The notes under the pieces: generated by a model
What the model saw: only the letters and a program-made list of their open reading frames with translations
What the model was told of the DNA's origin: nothing
Database searches by the model: none
NCBI GenBank assembly: GCA_022844165.1
Contig: JALHMH010000004.1
Span: 136,197-200,196 of the forward strand
Length of the DNA: 64,000 nucleotides
Reading direction: 5' to 3'
Source: Lysobacterales bacterium
Lineage (GTDB): Bacteria > Pseudomonadota > Gammaproteobacteria > Xanthomonadales > SZUA-5
Part shown: in pieces, positions 1-64,000 of the stretch
Numbering within the stretch: the first letter of the stretch is position 1
How the letters are laid out: each line of letters opens with the position of its first letter
Made by a program: the position numbers and the translations under genes

Positions 1-456
1 GGGGGCGGCGTCTTCACCCACCACACGCACGTTGGCGCCTCGGCTGGGAATGGCCGTTGGCGTCAGCACGGCCGCACTGACCATGCAATGTTCGTCGACG
101 ATGATCGTGTCGTAGCCCTGCGGCATGGGAGCGCCGGTGGTCACTCGAACGGCGCTATTGGGTGGCGCTTCGCCGCGATAGGCGCTGCCGGCCTGGGCTC
201 GGCCGACGACGCTCAGGGCGCTTCGGGCCGCCAGTTCATCGTAGCGCACCGCAAAGCCATCCATCGCTGCCTGAGAGAATGGCGGCCATGGTCTGGCAAG
301 AATCACATCGTCGGCCGAGTAACGGCCCGCTGCGGTGTACAGATCGACGCGTTCTGCATACGCTGCGCGCCCGCTCAGCGCCGCACCGACCAATTCCTCG
401 GCCGTGCTCAATGGGATGTTCTTCGGGTAGGGCGCGGCGAATGGGTCGATGGCCAT
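1..456 (-). CDS. moeA: Molybdopterin molybdenumtransferase MoeA, N-terminal part (3' end outside window)
   Basis: Open reading frame of 152 codons running off the left edge. The translation starts MAIDPFAAP and contains the MoeA signatures AAMDGFAVR (about residues 62-70), a VRVTTGAPMPQG segment and ANVRVVGED near the window edge. MoeA inserts molybdate into adenylylated molybdopterin in molybdenum cofactor synthesis in the cytoplasm. The start codon at 456 lies 12 bases after the der stop, so it is probably the last visible gene of the der operon. Catalytic regions further downstream cannot be assessed. Confidence 0.9.
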   Translation of the reverse strand, partial: MAIDPFAAPYPKNIPLSTAEELVGAALSGRAAYAERVDLYTAAGRYSADDVILARPWPPFSQAAMDGFAVRYDELAARSALSVVGRAQAGSAYRGEAPPNSAVRVTTGAPMPQGYDTIIVDEHCMVSAAVLTPTAIPSRGANVRVVGEDAAP

Positions 457-468
457 TTTGCGCTAACG

Positions 469-1872
469 CTACCGCTTGACGTGCCGCATCAGCCGTTGGC
501 GCTTCTTCTTCTGCCGATCGGTTAACTCGTTACGCTTTTCAGCGAACGGGTTAGCGCCGTCCCGAAACTCCAGGACCAGCGGAGTGCCGGTGAGACGAAA
601 TTTTTCACGCAACGACTTTTCGAGATAGCGGTGATAAGAACCCGGCAGCTTCGACAATCGCGAACCGTGAACGATGATGCGCGGCGGGTTACGGCCGCCT
701 TGATGCGCGTAACGCATCTTGGCCACGCGGCCCTGGACCATCGGTGGCTGGTGCTTTTCGAAGGCCTTGTTCAGCGATTCCGTGAGCTCGGTCGCCGAGA
801 ACTCACGTGTTGCAGCGCGGTGGGCCTGATTGACGGCCTTGATCAGTTCGCCCAAACCTGAGCCATGCAGTGCAGAGATCGGAATCCGCTTGGCGTAATC
901 GACGAACGCCAGCCCCCAGTCAAGACGAGAGTTGACCAAGGTACGCTCACGTACGGCCAAACCGTCCCATTTATTCACGGCGAGCACCAAACCTCGGCCG
1001 AAGTTGACCAACTCACCTAACAGGTGCGCGTCCTGATCGGCGAATCCTTGCTGCGCATCCAGCATCAGAATGACGACATGGGCGTCGTTGGCGGCTTGCA
1101 GTGCCTTGATGACGCTGAACTTCTCGACCGTCGCTTCAACGCGTGCGCGTCGCCGAATGCCGGCCGTATCGATCAGCAGGTACTTTTTTCCGTCGCGTTC
1201 CATCGGAATACGCACCGCATCGCGTGTCGTGCCGGGCATATCCATCGCGAGCACGCGCTCTTCGCCGAGCAATCGATTGACCAAGGTGCTCTTACCCACA
1301 TTCGGGCGGCCAATGATCGCAATGCGAATGCGCCCGTCGTCGCTTACCGTGGTATCTACCGCTGGCAACAGGCCGTCCAGGTGTTCGACCAATTCGCCGA
1401 TGCCGGCGTGATGGGCGGCGGAAACAAACAAGACATCGGCCAGGCCCAGGCGCGAGAACTCCGCATGCGCATCTTCGATACGTACGCCGTCGATCTTGTT
1501 GACCACAAGTGTGATCGGCTTGGACAGTGCGCGCACTCGGTTGGCGATTTCAATGTCGTCGGGATGCAGTCCATCGCGCGCATCGACGATCAGAGCCACA
1601 TGATCGGATTCTTCGATGGCCTGCCAACTTTGTGCGCTCATGCCCTTGGCGAGCAGGTCTTCGCCATCGGTCAGACCGGCGGTATCGACCACCATGAACG
1701 GTTTCTCGCCGCGGTGGGAAATGCCAAAAAGGCGATCTCTTGTCACGCCCGGCATGTCGGTCACGATGGCATCGCGAGTACGCGTCAGCGCGTTGTAGAT
1801 CGTCGATTTGCCGACGTTTGGCCGGCCGACTAACGCGACGACGGGCAGCATGCTGGGGCTATTGTCGTCCAT
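469..1872 (-). CDS. der: Ribosome biogenesis GTPase Der (EngA)
   Basis: Tandem-GTPase protein of about 467 residues needed for 50S subunit assembly. Two G-domains each begin with GRPNVGKST, followed by DMPGVTRD / DMPGTTRD switch regions, DTAG motifs and NKxD motifs (VVNKIDG, AVNKWDG); a KH-like C-terminal domain ends in a basic tail. The frame is open to 1962, but the family starts just before the first P-loop. The ATG at 1872 (MDDNSPSM) is preferred; the ATG at 1851 (MLPVVALVG) is also plausible, and neither has a strong Shine-Dalgarno sequence. It lies downstream of bamB (193-base gap), the usual gammaproteobacterial order. Confidence 0.96.
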   Translation of the reverse strand: MDDNSPSMLPVVALVGRPNVGKSTIYNALTRTRDAIVTDMPGVTRDRLFGISHRGEKPFMVVDTAGLTDGEDLLAKGMSAQSWQAIEESDHVALIVDARDGLHPDDIEIANRVRALSKPITLVVNKIDGVRIEDAHAEFSRLGLADVLFVSAAHHAGIGELVEHLDGLLPAVDTTVSDDGRIRIAIIGRPNVGKSTLVNRLLGEERVLAMDMPGTTRDAVRIPMERDGKKYLLIDTAGIRRRARVEATVEKFSVIKALQAANDAHVVILMLDAQQGFADQDAHLLGELVNFGRGLVLAVNKWDGLAVRERTLVNSRLDWGLAFVDYAKRIPISALHGSGLGELIKAVNQAHRAATREFSATELTESLNKAFEKHQPPMVQGRVAKMRYAHQGGRNPPRIIVHGSRLSKLPGSYHRYLEKSLREKFRLTGTPLVLEFRDGANPFAEKRNELTDRQKKKRQRLMRHVKR

Positions 1873-2065
1873 CGATCGGTGTCTTGGGTTGCCGTGAAAG
1901 TTGGTGGGTTGGACTTGGCGCTGACGCCCTCCCTCGACTTCGGGGAGGGCATCGGCAGACAACGATTGCGCTCAACCAATGTAACCGCCGACGGCTTGCG
2001 GCCATGATCGTTGTGTACGGCGATATGGGCCCGCGTTCGCGGCGTTGTCGGGTCTGGATGAATCC

Positions 2066-3202
2066 TTAGTTGATTCGGTAGGCGCCGAGGGCGCCGTCGT
2101 TGTTTTGCGCATAGACGACACCATCGACCGAGATCAGGCCACTGCCAAATCCGGCGTCGCCCAATTGCGTGCGCGCGGCCAGTTCTCCGCTGCTGCGCTC
2201 TACGACATGCAAATAACCTTCAAGGTCGCCAACAACGAGGAAGTCACCCACCAGAACTGGCGTCGACAGCATTCGGTGCGCCAACAGATCGATTTTCCAA
2301 AGGGACCCGCCCGTGCGGCGATCCAGCGCCCAAACTTCGCCATTGGCGGCGATCGCGAACACCGCATCGTCGCCGGCAGCCACGCCAGCAACACTCGATA
2401 GCTCGCGAGTCCACAAGGTTCGGCCGCCGTCGCTGGTGAGTGCTTGCGCAGCCGATGCGTAACCGGCGACGAACACGTCGCCGCGTTGAATGGCAATTCT
2501 GCCGTCGACGTCGATCATGCGTTCCAGGTCGGTGCGCCCTTCCGCCACGCCGACGGCATGCTCCCAAAGGACCCGGCCATCATCGCGTGCAAGCGCCGTC
2601 ACCTTGCCGCTGGCGCTGGCGATGATGACGCGATCGCCGCTGATCACAGGCGGCGCGTTGCCGCGCAAACTGAGCGTCGGTACACCACGATCGACAGCCC
2701 ACAACAGTTTGCCGTCTCGCGCATCGAGTCCATGTGCACGACCATCATTGGCGACGATGACAACCAGGTTATCGTCAATGGCTGGCGCCGTTACCACTTC
2801 TGAAGAGACGCGTGCCTTCCAGCGTTGTTCTCCCGATTCTGGATCGAAGGCGTAAACGTCCCCTTCAATGGATCCGACGACCACGATCGTCAGCGATGCG
2901 GCGGGTCCGCCGGTCAACCCCTCGATTTTCTGATTCCAGAGCCGGGCGCCGTTGGCGGCATCGAACGCAACGATCCCAGATTCGATGCCCGCTGCAAACA
3001 ACCGCCCACCGGCAAAAGCGGGCGTCAACTGCGCGCCCGTCCGGGCGGCGCCATCGCCGAGGCTGCTGGCCCACAGTTTTTCGATGGAGGCCTTTGCCTC
3101 AAAATCAGCCAGTGGCGTTGGCGGTTCGATGTTCTCTTTTTTTGCGCTGTCGCTGCATGCCGCCAGCGCCAGCGCGATGATCAGCGGTGCGCAGAATCGC
3201 AT
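2066..3202 (-). CDS. bamB: Outer membrane assembly lipoprotein BamB
   Basis: 378-residue lipoprotein of the BAM complex that folds beta-barrel proteins into the outer membrane. The N-terminus is a lipoprotein signal with lipobox LAAC (Cys16). The rest is an eight-bladed PQQ-type beta-propeller with repeated AFDAxxGxxxW, GLDARDGKLLW and ALDRRTGGSLW blades. Its ATG shares one base with the yfgM stop (TGATG), implying translational coupling. It lies between yfgM and der as in many gammaproteobacteria. Confidence 0.95.
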   Translation of the reverse strand: MRFCAPLIIALALAACSDSAKKENIEPPTPLADFEAKASIEKLWASSLGDGAARTGAQLTPAFAGGRLFAAGIESGIVAFDAANGARLWNQKIEGLTGGPAASLTIVVVGSIEGDVYAFDPESGEQRWKARVSSEVVTAPAIDDNLVVIVANDGRAHGLDARDGKLLWAVDRGVPTLSLRGNAPPVISGDRVIIASASGKVTALARDDGRVLWEHAVGVAEGRTDLERMIDVDGRIAIQRGDVFVAGYASAAQALTSDGGRTLWTRELSSVAGVAAGDDAVFAIAANGEVWALDRRTGGSLWKIDLLAHRMLSTPVLVGDFLVVGDLEGYLHVVERSSGELAARTQLGDAGFGSGLISVDGVVYAQNNDGALGAYRIN

Positions 3203-3939
3203 CAGCCTTGCTCCGTTTTCGCTGAAGATGCTTCGACTGAGGCCTCGGGCACAGGTGCCGGTGCAGCTTCCGCCTCAGGTGTGAGCGCGGCGGCCGGAGC
3301 GCTTTCGATAGACGCGATCAAGTCGTCGCGCTTGATTTCCAAGGTGCGTCGCTGAGGCGCAGCGCTGTCGGTCGCCGCGAGCGCCTTGTCGAATTCCCCG
3401 CGAGCTTCGCTCAATTGTCCAAGCGCCACATAAGCGTCACCTTTGACCGTCGCGATCTCGGCCTCAAAGCCCTTGGCCGCCATGGTGCGTAATCGGTCGA
3501 GCGCTTTTTGCGCCTCACCTTTGCTGATGAGCAGGCGGGCCATTCGCAAGGCCGCTACAGTGCGCACACCATCGGGTTTGCCATCTTTGCTGACGAACTC
3601 AAGAAAACCAATCGCTTCATCGATCTTGCCCGCGGTCGCTGCGGTTTCCGCTTGTTCCAACGCTGCCAGGGAAGCGTGCGGCGCGTTCGAGAAGTTCTTG
3701 CGCAAATCCGCGGCCAGTTTGGTGGCGAGTTCAACGTCCTGCTTATCGACAGCCGCCTGAAACTCCTCGAATTTCAGCAACGCTTCAGCACGATGATTAA
3801 CTTGCGATTGTTGCCAGCGCTGCCAGCCCAGCAATATCGCGAGGCCGAGCAAAATACCGACGACAATGGAGCCGCCGTTCTTCTGGAGCCATTGTCGTGC
3901 GCGTTCGCTTTGCTCTATGGAATCGAGTTCGTCGGCCAT
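3202..3939 (-). CDS. yfgM: YfgM-family TPR-like protein, ancillary SecYEG translocon subunit
   Basis: 245-residue protein with a short cytoplasmic N-terminus, one membrane segment at about residues 24-42 (GSIVVGILLGLAILLGW) and a periplasmic TPR-like helical domain up to about residue 200, followed by an Ala/Glu/Pro-rich tail of about 40 residues. In E. coli, YfgM binds the SecYEG translocon with PpiD. Family membership rests on length, topology and its conserved place directly before bamB. The acidic, low-complexity C-terminus is longer than usual. Confidence 0.9.
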   Translation of the reverse strand: MADELDSIEQSERARQWLQKNGGSIVVGILLGLAILLGWQRWQQSQVNHRAEALLKFEEFQAAVDKQDVELATKLAADLRKNFSNAPHASLAALEQAETAATAGKIDEAIGFLEFVSKDGKPDGVRTVAALRMARLLISKGEAQKALDRLRTMAAKGFEAEIATVKGDAYVALGQLSEARGEFDKALAATDSAAPQRRTLEIKRDDLIASIESAPAAALTPEAEAAPAPVPEASVEASSAKTEQG

Positions 3940-4036
3940 TGTGTGATCTCAGATGGTACAGTTGCGGAAAATTTTTTGGAGGCGACATGACGCCGCCCTC
4001 CAGCCCAGAGCATGCGCGATAAAGCCTCTGGATTTG

Positions 4037-4903
4037 TTAGCCGTCGCTGGACTCGCTGCTCGCGCCGCGCTGTTTGGCTTGCCAACCGTCGCCTGACGCC
4101 GTCACGTCGAACCGTGCGACATTGCCTCGGGCGTAACCAGACAGATCCAGCGACTGCCCATTCACATCCACCGCCACGCCGCGCACGTTGCCGATGCGTA
4201 CCGATAACGGACCGCCATCAAACGTCCGCCGATCGCCGGCCTTTACGACGCTGTAGAGCAATCGATCGCCCGCCGCGTTGGTGACTTCCACCCAGCTATC
4301 CTGTTCGAATCGCATGTCCAGCACGTTCTGCACCGGTGTTGCAGGACGGACTGCTTCACGCGAGGCAAACGGACTCAATGATGCGATCAGCGGCGCCTCG
4401 GGCACTGGCGCTGGCAGCGGTTCGGGTTTCACGCTGGTCGGAATCGGTACATTCGGCGTCGGTGCGGGAATCGCAATTCGAGGTGCATCCGGTACACCGA
4501 GCTGCGGTGTGTTGGTGACGAGCCAGTTCACTGCCGTCAGTGCCAGCGCCGTACCGACGGCATAGGTACCTGCCCACTTGTATCGTTCGAGCCAGGAAAC
4601 GCGGCGTGCAACTGCGCCCGCTGCGGGCAACAGAACAGGCGTTTCGCTGATTCGCATTGCGTCGTCGACCATCGATTCTGGTGCGCCTACGAGGCGCGCG
4701 TAACTCTTTAAAAAACCCTTGAGGTAAACAGGCGATTCGTTGCCAGCACCCTGTTCCAGGTTCTGCACTTGCCCTGAGGGCAAATGGAGCCGCTGGGCAA
4801 CCTCGTCAATCGACCATTCGTTTGCCACTCTCAATGCGGCAAGTCGTTGGCCCAGTTCAGCCAAACTGGCGGGCGTGTTGTCGTCCATGATTCGCTCGCT
4901 CAT
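4037..4903 (-). CDS. rodZ: Cytoskeletal protein RodZ
   Basis: 288-residue cell-shape protein linking MreB to the elongasome. It has an N-terminal XRE-like helix-turn-helix (about residues 14-75, LAELGQRLAALR...SIDEVAQRLHLP), a basic juxtamembrane stretch, one membrane segment at about 110-130 and a C-terminal DUF4115 beta domain at about 195-270. The ATG at 4903 overlaps the pilF stop as ATGA; an alternative ATG lies at 4888. A 97-base gap separates it from yfgM, where hisS and sometimes ispG stand in many relatives; both are absent here. Confidence 0.92.
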   Translation of the reverse strand: MSERIMDDNTPASLAELGQRLAALRVANEWSIDEVAQRLHLPSGQVQNLEQGAGNESPVYLKGFLKSYARLVGAPESMVDDAMRISETPVLLPAAGAVARRVSWLERYKWAGTYAVGTALALTAVNWLVTNTPQLGVPDAPRIAIPAPTPNVPIPTSVKPEPLPAPVPEAPLIASLSPFASREAVRPATPVQNVLDMRFEQDSWVEVTNAAGDRLLYSVVKAGDRRTFDGGPLSVRIGNVRGVAVDVNGQSLDLSGYARGNVARFDVTASGDGWQAKQRGASSESSDG

Positions 4904-5655
4904 TGTTGCTGCGCTTCCAGAGATTTTGCCTCTTCCGAGCGCGGATAGGCGCTGGCAAGACGGCGACGATAGTCCTCAGCGCTGGCCAGATCGCCCAGCG
5001 CAGTCTCAATTTGTACCCCCAGGAGCAGCGCTTCGGCCGTAGCGACGCCGCTGGCATCGTAGCGCTGCATAAAGGCCCGCGCGTTCAAATGATCGCCACG
5101 AGCGTGCAATACCGCTGCCATCGGATACAGTGCAGACACATAGTTCGGTCTACGATCCAGTGCCTGACGCAGATAGTTCTCGGATTCTGCGAATTTCCCC
5201 GCCGATTTTGCGCACATGCCGGCGTTGGTCATGGCGACCTCAGGCGTGCGGTAGTAAGGGTCGGCCATCGCACGGCGGAATGCTTCGTCCGCCGTTTCGA
5301 ACTTGCCCTGACGACAAAGAAAACTGCCGTAATTGTTGTTCATATCGCCGTTCTTGGGTGCGATCTCAACGGCGCGTCGAAAGTGGAGCTCGGCCTGCAC
5401 CGTGTCGCCAATCGTATCTTGCAGGAATCCGGCGACGGTATGCGCTTCGGGCGAAAACGGATCTAAGTCGAGCGCTTTTTTGAGCTTGTCGCGGGCGACA
5501 TCCAGCTGGCCTTTCTTCAAATACTCCTGCGCCAATTGCACGTTGAGAACGGCGGCTTTCTTTGACTTCTCGGAACTTGCGCCAACAAATCCACCACCCA
5601 TTCCTGCACATCCGGCGAGTGCTGTGGCGAGTATCAGAAACAGCATTCGTTTCAT
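4900..5655 (-). CDS. pilF: Type IV pilus biogenesis lipoprotein PilF/PilW
   Basis: 251-residue lipoprotein with lipobox LAGC (Cys15) and a superhelix of TPR motifs beginning at about residue 38 ([16 protein letters not shown]) and continuing through [16 protein letters not shown]. PilF helps assemble and localise the PilQ secretin at the outer membrane. It overlaps rlmN upstream and rodZ downstream by 4 bases each, so the three are a tightly coupled transcription unit. This order (rlmN-pilF-rodZ) is standard in gammaproteobacteria and suggests type IV pili are made. Confidence 0.95.
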
Positions 5656-6752
5656 GCGTGCATCTCCGCGTCTCTTCGCGCCATGGCGCTGCGTCGGGTG
5701 CGGTCAAGAACGTTGCCGACCAACTGGCCGCATGCGGCATCAATATCGTCGCCGCGCGTTCGACGCACGGTTGCGATCAAACCAGCCTCCATCACAATCG
5801 CCTGAAACTGTCGGATTGTGGCCTCATCCGAGCGTTCATAGCGTGTGCCAGGGAAAGGGTTGAAGGGGATCAAATTCAGCTTGCTTGGCATTTTCCGCAA
5901 CAGTTTGACCAGGGCGCGCGCATGCTCCGGCTTGTCGTTGATGCCTTTCATCAAGGTGTACTCAAAAGTGATCGATGCGCGGGGGCGGGTCACCAAATAG
6001 CGTTGGCAGGCGGCCAGCAACTCAGCAATCGGATACTTCTTGTTGAGCGGTACAAGTGTGTTACGCAGTTCATCGTTGGGAGCGTGCAGGCTGACGGCCA
6101 GACTGACGTCGCACGCTTCACTGAGTCTATCAATACCCGGTACGAGGCCAGCTGTACTCAGCGTTACTCGCTTGTTCGCCAGCCCGAATGCGTAGTCGTC
6201 GCGCATCAGATTCATGGCCGGCACGACCGCATCGAAGTTTAACAGCGGCTCGCCCATCCCCATCATCACCACGTTGGTCAGACGACGGTTCGTTTTCGCG
6301 TCATGCCCAAGCGCTTGCGCCGCCAGCCACACCTGTCCGATGACTTCGCTGGTCGACAGATTGCGATTAAATCCCTGCGTTGCGGTTGAACAAAACGTGC
6401 AGTTAAGAGCACAACCCACTTGCGAAGACACGCACAGCGTGCCGCGCGTCGGTTCCGGTATGTAAACGGTTTCGACCGCATTCCCGCCAGAAATATCAAC
6501 CAGCCACTTCGCGGTGCCGTCAGTGGACACCTGCTGAAACTTGACGGTCGGCGGGCGAATTTCGCTGTGCGTCTCCAACTTGTCACGCAGTTTTTTGCCG
6601 ACGTCAGTCATCGCGCCGACGTCAGTGATGCCGTGATGGTAAATCCATTTCATCAACTGATGCGCGCGAAAGCGCTTTTCGCCGATGGACTCGAAAAAGG
6701 TTTCGAGCCCAGTGCGGTCGAGATTCATCAGATTGATGCGTTCACTCGACAT
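5652..6752 (-). CDS. rlmN: Dual-specificity 23S rRNA/tRNA adenine-C2 methyltransferase RlmN
   Basis: 366-residue radical-SAM enzyme that methylates C2 of A2503 in 23S rRNA and A37 in some tRNAs. The 4Fe-4S motif CxxxCxxC is at Cys114-Cys118-Cys121 (CALNCTFC), followed by the SAM-binding MGMGEPLLN. The methyl-carrying cysteine is expected in DIDAACGQL (about Cys341). Family length is normal. It follows ndk by 6 bases and overlaps pilF by 4. Confidence 0.97.
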
Positions 6753-6758
6753 GTCAGA

Positions 6759-7178
6759 TCAGCACAACTCGATCGAGGCAAAGAAGTAAGCAATTTCGGC
6801 GGCCGCGGTCTCGGCAGCGTCCGACCCATGCACCGCATTGGCATCGATCGACTGCGCAAAGTCGGCGCGAATGGTTCCCGGCGCGGCTTTTTTAGGGTCA
6901 GTTGCGCCCATCAGCTCACGATTCATGGAGATGGCGTTGTCGCCCTCCAGAACCTGGATCATGACTGGACCGGAAATCATGAACTTCACCAGATCGGCAA
7001 AGAAGGGCCGGTCTTTGTGGACGGCGTAGAAGCCCTCAGCCTCGCGCTGGGAGAGTTGTTTGAGTTTTGCACCCACGATCTTCAGCCCGGCCTTTTCGAA
7101 GCGGGCATAAATTTCGCCGATGACATTCTTGGCAACGGCATCTGGTTTGATGATCGACAGCGTACGTTCGAGCGCCAC
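6759..7178 (-). CDS. ndk: Nucleoside diphosphate kinase
   Basis: 139-residue enzyme that transfers the gamma phosphate of ATP to NDPs. It shows [12 protein letters not shown] at the N-terminus and the active-site histidine in NAVHGSD. The frame is open further upstream, but the family start corresponds to a GTG at 7178, which has an AGGAG Shine-Dalgarno sequence about 8 bases upstream; the resulting length matches the family. It heads the ndk-rlmN-pilF-rodZ block. Confidence 0.96.
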
Positions 7179-7357
7179 GTTGGAACTCCTGGAGTTGTGG
7201 GAAAGTCTGAAGACTTGCCGCCGTGGTCTTTTTAGCTGAGAAACACCCAGGACTTTACCACGGAAACCCACAAAAATCGCGGGCTTGGCCGGCAGAATTG
7301 CGGCGGAGTCTAACGATGGCGCTCCTGAGAGTGCAACGCGCCCGATGCAAGCTTGGT

Positions 7358-8194
7358 TCAGCTTCGTCGCGGCCGCGCTTTCGTGACTGTATCAATAGCG
7401 ATTTGCAACAATCTGCACAGATCGTCGCTGGCTTGCCTGGCGAGAGGCGGCTGAAAAATCGACGGTTCGCTTTCATCGAGATAGCGCGATTGCGCCATTT
7501 CCATTTGCACAGCGTTCACGCCCTGGCTCGGGTTTCCGTAGTGCCGGGTAATGTGCCCGCCTTTGAACCGCCCGTTGGCAACAAAACGGCGTTGGCGCAG
7601 CTCCAGTTCAACGATCAGCGGCCTTAGCACCTCATCGCGGCAACTCGCCCCGTCCGCGGTACCGAGGTTGTAGTCTGGCAAAACGCCTTCAAAGAACATC
7701 GGGCATTCGCTGCGTATCGAATGGCCTTCCCAAAGAACGATTTCCGAATGTTGGGCGCGCAATCGCTCCATTTCGGCCTGCAGCCTGTTGTGATAGGGGC
7801 GCCAGTAGTGCTCGATGCGCTGCGCCACCGAAGAAGGCGAGGGCTCGTGGCCGCGCACGTAGATCGGTTGACCATCGAACATCGACAGCGGGCACAAGCC
7901 AGTTTCGTTTCTGCCGGGATACAAGGGCGCGCCGTCGGGTGGCCGGTTCAGGTCGATGACGTACCGCGAATAACGAGGACGCAGTAAGGTCGCGCCAAGT
8001 TCGATGGCGAAGGCATACAGGCGGCTGACGTGCCAATCCGTATCGGGCGAATGCCGTGCGGCATCGACCATGGTCGCTCGAATATCGTCGGGCAGAGCAT
8101 ATCCATCGTGCGGCAGGCTCACGATCAGCGGCGCATCGCCGCGGTGCACGCGCACCACCTCGTGAGATTGCCATGGTTCAAAAAAGGCACTCAT
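7358..8194 (-). CDS. hutG: N-formylglutamate deformylase (HutG type)
   Basis: 278-residue member of the N-formylglutamate amidohydrolase family, which hydrolyses N-formyl-L-glutamate in one branch of histidine degradation. Family features visible are [11 protein letters not shown] near residue 24, [29 protein letters not shown] and [11 protein letters not shown] (a candidate metal-binding His). Other hut genes are not in the window. It overlaps the upstream oxidoreductase by 4 bases, so an amino-acid catabolic pair is likely. The substrate could be another N-formyl amino acid. Confidence 0.85.
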
Positions 8195-9438
8195 GCAAAA
8201 CGCGCCGGATCGTAGGGCGCAGGGTCGATACTGGGCGTGCGGTGGGAGATCAGGTCGTCAATTAATTGTCCGGTCGATGCCGACATACTCATGCCCAGCA
8301 TGCCATGGCCAGTGGCAAGCCACAGCCCTTCGTGCCCCGGCGCCGGACCGATGATGGGTACATCGTCCATCGACATTGGGCGCCATCCATACCACTCTTC
8401 GATGCGTGTTTGTCCGATGGGATCGACCAGATACTCGCGCGCGCCGGTCACCAGAGCATCCAGGCGGCGCCGGTTGAGTGTGCTGTCGTAGCCGGCGAAT
8501 TCCATGGTGCTGCCGATGCGATACGTCGATTCCCAAGGTGTAATCGCGATGCTGCGTTCGCGACAAACCACGGGAACCTTAGGTGCGAGGTCCGGGCGCT
8601 CCGTGGTAATCGAATAGCCTTTGCCTGGCTGAATCGGCACGCGCAACCCAAGTTGTCTGCCGAGTTTGGGTGACCATGCGCCGAGGGCCAGCACTGCCGC
8701 GCGGCCGAGCCGTTCCCCATTGGTGCCGATCGCCCGCCAGCGGTGGCCTGCAAATACAAGGTTCTCCACCGAGAAATGCGGCTCGATTCGTGCGCCCTTG
8801 GCCAACACACAACGCAGCAACTCCGCAACAAACAGGTCCGGGCGAAATTGAGCATCGTCCGGCGTATCGAAGCCACCGATGACATCGTCACGTAAGGCCG
8901 GCTCACGCGCGCGCATCTGCGTGCGATCCAGTTCGACGACGCCGATTCCGACCTGCGCGAGTGCTCTTGGCCACCAGGCGAACGCATCCATCGCCTCAGC
9001 TGACTTAAAGACGGTCAGATGCCCAGCGGTCGAGAACTCGCATTGGAGCTGCTCCTCCCGGCACATTCGTTCGATGGCATAGCGCGAAGGATTCAATAAC
9101 GCTGCCTTCGCCCGAAGTCCGTGTTCGAACGCTGGCCAGGTGCAGCGGCGTGCAAAGCCCAACAGCCACGCAAACAAGGCGGGATCAAGGCGTGGTTTCA
9201 CGTAAAACGGGGCGCTCGGGTCGAGCATCCAACGCAGCGCCTGACCCACCATGCCCGGCTTTGCGAGCGGCGGCGCATGGCTGGGCGTGATTGTGCCGCA
9301 GTTGCCGTATGAACTCCCCGAACCCGGCGTGCTTTGGTCCAAGAGCGTCACACTGTGACCTGATTTCAACAAATAGTACGCGCAGCAAAGCCCAATTGCG
9401 CCGGCACCCAGGATCAACACGTCAGATTCGCGATTCAT
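8191..9438 (-). CDS. FAD-dependent D-amino acid dehydrogenase-like oxidoreductase (DadA family)
   Basis: 415 residues. The dinucleotide fold is at the N-terminus (VLILGAGAIGLCCAYYL), followed by SSYGNCGTITPS, a DadA hallmark region, and a C-terminal FAD contact GLWLATGHGMLGMSMS. DAO-family enzymes of this type oxidatively deaminate D-amino acids or D-hydroxyproline at the membrane. Substrate cannot be decided from sequence. Its stop overlaps the hutG start, suggesting co-expression for amino-acid catabolism. The 432 bases upstream carry dispersed repeat copy A. Confidence 0.8.
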   Translation of the reverse strand: MNRESDVLILGAGAIGLCCAYYLLKSGHSVTLLDQSTPGSGSSYGNCGTITPSHAPPLAKPGMVGQALRWMLDPSAPFYVKPRLDPALFAWLLGFARRCTWPAFEHGLRAKAALLNPSRYAIERMCREEQLQCEFSTAGHLTVFKSAEAMDAFAWWPRALAQVGIGVVELDRTQMRAREPALRDDVIGGFDTPDDAQFRPDLFVAELLRCVLAKGARIEPHFSVENLVFAGHRWRAIGTNGERLGRAAVLALGAWSPKLGRQLGLRVPIQPGKGYSITTERPDLAPKVPVVCRERSIAITPWESTYRIGSTMEFAGYDSTLNRRRLDALVTGAREYLVDPIGQTRIEEWYGWRPMSMDDVPIIGPAPGHEGLWLATGHGMLGMSMSASTGQLIDDLISHRTPSIDPAPYDPARFA

Positions 9439-9497
9439 TGCCAGAGTCTACTGCGATGCGAGTGGGGTGCGCCGGAAGTTTCACGCATCTCTCGCCT

Positions 9498-9675
9498 GGA
9501 GTCGTTGACGGAGCGGGATCTTGTCATTTGAGTCAAATTTCGTCGGAGCGGCTTTGGCAGTTGAAGCCCCCTTGAGTACAAGGGGGCGATTGAGCGCGCA
9601 GCGCTCAATGGGGGTTCTGGCAAGTATGGTGTCTGGCGAAGCCAACAATGCTCGGCGGTCTGAGGCGAAGCCTCG
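9498..9675 (+). repeat. Dispersed palindromic repeat, copy A
   Basis: One of three related intergenic elements (others at 44002-44150 and 47957-48122), all in the same orientation. It contains hairpin 1 (arms 9566-9574 and 9579-9587, GCCCCCTTG/CAAGGGGGC), hairpin 2 (arms 9589-9597 and 9601-9609, ATTGAGCGC/GCGCTCAAT) and a 38-base 3' core (9638-9675) identical in all three copies, ending in a small GAGGC-GAA-GCCTC hairpin. Arm sequences differ between copies but remain paired. Nothing else is seen between the divergent genes at 9438 and 9871 apart from the tail feature that follows. Confidence 0.8.
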
Positions 9676-9694
9676 TCTGGTCTTCGGCCACGAT

Positions 9695-9770
9695 CCTGCG
9701 TCGCTTGTCCTCGCCATCGCGCTGCTATGCCACCGGTCGTTCAAGCCGAACCGCGGCGGGCCGCGAAAGC
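9695..9770 (+). repeat. Tail segment associated with repeat copy A
   Basis: About 75 bases beyond copy A that resemble 48186-48263 beyond copy C. They share the words GCGCTGCTATG and CGGTCGTTCAAGCC, then a similar GCGG/GCCGC-rich run. Copy B lacks it. This suggests the mobile or recombining unit can be longer than the hairpin core. Confidence 0.5.
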
Positions 9771-9870
9771 CGCCGGCTTCGGGCGAGATCTTGCGCGAAA
9801 TCTCACCAAATGTGATCAGGTTGGCACTCTTTCTGCATGGCCGATCCGAACCAGACGATTGGGACCATCC

Positions 9871-10149
9871 ATGGACAACGCTGTTGAACTGCAGTTCGCG
9901 CTTCGCTCGCCCGATGCGGGTCCGCTTGCCGCGGTGATTTGTGCCTTGGCAGACTGGCTGGAGGATCCGCACTGCAACAGTCAGCATCGTGCACTTGTCG
10001 CGCGCCTGTTGAACCAGGGCGAAGTGCCATCGGTGCTGGCCTGCAAGGCCCAGGACCGGTTGGTGGCCTACGCTGAACAAGTGGAAGCGCTGCACACCGC
10101 TGTGTTCGAAGCTCCGGTTGAACGGCCCATCCTACGCGCTGTCGTCTGA
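9871..10149 (+). CDS. Hypothetical protein, 92 aa
   Basis: Small frame starting at ATG 9871 (MDNAVELQF), ending just before the convergent hvfC. It is mostly helical by composition, without signal peptide, membrane segment or recognisable motif. An upstream extension of the frame runs into repeat-associated sequence, so the internal ATG is preferred. Function unknown; it may be a small regulatory or accessory protein. Confidence 0.5.
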   Translation: MDNAVELQFALRSPDAGPLAAVICALADWLEDPHCNSQHRALVARLLNQGEVPSVLACKAQDRLVAYAEQVEALHTAVFEAPVERPILRAVV

Positions 10150-10154
10150 TCTCG

Positions 10155-10892
10155 TCAGGGTTCTACGCCGAGCACGATATCGCGCTCCAGCCAACCATCC
10201 AGCGTGGCAATGAAGGTCGCCGTCTCCAGTTGTAGTCCCGGAACTTTTTGATTCAGCGCGGCAATCGCCTCGGACCCCGTGACCCTGTGTTCGCTGATTG
10301 TCGCCCAGAGCAAGGCTGCCAGCGGCGTCAACACCTGAAACTGCACTTTGTCCTGTCGATTGCGGTAGACCATCAGCCAGGTGGGTTCGGCGGGAGGCTC
10401 GGTCGGCTGCCAATCGGGTCGAATGCGGTGCACGGGATACTGGTACCCAGCCAGACGCGCCAACGGCGATATCGAAATTCGCTGCGACATCCAATCGCCA
10501 GGCCGCGACGGAGCCATGCTCTGCGTATCGATGTCGAGCGCAAGTTCCAGCCATTCGTAGTGCGCCAGTTCCAACAAGAACGGAAACTGCGACTGCCAAA
10601 GTGCAGGCTGTGCCGCTAAGAACGCCATAAACTCTTGCGCAATCTGGTGAAAATACGGCGTGTGTGCCGGATGTTCACGGTAGTAAGCGCGAATCAGGAG
10701 CGCCCATTGTTCGCTGCTCATCAAACGCTTCATCACCGGGAAGTTGTTCGCGATCAGGCCTTCGACATTGTTGAACAACAAGTCGCGATAAATCTGCACG
10801 CGCCGATCTTCAAGCCCAGGCAAAGAGGGTGCGTTTGCGGGATCTCGCAAATGCTGCGCCAGCGCACGCTGGGTGATCTCAAAGGCCTGCAT
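10155..10892 (-). CDS. hvfC: DUF2063 partner protein of MNIO enzyme (HvfC/BufC-like)
   Basis: About 245 residues starting at ATG 10892 (MQAFEITQRALAQ), overlapping the hvfB stop by 14 bases. The N-terminal half is the DUF2063 helical domain (EDRRVQIYRDLLFNNVEGL, NNFPVMKRLM); the C-terminal half resembles the winged-helix-like part of HvfC/BufC. In characterised bufferin and oxazolin systems this partner forms a complex with the MNIO enzyme and presents the precursor peptide. It is last in the hvfA-hvfB-hvfC order. Confidence 0.85.
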   Translation of the reverse strand: MQAFEITQRALAQHLRDPANAPSLPGLEDRRVQIYRDLLFNNVEGLIANNFPVMKRLMSSEQWALLIRAYYREHPAHTPYFHQIAQEFMAFLAAQPALWQSQFPFLLELAHYEWLELALDIDTQSMAPSRPGDWMSQRISISPLARLAGYQYPVHRIRPDWQPTEPPAEPTWLMVYRNRQDKVQFQVLTPLAALLWATISEHRVTGSEAIAALNQKVPGLQLETATFIATLDGWLERDIVLGVEP

Positions 10893-11700
10893 GGCGACGC
10901 ACCCGGTCCAGTTCGGCAAGCAGCTCTGGGAGCGGCGGCAGGTTAAAGTCGCGCTCCAACAGCACCGGCTTTTCGCCGAGCCTCTCGCGGGTGTACGACA
11001 GCAGATCGAAAACGGGATCGACCACCGCCGCGCCGTGCGTGTCGACAATCAAATCCGGTGCCTCGACATAATGCCCGGCGATGTGCAGATAACGCACGCG
11101 CTCGCCGGGTATGGCGTCGACGAATTGGCGCGCGTCGTAGCGATGATTGATGCTGTTGACGTAGATGTTATTGACATCAAGCAGGATGTCGCAATCGGCC
11201 TCGCGCACGACGGCCAACAAAAACTCGAGTTCGCTCATTTCAGCGGCGAGCGGTGTGTAAAACGACGCGTTCTCCACTGCGATGCGAGCACCTATGACGT
11301 CTTGCGTTTGGCGAATTCGCGCAGCGACATGGTGTACCGCGTCGGTCGTGAACGGGATCGGGAGCAGATCGTACAGATGCGCATCGTCGGCGCACCAGCT
11401 CAAGTGCTCGCTATACGTGGCAATCTGGTGATCGCGTAGAAAGTGTTTGACCTCTTGCAAGAAGCCGGTATCGAGTGCGCCCGGGCCGCCGAGCGACAAC
11501 GACAATCCGTGCGCCAGAATGGGCTTTTGTTCGGCGAAACGGGCAAAGGATTTGCCCAGCCGCCCACCGAGGCCGATCCAGTTTTCCGGGGCGACTTCGA
11601 AAAAATCGACTCGGTCCAGTGCCGACGGATCGTCGTGCAGCGCCTTGAACAAGCCGCGGCGCAGGCCAATGCCCGCGCCGCGTGGAGTTTCAACGGTCAT
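10879..11700 (-). CDS. hvfB: MNIO-family (DUF692) multinuclear iron enzyme that modifies RiPP precursor (HvfB/BufB-like)
   Basis: 273-residue TIM-barrel protein of the DUF692/MNIO family. Visible family motifs are FFEVAPENW (about residues 33-41), AHGLSLSLGG, YSEHLSW, AVENASFY, LLDVNNIYVN and LHIAGHY, which contain the His/Glu/Asp ligands for the iron cluster. Characterised relatives use O2 to convert precursor cysteines into oxazolone-thioamide or thiooxazole groups that bind copper. The precursor gene ends 12 bases upstream and the partner starts inside the end of this gene, so the operon order is hvfA-hvfB-hvfC. No DoxX-like membrane gene (HvfD), frequent in such loci, is adjacent. Confidence 0.92.
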   Translation of the reverse strand: MTVETPRGAGIGLRRGLFKALHDDPSALDRVDFFEVAPENWIGLGGRLGKSFARFAEQKPILAHGLSLSLGGPGALDTGFLQEVKHFLRDHQIATYSEHLSWCADDAHLYDLLPIPFTTDAVHHVAARIRQTQDVIGARIAVENASFYTPLAAEMSELEFLLAVVREADCDILLDVNNIYVNSINHRYDARQFVDAIPGERVRYLHIAGHYVEAPDLIVDTHGAAVVDPVFDLLSYTRERLGEKPVLLERDFNLPPLPELLAELDRVRRHAGL

Positions 11701-11712
11701 CGATCAAAGTGA

Positions 11713-12075
11713 TCAAGCAGCGCCGCCGCACTTGCCTTCACCGCACTTGCCCTCTTTGCCCTTGTCCTTGTCGCCACCACACTTGCCTTCGCCGCACTTG
11801 CCTTCTTCACCCTTGTCGCCACCGCACTTGCCTTCTTCACCCTTGTCGCCGCCGCACTTGCCTTCGCCGCACTTGCCCTCTTCACCCTTGTCGCCGCCGC
11901 ACTTGCCTTCGCCGCACTTGCCTTCCTTGCCTTTCTCATCGCCAACCAGCATGTAGCCCTGGTCGAGGTCCATGGCGGCCATCGAGCCGGGCGCGGCGGA
12001 AACGCTGCAAGCCAGGCTGCCCAACAGTGCTGCGCCGACAACGATCGAAACCGGCTTTACGATTGAATTGCTCAT
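11713..12075 (-). CDS. hvfA: HvfA-like secreted RiPP precursor with nine EGKCG motifs
   Basis: 120 residues. The N-terminal hydrophobic segment (about residues 9-28, ending VSAAPG) looks like a signal peptide. A short linker contains DLDQGYMLVGDE, and residues 51-118 are low-complexity with nine EGKCG motifs in DKGE-separated modules, mostly paired (EGKCGEGKCGG), one single. EGKCG cysteines are the known substrates of HvfB in Haemophilus, where conversion yields copper-binding groups. A TAGGAG ribosome binding site precedes the ATG at 12075. It is first gene of the hvfABC operon; the upstream 12076-12274 presumably holds the promoter. Confidence 0.9.
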   Translation of the reverse strand: MSNSIVKPVSIVVGAALLGSLACSVSAAPGSMAAMDLDQGYMLVGDEKGKEGKCGEGKCGGDKGEEGKCGEGKCGGDKGEEGKCGGDKGEEGKCGEGKCGGDKDKGKEGKCGEGKCGGAA

Positions 12076-12274
12076 TTGGGACTCCTAAGTTCAGTTGAAT
12101 GCCGTCACGGCAAACGGCGCGTTATGTTGATACCAAAACCACGACACTGACAAGCGCTATTGCACATCTCGGCCGCTGTCGACCATACGAGACCGGGAGT
12201 GACGACGGATGCTTTCAAGACTGCATCACATTTGCGGTGAGTGACTGTCTTCAAAAAAAGCGCGTCAATCGCTG

Positions 12275-13093
12275 TCAATACAACTGTCGATTCAATCCTA
12301 AAGACTGCATCACCTTGCTGGCAATTTCCTCGATGGACATGTGCGTTGAGTGCATCACCGGGATACCCTCGCGTTTGAATAAGCGCTCGGCTTCTTCGAC
12401 TTCCCAGCGGCATTGTTCCATCGATGCATAGCGCGAGCCGGCTCGTCGCTGTTCGCGAATTTGATGCAGGCGCCGCGGATCGATCGTCAGCCCATAAATC
12501 TTGGCACGTTGGTTACGCAGTTTAGCCGGCAGCTCGCCGGCTTCGAGATCTTCCGGTAGCAAGGGATAGTTCGCCGCACGCACACCATAGTGCAGCGCCA
12601 TGTACAGGCACGTTGGCGTTTTTCCCGAGCGCGACACGCCCATCAGCACAATTTCGGCATCCGAAAAATTCGCCTGCACGCCATCGTCGTGCGTCAGCGC
12701 GTAGTTCGTGGCATTCATACGCGCCTCGTATTCCGCCGTATCGGCGCCGCCATGCGCCTTACCCACCTTCGGCGTGCGCGGCATCCCGAGTTCCTGCTCC
12801 AGCGGCGGAATGAACGGCGCGAACACATCCAGCATCAATGCGCCGCTTTCGGCAATGCGTTGCGAGAGCAAACCATCGACCACCGTATTGATCACCACCG
12901 GTCGCACGCCGGCCTCTTCCCCGGCCCGCCGGATCTCCGCGGCAGCCTCGACCGCTTTCGCCGCGTTATCGACAAAAGCCAGCCGGCGCGTCACAAACGG
13001 CACACCATCGAACTGCGTGAGCACACTATGGCCGATGGTTTCAGCCGTGATGCCGGTGCCGTCGGACACATAAAAAATCGGGCGGGGAAGCAT
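12275..13093 (-). CDS. ppsR: Phosphoenolpyruvate synthase regulatory protein (kinase/pyrophosphorylase)
   Basis: 272 residues from ATG 13093 ([19 protein letters not shown], the standard family start); the frame is open further upstream but without homology. The DUF299 domain has a P-loop [13 protein letters not shown] and ends in SLGLNRQLY. PpsR phosphorylates PEP synthase with ADP and removes the phosphate by phosphorolysis, controlling gluconeogenesis. No ppsA lies in the window. Confidence 0.94.
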
Positions 13094-13206
13094 GAGCGCA
13101 GGTTCGTAGGTCGGGAAGCACAAGACTATCGGGTTCGCGGCGTTGCGAAATAGATCGCGCACGAAACGGGCCGGGCTTTCAGCCCTTTGGAATGTGATGT
13201 GTTTGC

Positions 13207-13335
13207 AAACCTGGGGCGTTGCCCCAGGCTGGTATGGTCACGGGCCTTTGGCCCGTTCAAACTGTATAGGTGCCGTTCACGTGTTTTCCGCGCCAAAGGC
13301 GCATCGCCATACCAGCCTGGCAACGCCCCAGGTTT
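13207..13335. repeat. Long inverted repeat with nested short hairpins
   Basis: Arms 13207-13237 and 13307-13335 are inverted complements apart from a 2-base indel (words AAACCTGGGGCGTTGCC and CTGGTATGG). Inside lie two small perfect hairpins, CGGGCC-TTT-GGCCCG (13241-13255) and GCGCC-AAA-GGCGC (13290-13302); another, GGGCT-TTC-AGCCC, is just upstream at 13173-13185. The element fills much of the 295-base gap between the racemase stop and ppsR start. It could be a miniature mobile element or a structured transcript element; no terminator T-run is evident. Confidence 0.75.
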
Positions 13336-13388
13336 GAGCATTGAGGGGGTGCGGGGGAGACTTCCCCCGCTGTTCACTTGCGGGATGG

Positions 13389-14078
13389 TCAAACTCCAAG
13401 GGCGTAATCAACCGCGGCGCGAGAATGGATGCGCGTGGTGTCGAAGACCGGTACCGCGACATCGCTTTGCGACAGCAGCAACGGGATTTCGGTGCAGCCC
13501 AGGACAATGCCCTCGGCGCCGCGCGCGATCAGGCGATCGATGATGTCCAGGTAGCCGTGTTTGGTTTGTGGCGTGACGATGCCGCAGCCCAATTCGTTGC
13601 GCAGCGTGTGCTGAACGAATGTCCGATCATCGAAATCTGGCACCAGGGATTCGATGCCTGAGGCGCGCAACTTGTCGTGGAAAAACGCCAGTTCCATGGT
13701 GAACTTCGTACCCAGAAAACCCACTGTTTTGAGCGCTTTCGACGAAATTTCCTTTGCCGTCGCGTCCGCGATGTGGATCACCGGCAACTGCGTCGCCGAC
13801 TGCATTTCATCGGCGAGCGCGTGCGCCGTGTTGGCGCATAACACCAGCGCCTCAGCGCCCGCGGCCTTCAGATGCATGCACCCGCGCAACAGTATCGAAT
13901 GCGTGCGTTCCCAGTCGTCCCAACCGTGCGTTTGCAACTCGCCGAAGTTCAGGGAGTAGATCACGCATTCGGCGAACTGCAGCCCGCCCAAGCGCGCGTT
14001 GATGCCTTCGTTGATGTATCGGTAGTAGTCGATAGTCGATACCCAACTCAGCCCGCCTAGCAGTCCCAGTTTTTTCAT
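13389..14078 (-). CDS. Aspartate/glutamate racemase family protein (RacX/YgeA-like)
   Basis: 229 residues of the PLP-independent Asp/Glu racemase fold: MKKLGLLGGLSWVST at the start, first catalytic Cys in ALVLCANTAHALAD (about Cys82) and second in GIVLGCTEIPLLL (about Cys193). Such enzymes interconvert L- and D-amino acids, with broad substrate range in the RacX group, and D-amino acids may serve cell-wall remodelling. Length and both cysteines are normal. The substrate is not predictable. Confidence 0.85.
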   Translation of the reverse strand: MKKLGLLGGLSWVSTIDYYRYINEGINARLGGLQFAECVIYSLNFGELQTHGWDDWERTHSILLRGCMHLKAAGAEALVLCANTAHALADEMQSATQLPVIHIADATAKEISSKALKTVGFLGTKFTMELAFFHDKLRASGIESLVPDFDDRTFVQHTLRNELGCGIVTPQTKHGYLDIIDRLIARGAEGIVLGCTEIPLLLSQSDVAVPVFDTTRIHSRAAVDYALGV

Positions 14079-14314
14079 TCGCGTTTCCGATCTGGATACA
14101 GGATCGAAGGTTCTGCGATCGCTGACTTGCGCGTCAAGCGCTTAGAGGCGCCGTGACGCGCCAGTTTCGTTGCGCCCACGCCACGGTGCGCGCTGGAGTT
14201 CAGGCCAAAGTGCCCCCAAACGGCGCGCTGGTGCGTTTCTTGGCAAAGCTTAATGGGTGCAACTGAGTTGCCGGGTTAAACTGCCGGGCATCGTCCAGGA
14301 CCGGGCAGGTATGC

Positions 14315-15463
14315 ATGCTGACGAGTTGGGCCTTTGTGATCGCCTTGGCGGCGACGCCGCCGGACCCTGCGGCCGAGGTTGCGCCGCCGCTGCCGACGAT
14401 CGATGAGGTGATGCACATTCCAGAGCCGCTGGCGCAGGCGTTTGCGGCGAAGGTGACTGACCCAAAAGGCAGTCAGCATGATCGGCTGATCCGCCTCGTC
14501 AAGTTCCTGTTCGATGCCGAAGGCATGCACTTGAAGTACGTCGAAGACGCGAATTACACCGTAGCCCAGGTGTATCAGTATCGGCAAGCCAATTGTCTGA
14601 GTTTCAGTTTGCTGACGCTGGCTTTGGCGCGCAGGGCCGGCCTTGCTGCGTATGGGCAAGGGATTTCGGAGGTGCTGTATTGGTCTCAGGATCAAACAGC
14701 GACGTACCATTCGACGCACGTCAACGTTGGGGTTCCGCTGGGCAAGCGACGCTTCACCTTGGATGTTGCCGCCGGGCAAATCTTGACCGACGCGCCACCC
14801 AAACGCATCAGCGACGCACGATTGTTCGCGCAGTTTTACGCTAACAAGTCGGCCGAGTATCTGGCTGTTGGCGATCTGCAAAGCTCAGAGCGATTCCTGC
14901 TGGAGGCCTTGCGCCTTGATGACGCGTATGCGCCCATCTGGAACAATCGAGGTGTGCTGGAGCGCCGCCGCGGTCAGAGTGATGTTGCTCGAGCCTACTT
15001 CGAGCATGCCTTGAAACTGCAGTCGGACAATGCTGGCGCTTTGTCGAATCTGGCCAATTTGTACGGCCGCCTGGGTGCAGCGGCCGAAGCGCAAAAACTG
15101 AACGACAGGCTCACCCGGATGCAGGCGCGAAATCCGTTCTATCAGATGCAGATTGGGACCAATTTCGAGGCCCACGGCGATCTGGAACAGGCGCTTGTTC
15201 ACTACAAGAAAGCGATTCGATTGCGACCAGAAGAGCCGCGGTTTTATGCGCGTCTGGCACAGTTGCATCTCAAGCAGGGTAACGCGTCCTCGGCGCTCAG
15301 CGCGATCAAGAATGCTTTTCAGCACGCCAAGGGCACTGCGCGAAACGCGTACCGGGCAAAATTCGAAGCGCTGCGCGAGCGAAGTGGTACGCAAGAGCGT
15401 TCATTGGACGCACAGGAGCGTCGCAGGCAGTTCGGTCAATTGTCGTTGTCTGGCCGTTGGTGA
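14315..15463 (+). CDS. Transglutaminase-like/TPR periplasmic protein
   Basis: 382 residues. A short hydrophobic N-terminus resembles a signal peptide. A transglutaminase-like (SirB1-type) domain follows, with a plausible Cys-His-Asp triad at Cys94 (QANCLSFSLL), His135 (STHVNVGV) and Asp150 (FTLDVAAG). From about residue 175 there are TPR repeats (LAVGDLQSSERFLLEAL, NRGVLERRRGQSDVAR, NLANLYGRLGAA). The start ATG at 14315 sits after a weak CAGGT. Homologues occur in xanthomonads without known substrate; cysteine-peptidase or amidase activity is inferred only. Confidence 0.75.
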   Translation: MLTSWAFVIALAATPPDPAAEVAPPLPTIDEVMHIPEPLAQAFAAKVTDPKGSQHDRLIRLVKFLFDAEGMHLKYVEDANYTVAQVYQYRQANCLSFSLLTLALARRAGLAAYGQGISEVLYWSQDQTATYHSTHVNVGVPLGKRRFTLDVAAGQILTDAPPKRISDARLFAQFYANKSAEYLAVGDLQSSERFLLEALRLDDAYAPIWNNRGVLERRRGQSDVARAYFEHALKLQSDNAGALSNLANLYGRLGAAAEAQKLNDRLTRMQARNPFYQMQIGTNFEAHGDLEQALVHYKKAIRLRPEEPRFYARLAQLHLKQGNASSALSAIKNAFQHAKGTARNAYRAKFEALRERSGTQERSLDAQERRRQFGQLSLSGRW

Positions 15464-15471
15464 CGATCGGT

Positions 15472-15882
15472 TTATTGCGCGCGCCGGGCTCGAACCAAAA
15501 TGCCGTTTGGTGTTTTCAGCATGAAGCCGCCGAACGAGCCCGTCTGTATCGAGATCGCATCGCCAGGCTTTAGCCGGTCCTTGTTCGTCTGTGCTGGCAC
15601 AATCCATATTTGCCCGTTTGTGAGAACGACTCGGCGGCGGTTGTCGCGCATGACATCGATTGACTGGATGGCACCTTCAATGCTCTCGGGCGCGGGCGCT
15701 GGTTCGACTCGGCGCAACTGTTCGCCCGGGCTTAGACCGAATTGACTCTCGGGATCGACCGGCGTTCGTTCCCCAGGGAACAGGGCATCAAAACACGCAA
15801 GGCGTTCGCCTGGGCTTTCGATTCTGGCGCAGTCCTGCGGAGACTGAGTCGCCAGCAGTGCGGCAAACAGGTGAGTCAACAT
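15472..15882 (-). CDS. Small secreted protein with CxxI...RLACFD motif
   Basis: 136 residues from ATG 15882 (MLTHLFAALLATQS, a signal-peptide-like start). The mature N-terminus carries DCARIESPGERLACFD, a two-Cys motif recurrent in small periplasmic proteins of proteobacteria. The C-terminus is a small beta domain (RRVVLTNGQIWIVP, LKPGDAISIQ). Function unknown. It is convergent with the TPR gene, 8 bases apart. Confidence 0.65.
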   Translation of the reverse strand: MLTHLFAALLATQSPQDCARIESPGERLACFDALFPGERTPVDPESQFGLSPGEQLRRVEPAPAPESIEGAIQSIDVMRDNRRRVVLTNGQIWIVPAQTNKDRLKPGDAISIQTGSFGGFMLKTPNGILVRARRAQ

Positions 15883-16013
15883 GAGGGTATGCCAGCTGGG
15901 AATGGAAGCGATGCTGCCGAGCGCACATCCCAAGTGTCAACTGCGCGGATGGCGAGCGCCGCGGACCGCAGATATGGTCAAATGCCGCACTCTGGGTTTT
16001 CGGCGTGTTTCCG

Positions 16014-17147
16014 ATGGCGCGCATACGCGTACTGCACTTCGTGACAGGTGGATTCTCCGGCGGCGCCACTCAGGTGGCGATCGCTCTGGTCGATGCGGCT
16101 CGTGCTGCGGGCAATATGGAACCACTCCTGGTGCTGCGTCGAAAACGGCGCACGCCGCCAGGTCGAATCGAAGAGCTGCAAGCGCGCGGAGTGCCGCTCG
16201 ATGTTGTGCCGGGTTGGTCGCGACTGGCGACAATTTTGGCACTTGCGAAAATCTGTCGGCGTTTCAAGCCGGATGTACTGGTGGCGCATGGGTTTACGGA
16301 ACATTTGTGGGGCCGCTATGCGGGACTGATGGCGGGCGTTCGCTGTTTGGTTCAGGTGGAGCAAAACACTCGTGAGCGCTACCGCCGTTGGCATCTATGG
16401 CAAACACGGTGGCTGGCGCAGCGCAGCGCTGCGCTGGTTGGGTGCTCCGAGGGTGTTCGCCAGGTGCTCCTGGCACAAGGGCTGCCGCCGGATCGGGCAA
16501 TTGCCATTTCAAACGGCATCGACTTGACGCCGTTCGCATTGGCCGGCCAGTTCGTCTGGGCGGATCGTGAGCCTGCGATCGTCATGGTGGCGCGTTTTTC
16601 GCGGCAGAAAGATCATGCAACATTGCTACGCGCAGTCGCGTTGCTGCGAGGGCACGGGCTGCATCCAAAAGTCCGCTTGGCTGGCGGCGGCAAGCCGCTG
16701 CATCGCAAGCCAGTCGAGGCGCTCGCCGCGAAGCTCGGATTGTCTCAACAAGTGGAGTTCTTGGGTGTACATCGCGATGTGCCGGGTCTGCTCATGCGGC
16801 ACCGCGTTTCGGTGCTGAGTACCCATTGGGAGGGTATGCCGTTGGCGCTGATCGAAGCGATGGCTGCTGGGTGCGCGGTGGTGGGTAGTGCTGTGCCGGG
16901 TGTGCGTGAAGTCGTGAAAGATGGCGAAGATGGGCGTTTGGTTGCGCCGCGCGACCCTGCTCAGCTCGCCGAAGTGTTGCGAGCGCTGCTTGCCGACGAT
17001 GGGCCGGGCGCACTTTTGGCGCAAGCAGCTCGGCTTCGCGCGATCGCAGAGTCAGGTCGTGAACGCATGAACGCCAGATACGAAGCCTTGTTTCTGGGCT
17101 TGGCAAACGATAGCGGTATTCCGGGCGAGCTCAGGCATTCAAGCTGA
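16014..17147 (+). CDS. Glycosyltransferase family 4
   Basis: 377 residues from ATG 16014 (MARIRVLHFVTGGFSGG). GT-B fold: N-terminal acceptor domain with GGFSGGATQVA, C-terminal GT4 domain with IVMVARFSRQKDH, GGGKPLHRK, VEFLGVHRDV and the nucleotide-sugar EX7E motif in WEGMPLALIEAMAAG. It probably transfers a sugar in surface polysaccharide or glycolipid synthesis, but no other polysaccharide genes are nearby. It is a stand-alone gene flanked by convergent and unrelated genes. Confidence 0.85.
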   Translation: MARIRVLHFVTGGFSGGATQVAIALVDAARAAGNMEPLLVLRRKRRTPPGRIEELQARGVPLDVVPGWSRLATILALAKICRRFKPDVLVAHGFTEHLWGRYAGLMAGVRCLVQVEQNTRERYRRWHLWQTRWLAQRSAALVGCSEGVRQVLLAQGLPPDRAIAISNGIDLTPFALAGQFVWADREPAIVMVARFSRQKDHATLLRAVALLRGHGLHPKVRLAGGGKPLHRKPVEALAAKLGLSQQVEFLGVHRDVPGLLMRHRVSVLSTHWEGMPLALIEAMAAGCAVVGSAVPGVREVVKDGEDGRLVAPRDPAQLAEVLRALLADDGPGALLAQAARLRAIAESGRERMNARYEALFLGLANDSGIPGELRHSS

Positions 17148-17196
17148 TCTCGGCGTGCCAGCGGAGCGCCGTTGGCGCTCCGCTGAAACACGGTGG

Positions 17197-18273
17197 TTAC
17201 CAACTCTCTTCGAAGGAGCAGAACTTCTTCTCGCGCCGTGCCGGATCCTGGCCGAAGGCTCTGTTGCTGCACTCGACGCCGTCACGGAAACGGCGCACGA
17301 TGTGTCTGCCATCTTCCGCCGAGTAGCGCACGTTTCGGGTTCCCCGAAACTCGCAATAGTCGTTCTCGCGTGCGCAATAGACCCAATGGCCGCCACCCCA
17401 GTCGCTGCCACCGAAACCGCCATCGGTTTGGTAGTCGCAGGCTTTTTTGTCCCCGGGAGCGGGGTCGCCGAAGGTGCGGTTGTCGCAAGAGTGAGCGCCG
17501 CGCGGAAGTCGCCTGAAGGTATATCGCCCGTTTGCCCCATAGCGCACAGTGGCAGAGGTCGGCAGCTGGCAACTGCGTCCTTCGCGTGCGCAGTAAGTCC
17601 ATTGCCCACCCCACTGATAGTCTCCGCCGCCATAGTAGCCGTCATCGTATCCAGGCTGACCGCCGCCGTATCCAGGCTGACCGTGGGTCACTAGCACATC
17701 GCAGTATTTTCTCGATCGTGGTGCGGGATCGCCAAAGGTCTCGTTGCCGCAGAACACTGATCCGCCGCGTACCTGACGCTCATAGAAGCGGCCATCGGCA
17801 CCGTAACGCACCGTTGCGAACGCGCCGCCGAAGCGACAGTTCTCGCCTTCGCGCGCGCACCGTTGCCAACCATCCGAATCCCAGTGGTCGTCGGGGTAGC
17901 CGCCGCCATGGCCGCCATGGTCGAAATAGCGCAACTCGCAGGACTTCTTGGTGCCGGGTGCCGGATCGCTGAACATCCGATTGTCGCAATCCAGAGTGGC
18001 GAAATTCACTTCGCGATACACATAACGGCCGCGCGCGCCGTAGCGTACTACGGCCCAGCCATCCGCCGTGCAACGGTCGCCTTCGCGCGCGCAGTATTCC
18101 CACTCGCCGTAGGCGCCGTAGCTGCCGCGTTTTGCGCCACCGGCTTGTACCGGATCTGAGCCGGATTGATCGCCGATAAAACCTCTTCTCGGCTGAGCGA
18201 CTCCCTGCGTTCCGATGAATAGCGCCAGTAGCGCAACCAAGAAGACATCGAACCGAAACGAATCTCTAAACAT
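17197..18273 (-). CDS. Secreted protein with four tandem Cys-rich WxxCAREGxxC repeats
   Basis: 358 residues. The ATG at 18273 is preferred because GGGGAG lies 8 bases upstream; an ATG at 18279 would be too close. A signal peptide (FLVALLALFIGTQGVAQ) leads to four repeats of about 55-65 residues, each of the form W-x-x-CAREG-x-x-C ... VRYGAxGRY ... C-x-N-x-x-FGDPAPGxxKxC, with four cysteines per repeat that could form two disulfides. Gly/Tyr/Pro-rich linkers separate the first three. The fourth repeat is degenerate (CARENDYC, FGQDPARREKK). Function unknown; a binding or adhesion role is possible. Confidence 0.75.
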   Translation of the reverse strand: MFRDSFRFDVFLVALLALFIGTQGVAQPRRGFIGDQSGSDPVQAGGAKRGSYGAYGEWEYCAREGDRCTADGWAVVRYGARGRYVYREVNFATLDCDNRMFSDPAPGTKKSCELRYFDHGGHGGGYPDDHWDSDGWQRCAREGENCRFGGAFATVRYGADGRFYERQVRGGSVFCGNETFGDPAPRSRKYCDVLVTHGQPGYGGGQPGYDDGYYGGGDYQWGGQWTYCAREGRSCQLPTSATVRYGANGRYTFRRLPRGAHSCDNRTFGDPAPGDKKACDYQTDGGFGGSDWGGGHWVYCARENDYCEFRGTRNVRYSAEDGRHIVRRFRDGVECSNRAFGQDPARREKKFCSFEESW

Positions 18274-18413
18274 CGGCATTTCTCCCCGAGCAGACGGATG
18301 CGAACCAAGTTCGCCTGGATGCTTTCATATCACAGGGCGCAAAGCGATCCCAGGCTTGAAACGAACGATCCGCGTCACCGGTCGAACGGAAGGTGAACAG
18401 TCGGACGGTCGCT

Positions 18414-20261
18414 TCACTGCGCCGTTTCTGTGTCGCCTCGCGAAGACTGGCGCAGACGCACTTTCGCCAAGGCGCGGTCGAACTTCTGTCGTTCCGGGTG
18501 ATCGGCGGGATAGCTGACTTCGATCACGGGCCGGGCGCGTTCTAGTTCTGATGCGGCCAGTTCGAGCGCACCTTGCGCCATCGCTACTTCGGCACGCAGC
18601 CATGCTGCTTCGGCCTGACGTTCGGGTGAAAACTGCTGGCGATGTGATTGGTGCAGTTGTACAACTTCGGCCCATGCGGCAGCTGCGCCGTCCAGATCGC
18701 CCAGGTGCATCAAGGCGCGTGCGCGTTGGCGTTGAACGTTTTCGGTGTCGCCAATCGAGACGGTGCCGGCAAGCGCACGGGCACTGGCGAGATCGAGAAG
18801 CTGTCGGGCGCGCTCGGTTTCGCCCAAACCTGCCAATGTGGCCGCGATGCTGGAAAGCGCGTTCAGTGCAGGCCCGGAGGGTGTACTCAGATGCGCCGCT
18901 TCGATCCGTTGCGCCAACATCAATGCGGTCTCGCGGTGATCAACGATCAGCGCCCACAGTCGCAAAGCGTCGATTGTCTCCGAGGCCGTCAGTGCGGCGC
19001 CGATTCTCAGCGCTCGATCGAGCACGATTTGCGCGTCTTCGAATCGACCCAGATTGATCAACCCGGCCGCCAACTCGCTGGAGGCCTCAAGGACAAGGGC
19101 CGGCGGCGCGTCTTTTCGGTTGGCAAGCACACTCGCGGCAGCCAGCAATAAATCGCCCGCGGGTGGCTCCCGCCCGCGATAACGATCCGGACTGACCGCC
19201 GAAATCACATCGATCAGAGTCGCCAGATGGGCGCGGGCTTGTGCCGCCTCGTGTGCGGCTACCCGGGCCTGATAAGCAAAGCCGATGCCACCGACCGCTA
19301 ACGCCGCCGCCACGGTGCCGCCTGCCAGGAGGGGCCATCGATGGATGCGCGCGAAGGCCATCGTCCGCTCACGACGACTGTCGATGCCGCTGCGCAGCGG
19401 TTTTCCGGCTCGCGCATCGCGTAGATCGTCGGCCAGGGCAGTGGCACTGGGATACCGCGCGGTCGCCTGTTCGTGGGTGGCGCGATCAGCGATGCGCTTT
19501 GCGCTGGCCGTCAGTTCGTCGCCCAACAGCTCTGCGATCAGTCGACCGATGGCGTACACATCGACAGCTGTTGTGGCGATCTCTCCCCGATGCTGCTCTG
19601 GCGCAGCGTATCGCGGGGTCATGGGCCGCAGATCGGTCAATGTGGCGCATTGGTCCGAGTCGTCTTCCAGCTTGGCGATTCCAAAATCCAGCAGCCGCGG
19701 ATGGCCGTCGCTGGCCAACATGACGTTGCCTGGCTTGATATCGCGGTGAATGACCAGTGCCGCATGAGCGTATGCCACGGCTTCGCAAAGTTCGATGAGA
19801 ATGCCCAGGCGCTGATCGACCGACAAACGCAGCCGTGCTTCCATCAACGTGGTGCCGTCGATCAGCTCCATCGCCAACCAGGGTTGGCCATCGCGATCGA
19901 TGCCGCCGTCCAACAGCTTCGCGATGTGTGGATGCTGAAGGCGCGACAGGATTGCGCGTTCGCGTGCAAAGCGCTGCGCACGTTCAGGGCCAAGGCCGTG
20001 GTGCATCCGTTTGAGCGCGACCGCCTGTTCGAATGCACCATCGTCGCGTCGCGCCAGGTACACCACGCCCATCCCGCCGCGGCCAAGTTCTTTTTCGATA
20101 CGGTACGGACCAATTCGCGCTGGACTGGCTTGATCTAACAGCGCCAACAACTCCTCATGCAGGTCGCTGTCGACTTGAGCCAGCGCGGCGCTTCTGAGAG
20201 GCAATGGCACATCGAGCAATCGATGGAAGGCGTTGCGCAAACGATCGAAGCGCGCGTCCAT
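18414..20261 (-). CDS. Membrane Ser/Thr protein kinase with periplasmic TPR region
   Basis: 615 residues from ATG 20261, two bases after the ECF sigma stop. A helical N-terminus (1-48) precedes the kinase domain: ELGRGGMGVVYLA (about 58-70), VALK Lys84, catalytic HRDIKPGNVML (172-182), DFG 192-194 and YAAPEQ. One membrane segment lies near 305-325 (PLLAGGTVAAALAVGGI), and the C-terminal 280 residues are TPR-like helices, predicted extracytoplasmic. No PASTA domains. It probably phosphorylates or signals to the adjacent ECF sigma factor. Confidence 0.9.
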   Translation of the reverse strand: MDARFDRLRNAFHRLLDVPLPLRSAALAQVDSDLHEELLALLDQASPARIGPYRIEKELGRGGMGVVYLARRDDGAFEQAVALKRMHHGLGPERAQRFARERAILSRLQHPHIAKLLDGGIDRDGQPWLAMELIDGTTLMEARLRLSVDQRLGILIELCEAVAYAHAALVIHRDIKPGNVMLASDGHPRLLDFGIAKLEDDSDQCATLTDLRPMTPRYAAPEQHRGEIATTAVDVYAIGRLIAELLGDELTASAKRIADRATHEQATARYPSATALADDLRDARAGKPLRSGIDSRRERTMAFARIHRWPLLAGGTVAAALAVGGIGFAYQARVAAHEAAQARAHLATLIDVISAVSPDRYRGREPPAGDLLLAAASVLANRKDAPPALVLEASSELAAGLINLGRFEDAQIVLDRALRIGAALTASETIDALRLWALIVDHRETALMLAQRIEAAHLSTPSGPALNALSSIAATLAGLGETERARQLLDLASARALAGTVSIGDTENVQRQRARALMHLGDLDGAAAAWAEVVQLHQSHRQQFSPERQAEAAWLRAEVAMAQGALELAASELERARPVIEVSYPADHPERQKFDRALAKVRLRQSSRGDTETAQ

Positions 20262-20263
20262 GG

Positions 20264-20839
20264 TCAAGACAATCGCTGCGCCAGCCACGCCCTTGCAAAC
20301 GCATAATCGCGATACACGGTGCGTTCGTCGATGTCGAGCAACGCGGCCACCTCGCCGACCTCAAGGCCCCCGAAGTACCGCAGTTCGACGATGCTCGCGA
20401 CACGGGCATCCGCCAGGCCCAGATCGGCGAGCGCCGCGTCGAGGTCAAGCAGATCGTGAGTTGCATCGATGGCAACCGGCATCCACTGAGTGATGTCGAC
20501 GCGCTGCCAGTCGCCGCCGCGCTTTTCGCGTCCGATCGCGCGTGCCCGATCGATCAGCAGTTGCCGCATCACTTTGGCGGCGGTGGTGAAAAAATGCTTG
20601 CGGTTCTGCAGATTCAGCGATTGCGCGCCGATCAGTTTGAGCAGAGCGTCGTGCACCAGGGCGGTGGGTTGCAGGGTCGCATGATGGTCCTTGCCACGCA
20701 GGGCGCTGGCCGCGAGCTGTCGAAGCTGCCCGTATACGGCGGGCACAAGCCGGGCAAACGCGTCCGCATCGCCTTGTTGCCACGCACTAAGCCAGGTCGT
20801 GATCTCGTTGTCATGCATGTTTCGATGACCGCTCGTCAT
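20264..20839 (-). CDS. ECF RNA polymerase sigma factor (kinase-associated type)
   Basis: 191 residues. Region 2 spans about 15-95 (VPAVYGQLRQLAASAL, LVHDALLKL, FFTTAAKVMRQLLIDRARA), region 4 about 125-188 (VELRYFGGLEVGEVAALLDIDERTVYRDYAFARAWL). This is the ECF type usually encoded beside a Ser/Thr kinase instead of an anti-sigma factor. The ATG at 20839 overlaps the stop of the beta-propeller gene as ATGA; a second ATG lies at 20818. Its targets are unknown. Confidence 0.9.
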   Translation of the reverse strand: MTSGHRNMHDNEITTWLSAWQQGDADAFARLVPAVYGQLRQLAASALRGKDHHATLQPTALVHDALLKLIGAQSLNLQNRKHFFTTAAKVMRQLLIDRARAIGREKRGGDWQRVDITQWMPVAIDATHDLLDLDAALADLGLADARVASIVELRYFGGLEVGEVAALLDIDERTVYRDYAFARAWLAQRLS

Positions 20840-23800
20840 TTTGGAACCACGATTCGCGGCGCGTTGGCCGCATCCAGTGCAGCTTCCAATTGCGCTAACT
20901 CAGTGGTTCGCAGCGTCGCCAGCGCGCGCTCAATGGCGTTTAGTTCTGCGAGCAGTTGATCGCGTCGCGTCGTCATGCCCTGCGTCGGCGCGTGGTCGCT
21001 ATCTTGCGTCCACGAATACAGCGGCGCCAGTTGCGAATGCAGCATGGCGCCGCCTTCGTGGCCGGTCAGAATGTCGTAGACCACTTCGGCTTTGGGATTG
21101 TGCAATCGCGATTCGATGGCGCTCACGGCAGTGAGCAGCTTTTGCGCAGCGGCGGAAATCTCTGCGTGATTGACGTGCCGCAGCCTCAGATCCGCGGCTT
21201 GTTGGTGCACGGCTTTGGTCGTTTCGATGAGCGTCGTCGTGCGATCAAGCGCGTCGCGTAACGACAACGCAAACGCTTGATTGGCGCGCAACGCCGCCGC
21301 GTCTGCCGGCGAACGTGGATCGGCTCTGACTTCGACGCTGCCGTCGATGCGCTTGCCATCCACCGTCAAGCGCAACGTGTAGACACCCGGCAGCGCCAGT
21401 GGCCCCAGATCCGGATTGCCAAGATCGACCTTGGTAGCGAAACGCCGTGCTCCCTCCAGTCGCAGGTCCCACACCGCTTGTTGCAAGCCGATACGCTTGC
21501 TCAACGCCGGCTTGGGTTCTTCTTCGGGTTCATCGGGGTCGTCGCCCGCATATCTGGCAGGTACTGGTTTCGACGACAGCGTCCGCAGTGTGCGGCCGTC
21601 GGCGTCGAGGATGCTCAGGCTGATCTCGTCTTTCGGTTCAACGCCCAACCAGTAGCGAATGATCGCGCCATCCGGCGGATTGGGTAACGCACCGCGGGCG
21701 AGAAAATCCCAGCGCGCCTCGCTGCGAAACCGATGCCCCACAGCACCGGGCAACAGCGCCACATTTTGTGCGCGTGCGGCGGGCAGGGCGCGTAAGCTGG
21801 CCAGACCTTCCAAGACCCAGAACGATCGGCCTCTCGTGGCGACGATCAGATCGCCATGTTTGACTTCAAGATCGGTCACTGTCACGCGCGGCAGGTTCAG
21901 CGTCAGATCCGCCCAGTTGCCGCCGCCATTGTGCGAGTACCAGATGCCGCGGTCGGTGCCCAAATACAGAACATTGGCATCGTCGCGATCTTCGCGCAGC
22001 ACCCACAGCGGCAGATCGTCCGGCAATCCGGTGCTCACACTTTGCCAACTGCGGCCAAAATCGCGTGTGCGGAACAGGTACGGCCGGAAATCATCCATGC
22101 GATAGCGATGGACGACAACGTACGCAGTTCCAGCCGACACCCGCGATGGTTCGATGAACTCGACAGTGCCCCATTCAGGCATTCCTTTGGGGGTGATGTT
22201 GGACCAGCTGGCGCCGGCATCGCGACTGAGGTGAACCAGGCCATCGTCGCTGCCCACCCAGATTTCGCCTGCGGTCACCGGCGATTCGGCAATCGAAAAA
22301 ATCGTGCCGTAGGTTTCAACGCCCGTGATGTCCCCGGTGATCGGCCCACCTGTCCACTGTTGTTTGCTGGTGTCGTTGCGCGTCAGGTCGCCGCTGATGG
22401 TGCTCCAGCTCTGACCTTGATCGTTGCTGCGGAACAGCACATTGGCGCCGTGGTAAACCACTTTCAGATTGTGCGGCGAGGCGGCCAGTGGCGCGGTCCA
22501 CTGGAAGCGGTAATCGAGCTTCTCGGGCGCCATGCCGGAAGGATTGGCCGGCCACGCGCTGATGTTGCGGATTTGGCCCGTGCCGATGATCGTGTGCGAG
22601 AGATAACCGCCGTATTCGCCGGCGTAGATGCCGCCTGGCGTACTCGGATCGAACAGCACATCGCCGGCTTCGCCGCCGCCGATCATGAGCCAGTTGCCGA
22701 GCGGATTGTCGCCATTGACCAACGAGCGCGATGGTCCCATCGCGGTGCCCCAATCCTGAATCGTGCCGGCGATCCGATAGGGAATGCTGTCGTCCACATC
22801 GAGATTGTAGATTTGCGCCAATGGCAGCGGCGGCGTGTACCAGGTCTTGCCGCCATCCAGCGTGATGTCGAGGCCACCATCGTTGCCGCTGATCAGGCGC
22901 TTTGGATTGCTGGGATCGATCCAGATGTCGTGATGATCGCCGTGATGCGGTCCGGACACTTGATGCACGGTCTTGCCGCCATCGATGCTGCGCAGCAAAG
23001 GAACCTGCGGGAACCAGATCACATCCGCGTTGGTTGGATCGATGGTCAGTACCGTGTAATACCAGGCGCGCTGTTGCAACGAGCGGTGGGTATTGATGCG
23101 TTTCCAGGAACTGCCAGCGTCGTCGGAGCGGAACAATCCGCCCTGTTCTGCTTCGATCAAGGCGTACACGCGTTGCGCATCGCTCGGTGCCACACGCACG
23201 CCGACCTTGCCCCAATCGCCCTCTGGCAGGCCGGCTTCCGTCAGCTGAGTCCAGGTATCGCCACCGTCGATGGAACGATACAAACCGCCGCCTGGCCCGC
23301 CGCTGGTGGCAATCCAGGGCGAACGGCGGAACTGCCACAGACCTGCGTAGACGATGTTGGGGTGTTGCGGATCGAGTGCCACGTCAGAGGCGCCGGTATC
23401 GGCGTCCTTCTTCAACACCAACTGCCAGCTGCGGCCGCCATCGCTCGTGCGGTAGACGCCGCGTTCTGCGCCCGGCCCGAATGGCGAACCCAACACCGCT
23501 GCATAGGCAATGTTCGGATCGCGCGGGTGAACGACCATCGTGCCGACCTGGCCGCGCCCTTTCCAGACATGTGTCCAGTTCTGGCCCGCATCGATCGATT
23601 TCCAGATGCCCAGGCCGATCGCCACATTGCCCCTTGGATTGGCCTCGCCGCCGCCGACATAAATGACATTAGGATCGCTCGGCGCGACGGCGATCGAACC
23701 GATCGACTGGCTGATTTCTTTGTCGAAAATCGGCGCCCAGTCCCGGCCATCGTTGTTGCTCTTCCAGACGCCGCCCTGGGCTGCAGCCGCGTACAACACT

Positions 23801-23973
23801 TGCGTGCCCGGTACGCCGTCGACACGCGTAAACCGGCCGCCGACGCTCGGGCCGATCAATCGGTAACTCAGTTCGCCGTAGTCCGACGATTTCGCTTCTT
23901 TGGGCTTGGCCGCGTCAATCGGAGCGCAGATCAGGCAGCCGCACAGGCAGGACAGCATCAGGCGCAAGAGCAT
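20836..23973 (-). CDS. Large secreted Asp-box (BNR/VPS10-like) beta-propeller protein
   Basis: 1045 residues from ATG 23973 (MLLRLMLSCLCGCLIC...DAAKP, a signal peptide); the upstream-extended frame has no signal. About eleven Asp-box motifs of the S/T-x-D-x-G-x-x-W kind (SNNDGRDW, SIDAGQNW, TSDGGRSW, SIDGGDTW, SDDAGSSW, SNDQGQSW, SRDAGASW) build one or two beta-propellers as in VPS10/sortilin and xyloglucan-binding proteins. The C-terminal third (from about residue 780) contains a beta-sandwich and a helical tail. Probably exported and binding glycan or protein. Its stop overlaps the ECF sigma start, making it the first gene of that operon. Confidence 0.85.
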   Translation of the reverse strand: MLLRLMLSCLCGCLICAPIDAAKPKEAKSSDYGELSYRLIGPSVGGRFTRVDGVPGTQVLYAAAAQGGVWKSNNDGRDWAPIFDKEISQSIGSIAVAPSDPNVIYVGGGEANPRGNVAIGLGIWKSIDAGQNWTHVWKGRGQVGTMVVHPRDPNIAYAAVLGSPFGPGAERGVYRTSDGGRSWQLVLKKDADTGASDVALDPQHPNIVYAGLWQFRRSPWIATSGGPGGGLYRSIDGGDTWTQLTEAGLPEGDWGKVGVRVAPSDAQRVYALIEAEQGGLFRSDDAGSSWKRINTHRSLQQRAWYYTVLTIDPTNADVIWFPQVPLLRSIDGGKTVHQVSGPHHGDHHDIWIDPSNPKRLISGNDGGLDITLDGGKTWYTPPLPLAQIYNLDVDDSIPYRIAGTIQDWGTAMGPSRSLVNGDNPLGNWLMIGGGEAGDVLFDPSTPGGIYAGEYGGYLSHTIIGTGQIRNISAWPANPSGMAPEKLDYRFQWTAPLAASPHNLKVVYHGANVLFRSNDQGQSWSTISGDLTRNDTSKQQWTGGPITGDITGVETYGTIFSIAESPVTAGEIWVGSDDGLVHLSRDAGASWSNITPKGMPEWGTVEFIEPSRVSAGTAYVVVHRYRMDDFRPYLFRTRDFGRSWQSVSTGLPDDLPLWVLREDRDDANVLYLGTDRGIWYSHNGGGNWADLTLNLPRVTVTDLEVKHGDLIVATRGRSFWVLEGLASLRALPAARAQNVALLPGAVGHRFRSEARWDFLARGALPNPPDGAIIRYWLGVEPKDEISLSILDADGRTLRTLSSKPVPARYAGDDPDEPEEEPKPALSKRIGLQQAVWDLRLEGARRFATKVDLGNPDLGPLALPGVYTLRLTVDGKRIDGSVEVRADPRSPADAAALRANQAFALSLRDALDRTTTLIETTKAVHQQAADLRLRHVNHAEISAAAQKLLTAVSAIESRLHNPKAEVVYDILTGHEGGAMLHSQLAPLYSWTQDSDHAPTQGMTTRRDQLLAELNAIERALATLRTTELAQLEAALDAANAPRIVVPK

Positions 23974-24226
23974 GTCGCATCCAGATTCGGAGTGGAACAA
24001 CGATGATGTCACGTGGCGCTCGATGGGTCTAAGTGTCGCTACATCCATGCACCTGGGATTCGCCGGCACCGGTACCCGTGCGGCGCGCAGCCTGGATGCA
24101 AATACTGAACAACCGCGCAATCTTGCGCCTGCGGCGGATGTATCGCTCATCCTGCGAACCGCTCATTGTGCTGGAATAGACAGTTTGTGCGTGGGCTTTT
24201 CGCACTTTTTGCCAGGATCACGCTTC

Positions 24227-25255
24227 ATGTCTTCTTCGTACGCGATCAAAACACTCGGTTGGCTCGCTGCATTCATGCTTTTAACGACCAGCGTTGCGTT
24301 CGCCCAGGTGCCGTCTGAGCCCACGATTTCAGTGCAACCAGCCTCGGCGCTGGCCGTCGAGAATCGCCTGTCTGCCAGCGCTTCGGTGCAAGCGCAGAAC
24401 GATTCGGCTATCGCCGCAGAGTTGGCGGCTACGATCGCAGAGGTGCACGTAGAAGCAGGGCGCAACGTGAGCAAGGGGCAGTTGCTCGTGAGCCTGGACG
24501 CGCGTGATGCGAAGCTTGCGCTCCGCCAGGCGGATGCGGCGCTCGATGCCGCGAGAGCGCAATTGCTGCTGGCCACGCAGCGCGCCGAACGCGGACGTCG
24601 ACTGCGTGCCGACCGGCATATCAGCGAAGACGAGTTGCTGGCGTTGCAGACCGGACAGGTTGCAGCGGATGCGCAGGCGACTCAGGCGCGGGCAGCGCGC
24701 GATGCCGCGGCGCGCCAATTGGAAAAGTGCAGCGTTCATGCGCCTTTTTCGGGCGTCGTATTGGAGCGTCACGCGCACGTCGGCGCGCTGGCTGCGCCGG
24801 GGACACCGCTGCTAAGGCTGGTCTCGACCGCTGCCGCAGAAGTGGAGGCACAACTGTCGCCGGATGCGGCTGAACAGATTGCGCCAGCGGTTCGAATCGA
24901 GTTCGAGTCGCAGCAACGGCGCTATGCCCTCAAGCTCGCGGCGTTGTCGCCGGTGATGGAACGCAGCACGCGCACGCGGCTCGCGCGTTTTGTCTTCGTG
25001 ACTGACAGCGCGCCGGCAGGCAGCACAGGTCAGGTCAGTTGGATCGCGCCTGGCCTGTTGCTGCCGGCGGAGTTGATGGTCAAACGCGGCGACGAACGAG
25101 GTGCGTTTATCGTCGTGGACGGCAAGGCACGATTTGTTCCGGCGAAGTCCGCTGAGGAAGGCCGGCGATTCCAACTCGACGTGCCGCCCGAAACGCTGGT
25201 GGTCCACCGCGGTCAACAATCGCTCCATGACGGCGACGTGGTGCCAACAGAATGA
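24227..25255 (+). CDS. RND efflux periplasmic adaptor subunit (MFP)
   Basis: 342 residues from ATG 24227, preceded by AGGA; signal peptide MSSSYAIKTLGWLAAFMLLTT (cut near AFAQ). It has a lipoyl/barrel-sandwich half-motif IAEVHVEAGRNVSKGQLL, a short coiled-coil hairpin (about 95-155), the second lipoyl half VHAPFSGVVLERHAHVG and a C-terminal beta-barrel. It connects the inner-membrane pump to an outer-membrane channel. It overlaps the pump gene by 4 bases. No TolC-type gene is in the cluster. Confidence 0.9.
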   Translation: MSSSYAIKTLGWLAAFMLLTTSVAFAQVPSEPTISVQPASALAVENRLSASASVQAQNDSAIAAELAATIAEVHVEAGRNVSKGQLLVSLDARDAKLALRQADAALDAARAQLLLATQRAERGRRLRADRHISEDELLALQTGQVAADAQATQARAARDAAARQLEKCSVHAPFSGVVLERHAHVGALAAPGTPLLRLVSTAAAEVEAQLSPDAAEQIAPAVRIEFESQQRRYALKLAALSPVMERSTRTRLARFVFVTDSAPAGSTGQVSWIAPGLLLPAELMVKRGDERGAFIVVDGKARFVPAKSAEEGRRFQLDVPPETLVVHRGQQSLHDGDVVPTE

Positions 25256-28200
25256 AATTGATCGAGCGCCTGATCACTCACCATCCGCTCGCCAATATTG
25301 CCTTTGCGGTCGTTTTGGTCATGGGCGCTATTGCGTATCTCAAGATGCCGCGCGAGCAGGATCCGGAGATCAATTTCAACTGGCTGAACATCTCAACGGC
25401 GCTTCCCGGCGCCTCCGCCGAAGATGTCGAGGCGAAGATCACCAACCCACTCGAAGACGCGTTGCGCAATGTGCAGGACGTGCGCTGGGTGATCAGTTCT
25501 TCGCGCGAAGGCGTGAGCAACATCCTGGTCCGTTTTCGCGAGATCAACGAACGCAGCTTCGACAAACGCGTGAACGACGTGCGGCGCGAAGTGCAGAACA
25601 AAGCCAACGCCGAGCTGCCGACCGAAGCGCTGGATCCGGACATCCTTGAAATTACCACTGCGAACGGTTTTCCCACGGCGATGGTGGTGCTGAGTGGACA
25701 GGCCGACGACGAACAGCTGCGACTCGCCGCGCGCAACGTGCGTGAGGATATTCAGCGCATCGGTGGCGTCGATCGTGTCCTGGCGCTGGGGTTTCGCGAC
25801 CCCGAACTGCGAGTGGAATTCGACCCGCAGCAGCTTGCCGCGAGAGGCGTCCATGCGGTGCAATTGTCCGACGCGCTGCGCGGTTGGTTTCGCGATGTGT
25901 TCGCCGGCAAACAAGACGCCGCCGACGCCGAATGGCTGGTGCGCGTGGCAGGTGCGGTGCCGGATGTCGAGCGTCTGGCCGGGTTCGAACTGCCGTTGAG
26001 CGATGGCGCCGTGCGCCTCGATACGCTGGCCGAAGTTCGGCGGATCAGTCAGCGTCCGCGGCAGTTGATCGCCACCGATGGCCAGCCTGCGGTGCTGATG
26101 TCGGTGACCAAAGTCAGCGGTAGTAATACGCTGGTGTTGGTCGATCGCCTGCGCGAATATGTGGAGCAAAAAAACGCCGTGCTCGCGGGCTCAGGGTTGT
26201 CGTTGTTGTTGAGCGACGATCAGTCGATTCCCACGCGTGATGCGCTGGCGATCATGCAAGACAACGCGCTGATCGGACTGCTGCTGGTGATGGCCGTGTG
26301 TTGGTTGTTCCTTGGCACGCGCATTTCGGCCATGGTCGCGTTGGGCGTGGTGTTTTCCATCGCCGGCACTTTCATCCTGCTCGATGTCACCGGGAACACG
26401 CTCAACGTCTCAGTACTGCTCGGCATCGTCATCGTTTTGGGCATGCTGGTCGACGACGCAGTGGTCGTGGTTGAGGCGATGTACTTTCGCATGCAGCGCG
26501 GCATGGATGGACTGCGTGCGGCAATCGAAAGCCTGCGTGAAGTGGGCTTGCCGGTGTTGGCCGCCGTGACCACGACGATGGCGGCTTTTTTGCCGCTGAT
26601 GTTGTTGCCCGGCATCCTCGGCAAATTCATGTTTGTGATTCCCTTTGTGGTCACCGTCGGATTGGCGGTGAGTTTGATCGAAGCGTTCTGGATGTTGCCC
26701 GCGCATGTAGTCGCCATGGGCGACAAAGCGCTGAGTGCTTCGCGCAGTCAGGCGTGGCGCGAGCGCTGGACGCATGCGCTGCGCGTCAAATACACCCGAG
26801 CGCTGATTCACGTCATGCGTCGCCCGAAACGCTATCTCAGTGGTGCGCTGCTGTTGTTCGTCGCGTCGATGGGTCTGATTGTGCTCGGCGCTGCGTTCAA
26901 TAGCGGGCCGGTACGCTTCAACTTCTTCGCCTTCGATCCGATCCGCTTGTTTTATGTCAACGTCGATTTGCCGCCGACGACGCCGATCGAAGAAAGTATT
27001 GCGCACACGCAAACGGTCGAGACCATCGTCCGTCGCCATCTCAAAGAGGGCGAGGCTCGGTCGGTGATATCCATGGCGGGCATCAAGTTCACCGACATCG
27101 AGCCGGTGTATGGCGATCGTTATGGTCAGATCGCGGTGTCGTTGAATCCGGCGACGGCCGAGTCGCGGCTGATCGACGAGATCATCGAGGGCATGCGTGC
27201 CGACATCGAATCGGCGCCGGTGCCCGCGCAGATGTCGTTTTTCAAGGTCAGTGGCGGTCCGCCCACGGGCAAGCCGATCAGCGTCAAAGTACGCAGCGAC
27301 GATCCTGCGGAACTCGCGGGTGCGGCCGAGGCTGTCAAACGCGCCATTGCCGACATTCCTGGCGCGCGCGACATCAGCGACGATGCCAGCCCGGGGCGTA
27401 ACGAGCTCACCCTGGACGTGGACGTCGCGGCCGCGCGCGAAGCCGGTCTCGATCCGGCCGCCGTTGCGCGTCTGGTGCGCTTGCACGTCGATGGCGAGGT
27501 GGTGGCCGATTTTCGCGACCGCGGCGAGAAGGTCGAGCTACGTGTGCAGGCGCAGCCACAACGGTTCGCGCAGGTGGAAGAACTGTTGGCGCAGCCGGTG
27601 GCTTTGCCAGGCGGCGGCGAAACCCTGCTCGGTGCGCTGGTGAAACACCAGACGCGCATCAGCGCCGATCTGATCCGGCATTGGAATTTCCGCCGCGCGA
27701 TCACCGTCGAAGCCGATCTCGATCTCGACATCAACAATGCGGTCGCGGCCGCGCAGAGCCTGCGCCAGGCCTGGGAAAGCCAACGCGCCACTTACCCAGG
27801 CGCTGACCTCGATTTTTCTGGTCAACTCGACGACATCAACGAGTCTTTGGCGGCGCTCGGCCCGTTGGCACTGATGGGCATCGGTCTGATTTACCTGATT
27901 CTGGCGGCGCAATTCCGCAGCTATGGGCAGCCCTTCCTGATTCTGGTCACCGTACCGCTGGCGCTGGTGGGCGTGACCTTGGGCGTGGTGGTGTCCGGTA
28001 ATCCAGTGTCCCTGTACACGATGTATGGCGCAGTCGCTCTGATCGGTATCGCCGTCAACGGTGCCATCGTTCTGATTGACGCGGCCAATCAGCGCCGCGC
28101 GGCCGGCATGCGCACGCTGCACGCCGCAATTTATGCCGCGCGCCGCCGCGTGATCGCGATCGCGATGACCACGGGCACGACCATCGCCGGACTGTTTTCG

Positions 28201-28332
28201 CTCGCGGTTGGTCTGGCTGGCGAATCTCTGCTCTGGGGTCCGGTTGCCTCGGCCATCGTCTGGGGTCTGGCCTTTTCCAGCTTGCTGACGCTGTTCGTCG
28301 TCCCGGTGCTGTATCGGCAGTTCATGCGTTGA
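25252..28332 (+). CDS. RND efflux transporter, AcrB/HAE family
   Basis: 1026 residues, normal for the family. Twelve membrane segments in the usual arrangement: TM1 near 12-32, TM2-7 at about 335-550, TM8-12 at about 870-1025, with two large periplasmic loops. The proton-relay aspartate pair is in TM4 (GMLVDDAVVVVEAM). The pump exports drugs or other amphiphiles by proton antiport. The sequence resembles the less-characterised HAE branch (PREQDPEINFNW near the N-terminus). Substrate unknown. Confidence 0.93.
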   Translation: MKLIERLITHHPLANIAFAVVLVMGAIAYLKMPREQDPEINFNWLNISTALPGASAEDVEAKITNPLEDALRNVQDVRWVISSSREGVSNILVRFREINERSFDKRVNDVRREVQNKANAELPTEALDPDILEITTANGFPTAMVVLSGQADDEQLRLAARNVREDIQRIGGVDRVLALGFRDPELRVEFDPQQLAARGVHAVQLSDALRGWFRDVFAGKQDAADAEWLVRVAGAVPDVERLAGFELPLSDGAVRLDTLAEVRRISQRPRQLIATDGQPAVLMSVTKVSGSNTLVLVDRLREYVEQKNAVLAGSGLSLLLSDDQSIPTRDALAIMQDNALIGLLLVMAVCWLFLGTRISAMVALGVVFSIAGTFILLDVTGNTLNVSVLLGIVIVLGMLVDDAVVVVEAMYFRMQRGMDGLRAAIESLREVGLPVLAAVTTTMAAFLPLMLLPGILGKFMFVIPFVVTVGLAVSLIEAFWMLPAHVVAMGDKALSASRSQAWRERWTHALRVKYTRALIHVMRRPKRYLSGALLLFVASMGLIVLGAAFNSGPVRFNFFAFDPIRLFYVNVDLPPTTPIEESIAHTQTVETIVRRHLKEGEARSVISMAGIKFTDIEPVYGDRYGQIAVSLNPATAESRLIDEIIEGMRADIESAPVPAQMSFFKVSGGPPTGKPISVKVRSDDPAELAGAAEAVKRAIADIPGARDISDDASPGRNELTLDVDVAAAREAGLDPAAVARLVRLHVDGEVVADFRDRGEKVELRVQAQPQRFAQVEELLAQPVALPGGGETLLGALVKHQTRISADLIRHWNFRRAITVEADLDLDINNAVAAAQSLRQAWESQRATYPGADLDFSGQLDDINESLAALGPLALMGIGLIYLILAAQFRSYGQPFLILVTVPLALVGVTLGVVVSGNPVSLYTMYGAVALIGIAVNGAIVLIDAANQRRAAGMRTLHAAIYAARRRVIAIAMTTGTTIAGLFSLAVGLAGESLLWGPVASAIVWGLAFSSLLTLFVVPVLYRQFMR

Positions 28333-28473
28333 CCGTCTAAGCGCCATCGGACCATTCTGGCGGCAGTGAATGCCGATCCATGCTGTCCGCCGCCATGAGT
28401 TGTTGGATTTTGCGTTCGCTTCCTGGTGGTTTCGGCATTCTTGCCAAGGACACTATGAAAAGGGGTTCGATGG

Positions 28474-29508
28474 ATGCGTTGGGTCATTGTTTTCTCATTG
28501 TTGGCCTGGGTGGCGGCGGAAGCGCGCACGCGTATCGACTACAACGGCGCGATGAACCGCGCGCAGGCGGCGGTTTTGTCCGGAAACGTCGATCCCGAAC
28601 GGGATTTGGCGCCGGTGCTCCAGTCTTACGTTTTTCTGGCCGAAACCGGCGACTCATCGCATTTGCCCTACTCGCTCAACATCGAACGTCTGGCGCGTGT
28701 CGATGGTTCCAGCCCGCAGTCAGTGAAGCGCTGGTTCGGAGAGATCGCGCCGCGATACCTGGTACCGCTGATCGAGGGCAAGACGCCAGCAGGCCCTCGA
28801 GGGCGTGCGCTTTTGATGCTGAATCGGATGCAAGTGGATGAGTCCACCATGGACCGCGCGATTGAGATCGCCAGCGCCGATCCGGAACTTGCGAACAGCG
28901 TTGACCGAGTGCGCTCGGATCGCCGACGCACACCGAAAACAACGCTGGCTGCGGTCGACGCTGAGCGTGAACGTGCCGCCATCGCTTTTTTGGCGCCACG
29001 CAACATCGGAGTCAATGCCGACAGCTTGCGCAAGGCCGCCGGCGAGGGCGATCTGCTGACGGTCGCGGCATTACTGGATGCCGGCGTCGACGCCAATGCG
29101 CGCGGCATCTCTGGCATGAACGCCATCAGTCAAACCGTTGGCTTCGGCTGCGTGGATAAGGTGCCGGCCACCGACCTTGTCGCGATGTTGCAACTGCTTG
29201 CCAGGCGCGGCGCCCAAATCGGCGGCGCAGACGCAAACGGCGACACCTATCTGCTGGGCGCCGTGCGCAACGGATGTCCGGCTGTCGTCATTGAGGCGTT
29301 GATCGACTTGGGCGAACCGCCCGATGTGCGCGGATCGCGTGGGCTGACTCCGCTCGAAATGGCGATCGCGGCAGCAAATCTGGATGCAGCCGAGGCGCTC
29401 GTCGCGCGCGGCGCACGCTTGAGCGCGCAACAGGTCGATCGTCTGTTCATCGAGCCACCCAGCGATCCACGCGTCAAGGCAATCCTCAAACGTGCCCAAG
29501 GACGATGA
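28474..29508 (+). CDS. Exported ankyrin-repeat protein
   Basis: 344 residues starting with a short signal-like segment (MRWVIVFSLLAWVAAEA), preceded by AAGGGG. Residues 1-180 have no recognisable domain. From about 185 there are ankyrin repeats (LRKAAGEGDLLTVAALLDAGVDANARGI, LLGAVRNGCPAVVIEALIDLG, LTPLEMAIAAANLDAAEALVARGA). Its stop overlaps the next gene (ATGA). A periplasmic protein-interaction role is inferred. Confidence 0.75.
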   Translation: MRWVIVFSLLAWVAAEARTRIDYNGAMNRAQAAVLSGNVDPERDLAPVLQSYVFLAETGDSSHLPYSLNIERLARVDGSSPQSVKRWFGEIAPRYLVPLIEGKTPAGPRGRALLMLNRMQVDESTMDRAIEIASADPELANSVDRVRSDRRRTPKTTLAAVDAERERAAIAFLAPRNIGVNADSLRKAAGEGDLLTVAALLDAGVDANARGISGMNAISQTVGFGCVDKVPATDLVAMLQLLARRGAQIGGADANGDTYLLGAVRNGCPAVVIEALIDLGEPPDVRGSRGLTPLEMAIAAANLDAAEALVARGARLSAQQVDRLFIEPPSDPRVKAILKRAQGR

Positions 29509-30077
29509 TCATGCGATGCCGGATGTTTTCGACTCTGCTCTTGATGCCCTTGATTGCCTTTGGCGAAGCGCCGAGCGAGCTGGGCGATGCGCTGGTCGGT
29601 GCTGCGCTGCGCCGCGATGTCGCAGAAGTGAAGGCGCTGCTGGCCGAAGGCGTGAGCGCTAACGCCCGTTCGCCGACGCTACCGCATTCACCGCTGAACG
29701 CCGCGACGATGGTTGGCTGTGGCAAGGACGAAGGCGACTATGCCCAGGCGTTGCAGATCGTCGATGCGCTGCTTGCGGCTGGCGCAGACCCAAACGCAAC
29801 TGAGGGCGCAGGAACGTCGACGCTGACCATGGCCGCCCAGCGATGCCCTGGCGAGGTTGTGCAGCGAATGCTCGATGCGGGCGGCGACGTGGCGCATCGC
29901 AGCCCGCAAGGATGGGGACCGCTGTCGATGGCGCTGATCGTCAAGAACAAGAGTTCGGCGCGCGTGCTCATCGAACACGGCGCACGTCTGCCCGGCGCGA
30001 CGCTCGACAAGCTGATCAAAACGCCGCCGGACGATCCCGAGTTGAAGGAGCTGATCCGTCGCGCGCGAAAGGGCTGA
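29505..30077 (+). CDS. Short exported ankyrin-repeat protein
   Basis: 190 residues. The ATG at 29505 overlaps the preceding stop (ATGA); ATGs at 29511 and 29523 also occur, the last giving the cleanest signal peptide (MFSTLLLMPLIAFGEA). Three to four ankyrin repeats (AALRRDVAEVKALLAEGVSANARS, DALLAAGADPNATEGAG, LSMALIVKNKSSARVLIEHGA). The tail (LDKLIKTPPDDPELKELIRRA) matches that of the preceding protein (VDRLFIEPPSDPRVKAILKRA), showing a tandem duplication. Confidence 0.75.
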   Translation: MIMRCRMFSTLLLMPLIAFGEAPSELGDALVGAALRRDVAEVKALLAEGVSANARSPTLPHSPLNAATMVGCGKDEGDYAQALQIVDALLAAGADPNATEGAGTSTLTMAAQRCPGEVVQRMLDAGGDVAHRSPQGWGPLSMALIVKNKSSARVLIEHGARLPGATLDKLIKTPPDDPELKELIRRARKG

Positions 30078-30257
30078 CTCGCGATTCTCTGCTTTGGAGA
30101 TCGCTGTCTGGTGATCCAGCTTGCTGACGCCGTTCTTCGTTCCGTTGCTTTATCGGTTGCTGATGCGTGAATGGGTGAGGGATGCGTTTCGTCGCGTCTG
30201 AGTTCCCGTGTTATGGTCTGAATTCAGCTTCGATCCAAGCGGACAGGTTGTAAGACG

Positions 30258-31928
30258 ATGCCAGGCGTCTTCTACGAAATCGGAATTCTGCTTGGCTTGG
30301 CGGCCGCAGCAGGCGCTCTTGCACAGTGGTTGAGGCAACCACTGATCGTTGCCTTTATTGCCGTTGGTATCTTCGCAGGCCCCTCCTTTGTTGGCTTATT
30401 GCAGTCGGGCAACGAAGTCGACCTGCTCGCTCGCCTTGGGATTGCACTGCTTCTGTTTGTGGTTGGACTGAAGCTTGACTTGCACATCATCCGCACGGTT
30501 GGGCCGGTCGCACTGGCATCGGGTCTCGGGCAGGTCATTTTCACCTCTGTGATCGGCTATGTGCTCGGATTGCTGCTTGGTTTGGACCACATTGCGGCGA
30601 TTTATGTGGCCGTTGCGCTGACCTTTTCCAGCACCATCATTATTGTCAAGCTGCTGTCCGACAAGCGCGAGGTCGATTCGCTTCATGGACGAATTGCGAT
30701 CGGTTTTTTGATCGTTCAGGACATCGTCGTTGTGTTGGTCATGATCGCCCTGACGGCGTTCGGGAGTGCGGAAGCGAATCGTAGTTTTGGTCAGGAAGCG
30801 CTGTGGATTGTTGCAAAAGGCGTCGCCATGTTGGTCAGCGTTGCGTTGCTGATGCGATACGTCCTGCCGCACCTCACGCAGCGACTTGCTCGAACGCCGG
30901 AGTTGCTGGTGCTGTTTGCGATTGCCTGGGCGGTTCTGGGCGCGATGGTCGGCGATGCATTGGGATTCAGCAAGGAGGTCGGCGCCTTCTTGGCCGGCGT
31001 TTCGATTGCCTCGACCGCATTTCGCGAACAAATAGCAGCGCGCCTTGTCAGTCTGCGCGATTTTCTTTTGCTCTTCTTCTTCGTCGAATTGGGCGCCTCT
31101 CTGGACCTGGGTACCTTAGGCGCTCAGTGGTTCTCGGCGATGGTGTTCTCGCTGTTCGTATTGATTGGAAATCCGTTGATCGTCATGGCCATTATGGGTT
31201 ACATGGGCTACCGCAAACGAACGGGTTTCCTCGCGGGCCTCACCGTTGCGCAAATCAGTGAATTTTCATTGATTCTGGCCGGGCTCGGATTGAGCCTGGG
31301 ACATCTGGACCGCGAGACGGTCGGTCTGGTCACGCTGGTTGGACTGGTGACGATCAGCGCCTCGACCTATCTGATCTTGTACTCGCATCCGATTTACGAG
31401 CGACTCGCGCCATGGCTCGGTGTGTTCGAGCGTAAAGTCGCGTTCCGCGAGCAGCGGGCGACGCCAAGCCAGTTGGAACCTGATGTATTGCTGTTTGGCA
31501 TAGGGCGTTTCGGCAAGGCGCTAGCAGAAAATCTTCGCTCCGGCGGATGCCGGCTACTGGTCATCGATTTCGATCCAGAGGCGATTCGAAGTCAGAAACT
31601 TGAGGGATTTGCGGTTCAGTACGGTGACGCTTCTGATCCAGAGTTTATCGCCGCCTTGCCCATTCAAAAAGCGAATTGCGTAGTTTGCACGATCCGCGAT
31701 GTCGATATTGGCCAGACGCTCGTCCAGAGTTTGCGGCAACTGGGATTTGTCGGCAAGATCGCTGTCGCTGCCGAGGCACAATCGGATGTTGAGCGTTTGA
31801 CCCAGCTCGGCGTCGACAGAGTGTTTGTTCCGTACGCTGATGCTGCACGTGAGGCGGCGAAGTTTGTTCTGGGTTCCGATCAGGAGGGACGGCATGAGGA
31901 GCTTCAGGAGCATCCTGTTCGTTTGTGA
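30258..31928 (+). CDS. CPA2-family monovalent cation/H+ antiporter with TrkA-N domain (Kef-like)
   Basis: 556 residues. About twelve membrane segments occupy residues 4-385 (GILLGLAAAAGALAQWL, IALLLFVVGLKLDLHII, FLAGVSIASTAF). A cytoplasmic TrkA-N Rossmann domain follows at about 412-525 (LLFGIGRFGKALAENL, LLVIDFDPEAI, YGDASDPEF). Such proteins carry out K+(Na+)/H+ exchange or ligand-gated K+ efflux. The downstream UspA gene begins inside its 3' end, so pump and stress protein are co-expressed. Confidence 0.9.
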   Translation: MPGVFYEIGILLGLAAAAGALAQWLRQPLIVAFIAVGIFAGPSFVGLLQSGNEVDLLARLGIALLLFVVGLKLDLHIIRTVGPVALASGLGQVIFTSVIGYVLGLLLGLDHIAAIYVAVALTFSSTIIIVKLLSDKREVDSLHGRIAIGFLIVQDIVVVLVMIALTAFGSAEANRSFGQEALWIVAKGVAMLVSVALLMRYVLPHLTQRLARTPELLVLFAIAWAVLGAMVGDALGFSKEVGAFLAGVSIASTAFREQIAARLVSLRDFLLLFFFVELGASLDLGTLGAQWFSAMVFSLFVLIGNPLIVMAIMGYMGYRKRTGFLAGLTVAQISEFSLILAGLGLSLGHLDRETVGLVTLVGLVTISASTYLILYSHPIYERLAPWLGVFERKVAFREQRATPSQLEPDVLLFGIGRFGKALAENLRSGGCRLLVIDFDPEAIRSQKLEGFAVQYGDASDPEFIAALPIQKANCVVCTIRDVDIGQTLVQSLRQLGFVGKIAVAAEAQSDVERLTQLGVDRVFVPYADAAREAAKFVLGSDQEGRHEELQEHPVRL

Positions 31929-32826
31929 TGCAGCGACGTCAGATGCGGCCCTCGCACGCGTTGCCAGCCTGGCAGACCATCAGCAGGCGCGGCTGACGAT
32001 CATTGATGTGGTTGCTCCGTTGGCTTCTGCCGAGCAGACGGCTTTGCTGGTACTCGAACGTCATCGCGCCCTTGAAGCGCTATGTGCGCCGTTTCGCGCG
32101 TTAGCTGCGTCGACGATCGAAGTGTCGACGGGCAAGCGCTTCGTTGAGGCCATACGGCGAGTGCTGCGCGACAATCACGACTTATTGGTCAAGAGCGCCG
32201 AGAACCCCAGTTGGACAGAGCGCTTGTTTGGCAGCGAAGATATGCACCTGCTGCGCAAGTGTCCCTGTCCTGTCTGGCTGATGCGGCCCGATGAAGAGGT
32301 GAGCTATCGAACTGTTCTTGCGGCCATCGATGTTGATCCAGACGTATCGGATGATGCGCAAGAGCTCAACGACAACATCCTTGAATTGGCGAGTGCGCTC
32401 GCCGTGGCGGACTTCGCTGCGCTGCATGTGCTCCACGTGTGGGATAGTCCGGAGGCAGGGTTTGTACGCCTCTGGGCGGATGATCCGGCGTCCGCTGAGC
32501 GCAGCGTTCTGAGCGGTGCGTCGACGCGGCATCGCGAAGCCGCCGAGCGGCAGCTGGGACGGCTGGCCCAGTCTCTGGGGAGCGAGGCGTATCGGCACTT
32601 GGCTCCGAAGCTCCATGTGATTCATGGCAATCCGCGCGATACGATTCCTGCACAAGCAGCACAGTTGGGTGCCCAGTTGGTGGTGATGGGCACCGTGGCA
32701 CGTAAAGGCGTTGCCGGCGTGCTGATCGGCAATACCGCGGAGGATGTTCTGGATCAACTTCGGTGTGCCGTGTTGGCCCTCAAGCCGGCGTGGTTTGCCT
32801 CGCCGTTGTCGCCGCCGGCAATTTGA
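31894..32826 (+). CDS. Tandem-domain universal stress protein (UspA family)
   Basis: 310 residues from ATG 31894, preceded by a strong CAGGAGGGA ribosome binding site and overlapping the antiporter gene by 35 bases. Two Usp domains are seen: residues 1-135 (degenerate) and about 145-300, the latter with the ATP-binding G-x2-G-x9-G pattern in MGTVARKGVAGVLIGNTAE. UspE-like proteins protect under starvation or oxygen limitation. The stop faces the P-type ATPase stop 18 bases away. Confidence 0.9.
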   Translation: MRSFRSILFVCDAATSDAALARVASLADHQQARLTIIDVVAPLASAEQTALLVLERHRALEALCAPFRALAASTIEVSTGKRFVEAIRRVLRDNHDLLVKSAENPSWTERLFGSEDMHLLRKCPCPVWLMRPDEEVSYRTVLAAIDVDPDVSDDAQELNDNILELASALAVADFAALHVLHVWDSPEAGFVRLWADDPASAERSVLSGASTRHREAAERQLGRLAQSLGSEAYRHLAPKLHVIHGNPRDTIPAQAAQLGAQLVVMGTVARKGVAGVLIGNTAEDVLDQLRCAVLALKPAWFASPLSPPAI

Positions 32827-32844
32827 TGCGAACACTCGGTTCCT

Positions 32845-35580
32845 TTACCGGCTGCGAAACGCGCCCAGCCAACGCAACCGCACCTGCTTTTCCAATTCGA
32901 TGAGCGCAAAAAAGGCGCCGCCGACGAGCACGATCAGCAGGCCATCGTTCAGCGGAACCGCAGCGGTACCGAAAATCGCCTGCAACGGCGGCAGATAGGT
33001 GATCGCGAACTGCGCGCCGGTGACGATCGCCACCACCGCCCACACAACGGGTGTGCCGCGTATCGCTGACCATCGCAGCGACGTGCCGTAGATGTTGCGA
33101 ATGAAAAAGAGATGGAAAATTTCCAGAACCACCAGCGTGTTGAGCGCGATCGTACGCGCCAGCTCCAACGAGTGACCTTGGCCAAGCGCATGGTGGTACA
33201 TACCGAAGACGGCGCCCAGGAACAGCAACGAGACAAGAACAACGTGCCATACAAGATCGGGGCCCAGTAGCGCTTCATCGCGCCGACGTGGTGGACGTTG
33301 CATGGTCTGGATCTCGGTCGGTTCGAAAGCCAGCGCGAGTCCCAGCGTTGCGGCGGTGATTAAGTTGATCCAGAGAATCTGCACCGGCGTCACCGGCAAA
33401 GACATCCCCATCAGCAGTGCGACGATGACCGTCAACGCCTCACCGGCATTGGTCGGCAAGGTCCAGCTGATGACCTTTTTGATGTTGTCGTAAACCGTTC
33501 GGCCTTCGCGTATTGCTGCGACAATCGAAGCGAAGTTGTCGTCGGCGAGCACCAGATCGGCCGCCTCTTTGGCAGCTTCCGTGCCCTTCTTGCCCATCGC
33601 AATGCCGGCGTCGGCGCGCTTGAGGGCCGGTGCATCGTTGACGCCATCGCCCGTCATGGCCACGCTCAAACCGTGGGCTTGCAGCGCCTCGACCAGCCGC
33701 AATTTGTGTTCTGGGCTGGTACGCGCAAATACATCGTATTCCAGTACTGCCTGATTCAGCGCCGCCTCGCTCATGGCATCCAGCTTGGGGCCGGTCAGTA
33801 CGGCGGTTCGCGCGAACCCGATTTGTTGCGCGATGGCTGAGGCGGTACCGGCGTGGTCGCCTGTGATCATTTTGACCGAGATGCCGGCACTCAAACAGTC
33901 GGCGATCGCCTGAAGCGCCTCAAGGCGCGGCGGATCGATCAAACCGACCATTCCGAGCAGCGTCAGCCCGTTCTCCACCGTCGTGCGCTCGAAAGCTGGC
34001 CGAGCGGCATCGACTCGGCGCACAGCGAAGGCGAGTACGCGTTGTCCGTGTGCGGCGATGGCATCGATTTGCGCATGCCAAAAAGCCTGATCCAATGGCG
34101 CGGAATCGTTGCCAGAAGTGCGTTGCGTGGCGCAATTGGCGAGAATTTGCTCTGGCGCCCCCTTGACGAAAACAAGGCGATTTTGGTCCGCGTCTTCGTG
34201 CAGAGTGGCCATGTATCGATGTCGCGCATCGAAGGGGATTGCATCAATGCGTGGCCATCGGCGGCGTTCCTGATCGAGGCGCAGGCCGACTTTTGCCGCG
34301 AACGCGAGCAGTGCACCTTCCATCGGATCGCCGTCGATGACCCAGGCGTTGTCGCGTTCGCCCAGCGCGGCATCGTTGCAGAGCAGTGCAGCGAGAGCCA
34401 ATTCGGTGAGGGACCGAACATCGCCATCGCGATGCCGGCGGTGGCGGATGGCGCCGAACGGTGCGTAACCGTCGCCCTCGATATCGCAGGCGGTGCTCGA
34501 TGTCAGTGCAGAGGCAACCAACATCTCGTTGCGCGTCAGCGTGCCAGTTTTGTCGGTGCATACCACCGATACCGATCCGATCGTCTCGATGGCGGGCAGG
34601 CGGCGGACGATCGCGTTGCGGGCTGCCATCGAGCGGACCCCGATCGCGAGCGTTATGCTGAGCACGGCCGGCAGGCCTTCTGGTATTGCGGCGACTGACA
34701 GGCCAACCACGGCCATGAACAACTCGGCGAACGGATAGTGCGCAGCGTAATAGCCGTAGATCAGCAGCGATACGGCAACCGCGAGGATCAGCCAGGTCAG
34801 CCAGTGGCCGAAGCGCTGAATCTGCGCGACCAACGGCGTGGTCAGGGTTGCGACGTTTGCCAATAATTGACCGATGCGCCCGATTTCCGTGGCCATGCCG
34901 GTTGCGATGACAACACCCACGCCGGTGCCTGCCGTTACGACGGTGCCGGAAAAAGCCAGACACGTTCGCTCGCCGAGCGCGACATCGCTGGCGACCGGAT
35001 CGAGTTGTTTCTCGACAGGGACAGACTCGCCGGTCAGCGCTGACTCCTGAACCGACAGCCCGCGCTCTTGGATCAAACGCAGATCGGCCGGTACGCGATC
35101 GCCCGCCTCAATGCTGACAATGTCGCCGGGCACGAGCTGTTCGCCATCGATCCCGATGCGGATGCCATCGCGGAACACGCTGGCGCGTGGCGCAAGCAGG
35201 TTGCGAATGGCATCCATGGCTTGCTCGGCTTTGCCCTCCTGGACATACCCGATCGCGGCATTGATCAGAACGACGGCAAGAATGACAGCCGCATCGATCC
35301 AGTGCCCGAGTAGCGCGGTCATCAGCGCAGCTCCGAGGAGCACATAAATCAGCACGTTGTGGAACTGCGAAAACAGGCGCCGAAGGGCGCTGCGGCGCGC
35401 CACCGCCGGTAGACGGTTTGGCCCGATTTCGGCCAACCTCGAAGTGGCTTCTGTCGCGCTCAAACCGTTCGCGGTGGTGCGCAGTTGCGCCAGCGTTTCA
35501 GCTACGTCCAGGGTATGCCATGCCAAGCTGTTGCTTGTCGGCAGGTCGGTTGAGCCGTTTTTGTGCTCCGGTGCGCGCAT
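32845..35580 (-). CDS. P-type cation-transporting ATPase (P2 type)
   Basis: 911 residues. Phosphorylation motif DKTGTLT with Asp343, actuator loop TGES at 183-186, membrane motif PEGLP at 300-304, hinge TGDGVNDAPALK, and about ten membrane segments. The PEGLP motif and overall layout fit a Ca2+ or related P2A pump, but the ion cannot be fixed from sequence. It is the last gene of a minus-strand operon ldhA-lctP-ATPase, 13 bases after lctP. Association with lactate genes suggests an ion or pH homeostasis role during fermentation. Confidence 0.9.
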   Translation of the reverse strand: MRAPEHKNGSTDLPTSNSLAWHTLDVAETLAQLRTTANGLSATEATSRLAEIGPNRLPAVARRSALRRLFSQFHNVLIYVLLGAALMTALLGHWIDAAVILAVVLINAAIGYVQEGKAEQAMDAIRNLLAPRASVFRDGIRIGIDGEQLVPGDIVSIEAGDRVPADLRLIQERGLSVQESALTGESVPVEKQLDPVASDVALGERTCLAFSGTVVTAGTGVGVVIATGMATEIGRIGQLLANVATLTTPLVAQIQRFGHWLTWLILAVAVSLLIYGYYAAHYPFAELFMAVVGLSVAAIPEGLPAVLSITLAIGVRSMAARNAIVRRLPAIETIGSVSVVCTDKTGTLTRNEMLVASALTSSTACDIEGDGYAPFGAIRHRRHRDGDVRSLTELALAALLCNDAALGERDNAWVIDGDPMEGALLAFAAKVGLRLDQERRRWPRIDAIPFDARHRYMATLHEDADQNRLVFVKGAPEQILANCATQRTSGNDSAPLDQAFWHAQIDAIAAHGQRVLAFAVRRVDAARPAFERTTVENGLTLLGMVGLIDPPRLEALQAIADCLSAGISVKMITGDHAGTASAIAQQIGFARTAVLTGPKLDAMSEAALNQAVLEYDVFARTSPEHKLRLVEALQAHGLSVAMTGDGVNDAPALKRADAGIAMGKKGTEAAKEAADLVLADDNFASIVAAIREGRTVYDNIKKVISWTLPTNAGEALTVIVALLMGMSLPVTPVQILWINLITAATLGLALAFEPTEIQTMQRPPRRRDEALLGPDLVWHVVLVSLLFLGAVFGMYHHALGQGHSLELARTIALNTLVVLEIFHLFFIRNIYGTSLRWSAIRGTPVVWAVVAIVTGAQFAITYLPPLQAIFGTAAVPLNDGLLIVLVGGAFFALIELEKQVRLRWLGAFRSR

Positions 35581-35593
35581 GAGATCGTCGTAC

Positions 35594-37117
35594 TCAAGTC
35601 ACGGCGTTGAGAATGATGACGAGCATCAGGCCCAGTAACACCAGCGAGGCCAGACACGGTACCAGCGTTCGCCTCAGTATGTCGGCCTCCCGTCCCGCAA
35701 GTCCAACGGTTGCAGCGCCCGCGACGATATTGTGCGGGCAAATGATGTTGCCAATGGCCGCACCGGCGGTTTGCCCAGCGGCCATCCAGGTGCTCGATAA
35801 ACCCAGCGCCGTTGCGGTTTGCGTTTGTAGCGTACTGAAAAGTACGTTCGAAGCCGTTGCTGATCCAGTGACAAAACTGCCCAGCGCGCCAACCGTAGGC
35901 GCGAGCAGCGGCCAACCGCGACCGAAACTCTCCACGGCAGCTGCTTGCAGGGCCGCGATCATTCCCGAATGCAGCATCCATCGCGACAGGCACAACATCG
36001 CAAACAACGCCGCTGCCACTGGAAGCAACCGACGGCCTGAGGCTGTCAGCGCCGGAGCAAGCGGGCGCAGGGATCTGCTCTGTATCCATGTGCCGGCAAG
36101 CAGTGCCGCCACCAATAAGGTGCCAGGGTGACCCAAAGGCTGAATCTGCCCTCGATAATCTTCCCAAAGCCGCCAATGCAGGACCAGGCTGGTCAGCGCA
36201 TTGTCTGGCAGGAGGCGTGTTGCGAATACCAGCAACGTCAGCGAGAAGTAAGGTGCCAACGCGTGTGCCAGCGAAGCGCTGTCAGGCGACGTGTCGCTGG
36301 ATTGATGGTCGTCCGCCCGGTATCGGATCGCCATCGCAAGCACCAACCCGGCGACCAGTGCGCCAACCAGCGTTGGTAGAGCGGGTCCAATCAGGAATGC
36401 AACGCACACGGCAGGTAATGTGAAGCTGGCGGCTGTCAGTGCCGCCCAGCGCCCGACATGCAACGTGCGATCGACGTCCGCGTTGGCCAGCGTGGTGCGG
36501 AATGTTCGCACGAAGTACACCATCATCAGACTCGCCGCGCCGGCATTCAGCAACGCGGTCCGCCAGGCGATCGAATCGCCTGAGAGACCGGTCAGTGTCG
36601 ATTGCGCCGCGACCGGTGTGCCCAGAGCGCCGAAACTGACGCCGATCGCATGTCCCAGCAGGGCCAGTACGACGGACTGCAGCGGCGGAACGCCAAGTCC
36701 CGCCAACAACGGGGCAACCAGTGCTACGGGCGTGCCGAATCCTGCGGCGCCCTCGAGAAACAACGACAGGCACCAGCCAATCAGCAGCACCTGCAACATC
36801 GGTTGGTGCGTTAGCCGACACACGGCTGCGCGCAGCGCGTCCAGTGCACCATTGTTCTGCTGCATCTGGTGCAGCGTCAGCGCCGGCCAGAGTATCCACA
36901 GGATGGTTGCCGTGATGAAAGCGGCTTCCGCCGCAACACCGGCCACCATCAACGCCCCATTTTCGCCTACGTCGAACGCGAGCGTTGCCAGACCCAGCGC
37001 CAGAACCAGGCCGACGCTGCCAGCGCGCGCTGCCGACCAGCCCGCAACCAGCATCAGCGCCAACACGGTCAGGATCGGCGCAACGGCGAGCACTGCCGTC
37101 GCCATGGTCGTACTCAT
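35594..37117 (-). CDS. lctP: L-lactate permease (LctP family)
   Basis: 507 residues, about 13 membrane segments. LctP signatures: LFLEGAAGFGTPVALVAPLL (about 127-146) and ALLGHAIGVSFGALGTPV (about 160-177), plus ATASNVLFSTLQT and GQTAGAAIGNIICPHNI near the C-terminus. It imports or exports lactate and glycolate with protons. The ATG overlaps the end of the D-lactate dehydrogenase gene by 4 bases. Confidence 0.92.
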   Translation of the reverse strand: MSTTMATAVLAVAPILTVLALMLVAGWSAARAGSVGLVLALGLATLAFDVGENGALMVAGVAAEAAFITATILWILWPALTLHQMQQNNGALDALRAAVCRLTHQPMLQVLLIGWCLSLFLEGAAGFGTPVALVAPLLAGLGVPPLQSVVLALLGHAIGVSFGALGTPVAAQSTLTGLSGDSIAWRTALLNAGAASLMMVYFVRTFRTTLANADVDRTLHVGRWAALTAASFTLPAVCVAFLIGPALPTLVGALVAGLVLAMAIRYRADDHQSSDTSPDSASLAHALAPYFSLTLLVFATRLLPDNALTSLVLHWRLWEDYRGQIQPLGHPGTLLVAALLAGTWIQSRSLRPLAPALTASGRRLLPVAAALFAMLCLSRWMLHSGMIAALQAAAVESFGRGWPLLAPTVGALGSFVTGSATASNVLFSTLQTQTATALGLSSTWMAAGQTAGAAIGNIICPHNIVAGAATVGLAGREADILRRTLVPCLASLVLLGLMLVIILNAVT

Positions 37118-38118
37118 GCCACGCGTTCGAGCGACACCGGGTGAGTGGGTCTGCCGTCGCGCGCGTAGGCATCGGCGTTAGCCAGTGTCGTGGTTGCGAT
37201 GGCTGTCATTGCCTGTACGGTAAAGAACCCCTGGTGTCCGGTGATGAGCACGTTCGGAAAGGTCAGTAGTCGCGCAAAGACATCGTCTTGCAGCACGTCT
37301 TCGGAGAGGTCGCGAAAAAACAGATCACCTTCCTCTTCATACACGTCGAGTGCCAGGCCGCCAAGCCGCCCGCGTTTCAATGCGGCGATGGCGGCGCGCG
37401 TATCGATCACCGCACCGCGGCTGGTATTGACCAGCATTGCGCCCGGCTTCATGACGGCGAATGCCGCCGAACCGATCAGGTGCCGCGTGTCCGGTGTCAA
37501 TGGACAATGCAGGCTGACGACATCGCTCGCGCAAAGCAACTCCTGCAAATCGACGTAGTCGACACCGATCGCACGCAGCTCCGGATTGGGAAGTGGATCG
37601 TTCGCCAACACCCGGCACCCGAACGCCGCCATGAGGCGTGCGAATCGGCCCCCGATTTTGCCCGTGCCGACAACGCCGATCGTGCTCCCATGCAGGTCGA
37701 AGCCGAGTAGGCCTTCGAGTGCGAAGTTGCCCTCACGAACGCGGGCGTAGGCGCGGTGAATCTTGCGGTTCAGTGTCAAGATCAGTGCAATCGTATGTTC
37801 CGCGACCGCATACGGCGAATACTCGGGCACGCGCGCGATGGCCACACCGAGCGCAGCAGCGGAAGCCAAATCGACGTGGTTAAACCCGGCCGAGCGCAGC
37901 AGCACGAGCCGAATACCGAGCTGATGTAAGCGCAGCAGCACGCTCGCGTTCAGGCAATCGTTGACGAAAGCGCAAATCGCTTCTGCGCCGTCGGCGGCCG
38001 CGGCCGTCGAGACATCCAGGCGGCTTTCGAGGAAGGTCAGGCTGTGCCTGCCGTCGGCGTTTGCCGCATTGAAAAACCGGCGGTCATAGCTACGGGCGCT
38101 GTAGACGACAATGTGCAT
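37114..38118 (-). CDS. ldhA: D-lactate dehydrogenase (2-hydroxyacid dehydrogenase, LdhA type)
   Basis: 334 residues. Substrate domain LRSAGFNHVDL and YSPYAVAEHTIAL; NAD domain GVVGTGKIGGRFARL (about 149-163); catalytic Arg in VNTSRGAVIDT, Glu in VYEEEGDLFF and His295 in TGHQGFFT. The LdhA subfamily reduces pyruvate to D-lactate with NADH under low oxygen. It is coupled with lctP, so the pair makes and moves lactate. It is the first gene of the operon; the 106 bases before it face the kbp promoter. Confidence 0.93.
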   Translation of the reverse strand: MHIVVYSARSYDRRFFNAANADGRHSLTFLESRLDVSTAAAADGAEAICAFVNDCLNASVLLRLHQLGIRLVLLRSAGFNHVDLASAAALGVAIARVPEYSPYAVAEHTIALILTLNRKIHRAYARVREGNFALEGLLGFDLHGSTIGVVGTGKIGGRFARLMAAFGCRVLANDPLPNPELRAIGVDYVDLQELLCASDVVSLHCPLTPDTRHLIGSAAFAVMKPGAMLVNTSRGAVIDTRAAIAALKRGRLGGLALDVYEEEGDLFFRDLSEDVLQDDVFARLLTFPNVLITGHQGFFTVQAMTAIATTTLANADAYARDGRPTHPVSLERVA

Positions 38119-38224
38119 GGTAGTGTCTCCCGATCGAGATTGGGCGTGCCGCGCGAGTCATCCTGCGACAAGTTTGCGCTGACGGTGGCATAGTCGACAT
38201 TTCCCGTCAAACAAGGAGCACTGT

Positions 38225-38791
38225 ATGGGTCTGTTTAGTTTTGTGGCGTCCGCTGGCGCCAAGCTGTTCGGCGGCAAGAAGCCGTCGGAAATCCCCAATT
38301 TGAGTGCACTGGTTCGCGAACATGTGCGCAAGGTGGGTCTGCCGGTAGATCACGTGCACTATTGGTTCGAAAAGGAAGTTTTGGTTGCCGCCGGCTGGGT
38401 GAAGGACAAGGCGACAAAAGAGAAGCTCATCGTCGCCGTTGGCAATGTCGAAGGCGTCGATCAAGTAGAAGATCGACTTGTCGTTGGTGCGCCGCCAAAG
38501 TTCGATACGCCCGCCCCAGCAGCCACGCCGAGTCCGGCGGCCACCCCGATCATTGCCGAGGCCCCGATCCCGGTGGAAGCTCTGCCCACCAGGGAAGACG
38601 CGGAGAAGGACGCATTCGAGAGCCGTACGCATGTGGTTGAAAAAGGTGACACGCTGTCGAAGATCGCGAAAGAGGTCTATGGCAATGCCAACAAGTACAT
38701 GGTGATCTTCGAGGCCAACAAACCGATGTTGGCCGATCCGGACAAGATCTACCCAGGCCAGGTCTTGCGGATTCCGCCGCTCGAAAAATGA
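38225..38791 (+). CDS. kbp: BON-LysM protein, Kbp (YgaU)-like K+-binding protein
   Basis: 188 residues with a strong AAGGAG site upstream. N-terminal MGLFSFVASAGAKLFG, a BON domain (about 28-95: VGLPVDHVHYWFEKEVLVAAG, VAVGNVEGVDQVEDRL), a Pro/Ala linker (96-130) and a C-terminal LysM domain (about 138-186: HVVEKGDTLSKIAKEVYGN). E. coli Kbp is a cytoplasmic K+ sensor-like protein needed for growth in high K+. The linker is longer than in E. coli. It overlaps the downstream hydrolase by 4 bases. A truncated copy of residues 55-155 lies at 48264-48565. Confidence 0.9.
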   Translation: MGLFSFVASAGAKLFGGKKPSEIPNLSALVREHVRKVGLPVDHVHYWFEKEVLVAAGWVKDKATKEKLIVAVGNVEGVDQVEDRLVVGAPPKFDTPAPAATPSPAATPIIAEAPIPVEALPTREDAEKDAFESRTHVVEKGDTLSKIAKEVYGNANKYMVIFEANKPMLADPDKIYPGQVLRIPPLEK

Positions 38792-39390
38792 GCGTCATCA
38801 CCATTGATGGTCCGTCGGGTGCGCTGGAAGGCGTGCTCGGTGGTGCCTCTGAGCCGACGCGGATCGCGGTTATCTGCCATCCGCACCCACTGCACGGTGG
38901 GACGATGAGCAATAAAGTCGTGACCATGCTGGAGCGCACGCTGGCGCAGATGCAGTGCGCCACCTTGCGCTTCAATTTTCGCGGCGTGGGGGCTTCGGCT
39001 GGCCAATTCGATGAAGGGCGCGGTGAGCAGGATGATCTGGCCGCTGCCGTCGCTTTTCTGCGCGCGCGGATGCCCAACTTACCCTTGTGGCTCGCGGGGT
39101 TTTCTTTTGGCGCCTTTGTCAGCGCAGCACAGGCCGATGCGCTGAACGCGCAGTGCCTGATCAGCGTTGCGCCCCCGGTTGCGCGGTTTGGACTGGCATT
39201 CCCCACGCGGCCTCGCGCGCGCTGGATTGTTGCGCAGGGCGACGCCGACGAAGTGATATCTGCGACCGACGTCTTCGCTTTTTTCGAGGGCATCAATCCG
39301 CCGGTTGAGATGCTCAGGTTCGCCGGCGCCGGTCACTTTTTTCACGGTCGATTGGTCGAACTGCGCGATCGGTTGCTGACCTTGCTCTGA
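38788..39390 (+). CDS. Alpha/beta hydrolase
   Basis: 200 residues with the fold typical of the short CocE/YtfL-like hydrolases: HPHPLHGGTMSNKVV (oxyanion region), RFNFRGVGASAG, nucleophile Ser in AGFSFGAFVS (about Ser113), Asp in AQGDADEVI and His in GAGHFFHGRL. Substrate unknown. Co-transcribed with kbp. Confidence 0.85.
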   Translation: MSVITIDGPSGALEGVLGGASEPTRIAVICHPHPLHGGTMSNKVVTMLERTLAQMQCATLRFNFRGVGASAGQFDEGRGEQDDLAAAVAFLRARMPNLPLWLAGFSFGAFVSAAQADALNAQCLISVAPPVARFGLAFPTRPRARWIVAQGDADEVISATDVFAFFEGINPPVEMLRFAGAGHFFHGRLVELRDRLLTLL

Positions 39391-39423
39391 GCGTATCGTG
39401 GTTGAGTGCTTCACGGGGAATGT

Positions 39424-39452
39424 GCCGACCCGGTGGAAACCACCGGATCGGC
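39424..39452. terminator. Strong hairpin, probable bidirectional terminator
   Basis: Arms 39424-39436 and 39440-39452 (GCCGACCCGGTGG / CCACCGGATCGGC) pair over 13 bases with one mismatch around an AAA loop. A second hairpin follows at about 39477-39500 (AGCTTCC / GGAAGCT). They lie between the convergent hydrolase and csbD genes. No long T-run follows, so Rho-independent strength is uncertain. Confidence 0.55.
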
Positions 39453-39518
39453 CACTTCGACGACACATGTGCGAGCAAGCTTCCCTTGTTCGAAGGAAGC
39501 TGCATGGCTGGAGACGGG

Positions 39519-39725
39519 TCAGACCGACTTTTGAGTGAGTTCGAACGCAGCCAGCTGTCGTTCTGCTTCGTCTTTGCTGATGCCGTAGGCTTCCTGAATC
39601 CGCCCAGCTAATTCGACTCGACGTCCGTCGATGACTTCTAATTGGTCGTCGGTCAGCTTGCCCCACTGTGCTTTGACCTGGCCGCGAAATTGTTTCCAGT
39701 TGCCTTTGGCGATATCCCAGTTCAC
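39519..39725 (-). CDS. CsbD-family stress protein
   Basis: 68 residues from a GTG at 39725, chosen because AGGAG lies 6 bases upstream and the family start NWDIAKGNWKQFRGQVK follows at once. CsbD domain: QWGKLTDDQLEVIDGRR and AYGISKDEAERQL. CsbD proteins accumulate under general stress; the mechanism is unknown. It is last in a minus-strand string yqjD-yqjE-yqjK-csbD. Confidence 0.9.
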   Translation of the reverse strand: MNWDIAKGNWKQFRGQVKAQWGKLTDDQLEVIDGRRVELAGRIQEAYGISKDEAERQLAAFELTQKSV

Positions 39726-39829
39726 ATTCTTCTCCTGATTGGAGGCCTCAGCATGTGCCACCCATTGAGTTGCGTCTGTTCGGTTGCGCACCAGAGCCAG
39801 AGTTCGCGGATTGGATCGCGGGTCGCAGA

Positions 39830-40210
39830 TCATCTGCCGTTGCGAACAGGTGTTGCGGTATTTGACGTCCGATCCGGGGGCGGTTCGCAACGATCCACTT
39901 GAGGTCGGGTTGACGCCTCAATGCGTGACCCGCGCATCCTGTCGACCACGGTGAGAACTGCATATCCAGTCACCCAGGCGCGCTCGAGCCATCGACGGGG
40001 ACGCCCAATGGGAAGCACCGCGATCACGCCGGCACTCGCCAGCAGCCAGAGCGGATGGCGCCACAATGCTGGCAATGTTGACGCTTTCGCGATCGCCGTC
40101 AGTGGGCGCTGCCAAGGCCGAATACACGCGACGATGATCAAGCGATGAGCAGCGTCTGCGGTTAACAGCTGGCGACGGCGATCTGCGATTCGCTGCAGGC
40201 GACCCGTCAT
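39830..40210 (-). CDS. YqjK-like small protein
   Basis: 126 residues, basic, starting MTGRLQRIADRRRQLLTAD, the YqjK-like opening. A hydrophobic patch occurs at about residues 47-67 (ALWRHPLWLLASAGVIAVL). The C-terminal 40 residues are unconserved-looking. The ATG overlaps the yqjE stop (ATGA). Assignment relies on context and the N-terminal motif. Confidence 0.65.
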   Translation of the reverse strand: MTGRLQRIADRRRQLLTADAAHRLIIVACIRPWQRPLTAIAKASTLPALWRHPLWLLASAGVIAVLPIGRPRRWLERAWVTGYAVLTVVDRMRGSRIEASTRPQVDRCEPPPDRTSNTATPVRNGR

Positions 40211-40593
40211 CGTGGGCTCCTGGTGCGGCGATCTTTTTCCAGCGTAGATAAACTCGTCGAGAAAATGCTCGGCATCTGCTGCGCACGGCGAAGTACCAGG
40301 GCGCAGGCAAGAAAACCGACCAGCAGTAAAGCAGCTGCGATCGCAACAACGAGCGCGAGCCGGCGTTCGTCGGGGATCGCCATCAACAACGCAATCACAG
40401 AGAGTACGCCGCCAATGCCAATCGCAACCATGGCACCGAGCGCAATGAACAGCATGGAAGTCAACCGAACCCGACTCTCATCGAGATCGAGAGACAACAG
40501 TTCCAGGCGGGTGCACGCAACTGCGTGCACCGATTCGGCCAGCATCGTCAAAGATGCCAGGAGACCTTGAGACGAAGGCGCCCGGGCCGACAT
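40207..40593 (-). CDS. yqjE: YqjE/DUF1469-type membrane protein
   Basis: 128 residues: an amphipathic N-terminus (LTMLAESVHAVACTRLELLSLDLDESRVR), two membrane segments at about 48-70 and 78-102, and a basic tail. This matches the phage-holin-like YqjE family, found between YqjD and YqjK. Starts 3 bases after the yqjD stop. Function unknown; linked to membrane stress in stationary phase. Confidence 0.85.
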   Translation of the reverse strand: MSARAPSSQGLLASLTMLAESVHAVACTRLELLSLDLDESRVRLTSMLFIALGAMVAIGIGGVLSVIALLMAIPDERRLALVVAIAAALLLVGFLACALVLRRAQQMPSIFSTSLSTLEKDRRTRSPR

Positions 40594-40596
40594 GGT

Positions 40597-40944
40597 TCAG
40601 CGCCTCGCGAGCATCGCGCCGACCAGCAGGCCGGCAATACTGGCTGCCCCAACCGCGGCCCAGGAGTGGGCGTGGACATAAGTATCGGTTGCAACAGCAG
40701 CGTCGCGCGCACGGATGCCGAGCTTCTCGCGAGCCACGTCGACATGTTCCTTGAGCGACCGCAGCGATTCCCGGACACTTGCTTGAATATCGCTGAGCTT
40801 CTCGCTGCCGACATCGGTTGCGGTCTTCAGAACGATCTCAGCATCGGTCAGTACTTGCTTGAGTTCGGACATCAAGTCGTCGCCGACGGGCACATCTGTT
40901 GCTCGGACGGCTTCTGATGGGTTGAGTGAATTGGGCATACGCAT
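40597..40944 (-). CDS. yqjD: YqjD/ElaB (DUF883) ribosome-associated membrane protein
   Basis: 115 residues from ATG 40944 with TGGAG upstream. Long amphipathic helix (MSELKQVLTDAEIVLK, LSDIQASVRESLRSLKEHV) then one C-terminal membrane segment WAAVGAASIAGLLVGAMLARR. The family tethers inactive ribosomes to the membrane in stationary phase in E. coli. First gene of the yqjDEK-csbD string. Confidence 0.9.
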   Translation of the reverse strand: MRMPNSLNPSEAVRATDVPVGDDLMSELKQVLTDAEIVLKTATDVGSEKLSDIQASVRESLRSLKEHVDVAREKLGIRARDAAVATDTYVHAHSWAAVGAASIAGLLVGAMLARR

Positions 40945-41070
40945 GGTGATTCTCCAAGATAGAAATTTCGTGATGGCAGCCCGGCACACCGCTGCGCGCG
41001 GAAGTGCCTGGCGATGGCATGGGTCCGAATCGTCTGCACCCGGACACCGACTGTTGTTCGAGGGGCAAGG

Positions 41071-41724
41071 CTAGGTGCGATTGGCGAATCTCAGTCCTGC
41101 GCCGATCAACAGGGCGCCGATGCCGAGCACAGCAAACCAGGGCAACACGCCGGCGGTGTTCGGCAAACGCAGAGCGGACGGCGAAAGCACCGGCGCAGCT
41201 TGCGCCAATTGCGGTGGTTCTGCGGGTGCTTCATAGCGGACAATGCGCCCATACGACTCTGGCGGCGTTCCGACTTCGGTCGTCAATGCGGCTGCGCCCT
41301 CAGGGACGTATAAATTGATGCGTTGGCCCCCGCGGAGTGCTGTGAACGGGTACTTGCGGCCATCCAGCGTTACCTGTTGGCCAGGATTGTTGAGCACCGT
41401 GTAACGGCCCATCGACCGACCGCCGGGGCTGACGAAGTCGGCGACTACCGAACCGTCGCGATCCAGTCGTATGAAGTCTGCTTCGAAGCGTGCCCATTTG
41501 TTGCCGTTGTTATTGATGACTTCGAAACAGGCGTCGGGGATGCGCGGGTACTGTTCGATCAGTTCCAGATTCCAGGCCATGTCGACCTGCCCGCAGCTCA
41601 GAGTGCGCGTATGAGTCGGCTCGAGGTCTTTGGTGTCCATGCCCTGTGCGAAAGCGAAGTTGGTAAACGCGAGACTGAGAATCAATGGCGTAATGCGCGA
41701 ATTGTGAGTCTTCAACGATTTCAT
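41071..41724 (-). CDS. Secreted sortase substrate with LPNTA sorting signal
   Basis: 217 residues from ATG 41724 with AAGGAG upstream. Signal peptide to about residue 26 (SLAFTNFAFAQ), a two-Cys domain (Cys44, Cys66), a beta-rich region with RYTVLNNPGQQVTLDGRKY, then a C-terminal sorting signal: LPNTA at 187-191, hydrophobic segment 194-210 and basic tail RFANRT. This is the tripartite signal recognised by sortases. A sortase gene lies upstream in the same direction. The molecule to which it is attached is unknown. Confidence 0.85.
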   Translation of the reverse strand: MKSLKTHNSRITPLILSLAFTNFAFAQGMDTKDLEPTHTRTLSCGQVDMAWNLELIEQYPRIPDACFEVINNNGNKWARFEADFIRLDRDGSVVADFVSPGGRSMGRYTVLNNPGQQVTLDGRKYPFTALRGGQRINLYVPEGAAALTTEVGTPPESYGRIVRYEAPAEPPQLAQAAPVLSPSALRLPNTAGVLPWFAVLGIGALLIGAGLRFANRT

Positions 41725-41932
41725 TGTGATGCTCCTTGTTGAGCCTGAACGGTGGGGATTTAACCCCTTGTGGAACCACTTGTGCGCGAGAACGGTGCGG
41801 GCTCGGCCCTGCGCTTTACGACACACTCGCCGCCCTGGTTGCCAATGGGCAGCAACGGTGACTTCCGCGGCGATCTCGATCGAGCCGGGAAGACGGTTAA
41901 CGATCGGGCAGCTCCTCTGCAACACACCCCGG

Positions 41933-42640
41933 TTAGTTGGGATCTTGATTCGCGACCAGCGCGCGAACGATGTAGCGCTTTGGCGCTTGACCGGCGAACC
42001 AGAACGGATAACACGTGATCAACGTCAATGCGGCGTGGTCTGTTGCTTGCAGCGGCGAAACGTCATCGGGGTCGACGATCGACACCGATGCGATTCGGTA
42101 GTGCACATGGCTGGCCATGCTTTCAAACTCGATCCAATCGCCGATCTTGACCCGGCTCAGTGCTCGGAAGTAGCCGTCGCGATGCGCGGCGATAGCGATG
42201 TTCCCAATTTCCTCATGCATACCGTCGGTCGTTACCAGACTCGCGCCACGGTTGAGGTTCCGTTCGCTCAGAGTGGCATACACCGGTACTTCTAATTCGA
42301 TACGTGGAATCCGCAGCAAAGCAATTGGCAGGGCGGAGTCGCTCGCGGAGCTGTCGGCGTACGAGCGGATTCGGCTGGCTGACCAGTCAGTTTGGTTGAC
42401 TTCAGCTGGTGCCGCGTCGGACGCCAGGATGGGTATGAGCGCGCTCAATGGTGGGTTGCGCGGTGCAACAGCGTTCTGATCCGCAGCGTTGGCATACGCC
42501 TTGTTCTTCGCAAATGCTGTCATTGCCCGTTGGCGCTCCACCTCGCCGGAAAGGCGACCTCCGGCGTAAGTCAGTAGCAGGGCGACACCGATGATCCAGG
42601 AGGCCTTTTCAGCCTGCCGCACGAGTGAGTGGGCGCGCAT
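41933..42640 (-). CDS. Class D-like sortase of a Gram-negative bacterium
   Basis: 235 residues with a membrane anchor at about 13-29 and a sortase domain. Catalytic His153 (IAIAAHRDGYF), Cys210 (TLITCYPFWF) and Arg222 (KRYIVRA). The CYPFxFxGxAPxRxIVRA pattern resembles class D sortases. It would cleave the LPNTA signal of the adjacent gene and transpeptidate it to an unknown amine in the envelope. It begins 3 bases after the stop of an entericidin-like gene; the substrate lies 208 bases downstream. Confidence 0.93.
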   Translation of the reverse strand: MRAHSLVRQAEKASWIIGVALLLTYAGGRLSGEVERQRAMTAFAKNKAYANAADQNAVAPRNPPLSALIPILASDAAPAEVNQTDWSASRIRSYADSSASDSALPIALLRIPRIELEVPVYATLSERNLNRGASLVTTDGMHEEIGNIAIAAHRDGYFRALSRVKIGDWIEFESMASHVHYRIASVSIVDPDDVSPLQATDHAALTLITCYPFWFAGQAPKRYIVRALVANQDPN

Positions 42641-42643
42641 GTG

Positions 42644-42823
42644 TCAGTGCCCGATCGCCGGTGTCAGGTCGTTTTCGCTTTGCGGAGAGCTTTGGGCGTC
42701 AGCCTCCTCCTCAATCCTCTCGCCAACCTTCTGCGTGTCTTTGCCGACCCCCCGGATCGTATTGCATCCGGCGAAGAGGTTGGCGATCACTAACAACGCA
42801 ATGACACGAATGATCGTCGACAT
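42644..42823 (-). CDS. Entericidin-like small lipoprotein
   Basis: 59-residue lipoprotein: MSTIIRVIALLVIANLFAGC with lipobox FAGC (Cys20), then NTIRGVGKDTQKVGERI, the entericidin EcnA/EcnB signature, and an acidic tail. Entericidins are stress-induced bacteriolytic or membrane-perturbing lipoproteins. A GGGAGA site precedes the ATG. It is 3 bases from the sortase gene, so the two are probably one operon. Confidence 0.85.
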   Translation of the reverse strand: MSTIIRVIALLVIANLFAGCNTIRGVGKDTQKVGERIEEEADAQSSPQSENDLTPAIGH

Positions 42824-43383
42824 GTCGAATCTCCCAATGCCTGGTCGGGCACGAGTGCCCTGCGAATCTGGGCGTCGGCAGGGGTGTCTACGGTCCTTGG
42901 CCGACGCTGGTTTGGTGTTTCACAAGAGTGTCCGTTGTTTTCTCGTGTCTCGCGGCTTTCCGGCACTGCGCGTTGCAGCCATCGCATCGCTATGGCTTCT
43001 GGTTGTACCTGATCTGCGACGAGATCCATCGGAAACATGGGTCCATCTCTGTAAGCGCTACGTTAGTCGCGCTCTAAGGGGGCGTCTGTTCGCTGACGAA
43101 CCATGGCGTGGCCGGCGATCGACTTCGTCATGAGTGGTTCGAGTGGTTGGTCGCGCGCCGATCGAATCTGCCCGACTTCTGTGCCGGTGCGGCCGTCAAA
43201 GCCAACGGTCACAGCGCTTTTCGGAGCGCTACGAACGCGTGGTATTGGTGTTCGGGTTTGCGACCGCTCATAGTGGCGTGGCGCACAGACCACCTAAACG
43301 AAGGCAGGGCAGCCTGTAGTGGCTATGCAGTCGAATCCAATCACTCGGCAGCACGGTACCCCTGGCAACGAAGGAGAAACTTC
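42824..43383. other. Intergenic stretch without recognised gene
   Basis: 560 bases between divergent entericidin and csbD genes. Frames present here have no homology-like features or sensible starts. The stretch must carry both promoters; a clear AAGGAG ribosome binding site precedes the csbD ATG at 43384. No terminator, tRNA or repeat copy was seen. Confidence 0.5.
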
Positions 43384-43581
43384 ATGATGAATTGGGATAC
43401 GGCACACAATGATTCAGCGCTGAAAGGCAAGCTCAAGACTCAATGGAGCAAGCTTTCCGACGTGCAGCTCGACTCGATCAAAGGCAAACGCCCGGCACTT
43501 CTGAGCACCATCCAAAGCGCGTACGGCGTGAGCAGCGACGAAGCCGAGAAGCAGGTCGCAAGCTTCGAGAAGCTCCACTGA
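43384..43581 (+). CDS. CsbD-family stress protein (second copy)
   Basis: 65 residues with AAGGAG upstream; starts MMNWDTAHNDSALKGK (an ATG also at 43387). The domain WSKLSDVQLDSIKGKR and AYGVSSDEAEKQV matches the CsbD family and the gene at 39519-39725, but the two share only the pattern, not close identity. The pair brackets the sortase/YqjDEK region in opposite orientations. Confidence 0.88.
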   Translation: MMNWDTAHNDSALKGKLKTQWSKLSDVQLDSIKGKRPALLSTIQSAYGVSSDEAEKQVASFEKLH

Positions 43582-43684
43582 TCGGGTCATGACCTTGCTC
43601 ATCGCAAACGCCGTGTGCAAGTCAGCCAGCCAAATCAGAGTTGTTTCATGACCATCGGAGTTTAGGCTCTCGTGGGGCAAGACA

Positions 43685-43706
43685 CGCGCCGGCACATGCC
43701 GGCGCG
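43685..43706 (+). terminator. Rho-independent-like terminator after csbD
   Basis: Perfect 10-base stem (CGCGCCGGCA / TGCCGGCGCG) with a 2-base loop, followed by CTTGGTTT. It is 104 bases past the csbD stop. The remaining 43707-44366 holds repeat copy B and no recognised gene. Confidence 0.65.
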
Positions 43707-44001
43707 CTTGGTTTGTGCCGTAGCGATCATGCATCAGCTTCGATGACTGCGATTGTTGCGTTGGCCGATCGATAACCGCCTGTGTGGCGACGATGTCTTC
43801 GATCGGATTGCCCTTCGCATTGCCAGTCTGTAGCGAAGCCCACAAGTGTGTTTCCTTGAGTCGACCCGTGGTGGCCCGACCCGCTGTGTTTCGAGCGATT
43901 CTGGCAGCGCCCGCTCAACTGGCAATAGCGCCGAAGACGGGGCCCATGAGAGGCCCGTGGGCTCTCGCCGCCAATCTTCAGTTTGTGCCCATCACCACAC
44001 A

Positions 44002-44150
44002 AGAGTCCTTGATGAAGCTGGATCTTGTCATTTGAGTCAAGGCTTTGGCTTTTGCAGCCCCTTAAGTTAAGGGGCGCGCGAAGCGCGGGTTGTGGGCAAT
44101 ACGGTGTCTGGCGAAGCCAACAATGCTCGGCGGTCTGAGGCGAAGCCTCG
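44002..44150 (+). repeat. Dispersed palindromic repeat, copy B
   Basis: Same family as 9498-9675 and 47957-48122. Hairpin 1 arms 44057-44065 and 44067-44075 read GCCCCTTAA / TTAAGGGGC, so both sides changed relative to copies A and C while pairing is kept. Hairpin 2 is CGCGC-GAA-GCGCG (44075-44087). The 38-base 3' core is 44113-44150. It lies upstream of the Mla operon in direct orientation with copy C beyond the operon. Confidence 0.8.
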
Positions 44151-44366
44151 CTAGGAGCAGATGTGCGCTACCGCACCGATGACGACGGCGTTGCGGTGCA
44201 ACTTTGAGACTCCTTATCGCTCCAGGGGATCACGTGAGCCTTCGTTGTACCTGCGTAGTCGGCTACTGGGTGGCAGTTCGTCTTGAGAGTTTGCAGGACT
44301 GGCCAGCCAGGTGCGTTCGTGGCGCAAATTGCCTCGACCTCAACCGCCCGGGCGTTTGCTGGGATC

Positions 44367-45500
44367 ATGCTCCAGCAAGCCAGCATTGACGCCGCCATCT
44401 CAATGTCCGCCGATGCGCAATTGCGGCTCACCGGCGACTGGTCTGTGCGTGGTCTCAAGTCGATCGAGGCGCAGCTGGCTGCGCTGAATCCACCGTGCAG
44501 CAAGCCGCTGACCTTGAATTGCGCGGAGGTCCTGGCAATGGATACGGCCGGGGCATGGCTGCTGCAAAGCTTGCTGCTGCGGCTGCAGGCCAACAGCGTG
44601 GGCACAAAGATCGACGGCTTAAAGCCTGCGTTTGCAAAGCGACTGGAAGTCGTCGCTGCGCAGTTGGCGGCTGCGGACAGCCAAAGAGCCCCAACAACCG
44701 CGGCAATGCGACCACTCGAGCGCCTCGGGCGCAGCGCCTTTGCGGTATGGGAGGAAACCTATGCGCTGCTCAGCTTTGTCGGCGAGACGGCAAAAACGCT
44801 GCTGCAATCGGCCCTGCAGCCCGCGCGCATTCGTTGGCGCCCGATTCTGTTCAACATTCGTGAGGCCGGCTTCAACGCGCTGCCGATCGTCGGTCTTCTA
44901 TCGTTCTTGCTGGGCGTTGTCGTCGCCTACCAGGGCGCTGATCAGCTACGCCAATACGGCGCGAATATCTTCGTCGCCGATTTGGTGGGTGTGTCGATGC
45001 TGCGCGAGTTTGCGCCGTTGATCACGGCGATCATCATCGCCGGACGCTCCGGATCTGCCTACGCAGCTCAAATCGGCACCATGGCGGTCACCGAAGAGAT
45101 CGATGCGATGCGCACGCTCGGCATCGCGCCCATCGAAATGCTGGTGCTGCCCAAGCTCATCGCGATGCTCATCGCGCTGCCGTTGCTGACGGTGTTCGCC
45201 GATGTGCTGGGCATACTGGGCGGCATGCTGATGGCGCGCGAACAGCTCGACGTCGGGTACGTCGAGTTTCTCGATCGGTTGATTAAGGCAATCGTGATGA
45301 CGACGTACACCGTAGGCATCGGCAAAGCACCGGTCTTCGCGCTGATCATCGTGTTGGTGGGCTGTTTTCAGGGCTTTCGCACACGCGGCGGTGCCGACAG
45401 TGTCGGTCGTCAGACCACCCGTAGCGTCGTGCAGTCGATCTTTCTGGTCATCGTTGCCGATGCGCTGTTCTCGGTCGTGTTCAGCGCATTGGATATCTAG
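44367..45500 (+). CDS. MlaE-type ABC permease with N-terminal STAS domain
   Basis: 377 residues from ATG 44367 (MLQQASIDAAI), GGGA upstream; the frame stays open upstream to a TTG at 44283. The N-terminal STAS-like domain (about 15-95, LNCAEVLAMDTAGAWLLQSLL) is fused to the MlaE permease (about 115-377) with FNALPIVGLLSFLLGVVVAY and GSAYAAQIGTMAVTEEIDAM. It is part of an ABC system moving lipids between the membranes. In E. coli the STAS protein MlaB is separate; the fusion is common elsewhere. First gene of a four-gene operon. Confidence 0.92.
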   Translation: MLQQASIDAAISMSADAQLRLTGDWSVRGLKSIEAQLAALNPPCSKPLTLNCAEVLAMDTAGAWLLQSLLLRLQANSVGTKIDGLKPAFAKRLEVVAAQLAAADSQRAPTTAAMRPLERLGRSAFAVWEETYALLSFVGETAKTLLQSALQPARIRWRPILFNIREAGFNALPIVGLLSFLLGVVVAYQGADQLRQYGANIFVADLVGVSMLREFAPLITAIIIAGRSGSAYAAQIGTMAVTEEIDAMRTLGIAPIEMLVLPKLIAMLIALPLLTVFADVLGILGGMLMAREQLDVGYVEFLDRLIKAIVMTTYTVGIGKAPVFALIIVLVGCFQGFRTRGGADSVGRQTTRSVVQSIFLVIVADALFSVVFSALDI

Positions 45501-45502
45501 GC

Positions 45503-46321
45503 ATGGACGCCGGCGACGAGACGGTCATTGAGCTCAGCAAAGTCTCGACGCGATTTGGCGATCATGTGGTGCACCGCGAGATCGACTTGAGCGTCCGCCG
45601 TGCGGAGATATTCGCGCTGATCGGCGGCAGTGGCTCAGGCAAATCCACGCTGCTGCGCGAAATGATTCTGCTGCACCGACCGACCTCGGGCAAGATCAAA
45701 GTCCTTGGGAACGATCTGGATGCCCTGAGCGAAGCCGACGCCAGCGCGCTACGTCTACGCTGGGGCGTGATGTTCCAGCATGGCGGCCTTTTCGGCGCGC
45801 TGAATGTGCGTGAGAACGTTGGCCTGCCGTTGCGCGAGCACACCAAGCTGTCTGACGCGCTGATCGATTCGCTGGCCGAATGGAAGCTGACGATGGCCGG
45901 TCTTGGGCTGGAGGTGGGCACGCAATTTCCCAACGAGCTCAGCGGCGGAATGATGAAACGCGCATCGCTGGCGCGAGCACTGGTGCTGGATCCGGAACTG
46001 CTCTTTCTCGATGAGCCGACAGCCGGGTTAGATCCCGTGAGCGCCACAGGCGTGGACGTCTTGGTGCTGAAGCTGCGCGAGCTGTTCGGCTTGACCATTG
46101 TGATGATCACCCACGATCTGGATTTGCTGTGGCAAGTTGCCGATCGCGTTGCCGTGCTCGCCGATGGCCGCGTCGAAGCGGTCGGATCGATGGCAGACCT
46201 GGCCGCGATCGACCGCCCTGAGGTTCGTCAGTTTTTCGAGGGTGCGCGTGGCCGCGCGGCGCAGCAATCCGCAGCGCCCTCCAATCGCAATCAAGCCGGG
46301 ACATCATGGAAACCAAAGTGA
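45503..46321 (+). CDS. MlaF-type ABC ATPase
   Basis: 272 residues. Walker A GGSGSGKST, signature ELSGGMMKRASLARAL, Walker B LLFLDEPTAGLDP, switch His in MITHDLD. This is the ATPase of the MCE lipid transporter. Starts 2 bases after the permease stop and overlaps the MCE gene by 16 bases. The C-terminal 20 residues are Ala/Gln-rich and probably disordered. Confidence 0.95.
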   Translation: MDAGDETVIELSKVSTRFGDHVVHREIDLSVRRAEIFALIGGSGSGKSTLLREMILLHRPTSGKIKVLGNDLDALSEADASALRLRWGVMFQHGGLFGALNVRENVGLPLREHTKLSDALIDSLAEWKLTMAGLGLEVGTQFPNELSGGMMKRASLARALVLDPELLFLDEPTAGLDPVSATGVDVLVLKLRELFGLTIVMITHDLDLLWQVADRVAVLADGRVEAVGSMADLAAIDRPEVRQFFEGARGRAAQQSAAPSNRNQAGTSWKPK

Positions 46322-47253
46322 ACTATGCCCTCGTTGGGGTTTTCGTCATCGTCCTCGGTGCGGCTTTGGTTGCGGGCATCTTGTGGATCGCTTCCGGGGG
46401 CGACTTCCAAAAGAGATACGACCTGTATCTATCGATCAGCGAGGAGTCCGTCGGCGGGCTGAATCTCAACGCGCCGGTGAAATACCTTGGGGTGGACGTC
46501 GGCAAGGTTCGCTCGATCGAGCTCGATCCGGTCGATCAGCAGCGCGTGCGGCTGGTGTTTGCGATCGAGCGCGGCACGCCAATCAAGGTGGATACCGTGG
46601 CGGTGCTCACCACGCAAGGTTTGACCGGCATCGCCTATGTCGAGCTCAACGGCGGCAGCAAAGATGCCGAGCCGCTGCGCGCGCGAGTGGTGGGCGACAT
46701 GCCGATCATCCTGACCAAGCCCTCATTGAGCGCGCGCCTGGAGAACGTGCTCACACAAGTTCTGGCAAAGCTGGATGGAACCTCGAGCAATGTCGATGCC
46801 GTGCTGAGCGACGAAAATCGGCGCAACTTCAGTGCGGCATTGGCCGATATTGCCACCGTGGCGCACACGATCTCCGCTCGCCAGAGTGATATCGATCGCG
46901 GGATCGCGAGCGCTGCGACCACTTTGGAGAGCTCGGCAAAACTGATGGCTCGGTTGCAACCCGCATTGGACCAGATCAACCGCAGTGCTGCATCGATTGA
47001 GCGATTCGGCACCGAGGCCACGGCCGCCTCCAGTCAAGCCGGGGAATCGATCGAATCGCTGGGCGCCGACCTGTCGCGGTTTGGCGCAGAAACGCTGCCA
47101 GAGATGACCCGCCTGCTCGATGAACTCAATATCCTGGCCGCGTCCATGCGGCGCGTTGCCGAGCAAACCGAGCGCAGCCCGAACAGTCTGATCTTCGGCC
47201 GCAGCAAGGTGCCGGCCGGGCCCGGCGAATCGCCAATGGAACGAAAGCAATGA
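46306..47253 (+). CDS. MlaD-family MCE lipid-binding protein
   Basis: 315 residues: one membrane anchor (about 8-29), MCE domain (about 38-120; VGGLNLNAPVKYLGVDVGKV, LTTQGLTGIAYVEL), then a long helical region (130-290) as in the larger MlaD/PqiB-like members. It forms the periplasmic ring through which phospholipids pass. Longer than E. coli MlaD (183 residues), closer to the Mce-type with a coiled-coil tail. Confidence 0.92.
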   Translation: METKVNYALVGVFVIVLGAALVAGILWIASGGDFQKRYDLYLSISEESVGGLNLNAPVKYLGVDVGKVRSIELDPVDQQRVRLVFAIERGTPIKVDTVAVLTTQGLTGIAYVELNGGSKDAEPLRARVVGDMPIILTKPSLSARLENVLTQVLAKLDGTSSNVDAVLSDENRRNFSAALADIATVAHTISARQSDIDRGIASAATTLESSAKLMARLQPALDQINRSAASIERFGTEATAASSQAGESIESLGADLSRFGAETLPEMTRLLDELNILAASMRRVAEQTERSPNSLIFGRSKVPAGPGESPMERKQ

Positions 47254-47909
47254 ACGCTCTGTCGACTTCGAACGTGTTGCGGATCGGCGGCCTCGCAACT
47301 GCCCTTTTTTGGCTCGTCGGCTGCAGTGGACTGATCCCCAGGCCCACTCCGCAGGCGGCCTTCTACACCATCGATGTGGCGCCAGCGTCCGGCGCGCTGG
47401 CGCCGTCGATCAACGCCAAAGACATGCCCACGGTGCTCATCAGCGCGCCGCGCGCTGCTGCCGGGTATGACAGCCGGCAAATGATCTATGTGCGCCAGGA
47501 CTATCGCCTGCAATACTTCGCAGACAGCCAGTGGGTAGACACGCCAGCGCGCATGTTTGCACCCCTGATGGTGACCCACCTTGCCGCTGCCGGCGCATTT
47601 CAGGCGGTCTACACCGGCGCCAGCGCGGCGGCAGATCTGCGCCTGGATACCGAGATCGTTGTGCTCAAGCAGGACTTCCTCACGACGCCGAGCCGGGTTC
47701 GTTTCGTGTTGCGCGCTCACTTGATCGACGGGGTAAGCCGACGCGTGATCGCCGCACGCGATATTGAGGCCACCGTGGCGAGCGCCAGCGAAGACCCCTA
47801 TGGTGGCGTGGTTGCTGCCAACGGCGCTGTTGGCAAGGTGCTGAGTCAGTTGAGCGAGTTCTGTGCTGAGGGCATTGAGGCGTGGCAAAAGCGCTCATCG
47901 ACGCCCTGA
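47250..47909 (+). CDS. MCE-associated auxiliary lipoprotein (PqiC/ABC_trans_aux family)
   Basis: 219 residues. Lipoprotein signal with lipobox LVGC (about Cys25), FYTIDVAPASG then a PqiC-type domain (TVLISAPRAAAGYDSRQM, FADSQWVDTPARMFAPLM). PqiC-like lipoproteins dock the MCE tube at the outer membrane. Overlaps the MCE gene by 4 bases and ends the operon. A 5'-truncated copy lies at 52898-53382. Confidence 0.92.
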   Translation: MNALSTSNVLRIGGLATALFWLVGCSGLIPRPTPQAAFYTIDVAPASGALAPSINAKDMPTVLISAPRAAAGYDSRQMIYVRQDYRLQYFADSQWVDTPARMFAPLMVTHLAAAGAFQAVYTGASAAADLRLDTEIVVLKQDFLTTPSRVRFVLRAHLIDGVSRRVIAARDIEATVASASEDPYGGVVAANGAVGKVLSQLSEFCAEGIEAWQKRSSTP

Positions 47910-47956
47910 TGGTGTGAATGCCTGTGACCCTGAGGCCGTTGCGCGGGCGGTCCACT

Positions 47957-48122
47957 AGAGTCCTTGACGGAGACTGATCTCGACAAATGAGTCAAATTTT
48001 CTACGAAGCGGCTTTGGCTTTTGAAGCCCCCTTGAGTCAAGGGGGCGCGCGGAGCGCGCGGTTGTGGCAAGTACGCTGCCGAACGAAGCCAACAATGCTC
48101 GGCGGTCTGAGGCGAAGCCTCG
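47957..48122 (+). repeat. Dispersed palindromic repeat, copy C
   Basis: Same family as copies A and B. Hairpin 1 arms 48026-48034 and 48038-48046 (GCCCCCTTG / CAAGGGGGC), hairpin 2 CGCGC-GGA-GCGCG (48046-48058), 38-base core 48085-48122. The left edge is where the duplicated auxiliary-lipoprotein segment ends (53432), and the sequence beyond it leads into the kbp fragment. Confidence 0.8.
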
Positions 48123-48185
48123 TTAGTGGTGTGTCACAAATACCTCTAACTAAAGTTCCGCACCTTTTGACCCGAATACGTCGTT

Positions 48186-48263
48186 GTTCGTCGTCGCCAT
48201 GGCGCTGCTATGACGCCCGGCCCGGCGACGCAGCCGCCGGTCGTTCAAGCCAACTCGCGGCGT
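48186..48263 (+). repeat. Tail segment associated with repeat copy C
   Basis: Resembles 9695-9770 after copy A, sharing GCGCTGCTATG and CGGTCGTTCAAGCC. It ends exactly where similarity to kbp begins at 48264. The bases between copy C and this tail (48123-48185) show nothing recognisable. Confidence 0.5.
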
Positions 48264-48565
48264 GCCGCCGGCTGGGTGAAGGACAAGGCGACAAAAGAGA
48301 AACTCATCGTCGCCGTTGGCAATGTCGAAGGCGTCGATCAAGTAGAAGATCGACTTGTCGTTGGTGCGCCGCCCAAGTTCGATACGCCCGCCCCAGCAGC
48401 CACGCCGAGTCCGGCGGCCACCCCGATCATCGCCGAGGCCCCGATCCCGGTGGAAGCTTTGCCCACCAGGGAAGACGCGGAGAAGGACGCATTCGAGAGC
48501 CGTACGCATGTGGTTGAAAAAGGGGACACGCTGTCGAAGATCGCGAAAGAGGTCTATGGCAATGC
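48264..48565 (+). pseudogene. Internal fragment of kbp (BON-LysM) gene
   Basis: 302 bases matching 38387-38688 without gaps; I count five differences, all third-position or first-position-Leu synonymous changes. The fragment covers the end of the BON domain, the linker and the first half of LysM. It lacks the start and the last 34 codons, and the frame runs on into unrelated sequence ending at 48650. Expression of a fusion protein is possible but has no Shine-Dalgarno sequence at a sensible place. Confidence 0.85.
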
Positions 48566-48725
48566 TCGTCGGCGGCCCGTTACAAGCGCCGGGACCGGGT
48601 GGCGTGTATGTGGCGGAGATCGACACGGCGCGTCACGACAAGCAGGGTAGCTGAGCACGCGGCGCTTTCCATGCCGCCAAAGCGATGGCATAACGTGCTT
48701 CCGTCCTGCTGGTCTGGAGCCCACG

Positions 48726-49157
48726 ATGGATACGCTCTCGGAAACGGTACGCCGGTGGTTCGAACGCGGCTGGAATCAGCGCGACAGGGCTTGTCTGCTC
48801 GACATTTTGCATCCCGAGGTATCCGGCCAGGTCGAAGGCTCATTCCTCAGAGGCCCGGATGATTTTCTGGTTCGGATGTTCGAACCCTTCATCGCTGCCT
48901 TTCCGGATCTGCAAATCGAGGTTCGCGGCATCGTCCGCGAGGGCAACGAGGTCATGATTCGCTGGACGGCTCGCGGCACGCAGCTTGGCCCATTCGGGCC
49001 GATGCCAGCGAGCGGGTTGCGAGTCGAGTTCCGCGGCATGACATGGCAGCGGTACCAGGACGGGCGAATGATCGAAGGCGAAGACAGTTGGGATATGCAA
49101 GCCCTGGTGCAGGCGCTGCAATCGGGCGTGAGCGTCGGCTCGACCAGCGTGCTGTGA
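48726..49157 (+). CDS. SnoaL-like/ester cyclase family protein
   Basis: 143 residues of the NTF2-like SnoaL fold: VRRWFERGWNQRDRACLLDILHPEV, FIAAFPDLQIEVRGIVREGNEVMIRWTARGTQ, and YQDGRMIEGEDSWDM. Family members include polyketide cyclases, but most are small uncharacterised enzymes. CTGGAG precedes the ATG. The 160 bases before it follow the kbp fragment and include a short open stretch ending at 48650 that looks like the 3' stub of another gene. Confidence 0.8.
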   Translation: MDTLSETVRRWFERGWNQRDRACLLDILHPEVSGQVEGSFLRGPDDFLVRMFEPFIAAFPDLQIEVRGIVREGNEVMIRWTARGTQLGPFGPMPASGLRVEFRGMTWQRYQDGRMIEGEDSWDMQALVQALQSGVSVGSTSVL

Positions 49158-49173
49158 TCGCCGGCCTGGCTCT

Positions 49174-49641
49174 ATGACGCGCCCCGCGCCCAGCCCACGA
49201 CGCCAACGAGAAAACGAGCAACGCCGCTTGCTGGCGCGGGCATTCCTCACCGCAGCCCTGATCTCCCTGCCGATCGCGTTCGTGCTGATGTTCGTTTTCG
49301 ACTCAGGTTCGCCGCAAGGGCGTGGGCCGGAAACCGGTGCGGCGGATTTGTTGAGGCCGCTGCTGGCAATTGGATTCATGCTGATCAGCGCGACGTTTGC
49401 GGCTGTGATTGGCGCGTTGACCGCTGCCATTGTCTGGTTGGCGTTGAAGTTTGAACGCGCCTGGCTGGGATTTGTGCTGACGCTGCTCGTCGCCGCTGGT
49501 CTGGCGCTGATCGGTGAGGACCACAGCTGGTCGCGCTGGCTGCAAATCGTCTTCTTGTGGTGGATGCCGGCGACCATTTCCGTCTGGTTTTACGGATCGC
49601 CCAAGCCCAGGCTTGATCGCGGCTGGTCCAACTGCCAGTGA
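49174..49641 (+). CDS. Small inner-membrane protein, unknown function
   Basis: 155 residues with a basic N-terminus (RRQRENEQRRLLAR) and about four membrane segments (30-50, 65-85, 90-110 and 118-142). No family recognised. It follows the SnoaL-like gene by 16 bases and may be co-transcribed. Confidence 0.65.
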   Translation: MTRPAPSPRRQRENEQRRLLARAFLTAALISLPIAFVLMFVFDSGSPQGRGPETGAADLLRPLLAIGFMLISATFAAVIGALTAAIVWLALKFERAWLGFVLTLLVAAGLALIGEDHSWSRWLQIVFLWWMPATISVWFYGSPKPRLDRGWSNCQ

Positions 49642-50055
49642 GCATTCATTGTGCCTGGCTTAGTTTTCGATCGGAGATGCCAGCGACAGGTTTCTCGATG
49701 GTCTGGCAGAAGACATCAAGGCCGCTGCTTACGCCTTACCGTTCCTGTTCCTCGCCTTCCCATTGGCGCCGCCGTGGCGACGGACCTGGCGCTGGGCGAC
49801 CAGAGCGCGAGACAAAGCCGAAAGCCGATCGCCGCAATAATCTGGTCCGGCATCGGTGGCGCGTCCGCTGCTTCCGGCGCGGATCGCAAACTGGAGGCAC
49901 GCGCCCTCCGTTCGGATGCGGACGTCCCGTCCGCTTCCGGACGCCGCCCGGGCAGTTGGCCCTGACATTTCGTGGCTCCGTGTGATTCCGTGCAGCTGGC
50001 ATAGTTTCTGCTGGTTGCGGACATCGCCCGCACGGGCAAAAAGAGGGCGGACCCC
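49642..50055. other. Intergenic stretch before ADOP-like permease
   Basis: 414 bases with no credible gene; short frames here lack starts and motifs. It presumably carries the promoter of the downstream permease. GAGGGCGG lies just before its ATG. Confidence 0.45.
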
Positions 50056-52449
50056 ATGGAACATTGGCTGCGCGACCTTCAGCAGGCGGCATCCACCCTG
50101 CTCCGGCGGCGCGGGTTCGCCGCGCTCACCGTCCTGGTGATGGCGCTGGGCCTGGGTGCGAGCACCGCGATGTTCAGCGTGGTCCACGGCGTGCTGTTCC
50201 GGCCACTGCCGCTGCCCGCGCCGGAGCGGCTGATCGACGTCGGCTGGACCTGGCAGGAGTGGCGCGTCGGCATGGATGATGCGCAGTTCCGGGCGTTCGC
50301 CGAGGGTGCCAGCGAATTCTCCGGCATCGCAGCGCGCACGCGGGCGACCTACACTTTGTCGGCCGCCTCCGGCAGCGAGCGCCTGGCCGCACTACATGTG
50401 TCCGCAGGTTACTTCGATGTTCTCGGTGCCGGCCCGGTCGTGGGCCGCGGCATCGGCACCGCCGAGGATCGCGCCGGCGCAGAGCGAGTGGTTGTGGTCA
50501 GCCGGTCGCTGGCTCATCGGCTGTTCGGCGGCAGCGATGATCTGGCGGGTCGCACCATTTCGCTCGACGGCCAGCTGCACTCGCTGATCGGCATACTCCC
50601 GGCCGGATTCGCTGACAGTTCCGGTGTCGATCTATACCTGCCGCTTGCGCCGGTGGCGCCCAGCATCGGCCAGGGAACCAATTATCAGGTGCTCGCGCGA
50701 CTGGCGCAGGACAGCACGTTGCCGGAGGCGCAGCAGGCCTTCGAAGCGCTGGCCGCCCGCCTGTGGCCGGAACGCGCGGCGTCGCGGTTGAGCATCGAAC
50801 TGATGCCCTACGGGGCGGTGATGGTGCGCGAGGCGCGCGCGCCGCTGACCCTGCTGTCCTTCGCCATCGCTCTGGTGCTGGCGGTCGCCTGCGCCAATGT
50901 CGCCAACCTGCTGACCGTACGCGCCGCAGACCGGCGGCGTGAGATCGCGCTTCGCAGCGTGCTGGGCGCCTCCAGCGCTCGCGTGCAGCGGCTGCTGCTC
51001 GCCGAAGGGTTGGCGATTGCCGGGGTAGGTTGCCTGGTAGGCCTGGGCATCGCCCACCTGATGGTCGAGGCGCTGCTCAGGCTGCGCCCCGAGGGTTTGC
51101 CACGCGCCGAAGCTGTCGCCGTCGACTTGCGCGCCTACGGCTTCTCGGTGCTGCTGGCGCTCGCCCTCGGCGCGCTCACGTCCTTGCCCGCAATGTTGCA
51201 GTCTCGTCGCGCCAACGTCGGCGCGCAGCTCAAGTCAGGCGCGACGGGTGCGGCCGCCGGCGGTGGCGAGCGTCTGCGCGGCGCACTGGTCGTGGGCCAG
51301 GTGGCGTTGGCCATGGTGGTCTCGGTGGGCGCCGGGCTTCTGGCCAGCACCTTCGATCATCTGATCGACGTCGACCCGGGATTCGATCCTGCCGGCAAGG
51401 TTGCGGCGCAATTTTGGACCAGCGGCACCCGGCATCGCAGCAGTGCGGAGATCGCCGCAGTCGCCGATGCGCTGCGCGCACGCACCCAGGCGCTGCCGGG
51501 TGCGCGATCGGCCGCGGTAGTCGCGGCCGGACTGCCTCTGGAACGTGGCGGCAATTTTGGCGTGAGTGCGAGCGGGCCCGACCCCGACAGCTTCGTGTCG
51601 ACGGACTTTCGCGCGATCAGCCCGGGCTTCTTCGCCACCCTCGGCGCACCGCTGCTGCGTGGTCGCGAGTTCGACGATCGCGACGGCGCCACTTCCGGCC
51701 GCGTCGTCATCGTCAACCAAGCCTTCGTCCGCGCACATCTGGCCAACCATGATCCGCTCGGCCACATCCTGCATGCCGCCGACGATCGCTGGGAGATCAT
51801 CGCAGTCGCCGGCGACCTGCGCTCGTCGCCATCGGAAGATGTCCCCCCGACGGTGTATCTGCCGATCGCGCAGACGCCGGTCGACACACTGCAGATCTTC
51901 GAGGGCTGGTTCCCGATGAACCTCGTGGTGGCTGGCAGTGGACCGGAAGGCGCGTTGACCGAGGGTATTACACAGGTGTTCCGCGACGTCGATGCCGAAC
52001 TGCCGCTCGGGCGCACGCTGCCGATGGCTGTGGTGCATGCTCAGTCGGTCGCCGAGCAGCGCTTCCGCATGCAGCTGATGCTGGCCTTTGCGGGGTTCGC
52101 ACTGTTGCTGGCGGCGATCGGTATCTACGGCGTTCTCAGCCACATAGTTGGACGTCGCGTTCGCGAGATCGGCATCGAGCTGGCGCTGGGCGCGCACCCC
52201 GGACGCCTCGTCGCTAGGCTGCTGGCGAAGGGACTACGGCCGGTGCTGATCGGTCTGGCGCTCGGCCTCGGCGCGGCGCTATATCTGTCGCGCTTCCTTG
52301 AAGGCTTCCTGTTCGGAGTGGCGCCGCTGAGTGCACCGGTATATCTGGGCGTGGCAGTCGTCCTTGCGGCGTCTGCCGGCCTCGCGGCGCTGCTGCCCGC
52401 GCTGCGCGCGGCACGGGTCGCACCGATGGTGGCGCTGCGCCAGGAGTAG
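50056..52449 (+). CDS. MacB/FtsX-like orphan ABC permease (ADOP type)
   Basis: 797 residues. Two copies of a MacB-PCD plus FtsX unit: TM1 (about 21-43, GFAALTVLVMALGLGAS), periplasmic MacB domain to about 260, TM2-4 (about 270-400), then TM5 (about 415-440), second MacB domain (445-660) and TM6-8 (about 680-795). No ATPase domain and no ATPase gene beside it. This layout matches the duplicated orphan permeases best known from Acidobacteria. The substrate is unknown. One row at 50161-50220 has about 72% G+C, higher than most of the window by eye, which fits transfer. Confidence 0.88.
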   Translation: MEHWLRDLQQAASTLLRRRGFAALTVLVMALGLGASTAMFSVVHGVLFRPLPLPAPERLIDVGWTWQEWRVGMDDAQFRAFAEGASEFSGIAARTRATYTLSAASGSERLAALHVSAGYFDVLGAGPVVGRGIGTAEDRAGAERVVVVSRSLAHRLFGGSDDLAGRTISLDGQLHSLIGILPAGFADSSGVDLYLPLAPVAPSIGQGTNYQVLARLAQDSTLPEAQQAFEALAARLWPERAASRLSIELMPYGAVMVREARAPLTLLSFAIALVLAVACANVANLLTVRAADRRREIALRSVLGASSARVQRLLLAEGLAIAGVGCLVGLGIAHLMVEALLRLRPEGLPRAEAVAVDLRAYGFSVLLALALGALTSLPAMLQSRRANVGAQLKSGATGAAAGGGERLRGALVVGQVALAMVVSVGAGLLASTFDHLIDVDPGFDPAGKVAAQFWTSGTRHRSSAEIAAVADALRARTQALPGARSAAVVAAGLPLERGGNFGVSASGPDPDSFVSTDFRAISPGFFATLGAPLLRGREFDDRDGATSGRVVIVNQAFVRAHLANHDPLGHILHAADDRWEIIAVAGDLRSSPSEDVPPTVYLPIAQTPVDTLQIFEGWFPMNLVVAGSGPEGALTEGITQVFRDVDAELPLGRTLPMAVVHAQSVAEQRFRMQLMLAFAGFALLLAAIGIYGVLSHIVGRRVREIGIELALGAHPGRLVARLLAKGLRPVLIGLALGLGAALYLSRFLEGFLFGVAPLSAPVYLGVAVVLAASAGLAALLPALRAARVAPMVALRQE

Positions 52450-52897
52450 CGCCACCGCGCGGCTCACCCAGTCTGCCTATGCCGAGCGCAGCCTGCTGCG
52501 CTGCGCGAAGCGCCCCGCCGATCAAGCCGGTGCTTCGGGCGTCGGCGCCCACTCTTGTTGCACTGCCGGCAACAGGCTTCTGGGCGTTGCGCGTCGAGAA
52601 CCAGAATGTCCGCCCGGGCGTGATCGGGTTCTACGGCGGCGCCTATTCGCATCGTGCCACGCGCGCGTGTTACAAAGGTCAGTTCGGCGCCTCGCCGCTG
52701 TGTGACTGAGTCTGGTGTTGCAAGAAGTCCATCGACCACACCTCGCAGATTGCCCCAGCTCCACGAGCGCCGCTGGCGTCTCGCGAGCCAAGCGCAATCG
52801 CGGCTTGATTCGCGGCGCTTGGCCTGGTGACGATAGCCAGACTGACTGACACCCGTGAACGGCTGATGGGCGCCTTTTTTGGCGTCAGCAGCGACCT
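52450..52897. other. Intergenic stretch with possible gene debris
   Basis: 448 bases between the permease and the truncated auxiliary-lipoprotein copy. On the minus strand around 52721-52744 a frame reads EVWSMDFLQHQ, resembling the start of the IS3-type transposase catalytic domain. The match is too short to call an insertion sequence. No other support was found; several stops interrupt both strands. Confidence 0.3.
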
Positions 52898-53432
52898 TGC
52901 CCACGGTGCTCATCAGCGCGCGGCGCGCTGCTGCCGGGTATGACAGCCGGCAAATGACCTATGTGCGCCAGGACTATCGCCTCCAATACTTCGCAGACAG
53001 CCAGTGGGTAGACACGCCAGCGCGCATGTTTGCACCCCTGATGGTGACCCACCTTGCCGCTGCCGGCGCATTTCAGGCGGTCTACACCGGCGCCAGCGCG
53101 GCGGCAGATCTGCGCCTGGATACCGAGATCGTTGTGCTCAAGCAGGACTTCCTCACGACGCCGAGCCGGGTTCGTTTCGTGTTGCGCGCTCACTTGATCG
53201 ACGGGGTAAGCCGACGCGTGATCGCCGCACGCGATATTGAGGCCACCGTGGCGAGCGCCAGCGAAGACCCCTATGGTGGCGTGGTCGCTGCCAACGGCGC
53301 TGTTGGCAAGGTGCTGAGTCAGTTGAGCGAGTTCTGTGCTGAGGGCATTGAGGCGTGGCAAAAGCGCTCATCGACGCCCTGATGCTATAAACGGTCTGTG
53401 ACCCTGAGGCAATTGCGCGGGAGATCCATTGG
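52898..53432 (+). pseudogene. 5'-truncated copy of MCE auxiliary lipoprotein gene
   Basis: Matches 47425-47957 nearly base for base through the stop codon at 53382, then with lower similarity for about 50 bases. In the coding part I see four differences: Pro to Arg, Ile to Thr and two silent. The signal peptide and lipobox are missing; the frame can only start at a TTG at 52879. A protein without lipidation could not work as PqiC, so this is treated as a pseudogene. Confidence 0.88.
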
Positions 53433-53485
53433 CGCAACCACTGCTAACGCTAAATGCACCGACACGCTAACGCAATCAACGCCAA

Positions 53486-53516
53486 GCCGACGGGTCGCTC
53501 TTCGCGACCCGTCGGC
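53486..53516. terminator. Perfect 13-base hairpin
   Basis: Arms 53486-53498 and 53504-53516 (GCCGACGGGTCGC / GCGACCCGTCGGC) with loop TCTTC, between the convergent truncated lipoprotein copy and the BON fragment. No T-run follows on either strand, so it may be a Rho-independent-like or merely structural palindrome. Confidence 0.5.
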
Positions 53517-53547
53517 GAGTTTGCCGCCAAGGTCGCGCCGGCAGTGC

Positions 53548-53802
53548 TCAAACGTATTCGACAACCAAATCGTTCTGTACGTTCCAAACACCAACTGCGC
53601 TCCAGGCGGTGCGTTCGGCCTCGGTTTTCTGGTACCAGGAGTCTACCGTCCCGGTCAGCGTGGCCGTATGGCCCGTGACGCTCACTCGAATATCGTCGTC
53701 GTCAAGAGACCAATTGCGCTTCAGGGCGCTTTCGATATCCGACTTCTCGATGGCGGCTTCGGTTTCCGATTTGATCTTGATGTTGTTCGTGACGCCCATC
53801 AC
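53548..53802 (-). pseudogene. Single BON domain, 5'-truncated multi-BON (OsmY-like) gene
   Basis: 84 codons from a GTG at 53802. The sequence is GVTNNIKIKSETEAAIEKS followed by IESALKRNWSLDDDDIRVSV, TATLTGTVDSWYQKTEAERTAW and VGVWNVQNDLVVE, which fits the last BON repeat of a multi-BON periplasmic protein. Even upstream of the GTG, a few in-frame codons (CAKAGV) look like the preceding BON linker, after which similarity stops near 53815. No signal peptide. The other possibility is a genuine small BON protein; the missing signal argues against it. Confidence 0.6.
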
Positions 53803-53859
53803 ACCAGCCTTCGCGCATGAAGCGCATAGCCAGTATCCACTCGAAGGGCAGAAATGGAT

Positions 53860-55362
53860 TCACGGCGCTTCCGCGACCGGCCGCGCGCGCACCTTCGCGC
53901 CTTCCAAGACGAGGGCACTGGTTGGAATCAGCGCTTCTCCCACCGCCAGCCCACTCAGCACCTGCGTGTTCTCGTCGCCCAATAAGCCGATCTCCACAGC
54001 TTGCCGCACCGCGCGACGATCGCGCACCACCAGCACCCACGCGTTGCTCTTGTCGATATCGCGAATCGCACCGCTTGGAACCACGAGCGCATCGACAGCC
54101 CGCGCCGTATCGATATCCACGGAGACCGTCATGTCCTGGCGCAGATAGGGCGGCGGCTCGGGTACGCGAAGCTTGATCAACACCGCACCGCGGCTGGCAT
54201 CTACCGCTGGATTGATGAACGCCACTTCGGCGGCGAAGCGCTCGTTTGCGTAAGCATCGGCTGAGGCCAGCGCCTTTTGTCCCAGCGCCAGCTTGCGCAG
54301 GTTCTTCTCATCGAGCTGCACTTCGATTTCAGTTTGCCCGGCGCCTGCCAAGTCCATCAGCACCTGCCCGATCAGCACCACATCGCCGGGCTCCACCGCG
54401 CGGCTGATCAGAATGCCCGCGGCAGGCGCTACGATCAGCTGCTGCGCCAGTTTCAGCTGCGCGAAGCTCAGCGCCGCAGTTGCCTGCGCGACGGCGGCTT
54501 CAGCCAGCGCTGTCGCGCTGCCGTTGGGCTGGCGGGCCAATACCTGCAAGTTGGCCGAACCGCGTTGACTTTGTGCCACATCCAGGTCGCGTTGCGCGGC
54601 GTCGAGCGCCGCCTGCGCCACAAAGCCGCGCGCCTGCAACTCGCGATTGCGCGCCAGTTGCTTGCCTGCCTGGCGCACATTGGCATCGGTCTCGCGCAGA
54701 CTTTGCTCCGCAGCGTGCAATTCGACCTCGCGCAATGCGCTGAGCCGAGCGTTCGCCTGCGCCAGTGCCGCCAGAGCCTGCGCGACATTCGCACGCTCGT
54801 CGCTGTCGTCCAATGCCACCAGAACCTGCTCGCGCTGCACGCTGGCACCCTCTGCGACGGCGACTGAGCGCACCCGCCCGGCCGAGCGTGCGGCGATGGC
54901 AACACGCTGCGGCGTGATGATGCGCCCGCTTGCGACCACCGTCTGGCGCAAGTTGCCAACATGGACCGCATAAGTATCGACTGGCGTGCCGAAAACCACG
55001 TTGCGCAGCAGCCAGGCCAGCAGCAGCAATGCAAGCACGACGCCAATCGCCAGCACGCGCCAGAAACTGCGTTGGTTTTTCGCCGGCCCGCCTGGAGCAG
55101 GCTTGCTCTTCTCCGCGCCAGCGAGAGACCGGGCGCTGCCTTCGCCCTGCTCGACTTTAGCCGGATCCTGCCGATCGCCGCTGGCAGCGTCCAGCGCCAC
55201 GGCTTTCGTATCCGTGCCCGTTGCGGCTGCCGCCGCAGCCTGAGTGTCGATGCTCGAAATACTCGCCGCGGGCGCCGGCGCAGCGGTTGGCGAAATCGTT
55301 TGCAAGAGGCGTCTGCTGAAGGGTCTGCTCGAACGCCAGCGTGAACCATCGATCTGGAGCAT
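53860..55362 (-). CDS. Orphan HlyD/MacA-type periplasmic adaptor protein
   Basis: About 500 residues from ATG 55362 (MLQIDGSRW); the frame is open to 55473. A long Ala/Pro/Lys-rich N-terminal region precedes one membrane segment (about 106-125, LAIGVVLALLLLAWLLRNVV). Then comes a lipoyl half-motif (RVRSVAVAEGASVQREQVL), a coiled-coil hairpin (about 195-300), the second lipoyl half (IVAPAAGILISRAVEPGDVV) and beta-barrel domains. MacA-like adaptors work with MacB-type ABC permeases, but none is adjacent; the gene's 3' neighbour is the broken BON gene. The true start is uncertain. Confidence 0.75.
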   Translation of the reverse strand: MLQIDGSRWRSSRPFSRRLLQTISPTAAPAPAASISSIDTQAAAAAATGTDTKAVALDAASGDRQDPAKVEQGEGSARSLAGAEKSKPAPGGPAKNQRSFWRVLAIGVVLALLLLAWLLRNVVFGTPVDTYAVHVGNLRQTVVASGRIITPQRVAIAARSAGRVRSVAVAEGASVQREQVLVALDDSDERANVAQALAALAQANARLSALREVELHAAEQSLRETDANVRQAGKQLARNRELQARGFVAQAALDAAQRDLDVAQSQRGSANLQVLARQPNGSATALAEAAVAQATAALSFAQLKLAQQLIVAPAAGILISRAVEPGDVVLIGQVLMDLAGAGQTEIEVQLDEKNLRKLALGQKALASADAYANERFAAEVAFINPAVDASRGAVLIKLRVPEPPPYLRQDMTVSVDIDTARAVDALVVPSGAIRDIDKSNAWVLVVRDRRAVRQAVEIGLLGDENTQVLSGLAVGEALIPTSALVLEGAKVRARPVAEAP

Positions 55363-55797
55363 TCGGTACGTTACCGCACCGATTGGGTTAAGCGCGCCAA
55401 CGTACGGTGAGGGCTCCAATACCGGCGCAAGATTTGCCAGGCTCACACTTTCGAATCTGCGCCACCAGTACACCGACAGAGGCCCCCCGCCGCTGCGCGC
55501 GTGGCGGTGTCACGCAGTGCCGCAGGCACCACGTCGGTGTCTGCGGCGGATGGGTGGAGCGATTCAACCAAAGTTTGTGCTGAAGATTGCGGACACGGCA
55601 CTGGGCGCGGCGCGAAACTTGAATGCGCCAATGTCCGGCGTTTGCCCCGTGCGCAGACAGCAACGATGGTCATCGACTGGCGCTGCAGCCGTAGCTGCGT
55701 TCAACAAAGGGGAACCAGGCACCGGCATTGGATCGAAAGCGCCCATCGCGCCGTTCGATATCAGGTGGGCGGGTCCAGGCACAGACTGCCGTTGGGG

Positions 55798-55942
55798 CAT
55801 GCCCCGCCAGAGCGCCCAGCAACACTGCCGCTGGGAAACGATCGGCGATGATTTGCTCAAAGTCTATGAGGAACTGCTCGCCGAACCCCTGCAACAACTT
55901 TCCACAGCCCATGGCATTGGTGCAGCAGCGTTCGGTGGTTAG
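55798..55942 (+). pseudogene. 3' stub of a glycosyltransferase (GT4) gene
   Basis: The last 48 codons of a frame read RQSAQQHCRWETIGDDLL then KVYEELLAEP, the standard C-terminus of GT4 glycosyltransferases. Codons before it do not resemble the family. The rest of 55474-56100 shows no gene I can support. It is not homologous in an obvious way to the GT4 at 16014-17147. Confidence 0.4.
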
Positions 55943-56100
55943 AGGCTGTAACGAACCAATCCTGCCGCGCGAAACGGGATCTGCGCCATGCAGTGAGCAA
56001 TCGATGCGTAGGGTTGTTGGTCAACCTGCGCTCGGGCGTGAGGGAGTTCAGGGCTGTTTTGCGACTAGCGATAGGAACCTCTCTCTATGCGAGTCGCAAA

Positions 56101-58893
56101 ATGAACCGAATCACCTTGCGCTGCCTGCTATGCGCCGTCGCTGCGCTGCACGGAACGAACCAACTGGCGGCCGCGCCGGGCGATCTGGATTGCGGCTTCG
56201 GCACCGGTGGCGTGCTCACCGCGGACTTAGGCGGTACCGAAGCGGCGTACGATGCGGAGTTGACGAGCAACGGCGCGGTGCTGATCTTGAACTCGGATCT
56301 GCGGGTCACGAGAATCACCAGCGGCGGCGCGATCGATACCAGCTTCGGCACCGGCGGAAGCGTAACCCCGTCGATTCCCAACGCGGTTGGCGCCTTCGAT
56401 CTGGCAGTAGACAGCCAGGGCCGCATCGTGATCGCCGGTCGCCGGACCGATGGCGATGATGAGATTTTTGTTGCGCGCCTGACGCCGGCCGGCGTTTTGG
56501 ACGCCAGCTTTGGCGGTGGCGATGGCTGGATCGGTTTTGAATGGTCGGCAGACACCGCAACCACGGGCATCGAACGCGTTGGCGAAGTGTTGATCGCCAG
56601 CGGCGATCGTCCGGTCGTGGTCGGGTCTTACGATCCCAACGGCAATATTTTCAATCCCAGCAACGCCAATATCGCGGTCGCGCGTTTGACCGATGCAGGC
56701 GTGCTCGATCCTGGTTTTGGCAATGGCGGTATCGGCATCGCCAGCTCAGCGGGATTGGTCGACGACGACGCGCGCGGCGGTGCGATCGATGCCAATGGGC
56801 GCATTCTGACTATCGGGGCGTTCACACCTTCAAGCGGTCCGCGCAACACCATCGTCACCCGCTGGAATACCAACGGCGCACTCGACGGCACCTTTGCCAG
56901 CGGAGGCATCGCGATCATCGACGGCTCGGCGGCCGGTACCGACGATTTCGGCATCTCGATGACCATCGATGGCGCCAATCGGCCGGTGCTGCTGTCGCAA
57001 GGAACGGACGATCCGATACTGATGCGCCTGACCACCGCTGGATCGCTGGACCCGACCTTCGACACCGACGGCATCGTGCAACGCAGCTTCCTGGGCGGCC
57101 AGGATGTGGTCGAGCGTGTGCTGGTGCAGAGCGATGGTCGCATCCTGGTGACCGGGTGGCCGGTGGTCGGCTTCACGTTCCGCTTCGCCAGCATGCGTTT
57201 CCTGGACAACGGGCAACTGGACACCACCTGGGGCGGAACCGGCGTGGTGACGACGATTGTGGGCGGCAATATGCGCGCTTATTCCGCGCTGCTGACCGCC
57301 AATAACCGGCTGCTCATGGCCGGCGGTTTGAACAACGACACGCAGATTGTGCTGACGCGCTACCTGACGGATGGCACCACCTTGCTGACGCCGACAATGA
57401 GCTTCAGCGGTCAGTCGCCGAACCCGTCGTTGCGCACCGATCCCGCCACCTTCTCGCTGCTGGTGACGGCATCGGGCGTGACGCCGGCGGGTTCCGTTCA
57501 AATCAGCGATGGCGTCGATAGCTGCACGGCGGTGCTGTCGAGCGTTACCCCCGGCAGCGCCACCGGCAGCTGTGCGATTGCCTTTACCACCGCCGGCACG
57601 CGCAACGTGACCGCCAGCTACGATGGCGGCGGTGTGGTCTGTCGCGCCAGCGTGGCCACGCAGCAATTCGTCCGATTTCGGGTGACGCCCACCGCCGGCG
57701 CCGGCGGTTCGATCAACCCGAGCACCGTGCAGGGCGTGGCGCCCGGCGGCACAACGTCGTTTACGCTGACTCCAAACGCATCGCATGTGATTCGCGATGT
57801 CATCGGCTGCGGTGGCGCTCGACAAGGATCGACCTACACCACCGGCCCGATTTCCGCAGACTGCACCGTCGCCGCTACGTTCAACGCCATCCCGCAGGCG
57901 CAGGCCGGTGTGCTGACGGTACTGGAGGACAGTGGCGCCAACTCAGGACAGCTCGCAGCGATCGACGATGGCGATCCCTTGACATTCAGCATCGTCACGC
58001 CGCCATCCCGCGGCGCTATCGGTCTCAATCCAACCACGGGCGCATACACCTATACACCGGGTCCGGATGCCAACGGCAACGACAGCTTCCAGTTCAGCGC
58101 CAGCGATGGCACCAGCGCCTCGACGGCCACCGTCTCCGTCACCATCACTGCGGTCAACGATGCGCCAACGGTGACCGGCGCCAGCAACATCGTGTTACCC
58201 GTGGGCAGCAGCGGCGCACAAAGCGTCGCCGGCTTTGCCGGCTTCGACGCCGGCCCTGCGGACGAAGACGCCACTCAAACGATCGCCGATTTTCTGATCG
58301 GCCCCATCAGCGATCCGTCCGGCGTGCTCGTTGCCGGTTCATTGGATGTCGCGAACGACGGCACGTTGAGCTACACGCTCACCGGCAACCCCGGTCAGGC
58401 GACGATATCGCTGCGCGTGCGCGACAGCGGCGGGACAAGCAATGGCGGTGTGGATGTGTCGGCCGCCGTCAACTTCACCATCGAGCGTGCTGGCGCCGCC
58501 GGCAGCGATGTCAGCGTGACGCTGGTGGATTCTCCTGATCCGGTCTCAATCGGTGCACAGTTGACATACGTGGCTACGCTGTCGAGCAACGGCCCCGGCG
58601 ACGCCGACAATGCCCAGATCCGTTTTCCGATACCGACGCCGACGACACTGGTGTCAGCCAGCGCCAGCGCAGGCGGAAGTTGTTCTGGAAGCCCGGTGGT
58701 CTGCACGTGGCCCGGCAGCACGGCGCCAGGCGAGGCGCGCATCGCCACGATCATTGTGGCCGTGCCATTGAATGCCAGCGGTTCGATCAGCGCCACAGCG
58801 ACCGTCAACGCCAGTAACGATGGCAACGCGTCCAACAACAGCGCCAGCGCCAGTACCGTCGTCTCGCGCCGGCGCATTGTGCCTGGCCCATAG
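56101..58893 (+). CDS. Secreted delta-60-repeat protein with Ig-like and DUF11 domains
   Basis: 930 residues from ATG 56101 (MNRITLRCLLCAVAALHG, signal peptide). Residues about 25-430 carry delta-60 repeats (GDLDCGFGTGG, GAIDTSFGTGG, GVLDASFGGGDG, GVLDPGFGNGG, GSLDPTFDTDG), a propeller-like fold. They are followed by an Ig-like domain (about 440-560), a short beta domain with CGG and CTV cysteines, cadherin-like repeats (600-700; NGNDSFQFSASDGTS) and a DUF11 domain (about 800-920; TLVDSPDPVSIGAQLTYV). No C-terminal anchor is obvious. Probably cell-surface or extracellular. Confidence 0.85.
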   Translation: MNRITLRCLLCAVAALHGTNQLAAAPGDLDCGFGTGGVLTADLGGTEAAYDAELTSNGAVLILNSDLRVTRITSGGAIDTSFGTGGSVTPSIPNAVGAFDLAVDSQGRIVIAGRRTDGDDEIFVARLTPAGVLDASFGGGDGWIGFEWSADTATTGIERVGEVLIASGDRPVVVGSYDPNGNIFNPSNANIAVARLTDAGVLDPGFGNGGIGIASSAGLVDDDARGGAIDANGRILTIGAFTPSSGPRNTIVTRWNTNGALDGTFASGGIAIIDGSAAGTDDFGISMTIDGANRPVLLSQGTDDPILMRLTTAGSLDPTFDTDGIVQRSFLGGQDVVERVLVQSDGRILVTGWPVVGFTFRFASMRFLDNGQLDTTWGGTGVVTTIVGGNMRAYSALLTANNRLLMAGGLNNDTQIVLTRYLTDGTTLLTPTMSFSGQSPNPSLRTDPATFSLLVTASGVTPAGSVQISDGVDSCTAVLSSVTPGSATGSCAIAFTTAGTRNVTASYDGGGVVCRASVATQQFVRFRVTPTAGAGGSINPSTVQGVAPGGTTSFTLTPNASHVIRDVIGCGGARQGSTYTTGPISADCTVAATFNAIPQAQAGVLTVLEDSGANSGQLAAIDDGDPLTFSIVTPPSRGAIGLNPTTGAYTYTPGPDANGNDSFQFSASDGTSASTATVSVTITAVNDAPTVTGASNIVLPVGSSGAQSVAGFAGFDAGPADEDATQTIADFLIGPISDPSGVLVAGSLDVANDGTLSYTLTGNPGQATISLRVRDSGGTSNGGVDVSAAVNFTIERAGAAGSDVSVTLVDSPDPVSIGAQLTYVATLSSNGPGDADNAQIRFPIPTPTTLVSASASAGGSCSGSPVVCTWPGSTAPGEARIATIIVAVPLNASGSISATATVNASNDGNASNNSASASTVVSRRRIVPGP

Positions 58894-58940
58894 CGCGCTA
58901 CGCTCCTGCGCCGGCGTTCCAGCCGGCGCAGGACGAGTCA

Positions 58941-61715
58941 TCACTCGTTCGGGTTCGACCATCGCTGACGGTCAGGCGAGTTCGGCGCCAGTGCAGCATC
59001 GAGTAGTGGTATCGCGCGCGCCCGCAACTTCGAGGCGACGTCGGGTTGGCTGTGCTGCAGCGACTCGGCGAGATTGAGTTCGGCAAGCGCTACTTTGGGG
59101 TGATCCGCTGGCAACGCTTCTCGTAACGCCATCAGTGCCGACTCATTGGCCTTGATGTGAGCCGCGTCATCGCCTACGGCCACCGCCAGCGCGGCGAGGG
59201 CCCGTTCGATATTGGCCCGCGCGGCGGCCGGCAAGTCCGCACCATTGAAGCCATTGGTCAGCGTTGCGGCTGCGCGCCGTGCCGCTTCGATATCGCCGCG
59301 CGCCAGGTCGAGTTCGATCGCGAGGGCGTGAGACGACAGCCGATCCGGTGCGCTGCCGATCAGGTGCACATCGCGCGTTCGCCGAGCGGCAAGAATCAGA
59401 GGCGCGGCCTCCTCGGTCTTGCCCGCACGCAATAAAACTCGCCCCAGATTGTGCTGTGCGCGTGCCACATAGAGCGAATCCGGCGCCATCGAGCGCAAAC
59501 GCGCCGCCAGCGATTCCCGATAACCGCGCTCCGCAGCGGGCAAATCGCCACGATCCTCATCCAACGTCGCCAGATTGTTGATCGCCTGCGCGGCGGGCGC
59601 GGGGGCGATCGACTGTCCGTGCATCGCTGCGGCGATCGCATATCGATAGGCTTCTGCGGCCGACGCGTAGCGCCCCAGATCCTGCCGCACCGAACCGATC
59701 AGACTCCACGCCATCGCATACATCTGCGAGCGAACGCCCATGCGATGCTCGATGTCGCGCACCAAACGGCTGAGTTCTGCCTCTGCTTGTTCGAACTCAT
59801 CGAGTCCGCTCAGCACGATCGCCGCGGCCAGTCGTGAGTTCAGGGTCGAGGGATGATCGGCGCCAAGCAGCTGGGTTTTGGCCTCGATCGCGCGGCGATA
59901 CCACCCGAGCGCACCCCGTTCGTCGCCCATCGAGTCGGCAACCCATCCGCGATTGTGCAGTACCGATGCCAGTCCCTCGCGGCCCGATTCTCCCAGGCTT
60001 TCGAAAAGCCGCTGCGCGCGTTCGTAATCGCGCAAGGCAGCCGCGCCGTTGTCCAGGCGCTGCATCGTCGTGCCGTGCGTCATCAGGGTGTGCGCCAGGG
60101 TCGCCGGATCCTGCGCCTCGCGAGCCTCCGCCAGCCGCAGTGCGCTCTGGATGTACGGCAAGGCGCTCTTGCCATCCAGCAGCGCGTTGTAAGCCTGAGC
60201 AATCGCCACTTCGGTGAGGATCAATTCGCGCGCCGCCACCGGGTCCTGCTGAAACGTGCTGCGCGCCGCATCGAGCAACTCAATCGCCTCCCGCGGGCGC
60301 TCGCTGTTGCGATAGATCTCGCCCATCGTCCGCTGCAGCGCGGCCCGCGCGCCGGGGCTGCTGACCACCGCCGTCGACAATCGCTCGCGACCGCGATCGA
60401 GTAACTCACGCGCGCTGAGCGCCTCGTCGCCGCCGCGGGTGGGATCGAGTTCGCCGAACATATTGGCGACAAAATCCAGCACTTCCCTGGCGGTCGCCGC
60501 CTCTGTCTCGGCACGCGTTGAGGCCGCCTGCGCGCGATCGCGCTCGATCGCCAGTTGCGTTGCGAATGCGATGCCGCCAGCCAGCAACAGCGCGCCCACG
60601 GCGAGCGCGGCGCGATGTTGGACCAGGAACTTCGACAGCACATACCAGCGCTCGCCCGAACGAGCGGAGACCGGTCGCGCGGCGAGCCAGGCTTCGATGT
60701 CCTGCAGCAGCAGGGCTGCGGACGCGTAGCGATGCTCGGGTTCGAGGCGCGTCGCGACACGCACGATCGCGTCGAGGTCGCCGCGCACCTGCGCCGCAAA
60801 CTGCCGAGCGATCGGATCGCTGCTGCGGCTGGCAGCCACCGAGGGCAGCGAGATCGGTGTTGCCGCCGCATGCACCGGATCGCTGCGGTCGCTCAGGTCG
60901 CCGCCCAGCAGCCCATACAGCAGCGCGCCCAGGCCGAACACATCGGTGGCGGTCGTGACCGCTTCGCCACGCAGCTGCTCGGGGCTTGCATAGGCCGGCG
61001 TAAACGTCTGTGTGTGCGTGGCGCTCGATGGTGCACCCTGCTCGACGAGTTTGGCGATGCCGAAATCGAGCAGTACCGGCGTGCCATCGCTGCGCACCAT
61101 CACATTGCCGGGCTTGAGATCGCGATGCACGACCAAGCGCTGGTGCGCATAGGCAACGGCCCGACAGACGGCGGCAAACAGCTCGACTCTGGCCCGCAGA
61201 CCCTGTGTGGCCTGCCACGCCGGGAGCAGTTGCCCATCCACATACTCCATGACCAGATAGGGCTCGCCATCGTCGGTGGTTCCGCCATCGAGCAGTCGCG
61301 CGATGTGGGGATGATCGAGCGAGGCCAGAATGCCGCGCTCCTGGCGCAGTCGCGCACGCGCCGATTCGGACGAGAGTCCGCGAATCACCTTGATCGCCGC
61401 GCGCTGACAATACTCGCCGTCATCGCGCTCGGCGCCAAACACCATGCCCATGCCGCCTTCGCCCAGCACCCGGTCAATGCGCCACGGTCCCAGGCGTTGT
61501 CCAGACTCGAACCTTGTCAAAGCAAAAACGGCGGCAGTCTGTATTCGCTCACGCAGCGAGTCGACGCCAGCCGCCCGATCATGCGCCGCGAGCAGACTCT
61601 GAACTTCGCTGTATTCGGGCTGCGACAGTTCGCCCAGAATGGCGTCGCGCTGCGGATCGTTCTGTGCCAACGCTGCGCAGCGATCGAAGGCCGTGCGAAT
61701 CCGCGAAAAGTCCAT
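58941..61715 (-). CDS. Membrane Ser/Thr protein kinase with long TPR region
   Basis: 924 residues from ATG 61715 (MDFSRIRTAF); 61724 is a TTG. A helical N-terminus of about 80 residues, then kinase domain: VLGEGGMGMVFGAE, AAIKVI lysine, HRDLKPGNVMV, DFGIAKL, YASPEQ. One membrane segment (AALAVGALLLAGGIAFAT, about 375-395) precedes 500 residues of TPR-like repeats. Same architecture as 18414-20261 with a longer sensor. It starts 5 bases after the ECF sigma stop and is convergent with the delta-60 gene. Confidence 0.9.
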   Translation of the reverse strand: MDFSRIRTAFDRCAALAQNDPQRDAILGELSQPEYSEVQSLLAAHDRAAGVDSLRERIQTAAVFALTRFESGQRLGPWRIDRVLGEGGMGMVFGAERDDGEYCQRAAIKVIRGLSSESARARLRQERGILASLDHPHIARLLDGGTTDDGEPYLVMEYVDGQLLPAWQATQGLRARVELFAAVCRAVAYAHQRLVVHRDLKPGNVMVRSDGTPVLLDFGIAKLVEQGAPSSATHTQTFTPAYASPEQLRGEAVTTATDVFGLGALLYGLLGGDLSDRSDPVHAAATPISLPSVAASRSSDPIARQFAAQVRGDLDAIVRVATRLEPEHRYASAALLLQDIEAWLAARPVSARSGERWYVLSKFLVQHRAALAVGALLLAGGIAFATQLAIERDRAQAASTRAETEAATAREVLDFVANMFGELDPTRGGDEALSARELLDRGRERLSTAVVSSPGARAALQRTMGEIYRNSERPREAIELLDAARSTFQQDPVAARELILTEVAIAQAYNALLDGKSALPYIQSALRLAEAREAQDPATLAHTLMTHGTTMQRLDNGAAALRDYERAQRLFESLGESGREGLASVLHNRGWVADSMGDERGALGWYRRAIEAKTQLLGADHPSTLNSRLAAAIVLSGLDEFEQAEAELSRLVRDIEHRMGVRSQMYAMAWSLIGSVRQDLGRYASAAEAYRYAIAAAMHGQSIAPAPAAQAINNLATLDEDRGDLPAAERGYRESLAARLRSMAPDSLYVARAQHNLGRVLLRAGKTEEAAPLILAARRTRDVHLIGSAPDRLSSHALAIELDLARGDIEAARRAAATLTNGFNGADLPAAARANIERALAALAVAVGDDAAHIKANESALMALREALPADHPKVALAELNLAESLQHSQPDVASKLRARAIPLLDAALAPNSPDRQRWSNPNE

Positions 61716-61720
61716 GGCCG

Positions 61721-62278
61721 TCAACGCGAAAACTCGCGCTGCAGCCAGGCACGCCCGAAAGCGAGATCGCGCTCGACGGTCGCATCCGAAATACCCAACG
61801 CGGTACTGATTTCGCGCGCGCTGAGCCCACCGAAATACGTCAGTTCCACCACGCGCGCCGTGCGCTGATCGCGCCCGGACAGTGCCAGCAGCGCATCATG
61901 CAAGTCCAGGAGACCGCTATCCCCCACGGCAATCTCATCGGCGCCCCCCAGCGTGACCACAGCAGCGCCGCCACCACGCTTGCCCGCAGAACGTCGCCGC
62001 GCATCGTCCACCAGCACCGCGCGCATTTGCAGCGCAACCAACGCGAGAAAATGCCCACGCGAGGTCCAGTCGCTTTCGGAGCCGAGCAATCGAACCACCG
62101 CCTCATGCACCAGCCCGGTGACCTCCAGCGTGCGCGGACCACCAGCGTGCAGGCGCGCGGCGGCCATGCGCTTGAGCAGCCCATACACCTCACGATTCAA
62201 CACCGCTTCGGCATCTGCTTTTCCAGCACGCCAGGCAATCAGCGATTGTTCCAGGTCGAAGTTAGTGTCGTGTCTCAT
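61721..62278 (-). CDS. ECF RNA polymerase sigma factor (kinase-associated type)
   Basis: 185 residues from ATG 62278 (MRHDTNFDLEQ); the frame is open upstream but without similarity. Region 2 (NREVYGLLKRMAAARL, LVHEAVVRLL) and region 4 (VELTYFGGLSAREISTALGISDATVERDLAFGRAWL) resemble the sigma factor at 20264-20839. It pairs with the downstream kinase. No anti-sigma gene nearby. Confidence 0.88.
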   Translation of the reverse strand: MRHDTNFDLEQSLIAWRAGKADAEAVLNREVYGLLKRMAAARLHAGGPRTLEVTGLVHEAVVRLLGSESDWTSRGHFLALVALQMRAVLVDDARRRSAGKRGGGAAVVTLGGADEIAVGDSGLLDLHDALLALSGRDQRTARVVELTYFGGLSAREISTALGISDATVERDLAFGRAWLQREFSR

Positions 62279-62520
62279 GCGCAGATTGCATAGATTTCCG
62301 ATGACTCCCGCGGAGGGAGACGTCATAGCTGCGTCAGGACGGCGACTTACAACGCCGCATTCAGGGCCGAAGCATCCCGGCTGTCCCGGCAAGTCTGCGA
62401 GTCTACGCGAGGCCGTCGCGTTGCGGCCGGGTGCCGTATCCGGGCATCAGTTCACGAAAGAGCACGCGCGTCCCCTGTGCCCGCGTTCACCCTCGTCACT
62501 GCAGAATCTGAAGGAATCGG

Positions 62521-63324
62521 TTATGACCGGGCCTGATGCGGAAAAAGCTTGCGCTCGAGCCATGCTAAGCCGTGGTCGATTCCCCAGGCGATCAGGCCGA
62601 TCAGCGCCAGGATGAGAAAGATGTGCTCGGTCAGCCCTCGGCGCTGGCTGATGTTGAGCATCGCGCCCAGGCCGTGGGGCGCGTTGATCAACTCGGCGAG
62701 CATGATGTACCCGAACGCCAGCCCGAACAGGCCCCGAAGCCCGCGATACATTTCTGGTAACGCACCGGGCAGCAGCACCTTCAGTACAATCTGCCGATCG
62801 CTGGCGCCCAGCGTACGCGCCGTGTCCACATAACGATCGGGCACGGCCAGAATCGATGCGGCGGCGGTGGCGAAAACAAACGGCACGGCGGCGATAAAAA
62901 TGAACATGACTTTCTGCGTCTCGCCGATGCCGAACCAGAGAATCGTCAGCGGAATCAGCGCGGCGACCGGCACATTGCTCATCGGGATCACAATCGGCCG
63001 CAGAAAGGACTCAATGGCGCGGATCGAGCCTGCCAGCACACCCAGAGGAATGCCGATGAGCAGCGCCAGACTGAAACCGGCCAGCACCCGCAGCAAAGTG
63101 GCAAAGATGCTCTGACCGAGATTGCGTTCGAACAGCAGATTCGGGATGGCGTGAAGCACCTCACCCGGGCTTGGCAGGATCGCCGGCGAGATGAAGCGCT
63201 CTTCTGCTGCGCCCAACGTCATGATGAACCAGAAGAACAGCATCAACACCAGGCACGTGGCCGCAAGCAACTGACCAATGGCTGCTGCCGGTGGCTGGCG
63301 CAGTTCGAGTTTTGGCAGTTGCAT
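62521..63324 (-). CDS. ABC transporter permease, SsuC/TauC/NrtB type
   Basis: 267 residues from ATG 63324, with GGGGAG 8-9 bases upstream. About six membrane segments and the EAA loop (TARTLGASDRQIVLKVLLPGA). The family exports nothing but imports nitrate, taurine, alkanesulfonates, riboflavin or pyrimidine precursors. No ATPase or binding protein is visible on either side, so the substrate is open; the partners may lie outside the window or be missing. Confidence 0.85.
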   Translation of the reverse strand: MQLPKLELRQPPAAAIGQLLAATCLVLMLFFWFIMTLGAAEERFISPAILPSPGEVLHAIPNLLFERNLGQSIFATLLRVLAGFSLALLIGIPLGVLAGSIRAIESFLRPIVIPMSNVPVAALIPLTILWFGIGETQKVMFIFIAAVPFVFATAAASILAVPDRYVDTARTLGASDRQIVLKVLLPGALPEMYRGLRGLFGLAFGYIMLAELINAPHGLGAMLNISQRRGLTEHIFLILALIGLIAWGIDHGLAWLERKLFPHQARS

Positions 63325-63406
63325 CGGCGCGCTCCCCGCTTTGATGCTGGGCAAATTAGTTTGTCGCAATCAAAAGGTCAAATCGTGTCGACGAATCGTC
63401 CGTTGA

Positions 63407-64000
63407 TCAAAAATACGTTGCGGCGAATGTTGCCTGATCGACAGGGCGGCCCAGGTGGTAACCCTGCGCAGCATCGCAATGCATGTCCAGCAACGCGTCG
63501 CATACCGCCGCATCTTCAACCCCTTCGGCGACCGCAACCATATCCAGGTGATGCGCCAGATCGATCATCGCACGCACCAGTTGCGCCGTGCGCCGATCGC
63601 GAACCATCGGGGTCACAAAGATCTGATCGATCTTCAGCTCGCTGGCGGGGAAGTGCTGCAGGTACGTAAACGACGAATTGCCCTGGCCGAAGTCGTCGAT
63701 CGCGATACGCACGCCCGTGCTATGGAGTTGTTTGAGCGCCAGCGCACTGAATTCGGGGTCTTCCATTACTGCCGTTTCCGTCACCTCAAGGGTCAACGAC
63801 TCCGCTGGTACGCCCCAGATTTGCAACGCAGCCGAGACCTGCTCGACGAGGCCCGACTGTGTAAAGACTTTGGGCGACAGGTTGATCGCACAACGCAGGT
63901 TCGGAGATCTGGCGCGCAGTTGCGAAAACTCGCGCAGCGTTGCGTTAATGCTCCAACGCGTCAGGTCCAGCGCCAGGCCAGTCTGTTCGGCCAGTTCGAC
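63407..64000 (-). CDS. EAL-domain cyclic-di-GMP phosphodiesterase, C-terminal part
   Basis: 198 codons running off the right edge. EAL motifs present: CAINLSPKVF, LEVTETAVM, IAIDDFGQGNSSFTYLQ, LKIDQIFV, VAVAEGVED and GYHLGRPV. The metal and catalytic residues visible (Glu in EVTET, the DD pair, Lys in LKID, Glu in EGVE) are kept, so hydrolysis of c-di-GMP is likely. The EALxRW motif and any sensor or GGDEF part lie beyond the window. Confidence 0.9.
   Translation of the reverse strand, partial: VELAEQTGLALDLTRWSINATLREFSQLRARSPNLRCAINLSPKVFTQSGLVEQVSAALQIWGVPAESLTLEVTETAVMEDPEFSALALKQLHSTGVRIAIDDFGQGNSSFTYLQHFPASELKIDQIFVTPMVRDRRTAQLVRAMIDLAHHLDMVAVAEGVEDAAVCDALLDMHCDAAQGYHLGRPVDQATFAATYF

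Follow-up and report, generated by a model that had tools for sequence, protein, structure and literature searches.

What a sortase attaches proteins to in a Gram-negative bacterium is, to our knowledge, an old gap, and the question is raised again by a 64,000-nt stretch of a Lysobacterales genome (GenBank assembly GCA_022844165.1, contig JALHMH010000004.1, positions 136,197 to 200,196 of the forward strand), hereafter the window. The initial annotation had recognized in it a sortase with His153, Cys210 and Arg222, a neighboring exported protein ending in an LPNTA-hydrophobic-basic tail, and a 59-residue entericidin-like lipoprotein 3 bases before the sortase. All three were confirmed at the following window positions, listed with their parts and neighbors:

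42644-42823, minus strand: entericidin-family lipoprotein, 59 aa, first gene of the apparent local operon
41933-42640, minus strand: sortase, 235 aa, N-terminal membrane helix and C-terminal sortase barrel
42182-42184, minus strand: codon of catalytic His153, invariant column
42011-42013, minus strand: codon of catalytic Cys210, invariant column
41975-41977, minus strand: codon of catalytic Arg222, invariant column
41732-41737: AAGGAG ribosome-binding site of the substrate gene
41071-41724, minus strand: putative sortase substrate, 217 aa, with signal peptide, beta-barrel, Pro/Ala linker and LPNTA sorting signal
41230-41607, minus strand: beta-barrel domain of the substrate, residues ~40-165, predicted to be exported, without a named family
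41152-41166, minus strand: LPNTA motif, read from the sequence, predicted cut T/A (motif statistics from 61 relatives)
41086-41145, minus strand: C-terminal hydrophobic helix of the sorting signal (AF2), then RFANRT
40597-40941, minus strand: DUF883/ElaB-like stress protein, neighbor gene, context only
40207-40593, minus strand: Phage_holin_3_6-family (YqjE-like) membrane protein, neighbor gene, context only
39519-39731, minus strand: CsbD-family stress protein, context only
43384-43581, plus strand: CsbD-like protein, Pfam score under the cut-off, context only

On the minus strand the order is thus lipoprotein, 3-nt gap, sortase, 208-nt gap and LPNTA substrate, an apparent operon inside a CsbD/DUF883 stress cassette of the source genome. 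Exactly 3 nt separate the stop codon of the entericidin gene from the ATG of the sortase (TGA-CAC-ATG) and no Shine-Dalgarno sequence of its own is visible before the sortase start, making translational coupling plausible. The 208-nt spacer between sortase and substrate showed no RNA structure (z -0.17), and a search for a consensus sigma-70 promoter returned none. A genomic island was considered on compositional grounds and rejected, the GC content (0.59-0.60) being close to that of the surroundings.

The window sortase scored 89.5 bits against the Pfam Sortase model (PF04203; cut-off 26.6), which places it in the superfamily, and was the only Pfam sortase detected in the 4.68 Mb source genome. 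His153, Cys210 and Arg222 were invariant in an alignment of 14 sequences. These first 14 sequences had also suggested a W-x3-R-[IV] segment ahead of the catalytic domain, a candidate that we dropped once the pattern was found in only 29 of 80 sequences. The AF2 model of the enzyme had its best Foldseek match in the PDB with sortase D of C. perfringens (4d70, 4e-12), with enzymes of classes A and C next in rank. By sequence, the best PDB match was 2ln7, which we take to be the SrtC sortase of B. anthracis. NCBIfam models also ranked class D first, yet both of its scores fell below their cut-offs (NF033746, 103.6 against 165; NF058671, 104.8 against 140), so that class D serves as a precedent by relatedness only. 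The LPxTA-type motif expected of class D substrates is present as LPNTA in the window substrate.

A search of 60 related genomes recovered a set of sortases at approximately 40% identity, which we call type 1, and weak matches at about 30%. In a tree built from 137 columns, we compared 75 type-1 sortases with plasmid-borne reference sortases of classes D, C and GN. The type-1 enzymes formed one clade (93/82; grouped together in 92% of bootstraps), in which the window sortase was sister to a Silanimonas sequence (97/89). This clade fell within the same large group as classes D and C, although type 1 and class D stood as separate clades in a region of the tree that was not resolved and that also contained class C and a sortase of Streptomyces. 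With only 137 columns the exact sister group of the type-1 clade is uncertain; the tree would nonetheless put the window-type sortases as one clade near the class D enzymes of Bacillota. NF058671, a model for class D sortases specific for LPxTATN, was the best-scoring one for type-1 sortases; two distant members passed its cut-off of 140 (L063, 148.8 bits; L060, 141.6 bits), whereas the window sortase did not and has LPNTAGV in its substrate instead of LPxTATN.

Class GN, a Gram-negative sortase with a VIT-domain target, has already been described, and its target is usually the sole LPXTG protein of its genome (PMC3237569). Like the window pair, the class GN enzyme (TIGR03784) and its marine proteobacterial target (TIGR03788) are Gram-negative, dedicated to each other and encoded gene beside gene. 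The locus could, in principle, encode such a sortase with an unusual partner, as the fold is the same and TIGR03784 gives the window enzyme 80.2 bits. That score is, however, far below the cut-off of 158.25, and the partner is a ~200-residue beta-barrel protein without a Pfam domain rather than a large VIT/VWA protein, none of which is encoded next to the window sortase. Furthermore, class GN split off in the same tree as another clade with 100/99 support, and several relatives carry both the window and the GN type in one genome. Score, partner and tree together exclude the window sortase from class GN, and we consider this explanation extremely improbable.

The predicted substrate carries a signal peptide ending in AFA/Q (by eye) and the tail LPNTAGVLPWFAVLGIGALLIGAGLRFANRT. 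Sequence and AF2 model together revealed all the parts of a sorting signal: the motif, a hydrophobic helix, a basic end and, at the other terminus, the signal peptide. The anchor model TIGR01167 gave the window protein 12.4 bits, under its cut-off of 15.9, and matched 13 of 64 substrate relatives at E<=0.01. AF2, run with 64 homologues, predicted with confidence a beta-barrel at residues ~40-165 (blocks mostly >90 pLDDT), followed by the Pro/Ala linker and the C-terminal helix. No Pfam or NCBIfam domain covered the barrel, only anchor models matched the protein, and Foldseek retrieved no PDB fold for the barrel at E<=0.001. A PDB sequence match to a cell surface glycoprotein (7ptp, 2.6e-4) was set aside as resting on the Pro-rich and C-terminal regions. 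Both the exported protein family and the sortase clade are without a name in the libraries searched. Two cysteine columns were both filled in 43 of the 64 substrates and both empty in the others, as expected of a periplasmic disulphide. The motif of the relatives reads [LM]-P-x-T-[AG]-[SGT], apart from one S at the fifth position; A occupies this position in 46 of 61 relatives, and many have LPxTG or MPxTA in place of LPNTA. Acidobacterial substrates are longer and contain an apparent second copy of the barrel motif (by eye).

We scanned a collection with the type-1 alignment. The scan identified at least 566 encoding stretches, and the best 80 of these, most of them gammaproteobacterial or acidobacterial and some from Myxococcota, were analysed. 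Already among the related genomes many type-1 sortases directly adjoined a ~200-residue LPxTA protein; in this best-scoring sample, 63 of the 80 loci encoded an anchor-bearing exported protein no more than 700 bp from the sortase. Compared without the anchor, 61 of these 63 neighbors were assigned to one family by iterated profile search, and 55 of the 61 lay immediately downstream in the same orientation, start and stop overlapping in some cases. By comparison, one of 1641 ORFs located more than 1.5 kb away passed a comparable test for a signal peptide plus tail, and this one is probably a real substrate of its locus. Chance can, therefore, be discounted as the source of the pairing. The count of 63 is a lower bound, because a substrate-like LPQTG protein (L111:2997-3797) lies ~1.9 kb from its sortase and, thus, beyond the 700-bp limit.

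Across the order, the sortase was detected in 35 of 399 genomes and the substrate (matches at 1e-20 or better) in 36 of 398, with 34 genomes common to both (p ~1e-45 by Fisher's test, which ignores relatedness). The anchor profile found the window substrate alone in the source genome (4e-16; next best 0.88), as the initial annotation had proposed in speaking of a single substrate. Applied to 15 genomes, it returned one anchor each in 13, a marginal second match in another, and two substrates in one that also has two sortases. Two complete, separate pairs were seen in one genome at G060:C1:634447 and G060:C1:3078012 (loci L036 and L035). Co-occurrence and synteny in three phyla lend strong backing to the earlier idea of a Gram-negative sortase with one dedicated substrate and indicate that the sortase and its putative LPNTA substrate belong to a widespread two-gene module of Gammaproteobacteria, Acidobacteriota and Myxococcota. 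The distribution is patchy, with the module in 1 of 9 genomes of the window's own family, where the neighboring DUF883 gene also had a match in 1 of 9 relatives. Much of the clade is represented by metagenome assemblies alone; the module also occurs in isolates such as Wenzhouxiangella, Parahaliea and Edaphobacter. Two Lysobacterales genomes encode second type-1 sortases (L040:8800-9462 and L044:9812-10468) with a seemingly cleavable signal peptide, no membrane anchor and no LPxTA neighbor; these may be soluble orphan enzymes.

One-to-one pairing of this kind resembles that of a lone GlyGly-CTERM protein with its rhombosortase (PMC3237569) and would also suit a sortase working mainly as a protease, which would cut the anchor, give the acyl group to water and free the substrate into the periplasm or to the outside. 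We judge this decidedly unlikely for an enzyme that retains the full sortase triad with an invariant Arg and stands near the transpeptidating class D enzymes in the tree.

The lipoprotein next to the sortase raised the possibility of a third component. It belongs to the Pfam Entericidin family (PF08085; 28.4 bits against a cut-off of 23.3), with the lipobox LFAG/C and the CNTxRGxGxD core that it shares with EcnA and EcnB. Scores for the NCBIfam equivalogs were well under the cut-offs (EcnB, 28.4 against 94; EcnA, 25.7 against 86) and, unlike EcnA/EcnB, it has no second entericidin beside it. The initial annotation had coupled this lipoprotein to the sortase in a stress system, and the 3-nt gap on the same strand makes joint expression of the two genes likely in the source genome. 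The coupling also has a counterpart in another family of the order (L148; G371:C23:192000-205000), where the genes are arranged as entericidin, substrate, CsbD, sortase, CsbD-like frame and BON, with substrate and sortase ~1.5 kb apart and a DUF3185 gene nearby. The L148 lipoprotein, found by six-frame search in a falsely long ORF, is close to that of the window by profile yet below the Pfam cut-off (16.5 bits against 23.3). Beyond these two cases the coupling did not hold: of about 100 neighborhoods (an approximate count, as some flanks are short and a few loci were counted twice), only 2 have an entericidin beside the module, so that the link is absent from nearly all relatives, though not from every one. 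It is missing even beside the module of Silanimonas, the closest relative, in which a presumed transposase sequence occupies its place upstream.

Among 29 other entericidin genes surveyed in the order, 14 have CsbD no more than 1.5 kb away, and at least 5 of the genomes with this combination have no sortase match. The lipoprotein is, therefore, part of a common stress cassette; in two known cases the sortase module lies within or beside this entericidin/CsbD cassette. The comparison argues that the entericidin is a local accessory and not a general part of the sortase module. Active participation of the lipoprotein in sorting is, in our view, highly unlikely, notwithstanding the tight gap, the L148 arrangement and the CsbD, BON and DUF883 neighbors. 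The cassette would probably affect when the pair is expressed and stand outside the general mechanism; a role for the sortase system in stress, suggested by the CsbD/DUF883 neighborhood, is possible.

We then considered the acceptor. The MurE protein of the source genome carries DNPR, the motif of MurE enzymes that add m-diaminopimelate (m-DAP), so the peptidoglycan of this bacterium should contain m-DAP. In B. anthracis, the class D sortase SrtC joins LPNTA proteins to m-DAP crossbridges (PMC3297441); it shares an operon with its substrate BasI and cuts LPNTA between T and A (PMC3297441; PMC3208642). The premise of the initial annotation that Gram-negative bacteria lack the classic acceptor is, thus, not supported, as a fitting amine is present. 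Bacillota class D (B. anthracis SrtC with BasI/BasH; C. perfringens SrtD, PDB 4d70) is the closest named class by model, structure and tree. BasI and BasH have the same LPNTA pentapeptide as the window substrate, SrtC and BasI share an operon as the window pair appears to, and m-DAP peptidoglycan is common to both. The window module differs from class D in its diderm hosts, its separate clade with scores under the model cut-offs, its different and unnamed substrate domain, and the presence of exactly one substrate in the source genome.

Given the SrtC precedent, the shared pentapeptide and the presence of m-DAP, transfer to lipid II or nascent peptidoglycan is the most economical mechanism. 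Sec would export the substrate, which would fold in the periplasm, often with one disulphide, while its C-terminal helix held it in the inner membrane. The sortase, anchored by its N-terminal helix, would then cut LPNT/A, hold the substrate as a thioester on Cys210 and transfer it to lipid II or nascent peptidoglycan, at the side-chain amine of meso-diaminopimelate. This would leave a small beta-barrel covalently attached to the thin periplasmic wall through a Pro/Ala stalk. On balance, we lean toward a dedicated one-enzyme, one-substrate sortase module of diderms that would covalently anchor a small beta-barrel to periplasmic peptidoglycan. If true, the bond would be a sortase-made counterpart of the Lpp-peptidoglycan bond made by L,D-transpeptidases. 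Once fixed, the barrel might, at a guess, space or tether the wall and the outer membrane, or act as a ligand-binding domain.

Sortases of other classes use pilin lysines, and the window sortase might likewise join its substrate to an amine outside the peptidoglycan. Candidates would be phosphatidylethanolamine, a partner protein and an amino sugar in a polysaccharide of the cell surface, and a Pro/Ala stalk would also be suited to displaying the substrate from the outer membrane. However, no lysine column is conserved among the substrates (the highest, at 34%, is in the signal-peptide region), making pilus-like self-polymerisation unlikely. Nor did any third gene recur at the module beyond local synteny within clades, which leaves no obvious dedicated acceptor protein. 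We regard such an alternative amine as unlikely, though conceivable.

Full-text literature, which covered few subscription journals, contained no description of this sortase/substrate pair, and one that we did not see is possible. The evidence is about evenly balanced on the fuller proposal of a second, unnamed Gram-negative sortase system that, in three diderm phyla, would attach one dedicated beta-barrel to the m-DAP of periplasmic peptidoglycan. With a single enzyme and substrate, a motif of known type, a plausible acceptor and hosts available as isolates, the module makes it testable in three outer-membrane phyla whether diderms also staple proteins to the cell wall by sortase.

Elsewhere in the window, a gene for an MlaE permease with a STAS domain fused to its N-terminus is followed by genes for an apparent ATPase, an MlaD-like protein and a lipoprotein; the region (44283-47909) looks like a lipid-transport operon of unusual layout. 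It is flanked by a 67-nt repeat (44088-44154 and 48060-48126, 87% identical). A 300-nt direct repeat (38386-38685 and 48263-48562; 98% identical, 9.9 kb apart) is part of a BON/LysM gene (38225-38791) copied behind the MlaE-type locus, where its reading frame is broken and lacks the BON start and LysM end. The 67-nt repeat and the BON/LysM fragment suggest a past duplication or rearrangement.
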